Assembly (NCBI RefSeq): GCF_016278385.1
Contig: NZ_JADQBY010000005.1
Coordinates: 1 to 64,000 of the forward strand
Direction: 5' to 3'
Origin: Methanolobus sp.
GTDB taxonomy: Archaea > Halobacteriota > Methanosarcinia > Methanosarcinales > Methanosarcinaceae
DNA: 64,000 nucleotides
Below are positions 1-64,000 of the stretch, piece by piece. The number at the start of each line of letters is the position of its first letter. Positions within the stretch are counted from its first letter, which is position 1. Under the pieces are notes generated by a model. That model was not told the origin of the DNA. It saw only the letters and a program-made list of their open reading frames with translations, and did no database searches. A program made the position numbers and the translations under genes.

Positions 1-156
1 CTTTTGCGCATCATAGTTTGCTTCAGGCCAGAAGGCGCCACAGGCTTCCATCTGAGCCACTGTTCCGGTCTGAGTTACAGATACTGCAGGCATCCTGTCA
101 ACAGGCTGACCGGTTAATGCACGTGCTAATCTTTCTTTAGGGGTATATTCTGTCAT
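1..156 (-). CDS. mtbA: Methylcobamide:CoM methyltransferase MtbA, N-terminal part
   Basis: Only the first 52 codons lie in the window; the gene runs off the left edge. The start ([20 protein letters not shown]) and the following [11 protein letters not shown] are typical of the uroporphyrinogen-decarboxylase-like, zinc-dependent MtbA/MtaA methyltransferases, which move the methyl group from a methylated corrinoid protein to coenzyme M in the cytoplasm. The methylamine neighbourhood favours MtbA over the methanol enzyme MtaA. It starts 26 bases after the superoxide-reductase-like gene, so the two probably share a transcript. The MtbA/MtaA distinction is inferred from context. Confidence 0.85.
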
Positions 157-182
157 ATATTCAAACTCCAATTGAAATTAAA

Positions 183-665
183 TTATAATTCAGGGCCCCA
201 CTCACACTTTTTCCCAGGCTTTGAAGTCGCGGAAGTTATTTCAATTCCCTTTGAACCCTCCCATATACCATGTACATTGCAACCTTCAAGTGCTCTTAGA
301 ATCACAATGGCTGACCTGGTACCGCAAGTACCACATACACCAAATCCATGAATTCTGCAGTTCATTATCTCACGTGCAGAGATCATTTCCTCGGTTCCTA
401 CCACTGTAAAAGTAGCTTCGGCTTTTCCGTCTGCTGCTTTTAATTCCTTTTTCCCGACAAAATCACCATTTATATGCAATTCTATCCATTGGATGTAATG
501 GTCTTCTTCCATCACATGAGGAACACTACCAATCGTAACTTTCACCTCAAAAGGCTCACCTGCTATTACTGCTGCGGGAGCTTCAATGACTGGAATATGC
601 TTTTTTTCCACGTCAGTAAGATTTTCATTATCTTTTGCTCGTTGAACATTGATATCCGATTTCAT
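183..665 (-). CDS. Desulfoferrodoxin/superoxide reductase-like protein
   Basis: A 160-residue protein with the superoxide reductase (neelaredoxin) iron-site pattern: His23 in KKHIPVIE, His50 and His56 in VPHVMEEDHYIQW, and Cys129 with His132 in CNVHGIW. The family reduces superoxide at a mononuclear iron. Unlike plain neelaredoxins it has an inserted segment before the last ligands holding three extra cysteines (CRIHGFGVCGTCG, about residues 105-118). An upstream GTG at 674 is in frame, but the ATG at 665 has a well-placed AGGTGA, so I use it. It sits directly in front of mtbA, suggesting protection of the oxygen-sensitive methyl-transfer system; that role is inference. Confidence 0.82.
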   Translation of the reverse strand: MKSDINVQRAKDNENLTDVEKKHIPVIEAPAAVIAGEPFEVKVTIGSVPHVMEEDHYIQWIELHINGDFVGKKELKAADGKAEATFTVVGTEEMISAREIMNCRIHGFGVCGTCGTRSAIVILRALEGCNVHGIWEGSKGIEITSATSKPGKKCEWGPEL

Positions 666-712
666 AAATTTCACCTGATACGTTATCTATTTTGTAAATA
701 GGCTTCTCCGTT

Positions 713-746
713 TAAAAAAAAGTAAATGCCAGTGCTTCCACTGACA
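713..746 (-). terminator. Intrinsic-type terminator after the permease unit
   Basis: On the minus strand an 8-bp stem (TGTCAGTG with CACTGGCA, one G-U pair) with a 4-base loop is followed within a few bases by a run of eight T. It lies just after the 81-residue membrane protein gene and separates that unit from the superoxide-reductase-mtbA pair. Confidence 0.65.
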
Positions 747-753
747 TACTCCT

Positions 754-999
754 CTAAAACTTATAGTGGCTTACCGAATGGTACAGCATAACTGCGAAGA
801 ACAGTATTATGCCTCCTAGCAAGCTGAAATAGCCTATCGGATCCCATAGGAATTGGATAGCACCTGTCTCTGTCCATCCAACAAGCACTGAACCCTGAAT
901 TTGTGTTGGTACCACAAGACAGACGAAGGCAAGTACGAATATAAATACAATATCAAATGCCTCCCTCAGTGCACTTTGTTTCTGTGTGTTTTCATCCAT
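754..999 (-). CDS. Small membrane protein of the methylamine permease unit (81 aa)
   Basis: An 81-residue protein with two clear hydrophobic segments (about residues 20-40 and 55-75). The frame is open further upstream, but the ATG at 999 has a GAGGTGGG ribosome site and avoids a long overlap with the previous gene, so I start there. It ends in TAG. It is the last gene of a unit made of a 36-residue protein, the permease and an 87-residue protein. I recognise no family; an accessory subunit of the transporter is a guess from context. Confidence 0.7.
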   Translation of the reverse strand: MDENTQKQSALREAFDIVFIFVLAFVCLVVPTQIQGSVLVGWTETGAIQFLWDPIGYFSLLGGIILFFAVMLYHSVSHYKF

Positions 1000-1009
1000 A
1001 TTACCCACC

Positions 1010-1273
1010 TCAGTCGTAGTATTTGAAATCGAACATGTGTTGCTTAATTGAGTGACGTACCTGCCAGTAACCAAGTGTTTCAATTCCCACTACCAGTACA
1101 AAGAACACAACGTAGATCCCTCTGATTGCAGGAGAGACTGCTGAACCTGCTGCGGATAGTATAGTAAAGACTACATAACCCTGCACAACTATCAACAATG
1201 CTATTGCACCTACTATCAAATATGTGTCCTTTGCGAATGCTCCTTTATATTTTGCTTCGTTGACTCCATCCAT
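1010..1273 (-). CDS. Small membrane protein of the methylamine permease unit (87 aa)
   Basis: An 87-residue protein with two hydrophobic segments (about residues 17-39 and 48-68) and a charged tail ending in FKYYD. It begins five bases after the permease stop codon, so co-translation is likely. It has the same two-helix layout as the following 81-residue protein, but I see no obvious sequence similarity between them. The family is not recognised. Its position suggests a transporter partner. Confidence 0.72.
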   Translation of the reverse strand: MDGVNEAKYKGAFAKDTYLIVGAIALLIVVQGYVVFTILSAAGSAVSPAIRGIYVVFFVLVVGIETLGYWQVRHSIKQHMFDFKYYD

Positions 1274-1278
1274 TCATA

Positions 1279-2670
1279 TCACTCCTTTTCAACATGATGA
1301 CTTGGGTTTGGCCAACCCATTTCCTCGCCCCAATCCAAAGGTTTCAGGAACTTCTTGTTCCTGTTGTGGAAGTAGAAGTATGCTATCAGATAGAAAGCCA
1401 GAGCAAAGATGAGGTTGTATCTATATCCCCAGAACAATGTGGACATGATAACGATGGCTATTGCCATTGCAAAGTAAGATATCCACGGTTGCAAAGGACT
1501 TACGAATGGGCGTACCTTGTTAATGTGTGTTGGGAACATCTTTCTGAAACGCAGCAGAGCAAATGGTATCAAGACATAGCAAAGCAATCCGGATACAATG
1601 GAGAAGGTAATGACCTGGTCCAGATAACCACTGAATGCAAAGGCTATTGCGATAGGCATTGTGAAAATTACTGCTTTGTAGGGTGTCTGATATTTTGGAT
1701 GCACGGAAGAGAACCAATTTGACACAAAATGATCCCTTGAAAGAGCAAACCATGATCTTGAGGAATCACAAACGCATCCGTTTGCACTGGAAACACATGT
1801 AAGCAAAGTTCCAAGTGCCAACAGAGCTATCAGTGCATACACACCAGTTGACTGCGCAGCCTCAAATAGTGGATAAACCGAAACTCCAAGACCTTCTGCA
1901 GGTATACCGGAAGGAAGCAGACTTGCACATATAAAGAGCGTCATCGCAGCTCCGACAAGTAGTGTGATCATTCCTGCCTGTTGTCCAAGAGGTACTGCTC
2001 TTGAAGGATGTTTACATTCTTCTGCACACATCGCTGCTCCTTCTATACCCAAGAAGAACCATGGACCAAACTGCAAAGCTGCAAACAGACCTATCAGGCC
2101 ATTTGGCATAGCTCCCTGGAAAAGGTACTCCGGATGAAGCTCAAATACACCGAATGTTCCTGAGAAGAAGAATACTATGATAGCAAAGAAAGCTATAGCT
2201 GTCATGAAGAAATTAAGAGTCAGTGCAGCTACAACACCTCTATAATTGATGAACGTAAGTGTCGCTATTACCAATAATGTCACAGGGAATACCTGCAATT
2301 CAGGGAATACCTCCTGCGCTATAAATGCAACAACAATAGCATCCGCGGCTTCCAGTGCTATATATTCCATGTATACAGCAAGACCTACACTCGCTGCTGC
2401 ACCGGGTCCGATGAACAATCGTGCCCAATCATAAGGACCTCCTGCCAATTTCGTAGCGGATCCCAGTTCACTTGCACACAAAGCAATTATCACGTACATT
2501 GTTCCTGCAACAAGCATCGCAAGCAATGAACCTAGGATACCTCCCTTTGCCACAGTGAAGTTCCACCCCATAAATTCACCCACAAGGACTATTCCTACTC
2601 CCAATGCCCAAACATGATAGGGTTTGAGAGTCTTGACAAGTCCGGGTGATTCTGCCACTTCATCAGTCAA
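1279..2670 (-). CDS. mtmP: Putative monomethylamine permease, APC superfamily
   Basis: A 463-residue protein with about twelve hydrophobic segments and the amino-acid/polyamine/organocation transporter layout (GVGIVLVGEFMGWNF near the start, EECKHPSRAVP in the middle). Methanosarcina species carry permeases of this type beside methylamine methyltransferase genes, where they are thought to import the methylamine. The first codon is TTG at 2670, supported by AGGTGATGA seven bases before it; that ribosome site lies in the end of the 36-residue upstream ORF, which implies coupling. The place just after mtmB points to monomethylamine; the substrate is inferred. Confidence 0.8.
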   Translation of the reverse strand: MTDEVAESPGLVKTLKPYHVWALGVGIVLVGEFMGWNFTVAKGGILGSLLAMLVAGTMYVIIALCASELGSATKLAGGPYDWARLFIGPGAAASVGLAVYMEYIALEAADAIVVAFIAQEVFPELQVFPVTLLVIATLTFINYRGVVAALTLNFFMTAIAFFAIIVFFFSGTFGVFELHPEYLFQGAMPNGLIGLFAALQFGPWFFLGIEGAAMCAEECKHPSRAVPLGQQAGMITLLVGAAMTLFICASLLPSGIPAEGLGVSVYPLFEAAQSTGVYALIALLALGTLLTCVSSANGCVCDSSRSWFALSRDHFVSNWFSSVHPKYQTPYKAVIFTMPIAIAFAFSGYLDQVITFSIVSGLLCYVLIPFALLRFRKMFPTHINKVRPFVSPLQPWISYFAMAIAIVIMSTLFWGYRYNLIFALAFYLIAYFYFHNRNKKFLKPLDWGEEMGWPNPSHHVEKE

Positions 2671-2674
2671 ATCA

Positions 2675-2785
2675 TCACCTCTTTAATTTTTTGGATGTTT
2701 TACTCGCATCCAACAATACCCATGCGATCAATGCAAAGGCTACTAAGTATATTATCCCGTTAATGATCGTCCAATATCCATCCAT
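2675..2785 (-). CDS. 36-residue single-helix membrane protein before the permease
   Basis: A short ORF (starts MDGYWTIINGIIYL, ends DASKTSKKLKR) with one hydrophobic helix of about 22 residues and a strongly basic tail. It has a good AAGGAG site nine bases before its ATG, and its stop TGA lies inside the ribosome site of the permease. That arrangement and the composition support a real gene. Small one-helix proteins ahead of a transporter often act as auxiliary subunits, but no family is recognised and the role is inference. Confidence 0.68.
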   Translation of the reverse strand: MDGYWTIINGIIYLVAFALIAWVLLDASKTSKKLKR

Positions 2786-2838
2786 TGGAAAAACTCCTTT
2801 TTAGTGTATTCTACATGATTATTCATTACTTGCGTAGA

Positions 2839-2870
2839 TAAAAAAAATGCCAGCGATAGCCTTCGCTGGC
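2839..2870 (-). terminator. Terminator after mtmB
   Basis: On the minus strand a perfect 8-bp stem (GCCAGCGA with TCGCTGGC), a 6-base loop, then A and eight T. It starts 18 bases after the mtmB stop, and should end most mtmC-mtmB transcripts before the permease unit. Confidence 0.8.
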
Positions 2871-2887
2871 ACGTTATTCAAATGGAC

Positions 2888-4264
2888 TTAGAATACAAGT
2901 CCAAGGTCTTCGAGCTTTTTGCGTGCGCCGTCGTAGACTTTCACATACTCATCGGTTGGTGTTACGGTAGCAACATCGTAACATTCCTGGAATGTCTTAC
3001 CTGCTGGTGCTTTTGCATAGTCCTTCTCATAGAGTTTGACAAGGTTGTCAAGGATAACGTTTACCTCTCCAATATCCATGCCTGAAGTTGCTCTTGCGAC
3101 TTCTCCCATCATCCTTGCTTCCATACCTGTGGTCTTGTCCTGAACAACTCCTTTTGCAGCTGCAACACCGGAGAGGATCTCACGACCGGATGCTGTGTCG
3201 GTCATAGATTGTGCAGATGTTTCAAGCAGACACATCTCGGTACATGGACCTGCACATGGGTAATACTGGTTACCTGAAAGCATGTCTGTGAACTCTGAAA
3301 TGGTTGCACATGCCCAGCCAGCGATCATCAGGGTTTCCCTGGTGTTTGTGGATCCCCAACGGATGTGAACAGGACCGTCGAGGTGCCAGCTTGCATTGCT
3401 CATCACAAATGCATTGATGTGGGTTGCAATGTCAACAATTGTGGTTTCTTCTATGCCACCGGCATATCCACCAAAGATAGGCATCTGTTCGTCCATGATG
3501 ATGTCACTGTTACCCTGATAGTGTGCAATGACACTGATAGCATCAAGGTCGATCTTAAGCTCATTGAGTTGTGATACTTCGTGACTGTCAGTGCTAGCCA
3601 TGCCACCGGCACAGTCAGCAGAGATATTTCCCTGAGCGGACAGGGAAGTCTCTGGTCCCTATATGCCCATGCCAGGCCTGCCGGCCATCGCACATGCCTG
3701 TTTGATCAGCCTTGTTTCTGTTTTGGCTGCAAGGACTTCGTATGGGCTCTTTGGAATTGTTGGCCTTCCACGAACAGACATAATGACACCATCAACAATA
3801 GTGTCAACTTCTTTCTCAAGAGCGTAACTCATGTGAACAGGCATGAAAACGTCTTCAGAAATAGGGGAACCGGTTGGACCTCCCTGAATTATTGGCTTTC
3901 TCTTGTCACCAACACTTCTCTTTTGGACCCTTACAGCATCTCTACCGGTTCCGAGTGTGAATTCTTTCTGGACATTGTTGATAGCATCCCATATCTCATC
4001 CTCAGTATATTTTACTACACGGCTTGTGTCAGTACAGAATATACCACACTCGAGCAGCATCTCAAAACCTGCTTTGAACAGGTTTTCCATCATGTCCTTG
4101 TCTGTTGGAATGAATTCTCCCTTGAAATCAAGGTTATATTTCTGCTTGAGCTCCATTGACTTCATAGGGATGGTCATGAGATCCCAGTCATCCTGGGTCA
4201 TCTTTTGACCTTTCTTTGCACGCTCGTAGAATTCATAACAATCTAATGATCTTGAAAATGTCAT
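2888..4264 (-). CDS. mtmB: Monomethylamine methyltransferase MtmB with pyrrolysine at UAG codon 202
   Basis: Read through the in-frame TAG at 3659-3661 this is a 458-residue protein, the standard MtmB length. The TAG is codon 202, in the context GRPGMGI-UAG-GPETSLSAQGN, which is the known pyrrolysine site of MtmB. The enzyme is a TIM barrel that activates methylamine through the pyrrolysine ring and methylates the corrinoid of MtmC. Without read-through the gene would look like two ORFs (201 and 237 codons) in one frame. It follows mtmC by 13 bases; a strong terminator lies after it. The pyl genes at 11-15 kb supply the machinery to decode the UAG. Confidence 0.97.
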
Positions 4265-4277
4265 ATTATATGCCCCC

Positions 4278-4928
4278 TTATTTCATAAGTTCCAATGCTA
4301 CACGAGCTGCATCTGCTGCATTTTCTGCTGTTGCATCTGCGCCTATCTCTGCGATCCATCCATCTGAAACTGGTGCACCACCGAACATGATCTTTACAGA
4401 ATCTCTGAGGTTTTCTTCCACAAGAGCTTCCACTGTGTCTTTCTGACCCAGCATAGAAGTTGTCATGAGTGCAGAACCTACAAGAAGGATTTTGCTGCCC
4501 TTGAGCTTTTTGATCTCATCCATGATGTCATCATTTGGTACGTCCACACCAAGGTCAACTATCTTGAAACCGTTTGCACCGAGCATTGTTGATACAAGGC
4601 GGTGACCGATATCATGAATGTCCCCTTCCTGTACAAAAGTGATGGCTGTTCCAACACCTTCTCCAGGCTTCTCTTTTGCAAGTAAAGGAGTGAGAATTTC
4701 CATTGCAGCATTCATTGCCTTTGCAGACATCATTATCTGCGGAAGGTAAATTTCGGCTGCTTCGAACTTGTCACCGATTATTTTCATTCCTACGGAAAGA
4801 CCTCCATCGATGGCATCAAAAGCACTGATGCCTGCGTCAAGGGCTTCCTGTGTAATTGCCGCACAACCATTTACGTCTTGATTCACAATTGCGTCTCTAA
4901 GTTTGTCTAACATTTCCTGATTTCCCAT
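4278..4928 (-). CDS. mtmC: Monomethylamine corrinoid protein MtmC
   Basis: A 216-residue cytoplasmic methyl carrier. An N-terminal helical methionine-synthase-like cap (about 1-90) is followed by a B12-binding Rossmann domain with the DxHxxG motif (DIHDIG, His105 as lower cobalt ligand) and the GSALMTTSM segment. It takes the methyl group from MtmB and gives it to MtbA. A GTG nine bases upstream is in frame but is part of the AAGGTGG ribosome site, so the ATG at 4928 is preferred. First gene of the mtmC-mtmB unit. The long upstream region suggests a long 5' leader. Confidence 0.95.
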   Translation of the reverse strand: MGNQEMLDKLRDAIVNQDVNGCAAITQEALDAGISAFDAIDGGLSVGMKIIGDKFEAAEIYLPQIMMSAKAMNAAMEILTPLLAKEKPGEGVGTAITFVQEGDIHDIGHRLVSTMLGANGFKIVDLGVDVPNDDIMDEIKKLKGSKILLVGSALMTTSMLGQKDTVEALVEENLRDSVKIMFGGAPVSDGWIAEIGADATAENAADAARVALELMK

Positions 4929-4937
4929 TAAATCCAC

Positions 4938-5407
4938 CTTTTGTATTTTTCACGTTCTTTTTTTAAAGTTGTTCTTACAGAATTGCATCTACCAGTACAA
5001 CTGTTTCTGAAAACAACTACTTTAAGAGAAGTTATCCAATTGATAACAACTGCACATAGGAGATTTAACTGACAGCATATAGCATAATTCATGCCAATTT
5101 TTCAACATTAACAGTACATAACTCCTCAATTATTACTTTTAAAAAGGTATGAACATTTCAGTTTCTGATTGATTATTAAAAGGGAGCCGTACTTATCATA
5201 GCCCTTGTAAATTATCACATGTCTTGTGAATTGTAAACATCAATGTGAATTTACCTCTAAATTAGATTAATATAAGGTTAGGTTAAAGCGTTATTAGATG
5301 AAAGTAAAAAGGTTTTTGTAACACTAAATAAGGATTTTGACCAATGGATTTAAGGAAACTAACAATCAAATGTCCTGAAAATAGGACATTACAACTGAAA
5401 AGGGAAG
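4938..5407. promoter_or_regulatory. Divergent control region between mtmC and the msr regulator genes
   Basis: About 470 AT-rich bases without a convincing gene. It must hold the promoters for mtmC (leftward) and for the first regulator (rightward). I see a perfect inverted repeat GTTATC-CAATT-GATAAC at 5031-5047, extended outward to AGTTATC/GATAACAACT, roughly 100 bases upstream of mtmC, and a TATA-like stretch near 5267-5277. Methyltransferase genes in Methanosarcina have long 5' leaders controlled by Msr proteins; whether the inverted repeat is an operator is inference. Confidence 0.5.
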
Positions 5408-6214
5408 ATGAGGGGTATGAAAACGTCACTAATAAATACTGTTTGGTTTTCTGAAAAGAGAAAGAATCTGTTGCTACTATTATATGAAGGGGAAAGAGAT
5501 CTCGAACAAATAAAAAAATCACTTAATGTAACGACCAGGTCCATAATGCCCCAGATAAAAACACTGAAGAATAACAACCTTATAATGCAGGAACAAGATC
5601 AATTCAGTTTGACCACTATAGGAAAAACAATTATTAAGAACATGCTACCATTTCTTTGTACATCGAGAATTATTGAAGAAAACAAAGACTTCTGGGCCAG
5701 CAGGAATTTTGATGCAATACCCCCACATCTTTTCAGTAAAATAAGGTACCTTGGGCATTATTTTCTCATAGAACCCGATATAAACCATATGTTTGAGCTT
5801 CCCAGAGAATTTGTTGATAACATTCCTAAATCAAAATCAATTATGACTTTTGTTTCATACCTTCATCCAATGTTCCTTTCCCTTTATTTGAAAGCAGCCC
5901 AATCGGGAGCAAAGATATCACTTTTTGTTTCAGAGGTAGCTTTGGAAAAAATGAAGAATGAATACTTTGAACAATTCAATGAATTGATGAAAATGACAAA
6001 TGCAACTCTTTTCCTTTGCAAAGAAAACCCAAAAATACCAATGGTAACAGTGACTGATTGGTTTAGTTATATTTGCCTTTTCAATGATGAGGGGAGATAT
6101 GACCACAGAGATATAATCAGTTTTGACGAGAGTTCATTAAAGTGGTGTAATGAACTGTTCGACTATTATAGGACAAATTCAGAAAAGCTCTGTCAAATAA
6201 CAGAGGTTGAATAG
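5408..6214 (+). CDS. Msr/FilR1-type winged-helix regulator (DUF1724), copy 1
   Basis: A 268-residue protein. The N-terminus (about 8-80) is a winged-helix DNA-binding domain of the ArsR type (VWFSEKRKNLLLLLYEGERD), followed by a FilR1/DUF1724 domain ending with the family pattern LFNDEGRYDHRDIISF and SLKWCNELFDYY. Msr proteins in Methanosarcina switch methyltransferase operons on or off. It is paralogous to the next gene and divergent from mtmC, so control of mtmCB is likely. ATG at 5417 is an alternative start. The gene ends in TAG. Confidence 0.85.
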   Translation: MRGMKTSLINTVWFSEKRKNLLLLLYEGERDLEQIKKSLNVTTRSIMPQIKTLKNNNLIMQEQDQFSLTTIGKTIIKNMLPFLCTSRIIEENKDFWASRNFDAIPPHLFSKIRYLGHYFLIEPDINHMFELPREFVDNIPKSKSIMTFVSYLHPMFLSLYLKAAQSGAKISLFVSEVALEKMKNEYFEQFNELMKMTNATLFLCKENPKIPMVTVTDWFSYICLFNDEGRYDHRDIISFDESSLKWCNELFDYYRTNSEKLCQITEVE

Positions 6215-6249
6215 GAAAAATATTATTTGGGGAAGGGGGGACAGATACA

Positions 6250-7035
6250 ATGGAATCATCATTAATTGAAACCATTTGGTTTTCTGAAAAAAGAAGAAAA
6301 ATATTATTACTACTACTGGAAGGACCAAAAAGTCCCGAGGAAATGAAGACGGAATTTGGTGTTGATTGGCGTGCATTAATACTTCCTCTTAAAGAGTTAA
6401 AGGAAGAAGAACTGGTCTGCAACCCGGAAGAGGACTATGAACTATCCAATATTGGAAAACTGATAGCAGAAAACGTAAGAACAATTGAAGGTGTTTTAAA
6501 GCTTTTTGAAAAAGATACTGACTACTGGGTTAAAAGGGACCTAAACACAATCCCGGGTTATCTGCTGGACAGAATCGGAGAAATAGAAGACTCTATAATT
6601 GCAGAACCAGAATTGAACGATATGTTCGAACCCTCCAAAGAATTTATTGCACCCCTCCTGAATTCAAAATATGTAAATTCTGTGTTTTCTATATATCATC
6701 CATTTTATCCACCATTTTACAGCAAACTTGCAGAAAACGGAACTGAAATATCAATTATTTTTACTGGATCTGTGTTTAAAAGAATGCAGGAAGACAGGCA
6801 AGAAGAACTGAAGAATCTGCAGGATTCAGAAAATATAAAATTGTTCTTATACGAAAAAGATTTGGTTCCTCCTTCCATTATAATTACCGATAACTTGTTT
6901 TCTGCCAGTTTTTTCAATGACAAGGGAATGTATGACCATAAAGACATCATGAGTTTTTCCCAAAAATCCCTTAAATGGGGAGAGGAACTGTTCGGATATT
7001 ATCAAAAAATGGCAAATGAGATTTATAAAGAATGA
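6250..7035 (+). CDS. Msr/FilR1-type winged-helix regulator (DUF1724), copy 2
   Basis: A 261-residue paralogue of the preceding gene with the same order: winged helix (IWFSEKRRKILLLLLEG near residue 7) then FilR1/DUF1724 domain (FFNDKGMYDHKDIMSF, SLKWGEELFGYY). The ATG is preceded by GGGGGG nine bases upstream. The gap to copy 1 is 35 bases, so they are probably co-transcribed; the downstream sensor kinase follows after 56 bases. Methanosarcina species use pairs of Msr proteins for one methyltransferase locus, which fits this tandem. Confidence 0.85.
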   Translation: MESSLIETIWFSEKRRKILLLLLEGPKSPEEMKTEFGVDWRALILPLKELKEEELVCNPEEDYELSNIGKLIAENVRTIEGVLKLFEKDTDYWVKRDLNTIPGYLLDRIGEIEDSIIAEPELNDMFEPSKEFIAPLLNSKYVNSVFSIYHPFYPPFYSKLAENGTEISIIFTGSVFKRMQEDRQEELKNLQDSENIKLFLYEKDLVPPSIIITDNLFSASFFNDKGMYDHKDIMSFSQKSLKWGEELFGYYQKMANEIYKE

Positions 7036-7091
7036 AGAACTGAAGAATCTGCAACAATATCAAATAGGTACTGATAGGAAGGTGTATATGA

Positions 7092-9950
7092 ATGGAACAG
7101 AATGAGATATCAATAAAAATCAAGTTGATCATATACATAGTAGTTAGTGTTTTTTTGGTACTTATTGTTTCAACTGCCGTCAGCATCACAACCGTGACAG
7201 CACAACAAAAAGAACTGGCACATCTTCAATCCGTGGAAATGGCAAAGGATTATGCGAATCAGTTCGATGGAGATATGAAGGCAAATATGGCTATTGCACA
7301 AACCATTGCCAAAACAATGGAAATGTACACGGCTGCCGACAGGGAAGAAGTAAACAATATTCTCAGAAATGTTCTTGAAACATATCCTTCTCTTACGGGA
7401 GTTTATGTAGGATACGAACCAAATGCCTTTGATGGAAAGGACAATGAATATATCGATACCCCAGACCATGATTCCACCGGGAGGTTCGTACCTTACTGGA
7501 ATACTATTGAGGGAAAAATAGGAATTGAACCCCTGGTAAACTATGACACCCAGGATTACTATCAGCTTCCGAAAATAACACACGAAGATATTGTTACAGA
7601 ACCTTATTTTTACCAGGGTATCTTCATGGTAAGTTACGATGTACCTATCTTTAAAGATGATAAATTCATAGGTGTTGCAGGTGTTGATGTATCTCTTGAT
7701 TATATCGATGATGTGGTAAGTGACATAAAAGCCTTTGACACAGGATATGCATTTGTGACAGGAAATACCGGTATTCTGGTATCTCATCCTGAATACAAAG
7801 AGGGAATGGGCACCCATACTCTTTACGATTTTGACATACCTGAAATATCAGCTGCAGCAGATGACATCAAAATTGGAAAGAGCGGAAGTGTTGAAACTAT
7901 CGATCCTGCAACAGGCAAAGATGTAATAATGTTCTACGAACCTGTGAGGACAGGCAACTACTCTTTTGTGCTTGTAGTCCCAAAGGAAGAAATGTTTGCC
8001 GGAGTCACTAAGCTCAGGAAAACTCTAATTATCATATCTATGATTTCAATATGTTTCATGGGCTTGGTCTCTTATTTGATAGCAACATCGATAACTTCTC
8101 CTATAGATGAAATAGTTAAGAACTTTAGAAATATTGCTCAGGATGCCGTTGACGGTAAATTGGATACAAGAGCAAAAACAAATGTAGAGAGAGACTTCAA
8201 AGAAATTCCAATCGGGCTTAATATGATATTGGATGCTGTGATAGCACCGATACGGGAATCTATCAGAGTTACAAATGCCCTTGCAAAAGGAGAACTTGGA
8301 GCACGTACCGAACTGGAACTAAAAGGGGAATTCAAGCAGCTGGGAGATACATTGGATAATTTTGCAGATTCACTGAACAATATTATTGCAGATTCCAACA
8401 ATGTACTTAATGCTATACAAAAAAATGATTTTTCTCGCAATGTTCAGATTCATGGTGAAGGTGATTTCAATATCCTCACTGACGGAATTGAAAAAACAAG
8501 AAACTCGTTAGATTTAGCTATTCACGAGCAAAAAAAAGCTGAGAAGGCTCTGAAAGATTCTGAAAGAAAATTCAGAACTTTGTTTGAAAGTCCAAATGAT
8601 GCAATATATCTTACTGATATGCAAGGAAATATCCTGGAAGTAAATGAAGTCACATGTTCAAGAATGGGATATTCTCGCGATGAATTCCTTTCTCTGAAAC
8701 ACATGGATATTGATGCTTCCAACCGCGGAAAGGATTTTCTTAGAATTATAAAAGAGCTATCCAAGATCAAAAGCAACCTATTGGAAACAATCCACATGCG
8801 AAAAGATGGTACTATCTTTCCAGTAGAATTGAGTAGCCGGATGATAAAGTTTGATGGGCATAAAGCAGTTATTACCATTGCAAGAGATATCAGTAAAAGA
8901 AAACAGACGGAAAAAGAACTCAAAAAATATGCTGACGAACTTAAGCATTCCAATGAGCTTAAAGAAGAAATGGAGAGCATAATCAATAACAGCCCCGTTA
9001 TAGTCTTCAAATGGAAGACAGAAACTGACTGGCCAGTGGAATTCGTTTCAGATAATATCACAAAACTTGGCTATACTGTAGAAGATTTTACATCGAATAC
9101 TATCAAGTATGCCGATATCATACACCCGGATGATAGTAAAAGAACACATTTGCATATATCCAATTATTATATGAAAAAGGATGCTCGACTGAACTACGAA
9201 TATAGAATATACACCAAATCAGGCGATGTAAGATGGGTAGATGAAAGGACGTTCACAAGACGTGATAATTACGGCAGGATCACATTGCAGGGAATCATTC
9301 TGGATATAACTGAACGTAAAAAAGTAGAAGAAGCACTTATTCAGACAGAGAACATACGCAAGAAAGAAATACATCACCGTGTAAAGAACAATTTACAGGT
9401 AATTTCAAGTCTGCTCTATCTTGCATCTGACAATTTCGAGGAGCAGGACGTAATAGACGCTTTTTTGGATAGTCGCAACCGTGTGCGTTCAATGGCTCTG
9501 ATACATGAAGAATTGTACCAATCCAAGGATATGACAAGTATTGACTTTTCTGATTACACGGAGAAATTGATGAATTATCTATCCAGATCATGCGGAACTG
9601 AAAAAAAGGATATTAAGCTTGTTTCAAAAATAGAGGATGTTTATCTGAATGTTGATACAGCTGTTCCACTTGGTATGATAATCAATGAACTTGTTTCAAA
9701 CTCACTAAAACATGCTTTCCCTGAAATGAAAAAAGGGGAAATAAGTGTGGAACTCAAAGTTCTGAAAAATGCTTTTTTATTGATAATAAAAGATAATGGA
9801 ATTGGTATCTCCCCGGATATAGATTACAGAAATACAGAATCTCTAGGTTTACAGCTTGTGACCACGCTGGTTGACCAGATTGATGGCACCATTGAACTGA
9901 ATTCAATTCATGGAACTGAGTTTATCATAAATTTTGCAGAGAGGAACTAA
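7092..9950 (+). CDS. Membrane sensor kinase: dCache, HAMP, two PAS, HisKA_2, HATPase
   Basis: A 952-residue sensor. A transmembrane helix (about 12-34) is followed by a large extracellular dCache-like domain (about 45-305, with VYVGYEPNAFDG and VAGVDVSLDYI), a second helix (312-331), a HAMP linker, PAS domains near 490-600 and 627-740, a HisKA_2 phosphoacceptor box (KEIHHRVKNNLQVISSLL near 757) and a HATPase domain (NELVSNSLKHAF near 864, DNGIGI). It should sense an external ligand and phosphorylate a partner, most likely the response regulator directly downstream. Linkage to mtm/pyl genes suggests methylated amines as the cue; that is inference. Confidence 0.9.
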   Translation: MEQNEISIKIKLIIYIVVSVFLVLIVSTAVSITTVTAQQKELAHLQSVEMAKDYANQFDGDMKANMAIAQTIAKTMEMYTAADREEVNNILRNVLETYPSLTGVYVGYEPNAFDGKDNEYIDTPDHDSTGRFVPYWNTIEGKIGIEPLVNYDTQDYYQLPKITHEDIVTEPYFYQGIFMVSYDVPIFKDDKFIGVAGVDVSLDYIDDVVSDIKAFDTGYAFVTGNTGILVSHPEYKEGMGTHTLYDFDIPEISAAADDIKIGKSGSVETIDPATGKDVIMFYEPVRTGNYSFVLVVPKEEMFAGVTKLRKTLIIISMISICFMGLVSYLIATSITSPIDEIVKNFRNIAQDAVDGKLDTRAKTNVERDFKEIPIGLNMILDAVIAPIRESIRVTNALAKGELGARTELELKGEFKQLGDTLDNFADSLNNIIADSNNVLNAIQKNDFSRNVQIHGEGDFNILTDGIEKTRNSLDLAIHEQKKAEKALKDSERKFRTLFESPNDAIYLTDMQGNILEVNEVTCSRMGYSRDEFLSLKHMDIDASNRGKDFLRIIKELSKIKSNLLETIHMRKDGTIFPVELSSRMIKFDGHKAVITIARDISKRKQTEKELKKYADELKHSNELKEEMESIINNSPVIVFKWKTETDWPVEFVSDNITKLGYTVEDFTSNTIKYADIIHPDDSKRTHLHISNYYMKKDARLNYEYRIYTKSGDVRWVDERTFTRRDNYGRITLQGIILDITERKKVEEALIQTENIRKKEIHHRVKNNLQVISSLLYLASDNFEEQDVIDAFLDSRNRVRSMALIHEELYQSKDMTSIDFSDYTEKLMNYLSRSCGTEKKDIKLVSKIEDVYLNVDTAVPLGMIINELVSNSLKHAFPEMKKGEISVELKVLKNAFLLIIKDNGIGISPDIDYRNTESLGLQLVTTLVDQIDGTIELNSIHGTEFIINFAERN

Positions 9951-9951
9951 A

Positions 9952-10362
9952 ATGGATGAAATAGAAGTCAATAATGCAAAGATACTTGTTGTTGAGGACG
10001 AAAATATTGTGGCTTTGGAGCTAAAGAAAAGACTGAAAAAACTTGGGTATCAGGTTTCCAGTGTTGCATCAACCGGAAAAGAAGCAATTAACAAAGCTGA
10101 AGGGTTCCTTCCAGATCTTGTGATAATGGACATCAGACTAAAAGGAGATATGGACGGAATTCAAGCAGCTCAGACGATTCGTGAAAGGTTCAATATACCA
10201 ATAATATATCTTACTGCTCATTCGGACAATGAAACACTTAAAAGAGCTAAACAGACAGAACCTTATGGATATATTTTAAAGCCTTTTGAAGAAGACGATC
10301 TTCGAACTGCAATCGAAATAGCACTTTATAAGCATCAGATGGAGAATTCTCCAATAAAATGA
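9952..10362 (+). CDS. Single-domain response regulator (CheY-like receiver)
   Basis: A 136-residue receiver domain with no output domain: VVEDENIVALELKKRL holds the acidic pair, DLVIMDIRLKGDMDG the phosphoacceptor Asp, YLTAHS the Thr, and YILKPFE the Lys. The ATG at 9952 follows the kinase stop codon by one base and has GAGG just ahead inside the kinase end, so the pair is translationally coupled. Receiver-only proteins relay the signal by protein contact; here the Msr regulators or another protein could be the target. Confidence 0.9.
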   Translation: MDEIEVNNAKILVVEDENIVALELKKRLKKLGYQVSSVASTGKEAINKAEGFLPDLVIMDIRLKGDMDGIQAAQTIRERFNIPIIYLTAHSDNETLKRAKQTEPYGYILKPFEEDDLRTAIEIALYKHQMENSPIK

Positions 10363-10481
10363 GCAATATTTGAATTCATCTGGAAGTTTTGAAAGCTTAT
10401 TCGAGAAGAACATTGAATTATTAGAGAGAATTTGAACTTTTTGTTTCACATTAAATTTTTTAAAACATTCATTCAGATGTT

Positions 10482-10662
10482 ACAAATTACCATACCCTAT
10501 GACAATTCACATATCACGCAAATAATAGCACCAAATTATGCTATATATTATTCTGTTCTAGAATAAAGTATCCCTTTTATAAAGGGGTCTATATCCATAG
10601 GCAGGAATACGGGTCAGTATTCCTGCACTTCCCAAAAATTAGCACTTTTGTTGGAAGGCATA
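10482..10662. repeat. Direct repeat, copy A: structured element upstream of pylS
   Basis: About 180 bases that recur, with roughly 80 percent identity by eye, 229 bases downstream. Shared words include GACAATTCACA, GCAAATAATA, CTATATAT, TCTGTTCTA, GGGTCTATAT and CAGTATTCCTGC. This copy has a TATA-like CTATATAT near 10540, then a hairpin CCCTTT-TAT-AAAGGG (10572-10586) and a perfect 10-bp stem GCAGGAATAC/GTATTCCTGC with a 6-base loop (10601-10626). Could be a promoter plus small RNA, or a leader element. Confidence 0.75.
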
Positions 10663-10710
10663 CAATTATTATAGTTGAAATTAATAATCTTTATCAATTT
10701 ATTGGATATT

Positions 10711-10889
10711 GCAAATTATCAAACCACATGACAATTCACATGTCATGCAAATAATAACACCGAATTATACTATATATCATTCTGTTCTAAAACAAAATAT
10801 CCCTTAATAAGGGTCTATATTCATATACAGAGGTACGAATCAGTATTCCTGCGCTTCCCAATAAATCATCGATTTTGCCGGAAGGTATA
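10711..10889. repeat. Direct repeat, copy B: structured element upstream of pylS
   Basis: Second copy of the element at 10482-10662. The first hairpin is kept with changed bases (CCCTT-AAT-AAGGG, 10801-10813). The second stem is weaker because its left arm reads AGAGGTAC, while the right arm CAGTATTCCTGC is unchanged. TATA-like CTATATAT lies near 10769. Copy B ends about 250 bases before pylS and runs into GAAGGTATATATAAG, a good archaeal BRE/TATA candidate for the pyl operon. Confidence 0.7.
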
Positions 10890-11022
10890 TATAAGAACCA
10901 CAGTCAGTTATAAACACAAACTATAAATACTGCAGATTATGGACAATATATATATATATCGATAACCAAGATTAACATGTTTCTTTAGTCGATACAAAAT
11001 ATCGACATAATTAGATCAATAA

Positions 11023-12465
<1,443 letters not shown>

Positions 12466-12474
12466 GGCAGTACC

Positions 12475-13566
12475 ATGATAAAGAATATCGATTACTGCGA
12501 CCTTGAAAGATTTGCACAGGATATAGTAAATGGAAAGCATCTCACAGATTATAATCTCAGAGAACTGCTGTCCCTGACGGAAGAAGAAGATATACAGAAA
12601 TTGCACTATGTGGCAAGAAAAGTGAGAGATCATTTCTTTGGAAACAAGGTATTTCTCTACAGTTTCGTTTACTTTTCAACTTACTGCAAGAACAACTGTG
12701 CTTTCTGTTTCTACAACAAATGCAACGATATACAGCGATACCGCCTTGATATGGAAGAGATACGTAATGTCTGCAGGGCACTGAAGAATGAAAGTATCCA
12801 CATGGTTGACCTGACCATGGGAGAAGACCCCTATTTCCACAACGACCCGGAAAAGTTCGTTGATATTGTGAGAACAGTAAAAGACGAAACAGGATTACCC
12901 ATTATGATCTCACCCGGCGTCATGAATGACAGAGCTCTCAGCAAGCTTCGTGAAAATGGAGCTGACTTCCTTGCTCTCTACCAAGAAACTCATGACCGTG
13001 AACTCTACCAGAAACTGAGGGTAGGACAATCATTTGAAGAAAGAATGCATGCAAGGCAGTTCGCCAAAAAAATAGGATACTGCGTGGAAGACGGAATACT
13101 CACAGGTGTGGGAAATGATATAGAATCCACCATTAAGTCCCTGCGAGGCATGCAGAAAAATAAACCGGACATGGTGCGTGTTATGACTTTCGTTCCGCAG
13201 GAAGGAACCCCTCTTGAGAAAGTAAGCCAGGAATCCAGTCTCTCAGAACTGAAGATAATATCAATACTAAGACTGATGTTCCCGGACAGGCTCATACCAG
13301 CATCTCTTGACCTTGAAGGAATTGACGGCATGGTCCACCGCCTTAATGCAGGTGCAAACGTTGTTACATCGATAATACCAGCCAATTCTTCACTGGAAGG
13401 TGTGGTCAATTATGACAGGGAACTTGAAGAAAGGGACAGGGACCCAAAAAGCGTGGTCAAGCGTCTCAAGACCATGGGTATGGAACCTGCAAGCCAGACT
13501 GAATTCAACAGCATAATAGGAAAGTCTACTGGGAAGCCAGTCGAAATGCCGGTGGTGGCAATATGA
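12475..13566 (+). CDS. pylB: 3-methylornithine synthase PylB (radical SAM)
   Basis: A 363-residue radical SAM enzyme. The cluster motif CKNNCAFC (Cys71, Cys75, Cys78) is followed by FYNKCNDIQRYRL. PylB isomerises lysine to (3R)-3-methyl-D-ornithine, the first step of pyrrolysine synthesis. It starts nine bases after pylS and its end overlaps pylC by four bases (ATGA), so the operon is tightly coupled. The length fits the family. Confidence 0.96.
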   Translation: MIKNIDYCDLERFAQDIVNGKHLTDYNLRELLSLTEEEDIQKLHYVARKVRDHFFGNKVFLYSFVYFSTYCKNNCAFCFYNKCNDIQRYRLDMEEIRNVCRALKNESIHMVDLTMGEDPYFHNDPEKFVDIVRTVKDETGLPIMISPGVMNDRALSKLRENGADFLALYQETHDRELYQKLRVGQSFEERMHARQFAKKIGYCVEDGILTGVGNDIESTIKSLRGMQKNKPDMVRVMTFVPQEGTPLEKVSQESSLSELKIISILRLMFPDRLIPASLDLEGIDGMVHRLNAGANVVTSIIPANSSLEGVVNYDRELEERDRDPKSVVKRLKTMGMEPASQTEFNSIIGKSTGKPVEMPVVAI

Positions 13567-14666
13567 AGACCATCTGTATCATCGGAGGTAAGTTACAGGG
13601 TTTTGAGGTTACCTATCTGGCGCACAAGGCAAGCATGAATGTTGTGCTTGTAGACCGCAGGGCAAAACCCCTCATACGTAATGTTGTAGACAGTTTTCAC
13701 TGTTTTGACATAACCGAGAAACCCGAAAAACTGAGAGAACTCTCAGAAAATGTGGATGCCATCATTCCGGTAAATGAAAACCTGAGAACCATAGAGTTTC
13801 TCAGGAGTATAAAGAATGAACTTGCATGCCCCATACTCTTCGATTTTGACGCTTATTATGTAAGCATGGATAAGAAGCGTTCAAAGGATTATTTCAAGTC
13901 CATTGGCATACCTACTCCTGCAGATAAGCCTGTGAAACCACCTTATTTTGTAAAACCTCCATGTGAAAGCAGCAGCATTGGAACCTCTATAATATACGAT
14001 GACAAGGAACTGGAAGGACTTGACCAATCCATGCTCATCGAGGAATATGTAGAGGGTGATGTTGTTTCCCTTGAGGTCATAGGGGATGGAAAGAACTTTG
14101 CAGTTGTCAAGGAAACGAAGATACACATTGACGAAACATACGACTGCCATATGGTGACTCCCATTGAGAACTATCCTGAATTCAGGAAGATAAGTCATGA
14201 ACTGGCAAAGAACCTCAGCCTTCGGGGAATAATGGATGTAGAGGCAATAGACAGCCCCCAGGGTCTGAAGGTGCTTGAGATAGATGCAAGATTCCCGAGC
14301 CAGACGCCCACGGCTGTTTACCATTCCACAGGAATCAACTTGGTAGAATTACTCATGCAGGCGTTTTCAGAAGGAGTCCAGGAGATGGATATAGCTGCGC
14401 AGAAGAACTACTGCATCTATGAACATATGCTGCTTGAGAATGGGAACCTGAAACCTGTTGGCGAACATGTGCTCTCTCAGGGTGACGAATACGTGCAATT
14501 CCATTCTTCCGAAGGACTTGAAATATTCGAGTCTAGGGGTAAGAACATGAACAGTGTTTTTACCCTGATAAGCCGGGGAACCGGCAGGGAAGAGACTGAA
14601 AAAGTGAGAGACAACGGAATGGAAATGATAACGCAACATTTCCAGAAGAACCCACAGGAGGTATAA
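13563..14666 (+). CDS. pylC: 3-methylornithine-lysine ligase PylC
   Basis: A 367-residue ATP-grasp ligase. An N-terminal Rossmann-like part (IIGGKLQGFEVTYLAHKA) is followed by the ATP-grasp region with YFVKPPCESSSIGTS and LIEEYVEGDVVSLEV, and the magnesium-binding EIDARFPSQTPT. It joins methylornithine to the epsilon amine of lysine. The ATG overlaps the pylB stop, and pylD begins one base after its stop. Confidence 0.96.
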   Translation: MKTICIIGGKLQGFEVTYLAHKASMNVVLVDRRAKPLIRNVVDSFHCFDITEKPEKLRELSENVDAIIPVNENLRTIEFLRSIKNELACPILFDFDAYYVSMDKKRSKDYFKSIGIPTPADKPVKPPYFVKPPCESSSIGTSIIYDDKELEGLDQSMLIEEYVEGDVVSLEVIGDGKNFAVVKETKIHIDETYDCHMVTPIENYPEFRKISHELAKNLSLRGIMDVEAIDSPQGLKVLEIDARFPSQTPTAVYHSTGINLVELLMQAFSEGVQEMDIAAQKNYCIYEHMLLENGNLKPVGEHVLSQGDEYVQFHSSEGLEIFESRGKNMNSVFTLISRGTGREETEKVRDNGMEMITQHFQKNPQEV

Positions 14667-14667
14667 A

Positions 14668-15456
14668 ATGGCACTTTTGACACCGGAAGACCTGGAAAAC
14701 CTTTCCATGCAGCTTGAAGAAAATGATGAGATTGCAAGAAGGGTCACAGGTCTTGACATCAGAGGAATATGTGAATCACTTTATGGAACAAAGCCCGGTT
14801 CTGAAAAAGTAGGTATCATACCCATCACCGCAGGAAACGGGGTCATCGGCAATTTTACGTCATCTCTTCTGTTCATCGCCCAATACTTCGGTTTTGAAGG
14901 ATTCATAACAGAGCATCCGGATGTAACAGGTTACTATGAAGCCGTCTCCCAGGGAGCTGACATAATTATGATGGCAGATGACCATATTTTCACTGCGCAC
15001 AACCTGAGGAACGAGAAGATAGTCAGCAACCATGTAGCTACAGGTGTAATCTATGCAGATATAGCTTCAAGATTCAAGGAAGCCAGTTCAAAGGATATAC
15101 TTGTCATCGGACTTGGCAGGGTCGGTTATGCAGGGGCGTGCCACCTTGTGAACAAGGGTTTCAATGTCTATGCCTGCGACCCCAACAAAGAATTTCTTCA
15201 AAAGGCAGTGGATGAACTGAATATAAAGCCTTACTGTAGCGACGACAGGAAGAAGTTTTCCATGGTATTCGAGGCCACACCCAATGCAGACACAATATCA
15301 GAAGGCATGATAGAAGAGAGATGTCTTATCTCAACTCCTGGAATACCATGCGGGCTACCTCCTGAAGTTGGAAAGAAGTATCGTGTTGACCTTGTGATGG
15401 AGCCTCTTGTAATAGGAGTTGCTTCAATGCTGTATTCTGTGATCCAGAACCAATGA
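14668..15456 (+). CDS. pylD: Pyrrolysine-forming dehydrogenase PylD
   Basis: A 262-residue NAD-dependent enzyme. The N-terminal domain ends around VTGYYEAVSQGADI, and a Rossmann domain follows (VIGLGRVGYAGACHLVNKGF, about residues 147-166). It oxidises the methylornithyl-lysine intermediate, which then cyclises to pyrrolysine. The last gene of the pyl set; the corrinoid activase follows after 26 bases. Confidence 0.95.
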   Translation: MALLTPEDLENLSMQLEENDEIARRVTGLDIRGICESLYGTKPGSEKVGIIPITAGNGVIGNFTSSLLFIAQYFGFEGFITEHPDVTGYYEAVSQGADIIMMADDHIFTAHNLRNEKIVSNHVATGVIYADIASRFKEASSKDILVIGLGRVGYAGACHLVNKGFNVYACDPNKEFLQKAVDELNIKPYCSDDRKKFSMVFEATPNADTISEGMIEERCLISTPGIPCGLPPEVGKKYRVDLVMEPLVIGVASMLYSVIQNQ

Positions 15457-15482
15457 GTGAGAACTAACGGAGTGTAGAGAAA

Positions 15483-17123
15483 ATGTATGTTATATCCCTT
15501 GACCTTGGAACAAGTGGTTTCAGGTCACAACTTATCGACCTTGATAAAAAAGAGACTATAAAGACTGTGATAACAATGGGTCATCCACTTCCCGGTGGGA
15601 ATGTCATGGATCACCTTGATTTTGCAATGGCTACCGGAGAAGATGTAGCTCACAGGCTGATGATTGAAACTGTGAAAAAGATTCTGGAAAAGTTCGATGT
15701 GGAACCTGAAAAGATAGAGCGTATAGCAGTCTGCGGAAATCCCATACAACTCTCACTTTTTCAGAATATGGAGATAAGGGACCTTGCATACGCAGGTGAG
15801 AACAAACAGAAATCTCTTGGAGTGAAAGATGTCAAAAGAGAGGCCAGGATATTCCCTGCAAATGAGATATTCAAAGGCATCTTTGAAATGGATAACTGTG
15901 AGATCATCGTTCCTCCTGCCATCAAACACGAGATCGGTGCCGATGCTCTTGCCATGATGCTTGAGACTGATTTTATTCACCAAACAGAGCCATGTCTTGT
16001 AACTGATTACGGCACCAACGCCGAAATGGCACTGAAAATAGGTGACAGGATAATGACTGCAAGTGCAGCCGCTGGCCCTGCTATCGAGGGACAGGGAATC
16101 GCATGTGGAATGCTGGCTGGTCCAGGAGCAATAAGTGATTTAACTGTTGAGAACGGTCTCTGGAGACTTACTGTTCTTGACAGGACAATGAGCCCTGGTG
16201 AAGGACCCCTTGTAGATCCTGTTACAGGGGAGATCGCTGAGGAGGGTGGATTAATCCCAAAGGGTATCACTGGAACCGGTGTTATCTCTACAATCGCACT
16301 GGCCATCAGGGAAGGACTCATGACGAAGATACCCGAACTGCCCAATGGAAAACTGATACTCAGTGAAAATATAATGATCAGCAACAAGGATGTGGAGGAA
16401 GTAGGCAAGGCTATAGGCGCTATCCGTGCAGCTCATCTGACACTCATGGTTGAATCTGGTATGAAATTCGAGGATCTCACCTACTCATATATGTCAGGGG
16501 CAACCGGGACATATGTGAATGCTGAAAATGCAAGATACATAGGATCTGTACCTGGATTTTCCAAAAATATCATTCAGTTTGGGAACACATCCCTGGGGCT
16601 TGCAAGGAAGATCGCTATTGACAGGTCAAAACTTGATGAGGTCATAGGGATCGCAAAGAAGATACAGGCCGACCACCTGATGATGGCCACCAGCGAGACC
16701 TTCAAAGACATATATATATGCGAGCTATCGAAATGGCAACAGGGGATGCCTGAAGATGTGTATAAACAGATGCTTGAGATGTACAAGATCCCTGTGTTCC
16801 CTGAGAACATTAAAGAAGTTGAAATAGAAAAAAGGGTTGTCAGGGACATTGATGATGTGGGCAAACTTGGCCTTGAGATCGTAAAGGACATAGGCATCAT
16901 TCTTGAAGCACCGGTAGTTGATTGCATACTCTGCCATAAATGTGAGCAGGAATGCCCTGAAGATGCAGTTATAATAATTCAGAAGGATGGAGAAAAAGAA
17001 AGATATGCCAATGTCGACAGCCAGCACTGTCTTGGTACAAGCTGCAGGCGTTGTGTTGCCATATGTCCTGTGCAGACCATGAACCATAAGATACTGAAAA
17101 TAAGGAAAAGCAGTAAAAAATGA
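15483..17123 (+). CDS. ramA: RamA-type corrinoid reductive activase
   Basis: A 546-residue protein with an ASKHA-like body (YVISLDLGTSGFRSQLIDLD at the start, VTDYGTNAEMALKIGDR in the middle) and a C-terminal ferredoxin domain with two 4Fe-4S motifs (CILCHKCEQECP near 481 and CLGTSCRRCVAICP near 515). RamA uses ATP to reduce Co(II) to Co(I) in methylamine corrinoid proteins such as MtmC. In M. acetivorans a ramA gene also lies next to the pyl genes. It could be one of several activases in the genome. Confidence 0.93.
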   Translation: MYVISLDLGTSGFRSQLIDLDKKETIKTVITMGHPLPGGNVMDHLDFAMATGEDVAHRLMIETVKKILEKFDVEPEKIERIAVCGNPIQLSLFQNMEIRDLAYAGENKQKSLGVKDVKREARIFPANEIFKGIFEMDNCEIIVPPAIKHEIGADALAMMLETDFIHQTEPCLVTDYGTNAEMALKIGDRIMTASAAAGPAIEGQGIACGMLAGPGAISDLTVENGLWRLTVLDRTMSPGEGPLVDPVTGEIAEEGGLIPKGITGTGVISTIALAIREGLMTKIPELPNGKLILSENIMISNKDVEEVGKAIGAIRAAHLTLMVESGMKFEDLTYSYMSGATGTYVNAENARYIGSVPGFSKNIIQFGNTSLGLARKIAIDRSKLDEVIGIAKKIQADHLMMATSETFKDIYICELSKWQQGMPEDVYKQMLEMYKIPVFPENIKEVEIEKRVVRDIDDVGKLGLEIVKDIGIILEAPVVDCILCHKCEQECPEDAVIIIQKDGEKERYANVDSQHCLGTSCRRCVAICPVQTMNHKILKIRKSSKK

Positions 17124-17125
17124 GA

Positions 17126-17182
17126 GATCACTCATTTATTTTTAAAATTGATTCTTGAGTGATCCTTATTTCTTTTTTATTT
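17126..17182 (+). terminator. Terminator after the pyl-ramA operon
   Basis: A perfect 9-bp inverted repeat (GATCACTCA with TGAGTGATC, 17126-17134 and 17156-17164) and a T-rich tail follow the ramA stop by a few bases. The 21-base loop is long for a terminator, but position and T-tract fit. Confidence 0.5.
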
Positions 17183-17300
17183 TCATCATTTTCATTCGTC
17201 TTTGCTCAGCTCGATCTAAACTCGTAGATAATAAACAACCAGAATTTAACAATTTTTTAGATTAAGACTTGAAAAAGAGGTTATAGGCCAAAACAAAAGC

Positions 17301-18893
17301 TTACTCATCAAATTTCAAAATTGTTGTTTTAAGAGTTGCCAGATCCACAACCGGAACCTGTGCAGGAGTTGGAACAACATTTACCCTTTTCTGGAACTCT
17401 GTCTGATCCTGCCACGTACCTGAATTTATCAGCAGGACGTTTTTGTACCACTCAACACCCACCGTATGTACATGGCCACAATGAAGTATGTCAGGTACAT
17501 TACCAATAACAAAATAGTCTTTCTTTTCAGGTGCAATGGAAACGCGACTGCCATAGATCGGGGAAAGATGCCTGAACTTCATCATTTCCACCATTGCCTT
17601 TGTGGGGTCAGCATATGAGACACCTGGAACTGATGCTACCAGATCATCAATGGAACGTCCGTGATAGAGCATTACTTTTACACCATCCAGATCCACTACC
17701 GAAGGATTGCCTACAAACGTTACATTGTCAGGGAAATCCGCCCTTATTATTTCAGGTAACTTTGGCTGGGGTTCAGCCTGCCGGACAGCATCGTGGTTTC
17801 CAGGAGAAATGATTATCTGGATATGGCTGGGTATCCTTGAAAAATATTCGGCTGCTTTTTTGTACTGGTCATATACATCCAGAATTGAAAGTTCATGTTC
17901 CTGTCCAGGATATATGCCAACCCCGTCAACAAGGTCACCGGCAACAAGAAGATAGCGCACTTCTTTTGCAATAGCTGCCAATGCATCATTATCAGTGTCC
18001 CCGTTCAGAAAGTCAAGAAATCTCTCCCACGGTTCTTCAAGGAAAGTCGAGCTCCCAATATGTATGTCAGATGTAAGAATTGCCTTACCGAAACTTCCAC
18101 TCCTTTTTATAGTTACATTTGGCAGATCAGGCAGAGTTATCTTCTGAGCAATCATGAGCTTAGCATCGTTTGTAAGAGTTCCCGTAAAACCTACTACTTC
18201 ATCAAGCACAAAATGACTAGCCTGCTCGAAAAGCTCTTTATCAGCCATGCGTATCAGAATCGAGAATGATCCTGTAGGATCCTCCACTTCCACTATTTTA
18301 TGTCCGTTAGTTGTGCTCTTGATTTCAGATATCATGCCTATTATGGAAATCTCTCCGGCTTCCCGGCTTCCCCTGAAATTAGTTCCTTTACCCTTTTTCA
18401 GACTCTCTATAGGGCGAGCAGTTATTCTACTGCGGATGATATCGCTGAGCCTGCTATAACGGTTCCTGAAGAACTGGACAAATTCCATATATTCACCGAC
18501 ACATGTTGAATTGTCAGTTATATCCGATATTATGGAAACCGGGCTTTCACAATGACAAATACTGCCGGTATCACCTGATAAATTACCTGGTGTCTGGTAG
18601 AAAGAATATGAATTACTGTTATAGCTACTATTAGTGTCAGTGTCATATTTTGTAGTTTTGGGATTTAACTCAACAGAAACTTTTAAATTTTCTTCATTGA
18701 CGTGGCTAACAGCGCTGAATGCTTTAAGATCAATATGTTCTAGGTCAATTACAAGCACAGAAAGATCGATATTTTCAAGTATGTATGTTACAAGTTCCGC
18801 TGGGGAACAATGAGAACATATAAGATCTACTGCTTTGGGACTTATCTGGTAACCTTCTTCAATAAAAGCGGTTATAATATCAATATCATTCAT
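17301..18893 (-). CDS. polB: DNA polymerase D small subunit DP1
   Basis: A 530-residue protein. The N-terminal part is variable, an OB-fold lies near 155-255, and a calcineurin-like 3'-5' exonuclease domain follows with SDIHIGS (near 274), GDLVDG, SPGNHD (near 361) and CGHVHT (near 470). DP1 proofreads for the DP2 catalytic subunit in the archaeal replicase PolD. It is transcribed away from signal peptidase and lies about 2 kb from the probable origin. The large-subunit gene is not in the window. Confidence 0.93.
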   Translation of the reverse strand: MNDIDIITAFIEEGYQISPKAVDLICSHCSPAELVTYILENIDLSVLVIDLEHIDLKAFSAVSHVNEENLKVSVELNPKTTKYDTDTNSSYNSNSYSFYQTPGNLSGDTGSICHCESPVSIISDITDNSTCVGEYMEFVQFFRNRYSRLSDIIRSRITARPIESLKKGKGTNFRGSREAGEISIIGMISEIKSTTNGHKIVEVEDPTGSFSILIRMADKELFEQASHFVLDEVVGFTGTLTNDAKLMIAQKITLPDLPNVTIKRSGSFGKAILTSDIHIGSSTFLEEPWERFLDFLNGDTDNDALAAIAKEVRYLLVAGDLVDGVGIYPGQEHELSILDVYDQYKKAAEYFSRIPSHIQIIISPGNHDAVRQAEPQPKLPEIIRADFPDNVTFVGNPSVVDLDGVKVMLYHGRSIDDLVASVPGVSYADPTKAMVEMMKFRHLSPIYGSRVSIAPEKKDYFVIGNVPDILHCGHVHTVGVEWYKNVLLINSGTWQDQTEFQKRVNVVPTPAQVPVVDLATLKTTILKFDE

Positions 18894-19035
18894 AACAATA
18901 GCAGACTAAAATGGAAATTATCTAATATTACAATACTTACAAAACGATTTAATGCCGTTAACATTTTATTTTGTCAAATATATTCCTTAACTCATAAATA
19001 CATTCTTTCATTCAGATATAACACAGGTAAGAACA

Positions 19036-19596
19036 ATGAACTTAAAAGAGTCTTTCCATGCTTTTAAAGAAAGCGATGATTTTTTTGTTTCACTCGCACG
19101 TGATATTTTAACTGTTCTGGGAGCAGTATTGATATTTGCAACTTTTTCCCAGATAGTCTTTGGAATGTGGACTCCTATGGTAGCCGTGGAATCAGGAAGT
19201 ATGGAACCACATATGAATATAGGAGACATCGTTTTCATCCAGAGTATCGATAGGACACAGGTTATTACCTACGAAGAAGGCACAGATGATTATACCTCGT
19301 TCAAAAGCTATGGTAATGTGATTTTGTACAAACCTTATGGGCAGGAAGGAGTTACTCCAATTATCCATCGTGCAATGTATTATGTTGAAGAGGGTGAAAG
19401 CATGTGGGAAGGCGGACCTCCTGCCCCGCATTCAGGGTATATTACAAAAGGCGACAATATTGTAACAAACAAATACTATGACCAGCAAGGGCAGGTAAGC
19501 TACCTAATGCCAGTTAAAGAAGAATGGATTATTGGCATCGCACGATATAAGATACCTTACATCGGATACCTCAGATTGATGCTCCCAAGCTTCTGA
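19036..19596 (+). CDS. Type I signal peptidase, S26B family
   Basis: A 186-residue membrane-bound serine protease that removes signal peptides on the outer face of the membrane. One N-terminal anchor helix (about 22-44) precedes VESGSMEPHM with the nucleophile Ser55, IIHRAMYY with the active His, and GYITKGDNIVTN, the box that holds the Asp of the Ser-His-Asp form found in archaea and the ER. Divergent from polB; its end is 17 bases from the convergent orc1 gene. Confidence 0.9.
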   Translation: MNLKESFHAFKESDDFFVSLARDILTVLGAVLIFATFSQIVFGMWTPMVAVESGSMEPHMNIGDIVFIQSIDRTQVITYEEGTDDYTSFKSYGNVILYKPYGQEGVTPIIHRAMYYVEEGESMWEGGPPAPHSGYITKGDNIVTNKYYDQQGQVSYLMPVKEEWIIGIARYKIPYIGYLRLMLPSF

Positions 19597-19613
19597 TTTG
19601 GTATCTTTTTGGT

Positions 19614-20849
19614 TTAAAGATGTAATTGCGTTGTGAGCACTGGTTTAAACGCTTCAAGCGGTTTAAGTCGGTAATCCTCAAACAATACTTTTTTTGTACT
19701 GTGAATAGGAACACTCAATACTATCTCTTTTGTTCGGCCGTACCTTCCTTTGCTTACAACAACAGCATTTACAATTCCAAGCATGTCAAGTTCAGACATT
19801 AGATCAGTAACCCTGCGTTGAGTAAGAATATCCATATCAACTTGAAGGCATAACTGACGATATACATTGTAGACTTCACCTGTTGTAACATTCTTGTAGC
19901 CATTGTTTCTTAACAGCATTACACTGTAAAGCGCAAGTTTTGACTGGGTTGGGAGAGTACGTACAACTTCAACTACACGGTCAACCTCGATTTTTTCCTG
20001 AGCACTTTTTACATGTTGCTCTTCAACACGAGATAGGTTCTCTCTTTCTGCAATTTCTCCTGCAACTCTTAGAAGGTCAAGAGCACGTCTTGCATCACCA
20101 TGTTCCTGAGCTGCAAAGGCAGCGCAGAGAGGAATGACCATTTCATCCAGAGCATCCGGTTTGTAAGCAATCAAGGCTCTTTCATGAAGGATATCACTAA
20201 TTTGGGTAGCATCATAGGGCGGGAAAATAATTTCTTCTTCTCCAAGAGAACTCTTAACTCTTGGATCAAGGAATTCAGTAAATTTAAGATCGTTTGAAAC
20301 GCCTATCATACTAACTTTTGAATTTTTGAGATCGGTATTAATTCTTGAAAGGTTATAGAGAACATCATCACCTTTCTTGATCAACTTGTCAATTTCATCA
20401 AGAATGATAATGACAACCTGTTTTTCAGTGTCTATTGTTTCTTTGAATTTGAAAAAAACCTGATCTGTCGGCCAGCCAGTCATTGGAACATCTTCTCCAA
20501 ACTGACGAGTTAGATTTGCAAGAAGTCTGTATTGTGTATCGATTACTTCACAGTTCAGGTAGACAACTTTACAGGAGATTCCAAGTGATTCACCTTTTCT
20601 TTCAAGTTCAATTCCAACATTTCTGGTTACAGCAGTTTTTCCTGTACCGGTTTTTCCATAAATCAGAATGTTAGAAGGGGTATCTCCCCTTAGAGCTGAA
20701 ACAAGAATTGATGCAAGACTGTTAATCTGGTCATCACGATGAACAAGAGAATCAGGAGTGTATGAATGTCTTAAAACCTCTTTATTTTTAAAAATAGGTT
20801 CATTTTCCAGTAGTTCCTGGAACAAGCCATCTAATGATTTACTTCGCAT
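19614..20849 (-). CDS. orc1: Orc1/Cdc6 replication initiator
   Basis: A 411-residue AAA+ ATPase. Walker A is GKTGTGKT (residues 65-72), Walker B is VIIILDEIDKL (near 143-152), sensor 1 is MIGVSND, and the RRALDLLRVAGEIAE helix precedes a C-terminal winged helix. It binds origin recognition boxes and loads MCM. The start codon faces a cluster of such boxes at 21.0-21.4 kb, the normal gene-next-to-origin layout of archaea. Confidence 0.95.
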   Translation of the reverse strand: MRSKSLDGLFQELLENEPIFKNKEVLRHSYTPDSLVHRDDQINSLASILVSALRGDTPSNILIYGKTGTGKTAVTRNVGIELERKGESLGISCKVVYLNCEVIDTQYRLLANLTRQFGEDVPMTGWPTDQVFFKFKETIDTEKQVVIIILDEIDKLIKKGDDVLYNLSRINTDLKNSKVSMIGVSNDLKFTEFLDPRVKSSLGEEEIIFPPYDATQISDILHERALIAYKPDALDEMVIPLCAAFAAQEHGDARRALDLLRVAGEIAERENLSRVEEQHVKSAQEKIEVDRVVEVVRTLPTQSKLALYSVMLLRNNGYKNVTTGEVYNVYRQLCLQVDMDILTQRRVTDLMSELDMLGIVNAVVVSKGRYGRTKEIVLSVPIHSTKKVLFEDYRLKPLEAFKPVLTTQLHL

Positions 20850-21005
20850 TTACTTATTCACCCTATCCATTTAAAATAATAATGATATTAGTAATGTCAC
20901 ACTTTTTGTGCCGTTCAGAATAACCAATCAAAAAGAGATGAGATTGGTTTTTGTCTCTCTTCCAGATGATACATTGGAAGTGGAGCTTATTAATGGTTGT
21001 GGTTT

Positions 21006-21030
21006 AGACCCCTTTGTTTCAACTGGAAAG
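21006..21030 (+). repeat. Origin recognition box 1
   Basis: AGACCCCTTTGTTTCAACTG then GAAAG. It matches box 2 at 21142-21166 in 24 of 25 bases and has the ORB features: a CCCC (G-string) end and a TTTC-AnnTGGAAA dyad. Confidence 0.85.
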
Positions 21031-21139
21031 AAAGACAAAATAGGATTAAACAATAAAAAACGTCAGCAGTTTCCATTTTCTATAATAAAAAAAACAAACA
21101 TTAATTAAGCAAATATAAGCAATTTGGTTTCTCATGGAA

Positions 21140-21166
21140 GTAGACCCCTTTGTTTCAACTGGAAAC
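21140..21166 (+). repeat. Origin recognition box 2
   Basis: The box core AGACCCCTTTGTTTCAACTG followed by GAAAC, same direction as box 1, 136 bases further on. A TATA-like TTTATATAAG follows immediately. Confidence 0.87.
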
Positions 21167-21180
21167 TTTATATAAGACAG

Positions 21181-21205
21181 TGACCCCATGGTTTCAATTG
21201 GAAAC
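21181..21205 (+). repeat. Origin recognition box 3
   Basis: TGACCCCATGGTTTCAATTG followed by GAAAC. Same direction as boxes 1 and 2 but with CATGG in place of CTTTG; this variant is shared with the inverted box 4. Confidence 0.85.
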
Positions 21206-21376
21206 TAGAAAAAAGATATGAATACCTTTTTTATATTATTTGAAAAAAGATGGCAGTGTATATATCAATGTGATAGTATATAAAAATATCTCACGCTTAA
21301 GTTACTTTATTTAAAAAATACTAAAAATATAAAAAAAGTAAACTGCTTAAACGTTTAATTATTTGCTGTAACAACA

Positions 21377-21399
21377 TTTCCAGTTGAAACCATGGGGTT
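21377..21399 (-). repeat. Origin recognition box 4, inverted
   Basis: Reads AACCCCATGGTTTCAACTGG then AAA on the minus strand. It lies on the far side of the AT-rich stretch and points toward boxes 1-3, the usual arrangement around an unwinding element. Confidence 0.85.
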
Positions 21400-21541
21400 G
21401 CTCATACTAATAAAAATATATCAAATGTTCTATTAACTCATAATCAAAATGCTCTTTTAAGCTAACTCAAATAAAAAAAAGTTAATCCAGCAAAAAAGAA
21501 ACAAAATTGATTTAAGTATCCTGCATTATTCATGTGTTCAA

Positions 21542-22690
21542 ATGAATGAACAAGCCTTTGAAAGAGAACAAATTATCTCTAATCTAAATAAATCAAAATC
21601 TCATGATCTAACCTATGACAGAGTTTTAAGTTCTATGTGTACTTATCCTCATGAAATAGCAGTTCATGCTCATATCCAGTTCATAGAATCTAATATGGGT
21701 GATTTTGGACTTTTCCAAGGCACTTATAATCTTGAAAAAAAAGTCATACAATCTATTGGTAATCTCCTTCATCATTCAGAAGCATCAGGTTATATGACAA
21801 CAGGAGGAACTGAATCAAATATTCAGGCGATTCGTTCCATGAGAAACAATCTCAGCAGCAAAAAAAAGTGCGGTAAACCAAATATTGTTGTACCTGATTC
21901 AGCTCATTTCTCATTTGATAAAGTATCTGATATTCTTGATATTGAGCTCAGAAAAGCCAGCCTTGATGAAGAACTTAAAGTTTCTATTCAATCCGTTCAA
22001 TCTCTGATTGACGAAAACACAATAGGTCTTGTGGCTATAGCCGGTTCAACTGAATTTGGTCAGGTTGATGAAATCGAAAAGCTTTCTGAAATTGCTCTTC
22101 AAAATAATATTTTTCTTCATGTTGATGCTGCTTTTGGAGGATTTGTACTTCCATTCCTTGAAAAAACACATGAGTTTGATTTTAAATTACCAGGTGTAAC
22201 ATCTATAGCTATCGATCCACATAAAATGGGTCTTAGCACAATTCCATCTGGGGTTCTTCTTTTTAAAAGTGCGGATTATCTGGAAAGTCTCAGGGCGGAT
22301 ACTCCTTATCTCACAGTTTCGACTCAATATACACTTACTGGAACAAGAAGTGGAGCTGCTGTAGCGGCTACTTATGCAGTAATGAATTTGCTTGGTAAAG
22401 AAGGTTATAGAAAAGTTGTATCAAAATGTATGGAAGCAACATATTATCTTCTGGACAGGCTTGCAGAAATTGATGTTTATCCTCTCATTAAACCGCTAAT
22501 GAATGTAGTTGCACTGGAAGTTCCGGAAGCTGATCTTGTCAGAAAAAAACTGGCAAAGGATTTTAATTGGCAGGTTTCAATCACACAGAAGCCCCATGGT
22601 TTACGTCTTGTTATTATGCCTCATGTTACTCTTGAAATGATTGATTATTTTGTTCAGGATCTAAAAAAGGTCTTGGACACAATTAATTAG
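21542..22690 (+). CDS. mfnA: L-tyrosine/L-aspartate decarboxylase MfnA
   Basis: A 382-residue PLP enzyme of the group II decarboxylases. Visible are [17 protein letters not shown] (cofactor phosphate), HVDAAFGGF (PLP-binding Asp) and AIDPHKMG (Schiff-base Lys, near 228). In methanogens MfnA makes tyramine for methanofuran (and beta-alanine from aspartate in some species). Length and motifs fit well. The gene starts beside the origin and ends in TAG, with a TAA two codons later. Confidence 0.9.
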
Positions 22691-22929
22691 CTCTAAACCA
22701 AGATTATAACCAAAAATAAAAATGAAAAAATAAGGCTCGATGGCACCTAGCCTTGAAGCGTGTGTTCATCTTGCCTGTCGTAATCATAAATTAACTTTTT
22801 ATCTATATATTAATAAGCCAAGCAGAGTGAAAGTATTCAACTCATATGGTTCTACAGTTGAATTTCTAAAAAGAAAATAACGATATAAAAAAAGATAATA
22901 ATATATATGAACCCATCTAACATCCATTC
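22691..22929. other. Intergenic stretch with a GC-richer patch
   Basis: About 240 bases. Around 22733-22785 there is a less AT-rich patch (GGCTCGATGGCACCTAGCC, a short GGCT/AGCC stem) that could be a small RNA or a decayed gene. I find no ORF, tRNA or clear terminator. A TATA-like ATATATATTAAT near 22804 may serve the next gene. Confidence 0.3.
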
Positions 22930-24021
22930 ATGAATGGTTCACTAAAAATTGGAAGCATAATGGGAATTCCTATCAAACTACACATAACTTTTTTACTGAT
23001 TCTTCCTGTTTTTGCTCTTGTTTTTGCTACGAATCCACAGCCTTATGGCTTTGCTGACATTGGGTCAATCACAAAAAGTTATGCTCTGTCACTTCTGACA
23101 ACAATTCTATTATTTGGATGCATTCTTCTTCATGAGCTAGGTCATTCTTATATTGCCAAGGGTTATGGTGTTGAAATAAAAGACATTACGTTATTGCTAT
23201 TTGGTGGAGTCTCATCCATGGAAGAAATTCCAAGAGAACCTTCTAAGGAATTCAAAATGGCATTTGCAGGTCCTTTGGTAAGTCTTATCATCGGTTTTGG
23301 TCTTGTTGGACTTAACATAGCTGCAGTTGCAATTATGCCTGTATACGAAGCTACATATGTCTACCTGATGGTAGGCATTCTGGCATCTATCAACATAATA
23401 CTGGGATTATTTAACCTGATCCCGGCTTTCCCAATGGATGGTGGAAGACTTCTTCGTGCCTGGTTAGCAAAGAGGATGAGCTATGTAAAGGCAACTCATC
23501 TTGCTGCCTCTTTTGGTAAGATGTTTGCTTTTATCATGGGTGTTATTGGATGGTTTTCTAATCCATGGCTTATATTGATAGCTGTCTTCGTTTTCTTTAG
23601 TGCATCTGAAGAAGACAAGTCGACAACGGTAACCGTTAGCCTTGAAAAATACAGGGTTGCCGATGTAATGACAAAGGATGTAATTTCAGTAGAGCCTGAA
23701 ATGATAGTAGAAGACTTCTCACATTTCATGTTTGAGAATAAGCATCTGGGCTATCCTGTGATGAAGGGCAATTCTTTAAAAGGGATTGTGACCTTTACAG
23801 ACATACGTAATGTTCTTCCGCATGAGCGCTATGCAACCCTTGTATCTGATGTAATGACAAGGGAGGTAATTTCATTACCTTCAGATGCAAGTGCTGCAGA
23901 AGCATTCAAAATAATGACTGTCAATAATATAGGGCGTGTTCTGGTAACAGATAATGACACTGTAAAAGGTATCCTTTCCAGGACAGACCTCATGCGATTA
24001 TTGATGTTAGCGAATGAGTAG
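22930..24021 (+). CDS. Site-2 protease (M50) with paired CBS domains
   Basis: A 363-residue intramembrane zinc metalloprotease. HELGH (His68, Glu69, His72) lies in the second hydrophobic segment, and NLIPAFPMDGGR with the third ligand Asp (near 170) in a later one. About six membrane segments end near 225, followed by two CBS domains (about 240-295 and 305-360) that usually bind adenine nucleotides. The family cleaves membrane proteins such as anti-sigma factors; the target here is unknown. The stop TAG overlaps the next gene by eight bases. Confidence 0.92.
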   Translation: MNGSLKIGSIMGIPIKLHITFLLILPVFALVFATNPQPYGFADIGSITKSYALSLLTTILLFGCILLHELGHSYIAKGYGVEIKDITLLLFGGVSSMEEIPREPSKEFKMAFAGPLVSLIIGFGLVGLNIAAVAIMPVYEATYVYLMVGILASINIILGLFNLIPAFPMDGGRLLRAWLAKRMSYVKATHLAASFGKMFAFIMGVIGWFSNPWLILIAVFVFFSASEEDKSTTVTVSLEKYRVADVMTKDVISVEPEMIVEDFSHFMFENKHLGYPVMKGNSLKGIVTFTDIRNVLPHERYATLVSDVMTREVISLPSDASAAEAFKIMTVNNIGRVLVTDNDTVKGILSRTDLMRLLMLANE

Positions 24022-25459
24022 TTCTAGTACCCTTAAAAGAGGATCTCCATTGAAACATGATAATTTAAGTGATTCACAGGAAAATGTTTCCGGCTATGAT
24101 TACAGCACAACAGGCGGTAATTTATATTCGGAAGATGATTCTGGGAATTCATCTTTTTCAAGCTCAGGCCCAACTGAGATTCAGGTTATAAAAGAGTTTA
24201 TAGCTCCTGAAAAAGCAATTTTGGGTGAAGGTAATGAAGAAACGAACAAACCTACCGAGATAATACTTGTAGGTACAGCGCACGTATCTGAAAAGAGTGT
24301 CAAGGAAGTAAATGAGGCTATTGAAAGAGAAAAGCCGGATATAGTTGCCGTGGAACTTTGCAGGCCCAGATTTGAGGCCATCAAAGGCAACGTCAAGAAC
24401 AGTGAGATACCGGTAAAAGAGCTTCTTAAGGAAGGGAAGGTCTATTTCTATCTTGTACACATGCTACTGGCCCATATTCAAAAGAAATTCGCTGATGAAA
24501 TGGGTGTACAGCCTGGTGCTGAAATGATAAGCGCTATCAAGGCTGCAGAAGCAAGTGGTGCACAGATCCTTCTTATTGACAGGGATATCCAGGTCACTTT
24601 GCAGCGTTTCTGGAGCAAGATGGGTTTCATTGAAAAAATGAAAATGCTTGCAGGTCTCATAGCTGCAGTGCTCGGTCTCGGTGGTACTAAGGACATCGAT
24701 ATGGAAACTATCACCAATCAGGACATGGTTTCCATGCTTGTGGAAGAGTTCCGTGATTCGTCACCGAATGCTGTTAAGGTCCTTATTGACGAAAGGGACG
24801 CATACATGGCCAATAATCTTGTAAGAGCTGCTGCCGGCGGTAATAAAAAGATTGTTGCCGTAATAGGTGCAGGCCACAGGGCAGGTATCCAGCGTTATCT
24901 TGAAAATCCAAAAACTATCCCACAAGTGAGTTATGCAGCAGAAGCCCCTAAAAAGCGTTTCAGTATAATGAAATTATTTGGTGTCCTGGTTGTTGCAATT
25001 GCCCTTGGGACATTTGCACTGCTTATACTTTCAGGAGTTCCACTTGAAACACTTGCTCTTGCTTTTGCCTGGTGGTTCATCATAAACGGAGTTCTCAGCG
25101 CTGCCGGAGCTATTATTGCAAGAGGCCACCCATATTCAGTGCTCACTGCATTCTCAGTCGCATGGCTGACCTCCCTGAATCCAATGATGGCAGCAGGATG
25201 GTTTGCAGGTCTTACAGAAGCTAAATATAGACCTCCTACAACCGATAATTTCAAGGAACTCATTGAGATCGAGACAACCGAGGATATGATGAAGAATAAT
25301 CTCTTCCGCGTTATAATGGTTGCCGCCCTTGCAAATCTCGGAAGTATGATCGGGACATTCCTGGGAGTGTATGTAATGATCCAGGTCACAGGGATCGATC
25401 CTCAGGAACTGATAAAAAATGGTATCAGTGCCGGACTTGCCGTTCTGGGATTGGGATGA
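24014..25459 (+). CDS. TraB/PrgY family membrane protein
   Basis: A 481-residue protein. A Ser/Asn/Gly-rich N-terminal tail (about 1-70) precedes a TraB domain with VGTAHVSEKSVKEV, VAVELCRPRFEAIKG and VIGAGHRAGI, followed by about four membrane helices (near 320-345, 350-380, 385-400, 435-475). The family is named after a pheromone shutdown protein; its archaeal role is not established and a protease-like fold has been suggested. It overlaps the site-2 protease gene, which suggests joint function at the membrane. Confidence 0.85.
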   Translation: MSSSSTLKRGSPLKHDNLSDSQENVSGYDYSTTGGNLYSEDDSGNSSFSSSGPTEIQVIKEFIAPEKAILGEGNEETNKPTEIILVGTAHVSEKSVKEVNEAIEREKPDIVAVELCRPRFEAIKGNVKNSEIPVKELLKEGKVYFYLVHMLLAHIQKKFADEMGVQPGAEMISAIKAAEASGAQILLIDRDIQVTLQRFWSKMGFIEKMKMLAGLIAAVLGLGGTKDIDMETITNQDMVSMLVEEFRDSSPNAVKVLIDERDAYMANNLVRAAAGGNKKIVAVIGAGHRAGIQRYLENPKTIPQVSYAAEAPKKRFSIMKLFGVLVVAIALGTFALLILSGVPLETLALAFAWWFIINGVLSAAGAIIARGHPYSVLTAFSVAWLTSLNPMMAAGWFAGLTEAKYRPPTTDNFKELIEIETTEDMMKNNLFRVIMVAALANLGSMIGTFLGVYVMIQVTGIDPQELIKNGISAGLAVLGLG

Positions 25460-25480
25460 TTCCAGACCCAAACCCATTTA

Positions 25481-26785
25481 TTATTTACTCTTTTTAGCTT
25501 CAATTTCCCCAAACTTATCCGCAAGCCTATAGGAGATATCGGAGAGATATGCAGTTCCCCAGGTAGCTGCAAGGATAGCTCCGAACAGGTCGAACACAAG
25601 ATCCATCATAGTGTCACCGATCCCATGTTGTGCTAATATGGCTTGATAACCAAGCCATGAGGTCAGTTCATCGCTGGCAAACTCAATAATTTCCCAGACA
25701 ACACCCATTGCAAGTATGAATAGCAGGATGAAAAGGAATAGTTCTTTAGGTGGTATATAGATCTCATCGACATAGATATCGATAGCTCTTATAAGTGTAT
25801 ATCCTGCTGCTGCCACAACACAGGCTGATAAGGCGTGGGTGACATGGTCCCATCTCAGGATATTATCATAGAACGCAAAGGTTCCAATTGAATGAAGGAA
25901 AATAGCAAGGGTTATCCACAGGGTTAATCCAGTGTCGTAGGGTATGTTGAATTTGCGTGTGATAAAATAAGGTATCAATGTGATGGCAAGACCGGTTGTT
26001 GCATTCACGGTAGTAGATAGGTCCTTTAGAATTATTCCAACTATTATGAATATGAAGAGACATATCTGCATTATCCTTGTTACAAGCTTCTGCTTCTCAT
26101 CAGTGATTCCAAGTATCTTGCGTATAGGTGCAGGAGGTCTTGATGTAATGTAATTGGTTTCCTCTTGAGATCTCTGAATAGGAACTTCGACATTGCTGGC
26201 ATGTTTGTCTGATCTGAAATACCAGCCGAATATGAGTCCGGCAACGATACCCGCTATCATGGCATAGATAAACTCATACATCACAGCATCATTTATGGCA
26301 TCGGGTGTTCTTCCGTTTAGAAGATAAGCGGTTCCTAGATTCATATCCAGTAACCATTGTATCAGGTGCATGAGACCAGATATTGCCAGTGTTACGATAA
26401 CAACCAGGAGTATGGCAAATTTGTAATTCATCTTTACGGCAGTGAACCAGTTGATTTCAGCTGCCAGCAGTAATGCAATGGTAGCTATTGAAAAGTAAAC
26501 TTGTATGCTGGTGGAAAAGAAATAGTAAGCTGTTGCACTTCCTACAATGGGTATGATTGCCAATAGTACGAAATACCAGGAAGGCATAACCGAGAGCTTA
26601 CGCATTATAATTGCGGGAGCTATTATAATACAGATCACAAAAGCAATAAGTATGGTCCACATGAACCTGCCGTAGATAAAATTCCCAACACACAGCAGGG
26701 ATAGTAATAATACCATTGTCCATCCTGCAATTGCATTGAGGGTAGTGTTCTTCAAGAGATTACTGAGCTTGTCTATTTGTACCAT
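25481..26785 (-). CDS. Multi-spanning membrane protein, DUF2238/YjdF-like C-terminus
   Basis: A 434-residue protein with around eleven hydrophobic segments in two halves, separated by a polar linker (about 195-235). The C-terminal half has WDHVTHALSACVVA, GVVWEIIEFASDEL and GIGDTMMDLVFDLFGA, a pattern seen in DUF2238/YjdF-type proteins. Function is unknown. It converges on the TraB gene with 21 bases between the stops. Confidence 0.7.
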   Translation of the reverse strand: MVQIDKLSNLLKNTTLNAIAGWTMVLLLSLLCVGNFIYGRFMWTILIAFVICIIIAPAIIMRKLSVMPSWYFVLLAIIPIVGSATAYYFFSTSIQVYFSIATIALLLAAEINWFTAVKMNYKFAILLVVIVTLAISGLMHLIQWLLDMNLGTAYLLNGRTPDAINDAVMYEFIYAMIAGIVAGLIFGWYFRSDKHASNVEVPIQRSQEETNYITSRPPAPIRKILGITDEKQKLVTRIMQICLFIFIIVGIILKDLSTTVNATTGLAITLIPYFITRKFNIPYDTGLTLWITLAIFLHSIGTFAFYDNILRWDHVTHALSACVVAAAGYTLIRAIDIYVDEIYIPPKELFLFILLFILAMGVVWEIIEFASDELTSWLGYQAILAQHGIGDTMMDLVFDLFGAILAATWGTAYLSDISYRLADKFGEIEAKKSK

Positions 26786-26900
26786 ATTGCATCTTGTGAT
26801 AGAATTCAGCTATTCATCTGGAATGGGGAGTCCATGTTTTTAAAAGCTTCACTCCATCTTTCTATAAGTTCTCTTGGACGAATGGTAACTCCTGTACCCC

Positions 26901-27494
26901 TCACTTTTTTGTTATCAATGGAACATCCGCCAGGTTCTCGTAGACGTCATTATAGCTCTTGTACTTTGTCAGAGTTTCAACAACTATCAGTATTGTATCT
27001 GTCCATATCTCAGGAAGGTCAGCTTTCCCTTCAATTTTAATCTCATATGCCAGTTGTTCATAGGGTGGGTTGAATTGGGCATTCACTCTCTCTTTATTTC
27101 CCCTTGCATCCATCCGGTACTATCCAATATCTTCCAGATATACTGCGTTGAGGGTATGCAGGCAAAATGGTGCTCCTTTATAGTCCCTGCTCAGGCGCTG
27201 ATAACAGATACCTGCCGGAATTGAGTTAGCCCTGAGAAGGGCTGCAAGGAGATGGCTCTGAGCATAGCAATAAACTGTGTCATGTTCCAGAACCTCCGAG
27301 GCTTTCAGGATAACAGGGTTCATCTGATAGTCGAAAATATGTATTATCTCATCCCTGAAGAACTTGAAATAGAGTCTAACAATCTCTATCTGAACCTGAC
27401 TATTCCCTGTGAGTTCCTTTGCTTTTTTCATGACGGCAGGATGGTAAAAGTCGATAATGGATGTTGGTTTGAGGTAATTCTGCATTTCTATCAT
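26901..27494 (-). CDS. Transglutaminase-like protein interrupted by an in-frame UAG (codon 125)
   Basis: One reading frame of 198 codons broken by a single TAG at 27120-27122. Before it, VYCYAQSHLLAALLR holds the active-site Cys and FCLHTLNAVYLEDIG the His. After it comes YRMDARGNKERVNAQF with the Asp. The family usually has a Trp near the UAG position, so a TGG to TAG change is likely. Either the gene is disabled or the UAG is read as pyrrolysine, which this organism can make. The product ending at UAG would lack the Asp. It begins nine bases after the DHFR-like gene. ATG 27485 is an alternative start. Confidence 0.7.
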
Positions 27495-27503
27495 AACTTC
27501 TTC

Positions 27504-28100
27504 TCAAAATGAACCTGTTTTAAAATCTCCTGCACGTTTGTAGGAAGCTACAATCACTCCGTTTGGTGAGCTTTCCAGATTGTTCAAAGCAAAAGTAGCA
27601 GGAATACTGCCTTCGGCAAACAGGCGCTTGCCTGTTCCAAGTGTAAGAGGGAATATCTTGAGCCAGAACTCATCAACAAGGCTGTGCTTCAATAGTGTCT
27701 GAATGAAGTTACCGCTACCATGAACCTGTAAATCTGGACCTTTCTGTTCCTTTAATTTTCTTATTTCCTCTACAACATCGTCTTTCAATAGAATTGAATT
27801 ACTCCACTCAAGTTGCAACGTAGAACGAGAGGCTACATATTTCGTTGCTTTATTCAGCGATTCTCCCTCTTCATTGTGATTTGGCCAATATGCTGCAAAT
27901 ATCTCATACGTTTTTCTTCCAAGCAAAAGGTCAAATGGCCTGCTCATTTGCTCAGCCATCAGCTTTCCAAGAAATTCATCAAAGTAAGGGACTGTCCAGC
28001 CACCATAAGTGAAACCGCCCGAGGTATCTTCTTCGGGTCCACCGGGAGCTTGCATAACACCGTCGAGGGTTATAAAAGATAGAACAATAATTTTCCTCAT
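27504..28100 (-). CDS. Dihydrofolate reductase-fold protein (RibD C-terminal family)
   Basis: A 198-residue protein. IIVLSFITLDGVMQAPGGP at the start and LLLGRKTYEIFAAYWP, LQVHGSGNFIQTLLKH and FPLTLGTGKRLF are typical of the YyaP/DHFR-like group, which binds NADPH; substrates are mostly unknown. A GTG nine bases upstream is in frame, but the ATG at 28100 is the normal family start. It is followed closely by the transglutaminase-like gene. Confidence 0.85.
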   Translation of the reverse strand: MRKIIVLSFITLDGVMQAPGGPEEDTSGGFTYGGWTVPYFDEFLGKLMAEQMSRPFDLLLGRKTYEIFAAYWPNHNEEGESLNKATKYVASRSTLQLEWSNSILLKDDVVEEIRKLKEQKGPDLQVHGSGNFIQTLLKHSLVDEFWLKIFPLTLGTGKRLFAEGSIPATFALNNLESSPNGVIVASYKRAGDFKTGSF

Positions 28101-28257
28101 GTTTACCACTATAAATTTTGGAGTGCTTGATATATTTATGTGTTCATTAAGTTTTTAAAATTAACCTTAAAAAAGTAAAAAACGATCAATCGAGCACATA
28201 CAAACCAATGAGTGAAAAATGGAATTAGAATTTGGTTAAAAACAAAAAATATGAAAA

Positions 28258-28283
28258 AAGAAAGAACCTCAAACGAGGTCTTT
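28258..28283 (-). terminator. Terminator overlapping the end of ftr
   Basis: On the minus strand AAAGACCTC-GTTT-GAGGTTCTTT forms a stem with one bulge, followed by CTTTTTTC. The ftr stop codon lies in the loop. Confidence 0.6.
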
Positions 28284-29162
28284 CAAGTGGAACTGGTACT
28301 TACCGAGCTTTCCGCCGTAGTTTCCTGCGGTGATCTTTGATACACCAGGAACTGCGACAGCTGCTTCGATACCTGCCTTCATTGCTCCCTGAATAGCATC
28401 CTCGTCAAGACCATTGATGACAAGCTCGTAAACTGCCTTTACACCTTCTGGAATTTCGGTACCTTCTACCTTGTCCCTGATGGATGGGCAGAACTTCTCG
28501 TTTGCAGTTGCCTTCATGAACTTGTAGTTGTTAAAACCAGCCTTTGAGCCACTAGCCACGATTCCGCCTGGGAATGGAGTGATTGTACCTTCCATGTCCT
28601 TTATTGCATCCACTGCAACTTCAGCTGCTGTGAGTGCGGTCATCTGGCTGTCACCGAAGATAAAGAAGTTACCGCCTGCAATACCTGCAACAGCGCCGAT
28701 GTTCTCTTCTACAAGGAAGTCACCCTCCATGATTGGAACACTGTGCATCTTGCGGCCATCGATCTCAGTTTCGGATTCCATTCCGTCACCGAAGAACTTC
28801 AATTTGAAGCCTACGTTGAACTGCTTCTCAGCATCTGGAAGTCCGTTGAAAACAGCTGTTGTTGGAGCTGTAAGTATGCACTGTCCAATGCGCTCAAGTA
28901 ACTGGTGTTCAAGTGCCTCGTATCCGAAGGTGCAGATCTGGATGTAAACACCAGGTCTTCCGTCAGGTGTCTCGTCAGGACCTACGAACTTTTCAATACC
29001 TGCTTCTGCAGGGCACATAATAACAGATGTTCCAAATCCCGTTGCTTCAAGTGCAGCTACTTCAGCCCAGTGTTTTGTTGCTGCTGTAATGAGCACTCTT
29101 GCTATTTTGATTGGAAACGCTTCTGCAAAAGTATCTTCGATTTCTACGCCATTGATATCCAT
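28269..29162 (-). CDS. ftr: Formylmethanofuran:H4MPT formyltransferase Ftr
   Basis: A 297-residue cytoplasmic enzyme that moves the formyl group between methanofuran and tetrahydromethanopterin/sarcinapterin. [49 protein letters not shown] and [20 protein letters not shown] are standard for Ftr, and the length is right. In methylotrophic growth it acts in the oxidative branch. It is a single gene with its own terminator. Confidence 0.97.
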
Positions 29163-29271
29163 AATAATCCCTTGTTTAAGTTGAAAGTATAGTTGTGGAC
29201 ATATTACATGCCATCCTAACTATAGCAGTAATACAACACAATTACAATACATATACTCTTCGAAGAGAAGT

Positions 29272-30948
29272 CTATCTTCCGCCGGATTTGCGGTATGTTT
29301 TATCAAAAAGTGCAAACATTTCCCGGTCTACTTCCTTGTACTTTCCTATCTCAAAGACAGCTTCATTAACAAAAATGGAAATAGATTCGATATTTGAAAG
29401 GTTTGCAAAGCTTTTTGAAGAACTTGCAGTTGATTCAACCATTTGTTCCCTGATTGATATCTCGCAGACCTCAAGCATTGCATTTACAGCGCTTGATGCC
29501 TGATCCTCATATTTGTTCTCTGCCGCAACGGTACAGAAATGTTCTATTACAGGTATCACTCTTGAAACCTTCTCATCAGAATGCTTCCTTGCGGCAGCAA
29601 CTCCTATATCCTTTAGGGCTGCGGTGGCATCAAGGATTGAGTCTTCTCCAAATATTTCCCCTACTTCTTTTAAGGTCTCTATCACTTTATCGAGGCAGTC
29701 ATGTTTTTTGAGGTCAGGAGACTCATGAACAGTTTTTATTCCTATATCCCTGAGCGCATATATGATCAGTTTTTTCAGGTGGTCTTGTTTCTTACTATCT
29801 ACAGTCCGTGCAAACTCAAGAAGAACAATCCTCACATTTTCCATTGTAGAAGCATCTGCGTTTGATGCAGCATCAAGAGCTATTTTCTTCAGCAATATTA
29901 CTGATTTTTCTGTTGGCTCCAGCATATCTTTTTTTGCAGTTGCGATTCCAATATGTCCCGTTGCTATTGCAAGTTCATGAAGGGGAGTAGTCACCATTTT
30001 GTTAGTAACAATATGATTTATGTCTTTCAGGTTTTTTGAATGTCGTATAAGTGAGAGTTTATCCAGTGGAGTGAAATGTTCTTTCTCCTTGTAGATCTCA
30101 AAAAAGCTGGTCATACTGTCGATCGTATTCAATGTGAAGTTTTCTATATCAGCTTCTGCACATTGTTTTCCAACGGAACCAAAAGCATCTATAACTTCCA
30201 TCAATGTAAATCTATCTTTTTCATCCTCTGCCAGGATTGCCAGATGATAAAGATGAGTATTCAGATGTTTGATGATGAGAGCCTTATTTCCACTGGAAAC
30301 TAAAACATTTGCGCATAGTTCAGGAATCCTCTTTATACCAACAGTTGCAACGAAAAGATTCTTGTTCCTGATAGCACCACGTATAATGTCGACCATAGGC
30401 TGGAGAGGATCGAGATTTCCTTTTCCTGATTCCAATTTTCGGTAGTTTTCATTAACATCATAGATTTGAAGATTTTTTGTGAATTTATCGTAACCTGATA
30501 TTGCAGTTTCTTTTCTAAGATATTCAGCCAGGAAGAAGGACAGTACTGAGAGAATAAAAGAATAAGAAAGAAGGAGGATCATACCGGCTGACCTGAATGT
30601 GCCCAGAAAATGCATAATCGAAGATGCAAGTGCAAAAGTTCCAATGGTATAGGAGAACATATCCGTCAAGGAGTCTCTTTTTCCGGCAAGCCAGAGAGAG
30701 GTATACCAGAATATTGCAAAACAAATTACCAGAACAAGATTATTCCAGAAGAAGTCCATTTGTTGTCCTTTAAGCAAAGTTGCAACAAACGCAAGCTGAA
30801 TTACCAGTGCACCAATAGCAAGATCAGCACCAACATCCCTCAAATTGATTTTCAGGTAGTTCTTTACCAGGATGTCTGCAATAAGGAAGAGCGATATTAC
30901 ACCACTTATAAGGGCTGTGTCAACGATGTCTGGTATCAGGATTTCCAT
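29272..30948 (-). CDS. Membrane protein with long helical cytoplasmic repeat domain
   Basis: A 558-residue protein of unknown family. Roughly the first 190 residues form six or seven hydrophobic segments. The rest is soluble and rich in repeated helical units of about 35-40 residues, with recurring ALxDIGxxxA and EVGxxxxE patterns (VIDAFGSVGKQC, ALRDIGIKTVHES, ALKDIGVAAARKH), which looks HEAT- or TPR-like. The frame is open for 75 codons further upstream, but that would run into the divergent gene, so the internal ATG at 30948 is chosen. A scaffold or sensor role is only a guess. Confidence 0.7.
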   Translation of the reverse strand: MEILIPDIVDTALISGVISLFLIADILVKNYLKINLRDVGADLAIGALVIQLAFVATLLKGQQMDFFWNNLVLVICFAIFWYTSLWLAGKRDSLTDMFSYTIGTFALASSIMHFLGTFRSAGMILLLSYSFILSVLSFFLAEYLRKETAISGYDKFTKNLQIYDVNENYRKLESGKGNLDPLQPMVDIIRGAIRNKNLFVATVGIKRIPELCANVLVSSGNKALIIKHLNTHLYHLAILAEDEKDRFTLMEVIDAFGSVGKQCAEADIENFTLNTIDSMTSFFEIYKEKEHFTPLDKLSLIRHSKNLKDINHIVTNKMVTTPLHELAIATGHIGIATAKKDMLEPTEKSVILLKKIALDAASNADASTMENVRIVLLEFARTVDSKKQDHLKKLIIYALRDIGIKTVHESPDLKKHDCLDKVIETLKEVGEIFGEDSILDATAALKDIGVAAARKHSDEKVSRVIPVIEHFCTVAAENKYEDQASSAVNAMLEVCEISIREQMVESTASSSKSFANLSNIESISIFVNEAVFEIGKYKEVDREMFALFDKTYRKSGGR

Positions 30949-31089
30949 GGGAATATATTGTACATGTTTATTTATATAGAAATGGGTCAATGTTGCTACT
31001 AAAAAGAAATTTGAGAATTGATAAAGAACTAAGAAATATATAATTTGCTTTTCTTCGTCAAAGTAAAAATAGGTTGAAGGTAGCTTAAA

Positions 31090-31866
31090 ATGCAGCATGG
31101 GATTAGAAGACATGATTATGATGACATTGAATCGATCTTCCTTTACAGAAAAGACATTATCTCCAAAAAGCATGCATCTAAACTGAGAGTATTCCAGGAG
31201 ACAATTGGGTTATTGTTTTATATGACTGCGATTTTGAATGCCAGTTTCCTTGATGATTTCTCGATAACAGGTAAACTCCTGAAAGGTCCAAAATCCATAA
31301 TACCAATACTGTTTGAAAGAAATAATCATTATTTGATCGCAGCCTACAAATTGGCATGTATAGGCTTGAACAGTCCATCGTACCTGAATCTGAGGGCTGT
31401 TTTTGAGGGGATTACTTATATGTACTTGCTTTACCTGACTGATGAGGAAGCGAACCTGTTATACAAAAAACAGTTAGGTAGTTTAACTGCAGATGAGGAA
31501 AAAGCTCTTATAAGCAAGTATCAATGGCTTAGGCCATCAAGGATACGAGAGATATTATACTTCGGGGCCAAGAAAAAACAGATCGATGAATTCTACATCC
31601 TCATTTCCAATTCAGCTCATCCTAGCGTGAAAAGTGCCATGGGGGATTTTGATTATCGTGAAGAAATAACAGTGGATGTGCTCTCTATTGCCCTGGCCTT
31701 ATCTGCTGCCAGTCTCATAACTATCAATGATATCTACTTCGATAATTTCCGCAAGGAAGAAATAGAAGAGATCGAGAACATGATAAACAGAGTGACACAG
31801 GAATTGAATGGTCATGTGGTAGATATTATCCCGAATCATCCTAGTCTGGAAAAAGCCAGGTCTTGA
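31090..31866 (+). CDS. Unrecognised 258-residue protein
   Basis: A mostly soluble, alpha-helical protein without a family I can name. It has IESIFLYRKDIISKKHASK at the N-terminus, a hydrophobic region near 35-50, SPSYLNLRAVFEGITYMYLL in the middle and a charged C-terminal helix (FRKEEIEEIENMINRVTQE). The NLRAxFEG pattern is reminiscent of DUF5677-like proteins that act near abortive or toxin systems, but that is a weak impression. It is divergent from the membrane repeat protein, with about 140 bases between the starts. Confidence 0.6.
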   Translation: MQHGIRRHDYDDIESIFLYRKDIISKKHASKLRVFQETIGLLFYMTAILNASFLDDFSITGKLLKGPKSIIPILFERNNHYLIAAYKLACIGLNSPSYLNLRAVFEGITYMYLLYLTDEEANLLYKKQLGSLTADEEKALISKYQWLRPSRIREILYFGAKKKQIDEFYILISNSAHPSVKSAMGDFDYREEITVDVLSIALALSAASLITINDIYFDNFRKEEIEEIENMINRVTQELNGHVVDIIPNHPSLEKARS

Positions 31867-32216
31867 TTTATATCAAAAGAGCAGTACAATAAATTAGTAC
31901 AAGAATGTATAAATTGGTCTGCTGTGAAAGAGATATGTTTATCGAAATTCTCTTTGTTTTAGTTATTATTTTTTGTTCAAATTATCCAAACACAAGAAAA
32001 TGTATAAATGGTTTTTAATTATTTTTGTGATATTAATTTTGGATCTCCTCAGGATTGTGGATAATTTACAGCAGAGTTCATTAAATGCTTGTTCAAATTT
32101 ACTGATCATATCTTGGATATAAATATGCATGATGTTGCATGATATGTGTTTCAAGTACCAACTTGTATTTAGCATCTAGAGAATTGATGAGATGTTTTGT
32201 TGAGATTACCCACACG
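31867..32216. other. AT-rich gap with no supported feature
   Basis: About 350 bases between the 258-residue protein and the M23 remnant. I see no ORF with a ribosome site, no tRNA and no strong hairpin. The DNA may be left over from the decayed gene that follows. Confidence 0.5.
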
Positions 32217-32540
32217 ATGTTGAAGAGAACCTTAATTTTGTATTCAATTCCTATTGGATGGTTTGCTGGAGCTAGTAATATTACATTTCCCGCAAATATT
32301 GATGAAACTGAACCTGTACTTTATGTTGATTTACCTTTAAATGAAACTGCAGTTGTGGGTTGGGGAGGTGTTACAACTGAAGAACATAATCATGTTCAAG
32401 TTTCATTGTTGTCAATGTTGGAGATTATGTAGAAGTCGGAGATTATTTAGGAAGTTTGGTAATTCGGGTTTGACAAGTGAACCTTATTTACACATATATC
32501 ATCAAAGACAAAATCCTGCAGAATTAAGTGTTTTTCTTTC
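32217..32540 (+). pseudogene. Remnant of an M23 (LytM-like) peptidase gene
   Basis: Three reading frames must be joined to see the gene. First comes LYVDLPLNETAVVGWGGVTT then HNHVQVSLLS; after a frameshift near 32410 NVGDYVEVGDYLGS; after another near 32455 GNSGLTSEPYLHIYHQRQNP. This is the end of an M23 metallopeptidase domain. The HxH zinc motif reads YLH, so the first His is lost too. The 3' end stops at the copper ATPase gene. Decay is clear; where the gene began is uncertain. Confidence 0.75.
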
Positions 32541-34593
32541 ATTTCTCTATGGATAACATTTTTGCATTCACAGCTACTATTATCGTGCTCAGTGACATGA
32601 GGACAGCACCAGCAGCCGGTGAAAGCAATATTCCCTGCTGATATAGCACTCCTGCTGCAAGGGGTATTGCAAGGGCGTTGTAACCCGTTGCCCAGAAGAG
32701 GTTCTGCACCATCTTGCTGTAGGTTGCCTTTGAGAGCTTCACAATGGACAGGGCATCTAGAGGATTGCTCTTAACCAGAATAATGTCTGCTGTTTCCACT
32801 GCAACATCAGTTCCCGCACCAATGGCGATACCAACATCTGCCTGTGCAAGTGCCGGAGCATCGTTCACCCCGTCCCCTGTCATGGCGACCATATAACCTC
32901 TTGATTGCACTTCTTTTATCTTTGCAGCCTTGTCCTGGGGCAAAACCTCTGCAAAGTACTCGTCAAGTCCGAGCTCCCTGGAGACCCAGTCGGCAACCCT
33001 ATGGTTGTCCCCGGTGAGCATGAGGCATTTGATACCCATTTCCCTGAGTTTCTCAATGGCTTCCTTCGATTCAGGACGAATGACATCTGCAAGTGCCATG
33101 AAACCGACAAGTTCTCCGTCCATAACTACGAAGACCGTTGTCTTGCCCTGCCCCGTAAGTTCGGCTACCTTGTCTTCAGGCCAGTTAATATCATTCTCAC
33201 TGAGATATCCGGAACTGACCACTTTCACTTCCTTTCCATTGACCTTCCCCTGTGCTCCTTTTCCGGGAAGGGACATAAAATCCTCCACGACATAACCGGT
33301 ATCTGCGGATGTGACTATTCCCTGCGCGATGGGATGTTCCGAGTTGGATTCCACAGCAGCTGCATATTCCATCAGCTCTTTTTCCTCCAGTCCTTCCTTC
33401 AGGACCATAGTATCGGTCACACCGAACTTTCCGGTTGTAAGAGTTCCAGTCTTGTCAAAGACAATGGCGTTCAGGTTCCTTGCACTTTCAAAGGCTGTCC
33501 TGTTTCTGATAAGCAGGCCATTCTTTGCGCCGATGGCCGAGGAGATGGCAACGACCAGCGGGATGGCCAGTCCCAGAGCATGAGGACAGGTTATCACCAT
33601 GACAGTCACCGCCCGCTCCAGGGAGAATGCAAAATCGGAATTCAGGTACCTGAACCACACCAGCAGTGTGATGCTGCCTGCCGTAAGGGCAATAATGGTG
33701 AGCCAGAAGGCTGCACGGTCAGCAAGGTTTTGGGTACGGGACTTACTCTGCTGTGCCTCGCTTACTAGTTTGAGGACCTGTGAAAGGAAGGAGTCGTCCC
33801 CGGTCTTCTGGACTTCAATTGTCAGGGAACCTTCTCCATTGATGGCTCCCCCGATAACCTGCATGCCCTTACCTTTGCTGACAGGAGTGGATTCCCCTGT
33901 GAGCATGGATTCGTTCACGGAACTCTCCCCTTCGATCACACTGCCATCGGCAGGCATCTTTTCTCCGGGTTTTACAAGCACCCTGTCGCCGACCTTTATA
34001 TCTTCCAGGGGGACCTCCATTGTCTTCCCGTTTGGCATCAACATGTGAGCCTCCGATGGCATGAGTTTCACAAGGGCTTCCAGTGCCATGGAAGCACCCA
34101 TTACTGACTTCATCTCCATCCAGTGTCCGAGCAGCATGATATCTATAAGGGTTGCCAGTTCCCAGAAAAAGAGTTTACCTTCAAGCCCGAACACCACAAG
34201 ACTGCTGTAACTGTATGCAACGGTGATGGCAACTGCGATAAGTGTCATCATACCAGGGTTTTTCGCTGCGAGTTCGTTCTTTATCCCTTTAAGGAAAGGC
34301 CATCCTCCGTAGAAGAAAACCAAAGTGGAAAAAGCAAAGAGGAGATATATTTGTCCTGCAAAGGAGGGGACAACGATACCAAAGCTTGAATTAAGGAATT
34401 GGCGGATGATAGGAGACAGAAGAAGGATTGGTATGGTTAATGTAAGTGATATCCAGAACCTCTTCCTGAAATCCTGAACCATCATATCATGGTGATTGGA
34501 ATGCACTTGATGATTCTTGTGCTCTTCATGCTCTTCCTCATTTACATGCATTCCATGCTCATCGTTATGTTGTCCGATATTCTCATGGTCCAT
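32539..34593 (-). CDS. copB: Copper-transporting P-type ATPase, CopB type (CPH motif)
   Basis: A 684-residue membrane pump. The N-terminal tail is His-rich (HEEHKNHQVHSNHHDMM). About eight membrane helices include CPHALGL (near 336), the mark of the P1B-3 subgroup, which exports Cu(I)/Cu(II). GESTPVSKGKG is the actuator region, DKTGTLTTG (near 379) the phosphorylation site, SEHPIAQGI the HP motif and MTGDGVNDAPAL the hinge. GTG 34611 and ATG 34605 are also in frame, but ATG 34593 has GGAGATGG nine bases upstream. Confidence 0.92.
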   Translation of the reverse strand: MDHENIGQHNDEHGMHVNEEEHEEHKNHQVHSNHHDMMVQDFRKRFWISLTLTIPILLLSPIIRQFLNSSFGIVVPSFAGQIYLLFAFSTLVFFYGGWPFLKGIKNELAAKNPGMMTLIAVAITVAYSYSSLVVFGLEGKLFFWELATLIDIMLLGHWMEMKSVMGASMALEALVKLMPSEAHMLMPNGKTMEVPLEDIKVGDRVLVKPGEKMPADGSVIEGESSVNESMLTGESTPVSKGKGMQVIGGAINGEGSLTIEVQKTGDDSFLSQVLKLVSEAQQSKSRTQNLADRAAFWLTIIALTAGSITLLVWFRYLNSDFAFSLERAVTVMVITCPHALGLAIPLVVAISSAIGAKNGLLIRNRTAFESARNLNAIVFDKTGTLTTGKFGVTDTMVLKEGLEEKELMEYAAAVESNSEHPIAQGIVTSADTGYVVEDFMSLPGKGAQGKVNGKEVKVVSSGYLSENDINWPEDKVAELTGQGKTTVFVVMDGELVGFMALADVIRPESKEAIEKLREMGIKCLMLTGDNHRVADWVSRELGLDEYFAEVLPQDKAAKIKEVQSRGYMVAMTGDGVNDAPALAQADVGIAIGAGTDVAVETADIILVKSNPLDALSIVKLSKATYSKMVQNLFWATGYNALAIPLAAGVLYQQGILLSPAAGAVLMSLSTIIVAVNAKMLSIEK

Positions 34594-34753
34594 TTTTGTT
34601 CCCATCTCCACTTTCCGGTTCAGATACCAAGTTTACTATTGCTTTTATATGTGGGATAGCGGAAGATAAAAACTCTTTGGAAGGTGGTGAAAAATAACAA
34701 ACACCAACAACCATTAATAAAACAAGAATTAAAAATATACCAAAGGTGAAATT

Positions 34754-35383
34754 ATGTTAAAGATAACACCATACATGGGACCGTTAGTGGTAATCGTTTC
34801 AATTGCAGGATTATGGTTCCCGATACTTGGTTATTTCATGTTACTGGTTTTTGCCGCTATCTTTCTGATAGCACCATTCAGAGGTCGCTGGTTCTGTGGA
34901 AATCTATGTCCCAGAGGAAGTTTCATGGATTTTTGGGTCGGTCGGATATCTGGGAAGAGAAAGATACCAAAGGTACTCAAAAGTTACTGGATAAGAATTC
35001 CTCTTTTCATGCTGATGATGGTTTTCATGGGTTACAGGCTCATGAACACTCAGGGGCTTGTGAACCAGATAGGCATGATCTTAGTTATCATGTGTCTGAC
35101 AACATCATCCATTGCATTGATACTGGGAGTGACAATTGCTCCGAGAACCTGGTGTACTTTCTGTCCAATGGGAACCCTGCAGAGCATCATCGGAGTGAAC
35201 AAATACCCGCTTCTGGTTGATATTGATAAATGCATAAAATGCTACAAATGCGAAAAAGTGTGTCCTATGCATTTGAATATTGTTGAGATAACGCACAACC
35301 CGGACTGCATCAAATGCGGGAGATGTATCGATATATGTCCGAAGGATGCACTGAGCTTCGGGAAGTCCACCAAAAACTCATAA
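34754..35383 (+). CDS. Membrane-bound NapH-like 4Fe-4S ferredoxin protein
   Basis: A 209-residue protein. Two to four membrane helices (near 10-42, 78-95 and 100-125) alternate with WFCGNLCPRG and WCTFCPMG, cysteine pairs typical of the NapH/CcoG group. The C-terminus holds two 4Fe-4S clusters (CIKCYKCEKVCP and CIKCGRCIDICP). Such proteins pass electrons across or along the membrane. It is divergent from the copper ATPase with about 160 bases between starts. Redox partner unknown. Confidence 0.85.
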   Translation: MLKITPYMGPLVVIVSIAGLWFPILGYFMLLVFAAIFLIAPFRGRWFCGNLCPRGSFMDFWVGRISGKRKIPKVLKSYWIRIPLFMLMMVFMGYRLMNTQGLVNQIGMILVIMCLTTSSIALILGVTIAPRTWCTFCPMGTLQSIIGVNKYPLLVDIDKCIKCYKCEKVCPMHLNIVEITHNPDCIKCGRCIDICPKDALSFGKSTKNS

Positions 35384-35442
35384 ATCTTTTTTTGGCCTTT
35401 CACCTAAAGATACAAAAGTAATGACCCACTTTCAAACATAAC

Positions 35443-36228
35443 ATGGATACGATGAACTTTGATGGCTCCTGCGATCCCAATCCGGGAGGAATAATGGGAT
35501 TTGGATGGATCATTAACTGGAGAAGTGGGAAAGTTCCCACAGAAGGAAGCAAAGAAAAAAAGCCCAGTCCATCGAATACCAATAATGTTGCCGAATATAC
35601 CGCATTGAAAGAGGGCATATCCAATTACCTTAAACTTGGTGGCAAAGGTCCTCTTCAGGTCTATGGTGACAGTAAGCTTGTGATCAACCAGATGTCAGGT
35701 ACATGGAAGATCAAGAACCAGAATCTTGGAGAGATAAACAAACAGATCGCATCTGAAATAAAAAAGCATGATCTTAAGGTTAAATTCGGCTGGGTGCCAA
35801 GGGAACAGAACACAACTGCAGATCGTCTGGCAATGCCAGAGTCCAGGCTGAAAGGTCCATCAAAAAGTCCATCTAATGCATCATTTGTGGCTCCAGTCGA
35901 GAGAAAGTTCGTTGCTGATGTGAACTCTGTATCTGTCTCGTCAAACATGAGACTGAAGATAAACGAATTGAATACAGACCCTTCACCAGGTTTCAAATCA
36001 TTTGTTAATCTCAAGGTCGGTGGTTTTGACTCATTTTCTAGGAAGAAGCTCGATACATTGAAAGAAGAGGCGGGGAAAAAAGCATCTTCAGTAGCCGAAA
36101 AAGAATTTTCCGGTAACAGCAGTCAGCAGGCTTCTGCATTGAGATGGATGCTTCGGGGACTATCAACAGACCTTGCAGTCAGAAAGGTCAAAGTTGATAT
36201 CGAGCTCAGCAAAAAGAAAAAGAAATAA
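35443..36228 (+). CDS. RNase HI-like protein with C-terminal extension
   Basis: A 261-residue protein. Residues 1-135 are an archaeal-type RNase HI domain: NFDGSCDPNPGG (Asp), NNVAEYTALKEG (Glu), VYGDSKLVINQMSG (Asp) and NTTADRLA (Asp) give the four catalytic residues. The remaining 125 residues (RLKINELNTDPSPGFKSFV, LDTLKEEAGKKA) form a separate region that I do not recognise, ending in a run of lysines. The usual role is cleavage of RNA in RNA-DNA hybrids. Confidence 0.83.
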   Translation: MDTMNFDGSCDPNPGGIMGFGWIINWRSGKVPTEGSKEKKPSPSNTNNVAEYTALKEGISNYLKLGGKGPLQVYGDSKLVINQMSGTWKIKNQNLGEINKQIASEIKKHDLKVKFGWVPREQNTTADRLAMPESRLKGPSKSPSNASFVAPVERKFVADVNSVSVSSNMRLKINELNTDPSPGFKSFVNLKVGGFDSFSRKKLDTLKEEAGKKASSVAEKEFSGNSSQQASALRWMLRGLSTDLAVRKVKVDIELSKKKKK

Positions 36229-36253
36229 CAGTTTTGCACTCATAATTTTTTGT

Positions 36254-37855
36254 TTAGAATGCCTTTTTTAAAGTAAACCAAAAAATACTTCCTTTACCAT
36301 CTGTGTTGTTGTCCACGCCTACTTCTCCACCGTGAAGTTCGACAATTCTCTTAACTATGGCAAGCCCAAGTCCACTTCCCTTTATACTACCCTTGTCGAC
36401 CTGTTTGAATCTTTCGAATATCATCGTTTTGTCTTCATTGCTAATACCCGGACCCATATCAGCTATATGGATCTTCCATTTATCGCCAATGTCAAGGATA
36501 TTGATAACTATTTTTCCTTCTTGAGGGCTGTATTTTATAGCATTGGACAGCAGATTCAGGAATACTTCCTCTATAAGCGGATTAATGAGGGAAGGATAGT
36601 TTTTGGTTGGGTTAAAGTACAGTTTAATGTATTTTTTACCCATTTCATGCCCAGTGTTGATGATGACTTTCTCCAGAATAGGCACAAAGTCTTGCTTTTC
36701 AAACCTGATATCGTTAATTGATTCGAGTTTGATGAACTTGGATGCCGATTCTATCATATAAATCATTTTTTCGTTGTTTTTGTGTATTTTGTTAAGCAAT
36801 TTTTTCTTGTTTTCTTCTTCTTCAATTGTAGTGAGTTCTTCGGTAAAACCCCTGATAATATTTGCAGGGTTGAGCAGATCATGTGTCAATACATCAGTGA
36901 ATAAAACTTTGAGATAGTTTGCATCTTCAAGTTCTTTTGTATATTTTTGGAGTTTCTCTTCAGCCTGCTTTCGTCCAAGGGCTTCAGCAATCACATTAGC
37001 CATAGACTGCACAAAATGCATATCATCGTTTGTGAATACTCTTTTTTGTGTTGTGTGAACGTTCATAACCCCAAACGGCTTGTCTTTGTTTCCGATAATT
37101 ACGTCCATGCCGCTGATAATCCCATGATCGTTCAGGAGGGATAAACCACTGAATCTCTCATTTGTGTTTTTCTCATGGACCATTGCCGATTCATGTGAAT
37201 ACAGAGTGTAGCAGACAATTTCATTTTTCTTATTTTCAGGCTTATTGTCTGATTTTTCTTCCCAGCCCACACCTGCAACCATGACAGGCTCAGAATCCTC
37301 GTATTTCATTATCCTGCAATATTCAACGTCAAGTGTGCTGGCTACAAGTTTGACAGATTCCTGTATAAGAGTCTCAAGCTCCACTCCGGCAAGTCCGTCC
37401 TGTCCCAATTTTGCAACGGCAGCGTGTTGCTTCTCCCTCATCTGCAAGACTTTTTCAACAGCTTTACGTTCACTGATGTCTTTTGCATGTCTCACAACCA
37501 TTACGACATTGGAATTATCGTCAAAAACAGGTGATAGCTCAATAAGTTTTGTTTTGTTATCAAGAGGGTCTTCAATCTCAAATTTCCTGCATGTACCGGT
37601 TGCAAATACTTCAAGTAACTGGCATGTTTCGCAGGGCTTGCTTTGCTTCATCAGGCAGCTGTAGCAGAAGGGGTGCCCCTGTTTTTCGTTTGTAGGTATG
37701 GACTCACAATTCTTCCAGTTACTTGTCACAATTTTCAGGTCACGGTCTATTACGACTATGAGATCCTGTACTGACGACAGGGTCTTTTTTAGCAGGTTGA
37801 GCTGTTGATCTTTTAGCTCATCGTTTTTTTCTTCACAAATCGGAATATCGACCAC
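36254..37855 (-). CDS. Cytoplasmic histidine kinase: PAS, GAF, HisKA, HATPase
   Basis: A 533-residue soluble sensor kinase. A PAS domain (about 22-135) carries a four-cysteine cluster CYSC...CETC that may bind metal or heme. A GAF domain spans about 155-295, a coiled linker follows, and the phosphoacceptor box is TDVLTHDLLNP (near 328-338). The HATPase domain has N-box NLLSNAIKYSPQEG, DMGPGIS and GSGLGLAIVKRIVELHGG. No response regulator is next to it. The stimulus is unknown; the Cys cluster suggests redox or a gas. Confidence 0.9.
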   Translation of the reverse strand: MVDIPICEEKNDELKDQQLNLLKKTLSSVQDLIVVIDRDLKIVTSNWKNCESIPTNEKQGHPFCYSCLMKQSKPCETCQLLEVFATGTCRKFEIEDPLDNKTKLIELSPVFDDNSNVVMVVRHAKDISERKAVEKVLQMREKQHAAVAKLGQDGLAGVELETLIQESVKLVASTLDVEYCRIMKYEDSEPVMVAGVGWEEKSDNKPENKKNEIVCYTLYSHESAMVHEKNTNERFSGLSLLNDHGIISGMDVIIGNKDKPFGVMNVHTTQKRVFTNDDMHFVQSMANVIAEALGRKQAEEKLQKYTKELEDANYLKVLFTDVLTHDLLNPANIIRGFTEELTTIEEEENKKKLLNKIHKNNEKMIYMIESASKFIKLESINDIRFEKQDFVPILEKVIINTGHEMGKKYIKLYFNPTKNYPSLINPLIEEVFLNLLSNAIKYSPQEGKIVINILDIGDKWKIHIADMGPGISNEDKTMIFERFKQVDKGSIKGSGLGLAIVKRIVELHGGEVGVDNNTDGKGSIFWFTLKKAF

Positions 37856-38104
37856 CCCATAATCGAAGGCAGAAGGCCTTTTTAAATAGGTTATAAGGAT
37901 TAACCAAATTATATCAATGGTATAATTGTATAATATTGATATTCTGGTGAAGAACTGTCTCAGATTCTAATATTTATATGTATCTTGTATAAACAAATCT
38001 CATTATGAGTATGATGTCAATTTATGGGTGTTTACTTTCCTTCTCCCCTGTAAAAAAAGTCTAAAACCTATATGGGGAGGTCCGATTAAATGATAAGAAG
38101 TTTG

Positions 38105-38148
38105 TATATCAAATATCAAATAATTAGCAAAAAGCAATATTTGATATA
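38105..38148. terminator. AT-rich inverted repeat after the ion channel gene
   Basis: Perfect 12-bp arms TATATCAAATAT (38105-38116) and ATATTTGATATA (38137-38148) with a 20-base loop, five bases beyond the channel stop codon. It may act as a transcript end. The rest of the ~300-base gap up to 37856 is AT-rich with no gene that I can support. Confidence 0.4.
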
Positions 38149-38152
38149 ATCC

Positions 38153-39007
38153 CTATAATTCTGTGCCGCAGTGTTTGCAAAATCGGGCATCTGCATCATT
38201 ATTAAGATTGCCGCAGTGCTCACAGGTGATTATTGGTCTTGCCCTTTCCCTTGCATCTATAGAGGCCAAGCTCATTTCGGCTGTCACGATACCTGTTGGA
38301 ACAGCAATCATGCCAAAACCCAGAATCATAACAAAAGAAGCAAGGCCAATTCCAAGTGGTGTCTTCGGTACAAGGTCCCCATATCCAACAGTTGTCAGGG
38401 TCACAATGGCCCAGAATATACTGAGAGGTATGCTTGTGAATCCATTCTCCTCACCTTCTATCAGATACATGAGCGACCCGATAATGACCACTAGTGCAAG
38501 TACCGTGAAAAGGAAAACAGTTATTTTCCTTCTGCTGGCTTTCAGTGCTCTAATTAACAGTTCGGCTTCATTCATGTACTTGACCAATTTGAGAATACGA
38601 AATATCCTCAGGACCCTGAGTATTCTTATAACCAGCAGGAATTGGCTCCCTGGCAGGAAAAGACTCAGGTAGGTTGGGACTGTTGCCAGCAGATCAACTA
38701 TTCCAAAAAGACTTGTTGAATATCGGATCTTGCTTTTGACACATATAAGACGGAGGATGTATTCAATCGTAAAAAGTATTGTGAAAAACCATTCTATATT
38801 ATAGAGCAATTCTCCGTGTCCAATTCTAAAGGATTTGACACTATCCAGCATAACTACAAAAACACTTAGCAAGATGCTTATTATAAGTAAGATATCAAAA
38901 TATTTTCCGACAGGCGTGTCTGCCTCAAATATAACATCATAGAGCCAGCCTCTCCAGTTACTGGAATCGGGCCTGTTATCATAATATCTATCTTCGTATA
39001 CGACCAT
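38153..39007 (-). CDS. Voltage-gated-type potassium channel with C-terminal zinc ribbon
   Basis: A 284-residue protein with six membrane helices. The fourth is Arg-rich (IRILRVLRIFRILKLVK), as in voltage sensors. The pore has TLTTVGYGDLVP, the potassium selectivity filter. A short C-terminal zinc ribbon (CEHCGNLNNDADARFCKHCG) is added. The frame extends to a TTG at 39028 inside dinB, but ATG 39007 has GAGGG seven bases ahead and leaves ten bases after dinB. Confidence 0.88.
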   Translation of the reverse strand: MVVYEDRYYDNRPDSSNWRGWLYDVIFEADTPVGKYFDILLIISILLSVFVVMLDSVKSFRIGHGELLYNIEWFFTILFTIEYILRLICVKSKIRYSTSLFGIVDLLATVPTYLSLFLPGSQFLLVIRILRVLRIFRILKLVKYMNEAELLIRALKASRRKITVFLFTVLALVVIIGSLMYLIEGEENGFTSIPLSIFWAIVTLTTVGYGDLVPKTPLGIGLASFVMILGFGMIAVPTGIVTAEMSLASIDARERARPIITCEHCGNLNNDADARFCKHCGTEL

Positions 39008-39017
39008 CCGCTTTCCC

Positions 39018-40106
39018 TCAAAAATCAAACAAGCTTTTTTGCCCTGTATTTTCCTGCAGGTTATCTACCCTGACACCTATACGCCTGAAGTTCATCTCAC
39101 TTTCCTCAAGGAACTGGTTCATCAGTTCCTTTGCATTCTCACTGAGAATATCCCTGCAACTTACAACGTGATTTAATGTTCTACTTTTTGTTGAAGTTTT
39201 GAAGTTCGAGAATATAACAGTTACTGTTACCGAACGGAAAGACACTTTTCTGGTTTTGACTTTGCTTATGACATCATCCATGAGTTCATCAAGTAATGAA
39301 AATATCATATTCTCATTTCTGCTGTCATGTTTAAGGGATGCCATCCTGCCTATCTGGTCAGTTGCTGTCCTTTCTTTCACGGGAGTTTCATCAACACCTG
39401 ATGCAGCCTGCTTGAGCCATGTACCTTTGTTCTTCCCAAAAACAGAGATAAGTTCCATGGCATCATAAGCAGCAAGTTCTTCAATGGTTCTTATCCCCAG
39501 TTCAGATAATTTATCTTCCGTGACCTTTCCAATTCCCCACAACTTCTTCACAGGCATGGGTTTGAGAAAACCCTGTGTATCTTCCGGCTTGATGACAGTT
39601 ATACCATCCGGTTTCCGGAAAGATGATGCCATTTTGGCAATTAGCTTGTTAGGACCTATACCTACTGAACATGTTATCCTTTCACGGGCCTTTACTTCCT
39701 TTTTTATTCTCAGGCCTATTTCCTCTGCAAGTTCATAGTCGCCTTTGCAGGATTCTGTAATGTCCAGGAACGCCTCATCAATACTTATTTTCTCAAAGGC
39801 TTCATCCATATCAGAATTAGATTTCAATATCTCCATCACTTTTGCAGAAACTTCCTCGTAGAAAGGCTTGCGAACAGGCAGGAATACAGCATCAGGGTTT
39901 TTGGATTTTGCCAGTTTGCATGGCATTGCGGAATGAATACCTGCTTCTCTGGCAACATAATTGGATGTGCTTACGGCTCCGCCAGATTCGTTCCTGTTAG
40001 AATACATGCAGACTACAACGGCCTTTCCTTTAAGAGAAGGGTCCTCTCTTTCTTCTATAGCTGCGTAGAAGTAGTCCATGTCCACATGGATTATCACACG
40101 TTCCAT
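39018..40106 (-). CDS. dinB: DNA polymerase IV (DinB, Y family)
   Basis: A 362-residue lesion-bypass polymerase. IHVDMDYFYAAIEE carries the first metal ligands, KISIDEAFLDIT the catalytic Asp-Glu, and CSVGIGPNKLIAKMAS and LWGIGKVTEDKL the helix-hairpin-helix part of the thumb. The C-terminus ends in NTGQKSLFDF, a PIP box that should bind the PCNA clamp. It is followed by the channel gene. Confidence 0.95.
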   Translation of the reverse strand: MERVIIHVDMDYFYAAIEEREDPSLKGKAVVVCMYSNRNESGGAVSTSNYVAREAGIHSAMPCKLAKSKNPDAVFLPVRKPFYEEVSAKVMEILKSNSDMDEAFEKISIDEAFLDITESCKGDYELAEEIGLRIKKEVKARERITCSVGIGPNKLIAKMASSFRKPDGITVIKPEDTQGFLKPMPVKKLWGIGKVTEDKLSELGIRTIEELAAYDAMELISVFGKNKGTWLKQAASGVDETPVKERTATDQIGRMASLKHDSRNENMIFSLLDELMDDVISKVKTRKVSFRSVTVTVIFSNFKTSTKSRTLNHVVSCRDILSENAKELMNQFLEESEMNFRRIGVRVDNLQENTGQKSLFDF

Positions 40107-40157
40107 TAGTAAGTAAGAAGGTTCAAGTGCTTTTTATTGTTAACTGCTACTTTACTC

Positions 40158-41216
40158 TCAGAGTATCGGGTCTCTGCAATCTACATAGATACTGCTGAAA
40201 TCAGGTAGTCTTCCTGAAATTGGTTTTGCGTAAAGGTACATTGTTTCAGAGAGTGGTTTGAATTTCTTTGCTATCCCAAGTATCGGGTCATCAGGGTCTA
40301 TATATGCCCCGAAGAATTCACATTTAGTGTCGAACATGAGATTATTACAGTAGTTCATTGTCTCTTCCATTGCCAGAGCATGTTCAGGTTCAAATGCGTG
40401 GTCTACAATGGAATGGAATCTGAAGAACTTGCCTTCAGGTGGAATTCTTGGCATACTGATAAAATGCCTGAGTATTCCGTAGGCATTTGCCATGAGCTTC
40501 CACATCATTGGTTCTTTTGTATATGCCATTTCCATGAGAACCGAAGAGTCCCAGAAACCTCCACAGGCGACAATTTTACCTTTCCATTTTGCCACAAGGA
40601 AGTTCTCAATTCCGTATCCAAGTACACGATTTGCGTATGTCCTGAAACTAGGAGCAGTAAATGGAGAAAACTGAGCCTTTCCATTGTAATAATTGTTAAT
40701 GAGCCTTACAGCTTCAGGCAGGTCCTTCTCGTCTATTCTTGCAAGTTCATACTCCCTTTCTGCATGCTCTTTCTTATATGCGGATATTGCAATTATCCTG
40801 ACATCCCTTTCCTGAATGTATCCAAGCTTTTCAAAAAGCTTCATGGAAGGTTCATTTGGTTCGTATATATAACTGTAGATATGTGAAGCTTTAACTTCAT
40901 GCGCAGCTTTCTCTGCTTCTCTCAGGAGTTTGACCGCTAGCCCCTGTCTCCGGTAATCAGGATGAACCATCACTTCAGCCACATAGACATATTTTTGTTC
41001 GGGACCCTGTTTTATAGTCCATCCTATCCATCCTGCAGTTGTCTCATTTTCTTCTGCAACACGAATTTCCCAGTTATCGTAAAGTTCATACCTTGCAGTT
41101 ATATCCGGTCCCTTATCAACTGCCACTGCGCATTCTTCATTTCCTTCGGGACATAGTCTCTCAATACTCAGCAGGGCTTCGTTATCTTCTTCTTTAAAAG
41201 ATCTGATATTTACCAT
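40158..41216 (-). CDS. GNAT-family N-acetyltransferase, two-domain
   Basis: A 352-residue protein. The N-terminal GNAT domain (about 1-150) has VMVHPDYRRQGLAVKLLREAE, the acetyl-CoA loop, and NEPSMKLFEKLGYIQ. The second half (about 155-352) contains LVAKWKGKIVACGGFWD and looks like a degenerate GNAT or ligand domain. The substrate is unknown. Confidence 0.82.
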   Translation of the reverse strand: MVNIRSFKEEDNEALLSIERLCPEGNEECAVAVDKGPDITARYELYDNWEIRVAEENETTAGWIGWTIKQGPEQKYVYVAEVMVHPDYRRQGLAVKLLREAEKAAHEVKASHIYSYIYEPNEPSMKLFEKLGYIQERDVRIIAISAYKKEHAEREYELARIDEKDLPEAVRLINNYYNGKAQFSPFTAPSFRTYANRVLGYGIENFLVAKWKGKIVACGGFWDSSVLMEMAYTKEPMMWKLMANAYGILRHFISMPRIPPEGKFFRFHSIVDHAFEPEHALAMEETMNYCNNLMFDTKCEFFGAYIDPDDPILGIAKKFKPLSETMYLYAKPISGRLPDFSSIYVDCRDPIL

Positions 41217-41459
41217 TCAATTACCCCAAACCTTTTTCTTTATCTGTTCTATCTACCGGCAAACAAAAAAACCGGAAAGCAAAGTTACAACTACATGTTG
41301 CAAATTTTCTGTGCTAAAATACTCCCAAATAAATCTTGAAGTTGATTGGATATATAAGTATGGGATAATAACAACTCAGAATAAATAAAAATAAGTAAAG
41401 GTGGATGACAGGTTATTTGTAATATAGCTGTCACCTGTTTGTAGTCATGATGCTATCGT
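41217..41459. other. Gap between acetyltransferase start and cysK end
   Basis: About 240 bases. Contains an inverted repeat TGACAG/CTGTCA (41406-41434) with a 16-base loop just after the cysK stop, possibly a transcript end, and a TATA-like GGATATATAAG near 41350. No gene seen. Confidence 0.35.
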
Positions 41460-42389
41460 TTACTCTTCAAAATCGGCAAGTGCGGTACTGAGATATCTCT
41501 CGCCGGTGTCAGGCAATATTACAACTATGAGTTTTCCGGCATTCTCTTTTCTTCTTGCTACCTGCAGAGCTGAATGAAGAGCCGCTCCACATGAGATTCC
41601 TGCAAGTATCCCTTCCTTTTTTGCAAGCTGTCTTGCAGTTTCAAAAGCGTCGTCATTGCTGACCCTGACAACTTCGTCAATGATCTCCGTATTCAGCACA
41701 TCAGGAATGAAACCGGCACCAATTCCCTGTATCTTGTGTGGACCGGGATTACCGCCGGAAAGAACTGGAGAATCCTCAGGTTCAACTGCTATTGCTTTAA
41801 AAGATGGTTTTCGGGATTTGATGACTTCTGAAATTCCGGTAATGGTTCCGCCTGTACCCACACCGGCCACGACAAAGTCTACTTTGCCATCGGTATCCTT
41901 CCATATCTCCTCAGCCGTTGTGCGGCGGTGGATATCAGGATTAGCAGGGTTCATGAACTGTTGAGGGACAAAGGCATTGGGAATCTCTTTTGACATTCTT
42001 TCGGCCTCATCTATGGCTCCGTTCATGCCTTTACTTTCTGGTGTCAGGACAATCTCAGCGCCAAGCAACCTGAGTATTTTTCTTCTTTCGATACTCATTG
42101 TGTCAGGCATGGTCAGAATGAGACGATACTCTTTTGCAGCACAGACAAATGCCAGTCCAATACCGGTATTTCCTGAAGTTGGCTCTATAATGACCGTATC
42201 TTTATTGAGGTATCCATCCTTTTCAGCTGTCTCTATCATGTTCAGAGCGATACGGTCCTTGACAGAACTTAACGGGTTGAAAGATTCTACTTTTGCAAGC
42301 ACAATTGCATGGCATCCTTCAGTTATCCTGTTCAGGCGTATAAGTGGTGTATTACCAACTGTTTTAGTAATGTCTTCATAGATTCGGAT
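41460..42389 (-). CDS. cysK: Cysteine synthase (O-acetylserine sulfhydrylase) with non-standard start
   Basis: A PLP enzyme making cysteine from O-acetylserine and sulfide. SSVKDRIAL holds the PLP lysine, [12 protein letters not shown] the phosphate loop, and [10 protein letters not shown] and GISCGAALH further sites. The earliest standard start (GTG 42302) would cut off about 30 residues, including the conserved [11 protein letters not shown] that is plainly encoded upstream in the same frame. An in-frame TAA lies at 42405-42407, and no ATG, GTG or TTG occurs between it and that segment. AGAGGAG at 42398-42404 is spaced for an ATC codon at 42387-42389, so I start there. The cysE gene lies just upstream. 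Confidence 0.8.
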
Positions 42390-42462
42390 TTTCCCAACTC
42401 CTCTTTATAATAGTTCTATCCTGATGTTTCAAAATAATATGAAAATACCTTCAAATATATCC

Positions 42463-43428
42463 TCACTTTTTTTCCTTGAAGATAAGCCTTGGTTCCTCGA
42501 TCATAACTTTCGTGTCCGGTGGAACGGACTTGGTTATCCACACGTTTCCTCCGATAACCGAGCGGGCTCCTATTCTTGTTTCTCCTCCAAGGATGGTTGC
42601 ATTTGAATAGATTATAACGTCATCTTCGATAGTAGGATGCCTTTTTTCCCCACGAATAAGCTCTCCCTTTTCATCTTTTGGAAAGCTCAGGGAACCAAGG
42701 GTAACACCCTGATAGATACGTATATTGTTCCCTATCTCACAGGTCTCCCCGATAACAACACCAGTACCGTGGTCGATAAAGAATCCTTTTCCTATTCGTG
42801 CTCCAGGGTGAATATCAATTCCAACGATGCTGTGGGCATATTCAGTCATTATTCGGGGAAGTATGGATATTCCCTGCCTGTGCAACTGGTGTGCTGACCT
42901 GTAAACTGTCATGACAAATATTCCCGGGTAACTGAAAATGATTTCATCATAACTTTTAGCCGCAGGGTCTCCTTCGAAAGTGGCTACAATATCCGATGCC
43001 AGCATGGACCTTAATTCAGGGATCTTCTTCAGGAACTTCAATGTCTCCTCCTGGCCACGGTCTATGCAATCGGTACAGTCTTCTTCATAGCGGTTGCATT
43101 CCTGTATGATGCTGTTTGTTATCTGTTTTGAGAGTTTGCCAAAGAGATCGGTAATTTCGTTGCCGATGTGATATGAAAGCGTATTCCTGTCAACGGTCTG
43201 ATCCCCAAAGTATCCGGGAAAGAGAATATCTTTTATCAGGTCTATTATTTCTATAAGCGATTCTTTTGATGGTATTACAGCAGCTTCCAGATGATCAAAA
43301 CATCCTTTTTCAGAACAACTGTTTATGACCATATTCACTATTGCAGGAATCTCTGACCGGTACTTGTTATCGACCATAGAATCCAGTATTGTGCATCTTT
43401 TCTGCTCTGCCGGTGATTTGCTACCCAT
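42463..43428 (-). CDS. cysE: Serine O-acetyltransferase
   Basis: A 321-residue enzyme that makes O-acetylserine, the substrate of the next gene. The N-terminal helical domain is long (about 1-180); the C-terminal left-handed beta helix has SIVGIDIHPGARIGKGFFID, HGTGVVIGETCEIGNNIRIY and GVTLG, with hexapeptide repeats to about 300. The layout matches the EpsC/CysE type. An inverted repeat that encloses a TATA-like element lies 70-100 bases upstream. Confidence 0.92.
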   Translation of the reverse strand: MGSKSPAEQKRCTILDSMVDNKYRSEIPAIVNMVINSCSEKGCFDHLEAAVIPSKESLIEIIDLIKDILFPGYFGDQTVDRNTLSYHIGNEITDLFGKLSKQITNSIIQECNRYEEDCTDCIDRGQEETLKFLKKIPELRSMLASDIVATFEGDPAAKSYDEIIFSYPGIFVMTVYRSAHQLHRQGISILPRIMTEYAHSIVGIDIHPGARIGKGFFIDHGTGVVIGETCEIGNNIRIYQGVTLGSLSFPKDEKGELIRGEKRHPTIEDDVIIYSNATILGGETRIGARSVIGGNVWITKSVPPDTKVMIEEPRLIFKEKK

Positions 43429-43499
43429 AGTTATCCCATCTTCATCTATTTTGACCCAGTGTTTTTAACTGTTAACACTGTGAACGCATCCTGTGTTTT

Positions 43500-43530
43500 A
43501 AAGAACCGGGGCAGTATATATAGGTTCTTT
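43500..43530 (-). promoter_or_regulatory. Probable cysE promoter enclosed by an inverted repeat
   Basis: Arms AAAGAACC (43500-43507) and GGTTCTTT (43523-43530) surround GTATATATAG, a TATA-like sequence about 85 bases upstream of cysE. A repressor bound there would block TBP. The neighbouring 70-codon frame at 43472-43681 has no family features and is ignored. Confidence 0.45.
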
Positions 43531-43711
43531 TTCCGGCAAAATGCCGTATCAACCCCAATTGACCATCCACTTTCAGCAGTCCCATATAATGATTGCAGAC
43601 AATAACATTTAAAAGCTTTGAGACTTCTCGGGCAGGATTCTTATTTATTTTTTTGTGCCTGAAAGAGTGTGAATTAAACAACTTTAAATACCAGACAATG
43701 TTAAACCTTTT

Positions 43712-44869
43712 ATGAAACCTCAGCAGGATTTACTGGAGGTCATCAGTGAAGACCTGATGCCTGTAACTGAAATTGATATTAAGGCTCTGGCTGAAATTTA
43801 TGATGAGAAGGATATTTACCTTTCAGTATATCTCCCGGTGTCCGGCAGGGAAAATGAACATTTGAATCGTATATTTGTGGATTCAAGAGTAAAATCGATC
43901 AAAAAAGCTTTATCATCCAAGCTCAGGTCTGAATTTGAAAAGACCTTTGAAATGGCTGAACCCTCAATTATTGAAGCAGCATTTTCCGGTGAAAGAGGCA
44001 GAATCATATTTGCCTGCTCATCAGAATCTTTCCTTCACGTTTACAGACTGGCAGTGGAGCCTGAGCAGTCACTGGTTCTTGACACATCACCATTTTTGCT
44101 TCCATTGGCAAGGCTGAGAGCTGACTATGATGATTATGGTATCCTTCTTGTAGATTCACAAGAAGCCAGGTTTGTTTGCATACGCTCTGATCTTGCAGAG
44201 GAGAAAAAGCATCTTTCTACAGACCTGATGAACAAGCATAAAAAAGGAGGCTGGAGCCAGATGCGTTTCAATCATCTGAGAAAAGGAGCGATAAAATCCT
44301 TCCTGTCCGAAGTTGCTGATAACGTAAGGGGCACATGTGACCAGCTACAGACAAGAGGTCTCATCATTGCCGGACCCGGAGATGCAAAACAGCAACTTAT
44401 GGACTTGCTCCCACAGGATATCCGGCAGAGTGTAATAGGTGTTATTGACGTATCAATGACTATTTCCCGTGATGAGCTTGTAGAGGAAGGCGACTCTGTA
44501 TTGCATGAGAATGAACTTTCCAGATCGGGAAAAAGGGCAGCAGAGTTTAAAAACTCACTTCTGCGGGGTGGGCTGGTTGCGCATGGAGTGGAGGATGTAA
44601 GGGCTGCACTGGAACAGGCAAGAGTGAACACTCTTTTAATATTGAAAGGTTCCTCGGTTCCGGGGTGGATATGTGAAAAATGTCAGAATCTGCAGGCAAA
44701 TACTCAAGCTCCAAAAGAGTGCGACAGATGTGGGGGAATGACATCAGTGGTTGATGTAGTGGAAGAACTCTATGAGCTTGCCCAGCGCACAGGTGCTGAA
44801 GTTGAATTCGTGGAAAAAGAGGATTTCCTTGATTCCGATGATGTGGCGGGTGCTCTGCTGAGATACTAG
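43712..44869 (+). CDS. baeRF/Vms1-like release-factor-fold protein with zinc ribbon
   Basis: A 385-residue protein of the bacterial/archaeal eRF1-homologue group (VLRF1 fold). ILLVDSQEARFVCI and NKHKKGGWSQMRFNHLR (Gly179, Gly180, Gln183) correspond to the loop that carries the hydrolytic GGQ-like residues in Vms1. A later eL30-like part is followed by a four-cysteine ribbon CEKCQ...CDRCGG (near 330-350). Relatives release peptides from stalled ribosomes. Activity here is inference. It ends in TAG. Confidence 0.75.
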   Translation: MKPQQDLLEVISEDLMPVTEIDIKALAEIYDEKDIYLSVYLPVSGRENEHLNRIFVDSRVKSIKKALSSKLRSEFEKTFEMAEPSIIEAAFSGERGRIIFACSSESFLHVYRLAVEPEQSLVLDTSPFLLPLARLRADYDDYGILLVDSQEARFVCIRSDLAEEKKHLSTDLMNKHKKGGWSQMRFNHLRKGAIKSFLSEVADNVRGTCDQLQTRGLIIAGPGDAKQQLMDLLPQDIRQSVIGVIDVSMTISRDELVEEGDSVLHENELSRSGKRAAEFKNSLLRGGLVAHGVEDVRAALEQARVNTLLILKGSSVPGWICEKCQNLQANTQAPKECDRCGGMTSVVDVVEELYELAQRTGAEVEFVEKEDFLDSDDVAGALLRY

Positions 44870-44879
44870 ATATTTTCAC

Positions 44880-45200
44880 TTATCCCTGGACATATCCGAA
44901 TCCGGTTATCATTGCTATCTCGGCTCTTGCAAGCTCCTGACCGAGGTATGCAGCATGGTTGAGTGTACTTACCCATTCGTATTTGACAATTATGTGGTAT
45001 ATTGATCTTGCGTCCGGACCTTCAATGATCCTGAGCAATTCCTTATCGTAAGAATAGTGTTTTGCCAGGATTAACATCCTTTCCGTATCCGGTGCGATTA
45101 TGAAGTATCCGGCCTCATCCAGTTCAAGTTTTTCCGGGTCATCAGCCACGATAACAGAAACATTGGGAATATCAGAAAGCACAGTTTCTTCATCAGCCAT
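44880..45200 (-). CDS. DUF4346-like protein (106 aa)
   Basis: A 106-residue soluble protein. GYFIIAPDTERMLILAKHYS and STLNHAAYLGQELARAEIAM look like DUF4346, a domain found alone or fused to archaeal thymidylate synthase and related to MtrA-like proteins. ATG 45200 has GGAGG ten bases ahead; 21 more in-frame codons lie upstream without support. It converges on the baeRF gene. Function unknown. Confidence 0.65.
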   Translation of the reverse strand: MADEETVLSDIPNVSVIVADDPEKLELDEAGYFIIAPDTERMLILAKHYSYDKELLRIIEGPDARSIYHIIVKYEWVSTLNHAAYLGQELARAEIAMITGFGYVQG

Positions 45201-45353
45201 AATTGTTTCCTCCTCAGTTACAACATATAACAGGAGGGTTCCTGCGTTAACAGTACCACTCAAAACGACCCATGTATCTGGAAAAAGAACTATGATTGCT
45301 TATTTTCTCCAAAGGGAAGATATTTGATGTCTTTTTCCCGCTCCCATTGAAAT

Positions 45354-45647
45354 TTATGTTGCATGGGATTTAAGGTTACTGGAACCCGAAGATTGTAACT
45401 GTTTTGTCTTTTTATGTGAAGGCAGCTTCTTAGCCGATCCCCACATTTCTTCGAACTCACCCTGCAATCTGGCTGCAAGCTGCTGGTCCCATACCTTTGT
45501 CATTGCAATCACATTATTCTGCTCAACGGGATCGATTATACTGAATACCACTTTGTCGTTGTCAATTATCGTAAAATAGGCTGAGAACGGCTCATCCTGA
45601 TACCTGAGCTCAATATTATCGGTAATAGTGTTATATCTTGATTTTTG
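45354..45647 (-). pseudogene. C-terminal remnant of a TrmB-like regulator
   Basis: An open frame without a good start codon, directly after an in-frame TAA at 45648-45650. It encodes NIELRYQDEPFSAYFTIIDN, then DKVVFSIIDPVEQNNVIAMT and WDQQLAARLQGEFEEMWGSA. The DDKVVF and tail pattern are typical of the effector end of archaeal TrmB/HTH regulators. No DNA-binding domain is left upstream, so this is a truncated leftover. Confidence 0.6.
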
Positions 45648-45732
45648 TTATCCTCTGTATGCATCATTCCCATATCTTTTGAAGCATGACAAGATCATGA
45701 AAGCTCTAAAGATTGAATGAATTTGATAGGCT

Positions 45733-46434
45733 CTATTTGATGCAGTAAAAACCAGCCTGCATATAGGAGTACCAGAAGAGTTCCACGGTCCTAAAACCTG
45801 TTTCCCTTAGAAGTCCAAGGTGCTCTTCGACTGTGATCGGGAAGTATTCGGTGCCAAAGCGCTCAAGATGGGCTGCTACCTCTTCCTCACTCCTTCCGTG
45901 GCTGGACTGAAACTTGCCCCAGTATCGCTTTCCAACAGCGATACCTTCTTCGGTAAGGGGGCTGATGTTCTCGAAGGTGATGAACATACCTCCCTCTTTC
46001 AGTAGTTCGTGGCATTTCTTTACTGCCTTTACCCTGTTCTCACGGTCAAGATAATGGTGGCACTGGATGGCAGTGATGACATCCGGATTTTCCTCCAGTT
46101 CCTGTGCAAACTCCTGCGTCGGTGAAGCTTTCAGGAATTCGAGTCTGCAGGGAGTGTATGATGAGAGCTTTTCCCTTGCCTGTTGCAACATTCCCTCAGA
46201 TGGGTCCAGCATGAGGAACCTTGTGTCAGGGAACAGGTCGATGGCTTTGCTTACCAGTGAACCCGTGCCGCATCCGGTGTCCATCCAGACCTTCGGTGTA
46301 TCCGGCAGTGATCTGACAAGGTTGATCGTTTCCTGATGAAAGGACGAATAGTAAGGAAGAACAGCGGATATCCTGGTATCGTAATCTTCGGGGAGATGGG
46401 GTGTCTTATTTTCTGCGGGTTCTGTGGAAGACAT
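45733..46434 (-). CDS. Class I SAM-dependent methyltransferase
   Basis: A 233-residue enzyme. VWMDTGCGTGSLVSKAIDLF is motif I (SAM binding), RFLMLDPSEGML motif II, PDVITAIQCHHYLD motif IV. It belongs to the small-molecule methyltransferases (UbiE-like); the substrate is unknown. It is divergent from the TetR gene, with a palindrome between the two starts that could control both. Confidence 0.85.
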   Translation of the reverse strand: MSSTEPAENKTPHLPEDYDTRISAVLPYYSSFHQETINLVRSLPDTPKVWMDTGCGTGSLVSKAIDLFPDTRFLMLDPSEGMLQQAREKLSSYTPCRLEFLKASPTQEFAQELEENPDVITAIQCHHYLDRENRVKAVKKCHELLKEGGMFITFENISPLTEEGIAVGKRYWGKFQSSHGRSEEEVAAHLERFGTEYFPITVEEHLGLLRETGFRTVELFWYSYMQAGFYCIK

Positions 46435-46501
46435 GTAGAAAGTGGACTATTTTCTTCTTTATATTTCCTTTGCAGAAATTTTAAATAATGCCAGGAACAA
46501 A

Positions 46502-46515
46502 TGACTGATTAGTCA
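46502..46515. promoter_or_regulatory. Palindrome TGACTGATTAGTCA, likely TetR operator
   Basis: A 14-base sequence with 5-bp arms TGACT/AGTCA, 19 bases ahead of the TetR start. TetR-family regulators often bind such sites next to their own gene. Confidence 0.6.
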
Positions 46516-46533
46516 ATCATGGGGTGCTGGACT

Positions 46534-47112
46534 ATGGAAAAACAGGTACATGGTAAGAAAGAAGCTATAATTGGAGCCGCATTAAAGCTCTTTACGGAGA
46601 GAGGCTTCTATGGAACTTCCACTGCACAGATATCCAGAGAAGCAGGAGTTGCCACTGGAACCCTTTTCAACTATTTTTCCACAAAGGAAGACCTGATAAA
46701 CGATCTTTATTACGAGGTCAAAGGAAATCTCAGCCAGAGTCTGCGTGAAGGTCTTGGTGATGAAAGCAGTTTTCAGGCTAAGATCAAGAGAATGTGGTCC
46801 AATCTCATTGATTGGGGAGTCAGCAATCCGCAGGAGTTCCTCTTTACAGAGCACTTTTGCTCTTCGCCCTATATCTCAAAACTCACCCGGGATGAAGTGT
46901 TGAAAGAGTACACTTTTTTCCGTGATGTTGTCAGGGAAGGAATGGAAGAAGGTCAGATGAAGGAATTCCCGCAGGATTTGATTATGTCCATTCTTTTCGA
47001 TTCCGGGAAGACGGTGGTGAGGTTGATACTGAACTCACCGGGGACACAGGACAAGGAACAGTTGATAGAGAACTCCTTCCAGTTGATATGGGGAGGATTG
47101 GCTAAAGAATAG
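46534..47112 (+). CDS. TetR/AcrR-family transcriptional regulator
   Basis: A 192-residue protein. The N-terminal helix-turn-helix is standard (LKLFTERGFYGTSTAQISRE then GTLFNYFSTKEDL, about 10-52); the remaining helices form the ligand domain. The ATG at 46534 has GGGGTG nine bases ahead; ATG 46519 is also in frame. Probably represses itself, the aldo/keto reductase 48 bases downstream and perhaps the divergent methyltransferase. It ends in TAG. Confidence 0.9.
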   Translation: MEKQVHGKKEAIIGAALKLFTERGFYGTSTAQISREAGVATGTLFNYFSTKEDLINDLYYEVKGNLSQSLREGLGDESSFQAKIKRMWSNLIDWGVSNPQEFLFTEHFCSSPYISKLTRDEVLKEYTFFRDVVREGMEEGQMKEFPQDLIMSILFDSGKTVVRLILNSPGTQDKEQLIENSFQLIWGGLAKE

Positions 47113-47160
47113 TTTTGCAATCATAATATGTCATTGAAAAGGAACAAGAGGAGGAATTAA

Positions 47161-48369
47161 GTGTTATACAGGAAAATGCCAAAGAACGGAGATGAGCTTT
47201 CAATACTTGGTTTTGGTGCCATGCGCCTGCCGATGAAAGAGGACATGAGCATAGATGAGGAAAAGGCTACACAGATGGTTCACCATGCAATTGACAATGG
47301 TGTGAACTATGTTGACACCGCATGGCCGTATCATATGGGAGAAAGTGAGACTTTCCTTGCCCGTGCACTCGCAGACGGATACAGGGAAAAGGTGAAACTT
47401 GCTACAAAACAACCTCAGTGGATGGTGAAAAAACCAGAGGATATGGACAGTTTCCTCAATGCCCAGCTTGAGAAACTGAACACCGATCATATCGATTATT
47501 ACCTTATACACAGTCTTGTAGGCAGTAGCTGGAAAACAATCAGGGATTTTGGCGTGCTCGAGTTCCTTGACAAAGCCAAAGCTGACGGACGCATAATCAA
47601 TGCTGGTTTTTCATACCATGGAGACCCTGAGGACTTTGCATCGATAGTGGATGCATATGACTGGGACATGTGTCAGATACAGTATAATTTCCTGGATGAG
47701 AATGTTCAGGCAGGAACAGCCGGGCTTGAATATGCTTCATCTAAAGGTCTTGGTGTTGTGATTATGGAGCCTTTACGTGGCGGTAATCTGGCTGACCCTG
47801 TTCCTTCTGAGGTACTGGATATCTGGAATGAGGCTGATGTCAAGCGTAGCCCTGTTGCATGGGCTCTGAGATGGATATGGAACCATCCTGAAGTTACTGT
47901 TGTACTGTCAGGTATGAGTGAACCGGAACATGTTGAAGAGAACCTGAAGGTTGCAGAGGAAGGTCTTGCAAACTCACTGACGGAAAAAGAATTGGGACTT
48001 GTCAGCAGGGTCGCAGAGAAGTACAGTGAGCTTATGAAGATCAACTGTACCGGATGCAGATACTGTATGCCATGTCCTGAGGGAGTGGATATCCCTGCAT
48101 GTTTTGAGATGTACAACAATCTGCACATGTTTGGTGATGAGAGCGGTATGATGAAAATGATGTACGCTGCAAAGCTCGGAGGAATTCTTAGAGGGGCAGA
48201 AACTAACTTTGCTTCGCAATGTGTGCAATGTGGCAAGTGTCTGGATGCCTGTCCCCAGCAGATTCCCATACCTGATATGCTTGAGAAGGTCGTAGAGGAA
48301 TTCGAAGCTCCGGGTCTGGAGGAGAGGATCGCCTTTGTGAAGCAGTTGTTCGCTAATGATAGTTGCTAA
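47161..48369 (+). CDS. Aldo/keto reductase with C-terminal 4Fe-4S domain
   Basis: A 402-residue protein. The TIM-barrel AKR part (about 1-285) has GFGAMRLPM, NYVDTAWPYHMGESE (catalytic Tyr) and DHIDYYLIHSL. The C-terminal helical domain carries CTGCRYCMPCPEGVDIP and CVQCGKCLDACPQQIPIP, two cluster motifs as in other ferredoxin-linked AKRs. The first codon is GTG with AGGAGG eight bases ahead. Electrons probably come from ferredoxin; substrate unknown. Confidence 0.9.
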   Translation: MLYRKMPKNGDELSILGFGAMRLPMKEDMSIDEEKATQMVHHAIDNGVNYVDTAWPYHMGESETFLARALADGYREKVKLATKQPQWMVKKPEDMDSFLNAQLEKLNTDHIDYYLIHSLVGSSWKTIRDFGVLEFLDKAKADGRIINAGFSYHGDPEDFASIVDAYDWDMCQIQYNFLDENVQAGTAGLEYASSKGLGVVIMEPLRGGNLADPVPSEVLDIWNEADVKRSPVAWALRWIWNHPEVTVVLSGMSEPEHVEENLKVAEEGLANSLTEKELGLVSRVAEKYSELMKINCTGCRYCMPCPEGVDIPACFEMYNNLHMFGDESGMMKMMYAAKLGGILRGAETNFASQCVQCGKCLDACPQQIPIPDMLEKVVEEFEAPGLEERIAFVKQLFANDSC

Positions 48370-48428
48370 AGTGCTCTTTTCTTGAGAGCCTCTGGTCAAG
48401 GACCGGGCTACTATGATAAATTATATCA

Positions 48429-48650
48429 TTGAAGAGAAACTCCCCCGGTCGGGGAGTACATCTAGCTGTGGAAATAGGTAATGTACTGATGGAAATGACA
48501 ATGTCATACCTGAAAGAGAACGTGCAGGAATATTTCTACATCACCTTGATGTCTGCAAAAGGAAGAGAGGCCTTCTGCGAGAAGTTCAGTTTCTTCAAAG
48601 GCCTACGGGTGAGTATGGTATAGGATGATGGTGGAGCTTTAAAGACCACG
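48429..48650 (+). pseudogene. C-terminal remnant of a GNAT acetyltransferase
   Basis: The frame gives EIGNVLMEMTMSYLKEN and LMSAKGREAFCEKFSFF, the acetyl-CoA helix and end of a GNAT domain. After a one-base shift near 48600 it continues as KRPTGEYGIG and VEL (with a further break at TGA), the usual GNAT tail. The N-terminal half is missing. The minus-strand VOC frame runs into it. Confidence 0.6.
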
Positions 48651-48889
48651 TTTTGTTTTTTTTTAAAATCCTCCTCCTCAAAATACAGCTCAAAATTATG
48701 AGATATATTCATGAAGGAATCTTTATCTACTGACACGATGTCAGCAAAATTAAACTGTATTGCAAACCCGCCGGCAAAAGCTACGTTCCATCCAAGGTCC
48801 TGGATGATTTTCTGACCCAGTACGTCCTCATAGAACTTTTTAGACGTTTTCAGGTTGCTAACTGCAATTAAAGGGCATGTGAATTTCAA
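48536..48889 (-). pseudogene. VOC (glyoxalase-fold) gene, 3' end lost
   Basis: The first ~80 residues are a good VOC half: CPLIAVSNLKTSKKFYEDVL, GQKIIQDLGWNVAFAGGFAI and NFELYFEEEDF. After a run of ten T (plus strand, near 48653-48663) the frame continues only as the antisense of the GNAT remnant and matches no VOC ending. The real C-terminal metal-binding half is missing, so the gene was probably cut by a deletion or joining event. Confidence 0.6.
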
Positions 48890-48959
48890 TTGAAATCCCC
48901 ATGCTTAAAAGAAAACTTAACCAATTTATCATTTATCCTTGCTAAATAGGTTATGAGCT

Positions 48960-50630
48960 TTATTCACTTTTTATTTTCTTGCCTTCGTATTTCTTCTTCA
49001 GGAATGCCAGTGCTTCCTGCGTGCTGTCACAAACATGCACATGCTGTTTTTCCATGAGTTCAGTGAGTTCCCTATCACTTTCCATTTTTTTAATAACCTC
49101 AGGTTGTATTGATGTGAAGTAGACCTTCTGATGCAGTTTTATGCTTGATTTGATAAAACTCTTGAGGCGCTCGATACCTGTTGAATCTATAAAAGGTACA
49201 TAGCGCATACGCAGGATAATGTGAGGCTTGCTGATGTTCATGTGCTCATTTATCTTGCTCTCGAAGATGTTCATGGCTCCGAAGAAGAAGGGTCCGTTGA
49301 TGGTGTAGACCGAGACGTTCTTCTCCAAGTACGGGTCGGCGAAGATCGTGGCATTGATGCCTTTAGACTTGTCGTAGTTTTCCATTGGCTGGACATCGAT
49401 GACGTTGGTGAGTCTTATGAAGAGCAGTATTATGGAAAGGAACATACCCATCTGCACAGCGAATACAAGGTCTGTGAGCACGGTAAGCAGGAAAGTGACA
49501 ATCAGGACCATGGTATCCATCTTGCTGATATGCATGGTGGTTTTGAACTCTGTTATATTTATCATCCTCAGGGAAACGAGGATTAGCACACCTGCGAGGT
49601 AGGCCTTTGGAATGAAAGCAGCAACCGGACCCAGGAAGAGCAGTATGGTCAGCAGTATCAGGGCGTGGATGATTCCTGACATCTGTGTCTTTGCACCTTC
49701 ACGGATGTTTACGGCACTTCTTGCAATGGCTGCTGTACAGGGAATTCCTGAGAAGAAGGGCATTACCATGTTACCGATTCCCTGACCTACAAGTTCCCTG
49801 TTGCTGTCGTGTTTGCTGTTTGTCATACCGTCACATACTACGGCACAGAGCAGGGCTTCGATGGCTCCAAGCAGTGCAATGGTAAAGGCAGCTGGAAGTA
49901 CTGCCATGAGCAGTTCAAGGTTGAAGTTCAGCATCTGTATCTGTGGAAGTCCGGCGGGGATGCTGCCTACAAGTGGTATCTGAATTTTGAAGTAAAAGAC
50001 CATCAGGATGGAGAGTACCAGTGCTATAATGGATGGGGGGAGGCTGTTGATGTATCTGATCCTTGCCATGAGTCCCGGAAGGTATAACAGGAGCAGAATG
50101 GTGGCAAGACAGATCATTATAGCAGTGGTATCAAGAAGACTGAGGCTGGAAACGACAGCGTACAATGTATCCCATACATGTTCTTTTGAAGGGATGACCA
50201 GTCCCAGAGCATTTGGTATCTGCCCTATGAGGATAATCGCACCGATACCGCTCGTGAATCCTGATATGACGGGTAGGGGGATGTACTTGACGACCTTACC
50301 AAGTTTCAAGACTCCGAACAGTATCTGCAATACACCGGCAAGAAAACCTGCAAGGAATAGTCCTTCCAGTTCGAAGCTGTGCAGTGTTGAAAGAATGATA
50401 ACGGTCATTGCTCCGGTGGGGCCGGTGATGGAGTACCTGGAACCTCCGGTTGCTGAAACCAGCATACCCGCGATGACGGCTGTGTACAACCCCATCTGAG
50501 GCTCCACACCAGAAGCAATGGCAAAAGCAATGGCGAGTGGCAATGCCACAACAGCCGTGATAAATCCGGCCTTTAAGTCGCTCGTAAACGATTCTCTGAA
50601 ATATTGTGAGACTTTATTTTGTTTTTCCAT
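48960..50630 (-). CDS. SulP-family anion transporter with STAS domain
   Basis: A 556-residue protein. The transmembrane part (about 15-410) has ten or more helices, with DLKAGFITAVVALPLAIAFA, QMGLYTAVIAGMLVSATGGS and FFSGIPCTAAIARSAVNIRE. A cytoplasmic STAS domain (about 430-545) follows with YTINGPFFFGAM and VPFIDSTGIERLKSF. The family carries sulfate, bicarbonate or related anions; for an organism with CysE/CysK sulfate or thiosulfate is possible but unproven. Confidence 0.93.
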   Translation of the reverse strand: MEKQNKVSQYFRESFTSDLKAGFITAVVALPLAIAFAIASGVEPQMGLYTAVIAGMLVSATGGSRYSITGPTGAMTVIILSTLHSFELEGLFLAGFLAGVLQILFGVLKLGKVVKYIPLPVISGFTSGIGAIILIGQIPNALGLVIPSKEHVWDTLYAVVSSLSLLDTTAIMICLATILLLLYLPGLMARIRYINSLPPSIIALVLSILMVFYFKIQIPLVGSIPAGLPQIQMLNFNLELLMAVLPAAFTIALLGAIEALLCAVVCDGMTNSKHDSNRELVGQGIGNMVMPFFSGIPCTAAIARSAVNIREGAKTQMSGIIHALILLTILLFLGPVAAFIPKAYLAGVLILVSLRMINITEFKTTMHISKMDTMVLIVTFLLTVLTDLVFAVQMGMFLSIILLFIRLTNVIDVQPMENYDKSKGINATIFADPYLEKNVSVYTINGPFFFGAMNIFESKINEHMNISKPHIILRMRYVPFIDSTGIERLKSFIKSSIKLHQKVYFTSIQPEVIKKMESDRELTELMEKQHVHVCDSTQEALAFLKKKYEGKKIKSE

Positions 50631-51373
50631 ATAGAAGCCAGCTGACCCGCGTCAAGAATTGTTCTGATGAGTGGTTAGAACAGTGCTCAAATATATAAAA
50701 TAAATTGATAATGAAAAAAAGTTATAAATGTTATGAGAACTTATGAGAGAACCTATCTATTCTATTTTATATTTTTTGGACTTTATCTACATAAATATTT
50801 GAAACGATTACGAATTCGAGTTTTTACCCTCAATTTTCTATCTTTCAATTAAACAATAATATCTCTTTTTGGTGATTCAAGTTGGTTAATTACCTTTAGA
50901 GGATTTCGATAAACCTTCGATTTTAACCAATTGCATATAAGGGGTTTATATGCCGATACCCAGATTTCCGGGTTTATCGAAATCCTCTTTAGATATTTAT
51001 CATGATGGCTGAGGATTTCCACATGATCTATTTTCCAAAAATATAAATAGTGCTTACGAATGTTTGCCTCACAATATTCTCTATCCAAAGTAGGAATTAA
51101 ACCAAAATTCAGGATTGTAATGCTATTTTATTAGTACAAGAATAAATCATCATTTTTTCATAATTAATAAATTCATGTTCAAGAGGTTGTTTTGATTTAT
51201 ACACACTAATCTTTCATATAAACTAGGCAAAATGTTTATATATCGGTAAAAGGATTCCTTTTTCCGTAAAATATATATTATATTGGTGTATTTTTGATTT
51301 AGTGTTACACTCCATTCAAAACAGAAAAAATTCAAAATTGTCTACAATTATTAAAAATCAATGAGGCTTATTA
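50631..51373. other. Long AT-rich intergenic region with a nested inverted repeat
   Basis: About 740 bases between the divergent SulP and APC genes. It holds the inverted repeat listed separately and, near the APC start, AT-rich promoter-like DNA (GTTTATATATCGG near 51233). A 79-codon frame on the minus strand (50849-51088) crosses the inverted repeat and shows no family features, so I do not count it as a gene. Confidence 0.5.
50898..50988. repeat. 18-bp perfect inverted repeat with nested hairpins
   Basis: Arms AGAGGATTTCGATAAACC (50898-50915) and its reverse complement (50971-50988) enclose 55 bases. Inside, GCATATAA and TTATATGC form an 8-bp stem with a 5-base loop, followed by CCCAGATTTCCGGG. 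It could be a structured RNA or a small mobile element of the MITE type. Confidence 0.65.
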
Positions 51374-52918
51374 ATGAGTAATAAGAAAAATGGTACACAA
51401 TCAGGTATTGACTGGGAGCATGGTGCCCAGTGCAGTAAAGTAATATGTGACCCACAAGAACTTGAAAGGACGATAGACTGGAAGCAAGGACTTGCAATAG
51501 CATTGGGTGTTCCTTTATTGATCCTTCCTTCTATAGGATATCTGACGAGTTATGTCTGGTCGTTTGCAATAGTTATCTGGGGAGCTACGGTTCTTCTGGG
51601 TTTCCTGCAGAACCTGGCATTCGGGGAACTTGCAACCGTATTCCCAAAGGCTTCCGGTTTGCCAGGATATACACAGACCGTATTTGGGTCGAATAAGGAT
51701 AAGAACAACAAAGGCAAGTTCAAACTCGGAAAGTTCATCGGTGGTTTTAGCGCTTGGAGCTATTGGTTTGGATGGAGTCCTGTACTTGCTATCTATGCTA
51801 TATTGATATCAAGTTATCTTCAAGGTATGGTTCCAGCCCTTGGCGGAATTAACTCAACTCTCCTGTCATTGATAGTTGGAGGAGTAATCTTTGGATCTCT
51901 TTCTATAATTAATTCAAAAGGACTCAAGAACGGAGCTACAGCCGGATTCATCTTGGCTCTTATATCATTGGTACCGCTTCTGGCCATCACCATTGCACCG
52001 TTCTTTACAGGGGACTTCCATATGGCTAACATAACAAGCTCATGGTTCCCTACGGACTGGAACTGGGATGTGAAGCATATACTAATACTTCTCGGTCTCT
52101 TCGCAATGGCTGAATGGAGTGCTGCTGCCTGGGAAACTGCTGCCATTTATGGTCCTGAATATAAGAAGCCAAGCAGCGATGTTCCGAAAGCCTTACTGGT
52201 CTGTGGAGCTATCTGTCTTGTCCTTTATGTGTTGGTCCAGACATCTGTTATCGGAGCTCTTGGTGTTGATGGAGTTCTGGCAGAACCAATTTCCCCAATG
52301 CTTCCACTGGCAAATATGTCCCTTGGTCCTATTGGTGCTTCCATTTCAATAGTAATGCTGATAGGAGCAATGCTTCTTATCATACAGACTGCTTTTCTTT
52401 CATCTGCACGTTCCATATACTCGATGTCAGTTGAGGGTAACCTTCCGGCAATTTTTAGTAAGCTGAATTCTCATGGTCATCCTTCAAATGCAATGATAGC
52501 TGATGCTTTTTTCAATATGATCCTCATTCTTCTTGGGACACCCACAGCAATCATTGCCGCCTCTGCAATTGGGTACATCTGTGCCAATGGTATCAGTCTG
52601 TACACTTATGTAAAGGTCAGGAACGATTCTGAGATGTCAAAACTGGACAGGCCTTTTAAGGCTCCAAAAGGATGGAAGCATGTTGCACTGGCAACTACTT
52701 TCCTGAACACTCCTCTCTTCCTGATAGGTATAATTTACCTTAACAGCCTTGAACTCGGCTGGGCTGCAACAGGAGTTGGTTTTGCAATGCTCTGTCTTTT
52801 CATTCCTCTTTGGATATATTCCCAGCGTGAGTCCAGGAACAGGATACCTGTAGCTCATGCAGAACGCAGAGAGCATGATATATTGCATGAACCGGAACCT
52901 ATGCCGCTAGAATACTAA
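51374..52918 (+). CDS. APC-family amino-acid permease
   Basis: A 514-residue membrane protein with about twelve helices. The N-terminal tail is hydrophilic (about 1-40). GVPLLILPSIGYLTSYVW, FGELATVFPKASGLPGYTQT and AEWSAAAWETAAIYGPEYKK are typical of amino-acid/amine permeases. The substrate is unknown. A strong terminator follows. It differs clearly from the methylamine permease at 1.3-2.7 kb. Confidence 0.88.
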   Translation: MSNKKNGTQSGIDWEHGAQCSKVICDPQELERTIDWKQGLAIALGVPLLILPSIGYLTSYVWSFAIVIWGATVLLGFLQNLAFGELATVFPKASGLPGYTQTVFGSNKDKNNKGKFKLGKFIGGFSAWSYWFGWSPVLAIYAILISSYLQGMVPALGGINSTLLSLIVGGVIFGSLSIINSKGLKNGATAGFILALISLVPLLAITIAPFFTGDFHMANITSSWFPTDWNWDVKHILILLGLFAMAEWSAAAWETAAIYGPEYKKPSSDVPKALLVCGAICLVLYVLVQTSVIGALGVDGVLAEPISPMLPLANMSLGPIGASISIVMLIGAMLLIIQTAFLSSARSIYSMSVEGNLPAIFSKLNSHGHPSNAMIADAFFNMILILLGTPTAIIAASAIGYICANGISLYTYVKVRNDSEMSKLDRPFKAPKGWKHVALATTFLNTPLFLIGIIYLNSLELGWAATGVGFAMLCLFIPLWIYSQRESRNRIPVAHAERREHDILHEPEPMPLEY

Positions 52919-52943
52919 AATAAGAATATGGTTAGTACACTCT

Positions 52944-52981
52944 GAATCCTGATAAAATCAAAACATCAGGATTCTTTTTTT
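52944..52981 (+). terminator. Terminator after the APC permease
   Basis: A perfect 10-bp stem GAATCCTGAT/ATCAGGATTC with an 11-base loop, followed directly by seven T. Confidence 0.85.
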
Positions 52982-53062
52982 GAAATTTGAATGTATTATT
53001 CTAAACCTGACATCAACATGAAACTTAAAATGTTTTTTATTATTATTTTAATCTGGTGTAAA

Positions 53063-53227
53063 AATGGAAATCGAAGATTTTGTTATCGCTAATCTTCTTA
53101 TTGGAGTTCTGGGAAGTTTTTTCCTCTACGCAGCAACCAACCCTCTCCCCTCTGGGGTTCACGTGCTTGAAGCCGTAGCAATTGGTGGTCTGTGCGCCTA
53201 TGTTTTTAATAATCCCGAGTTTTTTTA
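53063..53227 (+). CDS. 54-residue membrane protein
   Basis: A short ORF with two hydrophobic segments (about residues 6-24 and 33-48), beginning MEIEDFVIANLLIGVLGSFF and ending VFNNPEFF. It has GGTG six bases before the ATG and sits alone between two terminated genes. Composition supports a real membrane protein, but I recognise no family. It ends in TAG. Confidence 0.5.
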
Positions 53228-53354
53228 GAAATTACTTCTTGGTTTGATAAGTAAAATACAAGTTTTTAGAAGTATTGGTCTTATTCATTATTCATTTTAC
53301 AGAGATCTCTCTTCCTCCATCAACTTTATTTTCCACTGGCCCAAATAAAAAAAA

Positions 53355-54062
53355 ATGAACCCTATCATCTTTCAAATAAAAAAAGAACTCGGGCAAAAAG
53401 CTGATGAAAAAACAAAGCTGAGTTCCGCTCGTTTCTTCAAAAAAGAAATGAAATCCCATGGTGTAAAGGCCGCCGCCGTCAAAAAAATGGCAAAGGATTA
53501 TTTCAAGATCATATCTGACAAAAGCAAGCAGGAGATATTTGCTCTCTGCGAAGAACTCCTCAGTTCTGATTATATGGAGGAAGCGTTCATTGCATTCGAT
53601 TGGTCGTACAACCTGAGAAAGCAGTATGAATCTGAGGATTTCTCTATTTTTGAGAGCTGGGTCGGGGATTATGTGAACAATTGGGCTAAATGTGATGCTC
53701 TTTGTAATCACACCATAGGTACATTCATCGATATGTATCCTCAGTTTATTAATTCACTCAAAACATGGACAGTTTCTGAGAATCGCTGGTACAGGCGTGC
53801 TGCCGCTGTAACGCTTATTTTGCCAGCACGTAGAGGTGAGTTTCTTGATGATATCTTTGAAATCGCCGACATGCTACTAATGGATGAAGATGACCTTGTT
53901 CTGAAAGGGTGCGGATGGATGCTTAAAGAAACCAGCAAGCAGCATCAGCAGGAAATCTTTGGCTACGTTATGCAGAATAAAAAGGTTATGCCACGTACTG
54001 CGCTGAGATATGCCATAGAGAAATTCCCTGAGGATTTGAGGAAGAAGGCTATGGAAAAATGA
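53355..54062 (+). CDS. DNA alkylation repair protein (AlkD-like)
   Basis: A 235-residue all-helical protein of HEAT-like repeats. GVKAAAVKKMAKDYFKI, DWSYNLRKQYESEDFSIFES, WAKCDALCNHTIGTFI and WYRRAAAVTLILPAR match the AlkC/AlkD glycosylase family, which removes bulky or charged alkylated bases. The aromatic and Asp residues of the DNA-binding groove are present. Confidence 0.88.
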   Translation: MNPIIFQIKKELGQKADEKTKLSSARFFKKEMKSHGVKAAAVKKMAKDYFKIISDKSKQEIFALCEELLSSDYMEEAFIAFDWSYNLRKQYESEDFSIFESWVGDYVNNWAKCDALCNHTIGTFIDMYPQFINSLKTWTVSENRWYRRAAAVTLILPARRGEFLDDIFEIADMLLMDEDDLVLKGCGWMLKETSKQHQQEIFGYVMQNKKVMPRTALRYAIEKFPEDLRKKAMEK

Positions 54063-54187
54063 AGAGGATACTGAACCGGGGAAGGAGTATACTGTGGCTG
54101 TTTAATGAAAGAGGAGACTTTGAGCCCAAGTACATAGTATCAAGATCAGAGAGTGCAATTAACTGGGGAAAGGATTTTTTGAGCTAG
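54059..54187 (+). pseudogene. C-terminal remnant of an Msr/FilR1-type regulator
   Basis: A 42-codon frame overlapping the alkD stop encodes LWLFNERGDFEPKYIVSRSE then SAINWGKDFLS. It lines up with the end of both Msr proteins at 5-7 kb (FNDEGRYDHRDIISF, SLKWCNELF). No winged helix remains upstream because alkD occupies that DNA, so this is a leftover tail. Confidence 0.65.
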
Positions 54188-54307
54188 TAATGGTGCTGAA
54201 AATATGGCTGGCATTATTTATTCTGACCAATAATCAGAACATTCCTGGTAATACCAGCTATTCAATTCCAGAAATTACTTTTAAGTAAAGTAGATACAAA
54301 CAATTTC

Positions 54308-54898
54308 TCATTCACCTATTGGCAAGATAGTTTTACCGAACTTTTCATTTATTACTTCAGCCAGTGCCAGATAGATAGCACTAAAACCACAGAATATCCC
54401 TTCATAGCCAGCGAACTGTTTTAATGATGCACTTCCTGTAAAGTCAGATATAGCCAGCAATATAAATAGCAGTGTCAATGTTCCGAAAACTACTTGCAGG
54501 GCCCTGTTGGCTTTAAAGGTCCCTATGAACATCCCGAAGGTGAACAATCCCCACATAAATAGATATGCTGCCATTTCTATTGAGTTGGGAGCTTCAGCCC
54601 ATCCTAATTTTGGTGCCATCAATATAAACACTAAAGTGAGCCAGAATGCACCGTATGAAGTGAATGCCGTTGTACCAAAAGTATTACCCTTTTTCCATTC
54701 TAAAATTCCTGCGATTATTTGAGCAAAACCTCCATAAAATAGCCCCATGGCTAGGATTATCGAGCCCAGTCCAAAGTATCCTGCATTATGTAAATTAAGC
54801 AGCACCGTGGTCATCCCAAAACCCATTAATCCCAAAGGTGCCGGATTTGCCGTTGTATCCTTTATTAGAGTTTCCTCTATACTCATACCCCCTAACAT
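54308..54898 (-). CDS. Acetate uptake transporter, GPR1/FUN34/YaaH (SatP) family
   Basis: A 196-residue protein with six helices. [20 protein letters not shown] at the N-terminus is the family signature (NPAPLGL), and [16 protein letters not shown] and [20 protein letters not shown] are also typical. The family carries acetate or succinate with protons. Methanosarcina uses a related AceP. ATG 54886 is an alternative start but has its G-run too close. Confidence 0.9.
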
Positions 54899-55036
54899 TC
54901 ATTTCTAAAAAAATGACATTATAGTCTATGAGAGAGTAGGATATAAATATTATCGATTGTTCAAAAAAGTATAACTTCATTTAAGCGCATTCAACTTTTT
55001 CAGTCCTGCTTTAATTACAAATGTATTCTTCCAAAC

Positions 55037-55078
55037 AAATATAGGCTCTCATAATATGTGATTTGTTTAGTTACCAAA
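55037..55078. repeat. 42-bp direct repeat, copy 1
   Basis: AAATATAGGCTCTCATAATA then TGTGATTTGTTTAG and TTACCAAA. It recurs at 55900-55942 with a few changes. This copy lies about 45-85 bases upstream of the DUF2284 gene, so AAATATAGG could be its TATA box. Confidence 0.65.
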
Positions 55079-55122
55079 GCCAGCAAAAAATAGATATATT
55101 CTTGTCTATGTGTATCTAAGGC

Positions 55123-55779
55123 ATGAGAATCACTGAAGAGAATTTCATTCATCTGGAACAGAAAGCTAAAGAGTATGGGGCAAGCAGTGTCAGATTAATA
55201 CCTGCTGAGGATATTATCGTTGAGAACAAAACTATCCTGAAGTGCATATTTGGATGTGATGGCTATGGAAGCCAGGTATGCCCGCCTTTCATACCAACAG
55301 TGGATGAATTCAGGAAAATGCTAGGAGAGTATGAGTGGGTCCTGCTTGTAAATTGGAAGTCAGAGAACATTTTTAGCAAAGAGATCAGTGAGAATTTCGT
55401 CAAATACAGTATCGCTCCTCCAGAAGATGCAGAGATCAAACAACAGCATCAGGATACAGTAAAAACAGTGCTCAAGGAACGTAAGGAAATAATACAGCCG
55501 GGAAGTATCGAACTTGAAAAACTCTCCTGGAATCTTGGATATAACACTGCTCTTGCAACGTTTCCTGGCAAGTGCACATGGTGCGCTAACAGTGACTATT
55601 CCGGTGTCAACTGTGCAGGGTCCGATGGAGCATGCCACCATCCCACCATTCGCAGACCATGTATCATGGGTCTTGGCATAAGAATGGATAAAACACTTGA
55701 AAAATTAGGCATCCCTCTTCAGAAATTCCCCATGGATGATACAATTCCGTCTCAATATACATTGATTTTCCTGGACTAA
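55123..55779 (+). CDS. DUF2284 metal-binding protein
   Basis: A 218-residue protein of the DUF2284 family (predicted metal binding). Cysteines fall in CIFGCDGYGSQVCPPF, CTWCANSDYSGVNCAG, CHHPTIRRPCIMG, which suggests an iron-sulfur cluster. Function unknown; it is common in methanogens. It is enclosed by the two 42-bp repeats. Confidence 0.85.
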   Translation: MRITEENFIHLEQKAKEYGASSVRLIPAEDIIVENKTILKCIFGCDGYGSQVCPPFIPTVDEFRKMLGEYEWVLLVNWKSENIFSKEISENFVKYSIAPPEDAEIKQQHQDTVKTVLKERKEIIQPGSIELEKLSWNLGYNTALATFPGKCTWCANSDYSGVNCAGSDGACHHPTIRRPCIMGLGIRMDKTLEKLGIPLQKFPMDDTIPSQYTLIFLD

Positions 55780-55899
55780 GATGGAGAGATAAAACTGAAA
55801 AACATTTTTTATCGGGCTGTTTGAGTTCCTTTACTTAAGGATGAAATATGTAGAAACCCACACATAAGAGAGCTTTTACACCTGGGAGGATTCATGCAT

Positions 55900-55942
55900 A
55901 AATATAGGCTCTCATAATGTGTGACTCTGCTTGGTTACCAAA
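55900..55942. repeat. 42-bp direct repeat, copy 2
   Basis: AAATATAGGCTCTCATAATG then TGTGACTCTGCTTGG and TTACCAAA, in the same direction as copy 1 and 863 bases further on. It lies upstream of a DUF4143-type remnant. Confidence 0.65.
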
Positions 55943-56027
55943 TCCTAATCTCTTTTTAGCCCGAAAGATAAAAGTAAACTAGTTGAATCTGTTGTACAAA
56001 GCTATTTTGTAAGGTTTATGTACAATA

Positions 56028-56310
56028 AATTTCAAGTGATATTTTTTCTCCCAAAGAACATCTTTTCTATTGGAGAGGCAAGGGTGGAAAAGAAGTTGAT
56101 TATGTATTAAAGTCAAAAGACAATGAATTATTGTCTATTGAATTAAAATATCAAAATAAACTCCAAAAAAGTGACTACAAAGGTTTATCCTCATTTCCAA
56201 AGGGTATAATGCTCTCTAAAAATGACTTTGAGTCTGGCAATTATCTTACAAATTCCCGTTTCTCTCTTCCTGTTACTAATATGATAATTGCTACCTTAAT
56301 ATCAAACTTC
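56028..56310 (+). pseudogene. C-terminal remnant of an AAA ATPase with DUF4143 end
   Basis: After an in-frame TAA the frame reads SPKEHLFYWRGKGGKEVDYV, then SIELKYQNKLQKSDYKGLSS and LPVTNMIIATL. The FYWR...EVDYV...IELKY pattern is the nuclease-like end of DUF4143 proteins. The ATPase part is absent, and the frame then runs into the convergent nth gene. Confidence 0.65.
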
Positions 56311-56955
56311 ACTGGAAGGACACAACTCACTTACAACACATTCCCCGCACTTTGGCCTTCTTGCGATGCACACATTTCTTCCGTGAAGTATCAATGTCAT
56401 GGATAGGTTCTCAAGGTCTTTTTTCTCAGCAAGTGCCATCAGGTCGATTTCTATCTTTTTAGGGTCGTTGTATTGAGTAAAGCCAAGTTTTAGTGACAGT
56501 CGGGTCACGTGTGTATCCACTGCAATACCTCCGATGATGCCAAAACCTCTGGCAAGGACTATGTTGGCTGTTTTCCTTCCAACACCTGGTAGCTTCAGCA
56601 GGTCTTCCATGGTGTCTGGAACCTTGCCATCAAATTCAGTGAGGATGAGCTGTGCACTTCTGATGATGTGTTTTGCTTTCTGGTGGTAGAAACCTGTTGT
56701 GTAGATATCCTTTCCGAGTTCATCCAGACTTGCGTTGGCAAAATCTTCCACATTGAGATACTTTTTGAACAACACCTGTGTGACCTTATTGACCTGTTTG
56801 TCTGTACACTGAGCGGAAAGAATTGTTGCAACCATCAGTTCCAGTGGATTCTTGAAATGAAGCATGGGCTCAGTATTGGGATATTCATCCTGCAGTAGTT
56901 TGAAAATCTGGTTAAAATTTTCACTATTATCAGGTACTTGAAATTGCGTTGTCAT
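56302..56955 (-). CDS. nth: Endonuclease III
   Basis: A 217-residue DNA glycosylase/AP lyase. TILSAQCTDKQVNKVT, the helix-hairpin-helix LLKLPGVGRKTANIVLAR with the catalytic Lys (near 120), VDTHVTRLS with the Asp, and the C-terminal 4Fe-4S site CIARRPKCGECVVSELC are all present. It removes oxidised pyrimidines. An ORB-like sequence lies 41 bases upstream. Confidence 0.95.
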   Translation of the reverse strand: MTTQFQVPDNSENFNQIFKLLQDEYPNTEPMLHFKNPLELMVATILSAQCTDKQVNKVTQVLFKKYLNVEDFANASLDELGKDIYTTGFYHQKAKHIIRSAQLILTEFDGKVPDTMEDLLKLPGVGRKTANIVLARGFGIIGGIAVDTHVTRLSLKLGFTQYNDPKKIEIDLMALAEKKDLENLSMTLILHGRNVCIARRPKCGECVVSELCPSSEV

Positions 56956-57089
56956 GGGGATAAATAGGCATCTGATACTTCTTATGTTTATTCAATACCC
57001 CATTGTTTCGACTCGAACTAAAAATAAAAGCTACTAAAATAAAACAAACTAGAGACAAATCTAAATAATAAAAATAAAAGAATAAAAGC

Positions 57090-57108
57090 TACGGGTTTAG
57101 AGCCCGTA
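57090..57108 (-). terminator. Terminator overlapping the porB stop
   Basis: TACGGG-CTCTAAA-CCCGTA forms a 6-bp stem on the minus strand, with the porB stop codon in the loop, followed by a T-rich tail. Confidence 0.6.
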
Positions 57109-57972
57109 AACTTCAATATTCTTATCAGCAAGTGCCTGGATCTTAGCAATCTCTTCCGCTCCGCCTTCCATTTTGAAGAGGTGGCTGAAACGACGCTGCA
57201 TCTTGAGATATTCCTCAACAGGCTGAATTGATTTACCAATCTTCCTGACCTTGGTAACTTCGCCTTCTTCAACTTCGTAAAGTGGCCACAGACCTGTCTG
57301 TACAGCCATCTTTGCGACCTCTACAGTCTTGGAAGTGTCAAATCCCCATCCTGTGGTACATGGAGCATGTGCGTGAATATAGGTTGGACCTTCGATGTCT
57401 ACAGCTTTCTTCACTTTGTTGATCATGTCCTTTGGATATCCGATGGATGTGGTTGCCACGTATGGAGCACCATGTGCCACCATAATAGCAGGCATGTTCT
57501 TCTTTGGTCTGTTGTTCCCAAAGGATACCTTACCAGCAGGGCTTGTGGTGGTTGATGCATTATATGGTGTTGCACCACTTCTCTGCACACCGGTGTTCAT
57601 GTAAGCCTCATTGTCAATACAGACGTAAGTGAGGTCATGTCCTCTCTCAAATGCTCCGGAAATGGAACGCATACCTATATCAAGTGTTGCACCGTCTCCA
57701 CCCATCACAAGTACCTTGGTGTTCTGTTTCTTGCCGAGGGCTTTTAAGGCAGCCTCAACACCAGACCCAACAGCAGCTGCATTTTCGAAAAGTGAGTGTA
57801 TCCATGGTACATCCCATGCAGTTTCAGGGAAAGGGGTGGTCATAACTTCAAGACATCCGGTAGGGTTGATAACTATACAGTCCTCGCCGGCGCCCATAAG
57901 TGCGAACTTTGCAGCCATTGCATCACAGCAACCTGCACATCCTCTGTGTCCCGGGGCTAACAATGATTTCAT
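57097..57972 (-). CDS. porB: Pyruvate:ferredoxin oxidoreductase, beta subunit
   Basis: A 291-residue subunit that binds thiamine diphosphate. [12 protein letters not shown] near the start gives two of the cluster cysteines, [20 protein letters not shown] the ThDP/magnesium motif, and [19 protein letters not shown] follows. Makes acetyl-CoA from or to pyruvate with ferredoxin. Last gene of porCDAB; it overlaps porA by four bases. Confidence 0.96.
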
Positions 57973-59183
57973 AGTAGTTCCTCCTTCAGATCAGTAAACT
58001 GGCTCTCGATCTTGATACCTGTCTTCATGACATCCTGTGCCTCATCGATGATCTTCTCGATCAGGTCTACCTTAATGTCACGTCCACCGTGGCCGATCAT
58101 ATAGCCTACAATAGGTACGTCAAGCTTGGTGTTGTAAAGGGAAGACTTTGTTTCAGTGAAAAGTGCGCCTTCATTCAGTCCAAGTGAGATGTTCTTGTCA
58201 AGTACGACAACGACCTTTGCATCCTTCAGAGCGTTTTTAATAGCAGCTGCAGGGAATGGTCTGAATGACCTGACCTTCAAAAGACCTACCTTTACATTCC
58301 TGTCCCTGAGTTTATCAATGACGTCCTTAATGGTTCCGATAATGGATCCCATTGCCATGATGATGATGTCTGCGTCATCTGTTCGATACTCGTCAATAAG
58401 TCCTCCGTAGTATCTTCCGTATACGTCGTAGAATTCATTTGCTACATCCTCTATTTTCTTAAGAGATTTCTGCATTGCCTGTTCCTGCAGGTATCTGAAT
58501 TCAGTGTAGTAGTTAGGGTCTGCAAATGCTCCGAAACTCATTGGGTTCTTCGGATCAAGAATATAGTCCGGTTCAAATGCAGGCAGGAATTCATCTGTTA
58601 GGTCCTGTTCAAGAAGTACAATAGGTTCGTAAACGTGTGACAGGATAAAACCGTCCATACAGACCATTGATGGCATAAGGATATCCTTGTCCTCTGAGAT
58701 CTTGAAAGCCTGTGCAGTCATATCTGAGATTTCCTGTGTGTTCTCAGCGTAGAGCTGTAACCATCCGGTATCTCTCTGTGATATTGCATCCTGATGGTCG
58801 TTCCATATGCTGATAGGAGCACTGACAGCCCTGTTTGCAATGGTCATCACAACAGGCAGCCTCATACCTGAGATATTGAACAGTACTTCATGCATGAGTT
58901 CAAGACCCTGTGATGTTGTAGCTGAGTAACATCTTGCACCGGCAGCGGATGCACCGACAAGCGCTGAAAGTGCTGAGAACTCAGATTCTACATTAATGTA
59001 TTCACAGTTTGGTATTTCACCATCTGCCATAAATTGTGAGAGATCTTCAACTATGTGGGTCTGTGGTGTGATAGGATATGCTGAAATTACGTTTGGTCTG
59101 CAGACCTTGGTAGCATGCGCAACAGCATATGATCCTTCAACAACGACCATTTTCTTCTTGTCAATTTTGTTTTCAGGTGCCAT
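57969..59183 (-). CDS. porA: Pyruvate:ferredoxin oxidoreductase, alpha subunit
   Basis: A 404-residue subunit. [20 protein letters not shown] and [16 protein letters not shown] open the pyrimidine-binding domain, SESEFSA-like [19 protein letters not shown] and [20 protein letters not shown] follow, and the domain II part has [13 protein letters not shown]. In methanogens the enzyme mainly fixes CO2 to make pyruvate. It directly follows porD. Confidence 0.96.
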
Positions 59184-59444
59184 TTATTTCTCCTCCAGGA
59201 CCATGGTAATTGCATCCTTTGGACATTCGTTTGCACAGATTCCGCAACCCTTGCAGAAATCATAATCGAACTCGAAGAATCCGTCATCCTTTGGGTTTAC
59301 TGAACTGTCAGGACACAGAAGTTCACACAACTTGCATTTAATGCATTTCTCGTAGTCGTAAACCGGCTTGAAAGTTCTCCATCCACCGGTCTTGTTGACT
59401 CTGGTGGTACCTGCTTTACAGACTCCTCCGGGAAGAATTTTCAT
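59184..59444 (-). CDS. porD: Pyruvate:ferredoxin oxidoreductase, delta (ferredoxin) subunit
   Basis: An 86-residue ferredoxin with two 4Fe-4S motifs ([16 protein letters not shown] and [15 protein letters not shown]) that carries electrons between the catalytic core and free ferredoxin. It overlaps the end of porC by four bases and touches porA. Confidence 0.95.
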
Positions 59445-59989
59445 ATCTTAGCCCCCTTCATCATGTTGTATGCTTCCTGGATAGCTTCAGCGTTCCTGTC
59501 TCCGATCTTGCCAGGGAATCTTTCCTTGACAGCTTCTTTGATGGACTGCGCTTCTATCTCGCCTGTTGCACCTGCAAAGGCACCCAGAAGCACAGTGTTA
59601 ACAATAGGTCTACCGATGATGTCCAGTGCGATCTTTGTTGCATTCACTGTCATTATCTTTGCCTTTGTGTCAATGTTGAACGTGTCAGCATCGAAGTCAC
59701 TGTTGATAATAAGTATTCCGTCCTCTTTGAGACCACTTGCAACATCTACGACCTCAAGGAGTGTTGGATCCTGTACAATAACATAGTCAGGTTCGTAGAT
59801 CTGGCTTCTTAGTCTAATGGGTTCATTGTTGATCCTGGTAAATGCCTGGACCGGTGCACCCCTTCTTTCCACTCCGAACGCAGGGAAAGCCTGGCTAAAT
59901 TTCCCGTCTGCAAAAGCAGCAACAGCCAGAAGTTCAGCGGCTGTGACAGAGCCCTGGCCACCTCGGCCGTGTATTCGTATTTCTTTCAT
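59441..59989 (-). CDS. porC: Pyruvate:ferredoxin oxidoreductase, gamma subunit
   Basis: A 182-residue subunit with the standard start [17 protein letters not shown], followed by [16 protein letters not shown]. First gene of the porCDAB operon. The ~260 bases upstream must contain the promoter; a GC-richer patch with partial dyads (about 60065-60104) lies there. Confidence 0.96.
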
Positions 59990-60263
59990 CTAGAATTCTC
60001 CATAAACCATGTGTAATAATAGATATAACAATTTATTCCGATATTCGATCAAACGTTTTATTCGGGCAACACTGCGCATGTCATGTGTCGAACATGGTGC
60101 CGAAAAAGCATCATATTTTTCGTCAACTGACGTTAAATGCAATGGTTAATTGTGTAGAATCTATTAATTACTATTTAGTCTTTTGGTAATTTACACCGTT
60201 AAATCATTAAAATTTAGTAATATATGAAGAATGTAGAACAGACTCATCTTTTTATAAATGACA

Positions 60264-61220
60264 TCATTCGGCGTGTTTGCACATTTCCTCAAGACTTTCA
60301 AAAATATCCTCAACACATTTTGCCTCTGCAATACTTCTTCTTATATGTCTGCCATTTCTCATCCCACGGGTGAACCATTGTGCTTGCGCCTTTATGTGCA
60401 CCGTAGGTGCAAGGTCATACTCTTCCAGAAGACCAAAGTATTCCCGAAGATCGGCAATCCTCTGGCTGCACTGTCTGTAATCCAGCATTTCTCCCGTTTC
60501 AAGAAAATGGGATATCCTCCTGAAAAGGAAGGGATTACCCATTGCAGCTCTTCCAATCATGATGCCGTCACACCCGGTATATTCCAGTGTCTGCTGTGCT
60601 GAGATCTCGTCTACGATATCACCATTGGCTATTACCGGAATATTGAGTTCCTGCTTTATTTTTCGTACATACTCATGGTTTGCTTTTCCTGAGTACTGCT
60701 GCTGCTGTGTCCTTCCATGCACCGTTATTGCCGATGCTCCGGCCCTTTCTATCAGGTGGGCTATCTCCAGAGTCTTATCCATATCAGGAAGAATACGTAT
60801 CTTGGCAGTGAACGGAGTGGAGAGATTATCTGAGAGTTTCTTTATGATCTCATGAATAAGCTCAGGTGATTTGAGAAGAGCTGATCCGCATCCATCTTTT
60901 GTCAGGAGTTTTGCAGGACAACCAAAATTAACATCAATGATCTCAGGTTGGTAAATTTCTTCGATCCTCAGAGCTGCCGTAGTCATAGTTTCCGGGGAAT
61001 TTCCAAATATCTGTATCCCAAGAGGTCTTTCATCATCGCAGCTGATTCCTCGTTTTATACTTTTCTCATTTTCGTATATGACAGCGTCTGCACTGATCAT
61101 TTCTGAATATGTAAGGGAAGCTCCGTATTTTCTGCACATCAGGCGAAAAGGCAGGTTTGTCACATTGGACATGGGGGCAAGAAGTATATTTCCGGGAATT
61201 TTTAGGTCTGCAATCTTCAT
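60264..61220 (-). CDS. tRNA-dihydrouridine synthase (DusB-like)
   Basis: A 318-residue flavoprotein with TIM-barrel. IPGNILLAPMSNVTNLPFRL, NFGCPAKLLTKDGCGSAL (catalytic Cys) and ITVHGRTQQQQYSGKANHEY, CDGIMIGRAAMGNPFLFRRI are family landmarks. It reduces uridines in the tRNA D loop. I chose the ATG at 61220 because MKIADLKIPGN matches the common start; ATG 61259 adds 13 residues. Confidence 0.92.
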   Translation of the reverse strand: MKIADLKIPGNILLAPMSNVTNLPFRLMCRKYGASLTYSEMISADAVIYENEKSIKRGISCDDERPLGIQIFGNSPETMTTAALRIEEIYQPEIIDVNFGCPAKLLTKDGCGSALLKSPELIHEIIKKLSDNLSTPFTAKIRILPDMDKTLEIAHLIERAGASAITVHGRTQQQQYSGKANHEYVRKIKQELNIPVIANGDIVDEISAQQTLEYTGCDGIMIGRAAMGNPFLFRRISHFLETGEMLDYRQCSQRIADLREYFGLLEEYDLAPTVHIKAQAQWFTRGMRNGRHIRRSIAEAKCVEDIFESLEEMCKHAE

Positions 61221-61411
61221 GGGAATCTTATTGATGGTGTATTGAGAGTTCAATAGCATCGGGTTTTTTAATAAGTGTAGTTGTAATATTGATTAAAATC
61301 GTTGTATCGAAGGGTATACTAATATATAAGTAGGATGTATGGAAAAATCTATTGAAATAACTTGAAATAGCACTTATCCCTTAAGTTTTACAAAATAAAA
61401 AAGGTTCATCT

Positions 61412-61948
61412 ATGACAAAGATCTTAGCTTTTGTTGGAATGCCAGCCTCGGGCAAATCAGAGGCGGCATCTGTTCTGCGCCGAAAAGGTATTGCTGTCAT
61501 TAATATGGGAGACGTTATCAGGGAAGAAGTTGTCCGCAGGGGACTGGAACCCACTGATGCAAACACAGGTGGAGTAGGTAGTGACCTGCGTGAAAAGGAA
61601 GGTAAAGATGCTGTTGCAAAGAGATGTATCCCTAAGATAAGAGATGCAAACGAGGATTTCATCGGTATTGATGGTGTGCGCAGTGTTTCAGAGGTCGAAC
61701 TATTTAAAATGGCCTTTGGGGATGATTTTACCTTGGTGTCTGTTGATTCTCCGCTTGAGCTGAGATTTGAGCGTGTACTGGCTCGCAAAAGAAGTGATGA
61801 CATGCAGGATGTTAATGCCCTGAAGGTCAGGGATGAGCGTGAACTTGGCTGGGGAATGGGAAAAGCAATGGAAGTTGCTGACCTTGTTATTGAGAACAAT
61901 AGCACCCTTGAAGAGTTCAATGAAAAGATAATAGCTCTTCTGGAATAA
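61412..61948 (+). CDS. UPF0200-type nucleotide kinase
   Basis: A 178-residue P-loop protein. GMPASGKS (residues 9-16) binds ATP, then MGDVIREEVVRRGLEPT and IGIDGVRSVSEVELFK. It resembles dephospho-CoA and nucleoside monophosphate kinases. The archaeal UPF0200 group has no certain substrate. It heads a unit with the next two genes. Confidence 0.9.
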   Translation: MTKILAFVGMPASGKSEAASVLRRKGIAVINMGDVIREEVVRRGLEPTDANTGGVGSDLREKEGKDAVAKRCIPKIRDANEDFIGIDGVRSVSEVELFKMAFGDDFTLVSVDSPLELRFERVLARKRSDDMQDVNALKVRDERELGWGMGKAMEVADLVIENNSTLEEFNEKIIALLE

Positions 61949-61963
61949 GCAGGAATAGGTATC

Positions 61964-62407
61964 ATGATAAAGGTTACAGTTTCAGCAATTGTGAATCCCA
62001 CAGAGAGCAGGGATAAGGTCTACTCTGGCCTGAGCCAGATATTTCCTAAAATAGACTTTGATTTTGAGGTTTTGTCTGAACACAGTGGTAAATTCACAGG
62101 TGAAAGTGACATCTATGGTCTTGAAAAAGTCCACCAGCAGATCAGAGAAGAGGAAATAATTGATACTTCACGCACCAGGTTGAATGTGGGCTTGTCAGAA
62201 GACAGGATGTCCACTTCTTTCATTATAAGTAAACAAGTAGCCACCGTTGGCCGCCTGAACTATCCTGCACAGGAAGAACCTCTTGGCTCTATCAACATCA
62301 GTGTCAAGGCTGACGATATAGAAGAGCTTGAAAGGTTCTTTGACTGGCTGACTCCTCCCACAATTGACGGAGTTCCGGATTTTGAAATAGATATAAAGGA
62401 TGTTTAA
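61964..62407 (+). CDS. UPF0201 RNA-binding-like protein
   Basis: A 147-residue protein of the conserved archaeal UPF0201 family, normally encoded right after the UPF0200 kinase as here. It opens with VTVSAIVNPTESRDKVYSGL and has PLGSINISVKADDIEELERF near the end. Relatives have an L5-like fold and may bind RNA. Function unknown. The next gene begins one base after its stop. Confidence 0.9.
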   Translation: MIKVTVSAIVNPTESRDKVYSGLSQIFPKIDFDFEVLSEHSGKFTGESDIYGLEKVHQQIREEEIIDTSRTRLNVGLSEDRMSTSFIISKQVATVGRLNYPAQEEPLGSINISVKADDIEELERFFDWLTPPTIDGVPDFEIDIKDV

Positions 62408-62408
62408 T

Positions 62409-63182
62409 ATGAATTTAAGGAACCTGAGCTACTCATCACGCGCAGCCGTGGAAGACCCATTCAACTGGGCTTACAGCTTGGAAGATATCGGATACACTGG
62501 CTGGGAAATAGTACAAGAAGGCTCACAATGCCTTAATGATGAGAATATTCAGCAGGTCCGTGACATACTTGAAACAACCAACCTTACTCTTACAATGCAT
62601 CTGCCATTCTCGGATATGAACATGGCAGGTCTCAATTCAGGCATACACAATGAAGTGATGCGTCAGATGAAGTATTATTTGGATATGGCATCGGGTCTTG
62701 TGGAGCTTGCGGTGCTACACCCGGGTTATCTTTCCCCTTACGGCGGTCAGGTTCCCGATAAAGCCTGGCAGGTAAATATTGAATCCATTCAGCAACTCTG
62801 TGATTTTGCAGAAGAGAGAGGCATTATCATTGCAGTTGAGAATATGCCGGATATCCCTAAAATATACGGAAAAATCCCCGATGAGATGCTGGATATACTA
62901 GAACAGGTGGACAGAGATAACGTAGGTATGACCCTTGATGTAGGACATGCAAACACCATGGGACGTGTGGATGAGTTTGTGGAGAAATGCTTTGGTAAAA
63001 TCAAACATATGCATATCCATGATAACCATGGAGTCCATGATGAACATCTGCCTCTGGGACAGGGTAGTATCGACTGGAAAAAGTTCATGGGAAGTATTTC
63101 AGGTTACAAGGGCAGGCTTGTTACTGAAATGGGCAGCCTTGATGAAGGCAGACAGTGTATAGGGTTTTTGAAGAACCTCTAG
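62409..63182 (+). CDS. Sugar phosphate isomerase/epimerase-like TIM barrel
   Basis: A 257-residue protein of the AP-endonuclease-2-like barrel family. GWEIVQEGSQCL, LTMHLPFSDMNM, AVENMPDIPKIYG, LTLDVGHANTMG-like MTLDVGHANTMGR, HMHIHDNHGVHDEHLPLGQG and VTEMGS supply the metal-binding His, Glu and Asp. The substrate is unknown. ATG 62409 has AAGGATG upstream; ATG 62400 is also possible. It ends in TAG. Confidence 0.85.
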   Translation: MNLRNLSYSSRAAVEDPFNWAYSLEDIGYTGWEIVQEGSQCLNDENIQQVRDILETTNLTLTMHLPFSDMNMAGLNSGIHNEVMRQMKYYLDMASGLVELAVLHPGYLSPYGGQVPDKAWQVNIESIQQLCDFAEERGIIIAVENMPDIPKIYGKIPDEMLDILEQVDRDNVGMTLDVGHANTMGRVDEFVEKCFGKIKHMHIHDNHGVHDEHLPLGQGSIDWKKFMGSISGYKGRLVTEMGSLDEGRQCIGFLKNL

Positions 63183-63233
63183 ATTTTGAAAACAAAAAAG
63201 TGTAAACTGACAAAGAATAAATCTATCTCTTTT

Positions 63234-63404
63234 TTATTCTTCCAGCCTGCCATGTCTGCGGTCTATATCGTCAAGCTGGTCCAACATCTTACGTAATGCT
63301 GTCCTTATGGCATCGGCCTGTGTAACAAACTTCTTGTTGTCACCGATATGCTGACTTAAGTCGTCAAGAAGTTCCTGTGGAATGTCAACACTCACTTTTG
63401 GCAT
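63234..63404 (-). CDS. Ribbon-helix-helix DNA-binding protein (56 aa)
   Basis: A short gene encoding MPKVSVDIPQELLDDLSQHI, then TQADAIRTALRKMLDQLDDI, a typical RHH fold: one DNA-contacting strand (PKVSVDIP) and two helices. GGTG lies four bases before the ATG. Such proteins bind operators as dimers. No toxin gene is next to it, so a free-standing regulator is more likely than an antitoxin. Confidence 0.85.
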   Translation of the reverse strand: MPKVSVDIPQELLDDLSQHIGDNKKFVTQADAIRTALRKMLDQLDDIDRRHGRLEE

Positions 63405-63481
63405 GGTTTCACCATTTTAAAAACAAAGATAGATTAATCTAATGGGATTTAACCTTTTATAGAAAAAGTGATTGTAAAATG

Positions 63482-63555
63482 CGAGCCGGAAGGGAGTTGA
63501 ACCCCTGGCCTACGGATTAAGAGTCCGTCGCTCTGCCTGGCTAAGCTACCGGCCC
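63482..63555 (-). tRNA. tRNA-Lys (anticodon CTT)
   Basis: A 74-base cloverleaf on the minus strand. Acceptor GGGCCGG pairs with CCGGCTC (one G-U), the anticodon stem is CGGA/TCCG with loop CTCTTAA, and the T arm reads CAGGGGTTCAACTCCCT-like with TTC. The discriminator is G; CCA is not encoded. Anticodon CTT reads AAG. Confidence 0.95.
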
Positions 63556-63797
63556 GCGCTGATTGAGCGAGACATCCATACGTATTAGCCTGATATATAC
63601 GTTTCGGTTAATCTCGATAATAACACATTATATTGTGTCCAATCGGTTTTTTTGAAAACTACAATGAACAAAATTTCAATTAAATTATAGGTAATTGTTA
63701 AAATTAATATTATTCAACGATGCTTATTTTTATATTAAAAATTAAAGTATAATTATTTATATGTGAATAATTATTTTTATATCACAGGAGTTTTTAA
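63556..63797. other. Gap between tRNA-Lys and the RDD gene
   Basis: About 240 AT-rich bases holding the tRNA promoter side (TATATACG near 63593) and, next to the RDD gene, TTATTTATATGTG. I see no ORF. Confidence 0.4.
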
Positions 63798-64000
63798 ATG
63801 TACTGTCCAAATTGTGGATTTAAGAATGAAGATACTGTGCTTTCGTGCAGCAAATGTGATACTAATTTGAGTTCCATACCTTTAGAAGGCATTAGAAAGT
63901 CGCCTTATGTAGGTTTTTGGAACAGATTTTATGCCGCTTTTATTGATTGGATAGTTTCCAATATTTTGGGCTTAATCCTTGGAAATGGTTTAGGACTCTT
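63798..64000 (+). CDS. RDD-family membrane protein with zinc ribbon, N-terminal part
   Basis: The first 67 codons; the gene continues past the right edge. A zinc ribbon (CPNCGFKNEDTVLSCSKC) is followed by YVGFWNRFYAAFIDWIVSNI, the RDD-type first helix in which Arg and Asp appear as R-x5-D. CAGGAG lies nine bases before the ATG. Function of RDD proteins is mostly unknown; some act as ion or solute transporters. Confidence 0.8.
   Translation, partial: MYCPNCGFKNEDTVLSCSKCDTNLSSIPLEGIRKSPYVGFWNRFYAAFIDWIVSNILGLILGNGLGL

What the first reader, a model, noticed from the sequence alone, without database searches (positions are those of the whole stretch)
10482..10889. Two tandem structured elements, each with its own TATA-like box, upstream of the pyl operon
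Seen: a ~180-bp sequence occurs twice, 229 bases apart. In each copy a CTATATAT box lies about 30 bases before a small hairpin whose arms differ between copies yet still pair (CCCTTT/AAAGGG versus CCCTT/AAGGG), then a second stem that is perfect over 10 bp in copy A (GCAGGAATAC/GTATTCCTGC) and weaker in copy B. The kept pairing and the box spacing suggest two small RNA genes, or a duplicated regulatory RNA, beside pylS. I know of no described RNA of this form there.
Basis: partly seen in the sequence, partly recalled or inferred. Interest (0 to 1): 0.72.

Follow-up and report, generated by a model that had tools for sequence, protein, structure and literature searches.

The report
Small RNA pair beside pylS
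Two copies of a previously undescribed small RNA gene lie in front of the pyrrolysine genes of a Methanolobus-type methane-making archaeon, and in two genera their sequence is matched to the translation starts of the methanol-use gene mtaC and of an acetate transporter, which suggests an RNA switch that turns down other carbon sources during growth on methylamines.

Summary
In detail: two tandem structured copies, each with its own TATA box. They belong to an unreported small-RNA family found (nearly always beside pylS) in 17 of 26 other Methanolobus genomes and, as a standalone gene unlinked to pyl, in 5 of 6 genomes of a second genus (inferred Methanomethylovorans). The second hairpin covaries. 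Two conserved single-stranded boxes flank it: GGGUCUAUAUCCAUA and CACUUCCC. In the whole genome the only exact 14-nt complement of box 1 is the start codon of mtaC1, the methanol corrinoid protein. Over 160 ortholog pairs from both genera, each scored with its own RNA, mtaC1 ranks first and a YaaH-type acetate permease second. Where the second genus differs in box 1, its mtaC differs to match. The promoter core is identical to that of mtmC (monomethylamine) in the same window.

Best explanation: a methylamine-co-regulated trans-acting sRNA that clamps SD and AUG of both messengers. Expression and repression are untested, and some Methanolobus genomes lack the RNA yet keep both targets. Noticed independently: a conserved leader peptide with an in-frame UAG (pyrrolysine) codon directly before pylS.

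The parts
10499..10517 (+). Operator-like palindrome upstream of copy A (ATGACAATTCACATATCAC)
   Evidence: 2 mismatches to ATGACAATTCACATGTCAT; only two such sites in the window, 0.04 expected
10534..10548 (+). Promoter core of copy A (AATTATGCTATATAT, with TATA box)
   Evidence: 13-mer AATTATGCTATAT identical to the mtmC promoter; only 3 matches with up to 1 mismatch in the window, 0.14 expected
10570..10640 (+). Small RNA copy A (predicted start about 10570; 3' end uncertain)
   Evidence: Covariance model match 10584-10633, 70.7 bits; start inferred from TATA spacing
10572..10587 (+). Hairpin P1 of copy A
   Evidence: fold
10584..10599 (+). Box 1 of copy A, GGGGTCTATATCCATA; 10585-10598 is the exact complement of the mtaC1 start
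10601..10626 (+). Hairpin P2 of copy A
   Evidence: covariation
10626..10633 (+). Box 2 of copy A, CACTTCCC, complementary to Shine-Dalgarno sequences
10728..10746 (+). Operator-like palindrome upstream of copy B (ATGACAATTCACATGTCAT)
   Evidence: exact, 0.04 expected with up to 3 mismatches
10763..10777 (+). Promoter core of copy B (AATTATACTATATAT, with TATA box)
10799..10866 (+). Small RNA copy B: P1 10801-10813, box 1 10810-10825, P2 10827-10852, box 2 10852-10859; weaker P2
   Evidence: Covariance model match 10810-10859, 55.8 bits; 3' end uncertain
10922..10929 (+). TATA box of the separate pylS promoter (TATAAATA), downstream of both RNAs
   Evidence: Present also in Methanolobus genomes that lack the small RNA; promoter role inferred
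11140..12465 (+). pylS, pyrrolysine--tRNA(Pyl) ligase, first gene after the small RNAs
   Evidence: NCBIfam NF007083, 721 bits
5077..5089 (-). Promoter core of mtmC (monomethylamine corrinoid protein gene), identical 13-mer AATTATGCTATAT
   Evidence: gene 4278-4931 on the minus strand

Best explanation
Each copy is a small RNA gene of about 70-80 nt with its own archaeal promoter of the type used by methylamine genes. The RNA folds into hairpin P1, single-stranded box 1 (GGGUCUAUAUCCAUA), hairpin P2 and single-stranded box 2 (CACUUCCC). It acts in trans by antisense pairing at translation starts: box 2 covers the Shine-Dalgarno sequence and box 1 the start codon, with P2 left intact between them. 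Main targets are mtaC1 (methanol corrinoid protein; 14-15 bp at the AUG, P1 opens, plus 6 bp at the SD) and a YaaH/GPR1-type acetate permease (7-9 bp at the SD plus 6-7 bp at the AUG). Made together with the methylamine genes it would lower translation of methanol and acetate functions. Shown: the genes, the covarying hairpin, the conserved boxes, the complementarity and its specificity, the shared promoter core. Inferred: transcription, methylamine induction, duplex formation in the cell, repression.
For: P2 covaries. Homologues in 17 of 26 other Methanolobus genomes and 5 of 6 genomes of a second genus, there standalone between opposite-strand genes. In the own genome and in G042 the exact box 1 14-mer occurs only in the RNA and, antisense, at the mtaC start. 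mtaC1 ranks 1 of 750 own genes for box 1 (-24.9 kcal/mol) and 1 of 624 genes of G065 with that genome's own RNA (-24.0, next -17.4). Over 160 ortholog pairs mtaC1 is first (-60.4) and the permease second (-48.6), next -42.4; for box 1 alone mtaC1 has -48.9 against -25.7 for the next; shuffled box 1 never reached the observed energy (0 of 60 in each genome). Second-genus RNAs with UAAAUCC fit their own mtaC (GAUUUA) at -20.8 to -25.2 but the Methanolobus mtaC only at -14 to -18; G066 differs in both partners and pairs over 16 bp. The permease start GGGAAGTGA..AACTATGGA occurs in nearly all genomes of the two genera with the RNA and in no other genus of the family. Cofolding returns the two-box clamp with P2 intact for both targets in both genomes. 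Promoter core identical to that of mtmC; similar sequence before mtbC and a methylamine-type permease in another genus.
Against: No expression data. Eight Methanolobus genomes without a recognisable copy (G043, G046, G048, G049, G053, G057, G060, G064) keep mtaC and, except G049, the same permease start, so the starts are not conserved only because of the RNA; mtaC is also held by coding constraint. In G041, G050 and the pyl-linked copy of G056 box 1 pairs poorly with mtaC (-13 to -15). With full-length copy A, which must open P1, mtaC1 drops to rank 6 and with copy B to rank 14 of 752. A malic enzyme outranks both targets in the own genome but is not conserved. No clear terminator after either copy. 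The box substitutions keep G-U pairing in 7 of 8 cases, which transition bias alone could nearly explain (P 0.0003 to 0.1 by assumed bias).
Confidence: 0.62

Rival explanations
1. A genuine small RNA, but with another function: it binds a protein or other mRNAs, and the mtaC and permease matches are incidental or secondary.
For: Target starts persist in genomes without the RNA; several genomes have weak box 1 pairing with mtaC; other genes score comparably in one genome.
Against: The same two genes lead the ranking over ortholog pairs from two genera with diverged RNAs, and RNA and mtaC differ in step between and within genera.
Confidence: 0.22
2. [quoted passage not shown]
For: Lies directly upstream of pylS in nearly all Methanolobus genomes with the RNA; no clear terminator, so transcripts from these promoters might run into pylS.
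Against: pylS has its own TATA boxes downstream, also in genomes without the element; the second genus has the element away from pyl, between opposite-strand genes; boxes pair poorly with the starts of pylS (-15.7) and of the leader ORF (-6.7).
Confidence: 0.1
3. Mainly a duplicated promoter/operator region; the transcribed part is passive.
For: The promoter half is the better conserved part of the repeat (85% against 81%); in G042, G059, G061 and G063 the copy nearer pylS has lost its boxes while its promoter survives.
Against: Covarying P2 and nearly invariant boxes over two genera.
Confidence: 0.06

Closest known systems
sRNA162 of Methanosarcina mazei (Jager et al. 2012, PMC3510493)
   Same: Archaeal trans-acting RNA whose single-stranded region masks a ribosome binding site and start codon, and which affects the methanol/methylamine switch.
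   Different: sRNA162 targets the regulator MM2441 and acts on methyltransferases indirectly; here the predicted target is mtaC itself. No Methanosarcina genome gave a convincing model match. Small two-hairpin RNA under a methylamine-type promoter at the pyl locus.
The 195 intergenic small RNAs of Methanolobus psychrophilus R15 (Li et al. 2015, PMC5378194)
   Same: Same genus; dRNA-seq found many intergenic small RNAs, and tRNA-Pyl far from pylS.
   Different: No RNA beside pylS is described in the main text; the supplementary table that might list it could not be read.
PYLIS_1 (Rfam RF01982)
   Same: Pyrrolysine-related RNA element in the same window (in mtmB, 3562-3661).
   Different: Lies inside a coding sequence; the copies studied here match no Rfam family.

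Membership tests
trans-acting RBS-masking small RNA (functional class) | independent transcription unit with its own promoter | tested here: inconclusive
   TATA boxes at the right distance and a standalone position in the second genus; no transcript data
trans-acting RBS-masking small RNA (functional class) | conserved single-stranded region complementary to the translation start of an unlinked gene | tested here: met
   mtaC1 and acetate permease, two genera
trans-acting RBS-masking small RNA (functional class) | base pairing changes translation of the target | not testable with these tools
   needs reporters or proteomics
sRNA162 family | homologous RNA in Methanosarcina | tested here: not met
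   Model R1 has no match better than E 0.01 in the Methanosarcina genomes (g13), and these show no shared locus; sRNA162 itself was not aligned
any Rfam family | score at or above the gathering threshold | tested here: not met
   No match at the copies; best permissive E-value 1.5, on the other strand
cis leader or riboswitch of the pyl operon | conserved linkage to the 5' end of the controlled operon | tested here: not met
   Linked to pylS in Methanolobus but not in the second genus; pylS has its own promoter
tRNA-Pyl (pylT) or its remnant | tRNA-Pyl sequence in front of pylS | tested here: not met
   pylT lies on another contig (C50:14392); the ARAGORN hit at 10415-10506 has no proper anticodon

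The most novel reading that the evidence does not exclude
A small RNA made from methylamine-type promoters directly enforces a substrate hierarchy in methylotrophic methanogens by clamping the start of the methanol corrinoid protein mRNA and of an acetate permease mRNA. RNA and target have co-evolved across two genera, and in G048/G064 a differently built RNA with a nearly full antisense match to the mtaC start serves the same end.
Probability: 0.45. Interest if true: 0.78.

Novelty: new member of a known kind. Interest (0 to 1): 0.68.

Why it matters
Very few archaeal small RNAs have a known target, and how methylotrophic methanogens choose between methanol, methylamines and acetate is mostly explained by transcription factors. 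A conserved RNA beside the pyrrolysine genes with a predicted direct hit on mtaC would make post-transcriptional control of methane substrate choice directly testable.

Tried and rejected
Rfam search: nothing. tRNA-Pyl remnant: rejected, pylT is elsewhere. Riboswitch or leader of pylS: disfavoured (see rivals). An outer stem closing the element was considered; it looked plausible by eye in a few genomes (G044, G050, G056) but is not consistent. Malic enzyme as a conserved target: rejected, its start is not conserved. Many weak model hits in genomes without the RNA are the antisense strand of mtaC itself, which is how that target was found. The samples deliberately included the contigs holding the suspected targets, so ranks are against the other sampled genes, not a blind draw. 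Gene starts in the samples were called by a simple script, so some are wrong.

Full report
Setting. The window comes from a 2.9-Mb genome of a Methanolobus-type archaeon. Relatives of the same genus carry Methanolobus titles (by matching contig lengths and pylS loci); the assignment of the window genome is by kinship in the collection. On the minus strand lie mtmB with its PYLIS element and mtmC. On the plus strand follow two FilR1-type (Msr-like) regulators (5408-7035), a sensor kinase (7092-9950), a response regulator (to 10362), the two repeats, and pylS, pylB, pylC, pylD. pylT is on another contig.

Observation. The two copies, boxes and hairpins are as described. Copy B by itself does not fold better than chance, but the second hairpin covaries over 18 homologues. 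The distance from TATA to hairpin 1 puts the expected transcription start at the foot of hairpin 1.

Family. A covariance model (R1) finds the element in 17 of 26 other Methanolobus genomes, nearly always upstream of the pyl promoters (G056 has a further copy elsewhere), and in 5 of 6 genomes of a second genus, inferred to be Methanomethylovorans. There it lies between genes on the opposite strand with its own TATA box and away from pyl, so it is a gene in its own right. No other genus of the family has a convincing copy. The remaining Methanolobus genomes lack a recognisable one even with permissive filters. In four genomes with two copies (G042, G059, G061, G063) the copy nearer pylS is decayed.

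Anatomy. P1 hairpin, box 1 (GGGUCUAUAUCCAUA), P2 hairpin, box 2 (CACUUCCC). The boxes are almost invariant, P2 is not. That is what one expects of an antisense RNA.

Targets. A search for GGAAGTG..TATGGAT, the complement of both boxes in the order a messenger would have, returned the start of an acetate permease (PF01184) in nine genomes. Its start GGGAAGTGA(T/C)..AACTATGGA or a close form is found in 25 of 27 Methanolobus genomes and all six of the second genus, and in no other genus of the family. Weak model hits then proved to be the antisense strand of mtaC: its start AUGGAUAUAGACCC is the exact complement of 14 nt of box 1, and its SD GGAGGU pairs with ACUUCC. NCBIfam names the protein methanol--corrinoid protein MtaC. 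In the own genome and in G042 the exact 14-mer occurs only in the RNA and at mtaC.

Tests. Ranking by duplex energy puts mtaC1 first for box 1 among 750 own genes and first among 624 genes of G065 with that genome's different RNA. Over 160 reciprocal-best ortholog pairs, each scored with its own RNA, mtaC1 is first and the permease second. Swapping partners between genera costs the second-genus RNAs with UAAAUCC about 6-7 kcal/mol and many Methanolobus RNAs about 4.5. G066, a second-genus genome whose mtaC reads GAUGUA instead of GAUUUA, has UAUAUCC in its RNA and pairs over 16 bp. Cofolding of whole RNAs returns the clamp with P2 intact for both targets in both genomes; there mtaC1 is first and the permease fourth of 624 in G065, and the permease is second and mtaC1 sixth of 752 in the own genome with copy A. 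In G048 and G064 a differently built RNA-like locus, with TATA box and terminator-like hairpin, carries GGGGUCUAUAUCCAUAAAACUACCUCCUUC, which matches both the mtaC start and its SD GGAGGUAG exactly and is folded into a large loop. I take this as independent support, but its transcription is also unproven.

Regulation. The promoter 13-mer AATTATGCTATAT is identical in front of copy A and of mtmC and is one mismatch away in copy B, with no other match in the window. Similar sequence lies before mtbC and a methylamine-type permease in another genus, inferred to be Methanococcoides. The palindrome ATGACAATTCACATGTCAT upstream of each copy is a likely regulator site; the FilR1-type regulators next door are candidates (inference).

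Limits. There is no expression evidence. Target starts are also kept in genomes without the RNA, and some genomes pair poorly with mtaC. The wobble-preserving pattern of box changes is suggestive only. The closest described case, sRNA162 of M. mazei, masks the RBS of a regulator and shifts the methanol/methylamine switch indirectly. The papers that could be searched contain no report of this RNA, but supplementary tables were out of reach.

Side finding. pylS in Methanolobus and in Methanomethylovorans-type records is preceded by a short ORF (window 11045-11098 and onward) whose peptide ..NHNWILxYLGF is followed by an in-frame UAG in 29 of 29 unique sequences, then by a conserved E-(L/M)-x-x-K, or K-(I/V)-L-E-R-S-stop in the second group, overlapping or ending close to the pylS start. 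Differences before the UAG fall mostly on third codon positions. A pyrrolysine-sensing leader peptide that couples UAG read-through to pylS translation is the natural guess; searches for a description found none.

Noticed in passing
window 11045-11098 (+), continuing past 11140: Short [28 protein letters not shown].. directly before and overlapping the pylS start. Peptide and in-frame UAG are conserved in 29 of 29 unique sequences of Methanolobus and Methanomethylovorans-type records; it looks like a pyrrolysine-codon leader peptide that could control pylS translation.
   Followed up: partly
L118/L431 (G064:C1:962990) and L115/L422 (G048:C156): In two Methanolobus genomes without the main RNA, a TATA-box-preceded intergenic sequence carries GGGGUCUAUAUCCAUAAAACUACCUCCUUC in a large loop, an almost full antisense of the mtaC start and SD, followed by a terminator-like hairpin.
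   Followed up: partly
L202 (G070:C81:25107) and L211 (G070:C210:7958): Two weak, diverged relatives of the RNA, each with a TATA box, in a second-genus genome that lacks the main copy; possibly a larger family of sibling RNAs.
   Followed up: no
G000:C19:18003-18032 (L235): A malic enzyme start (GGGAAGTGGATTAAAATGGATAAAGACCC) in the own genome is the strongest predicted partner of the RNA, but its orthologs do not keep the site.
   Followed up: yes
L016 (G062:C9), L069 (C16), L088 (C4): A Methanolobus vulcani-type genome has two pylS copies at contig ends and the small RNA on a third contig next to the end of pylS and pylB; probably an assembly break in duplicated pyl operons.
   Followed up: no
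window 10415-10506 (-): ARAGORN calls a tRNA with a four-base anticodon here; it overlaps the promoter region of copy A and looks spurious.
   Followed up: no
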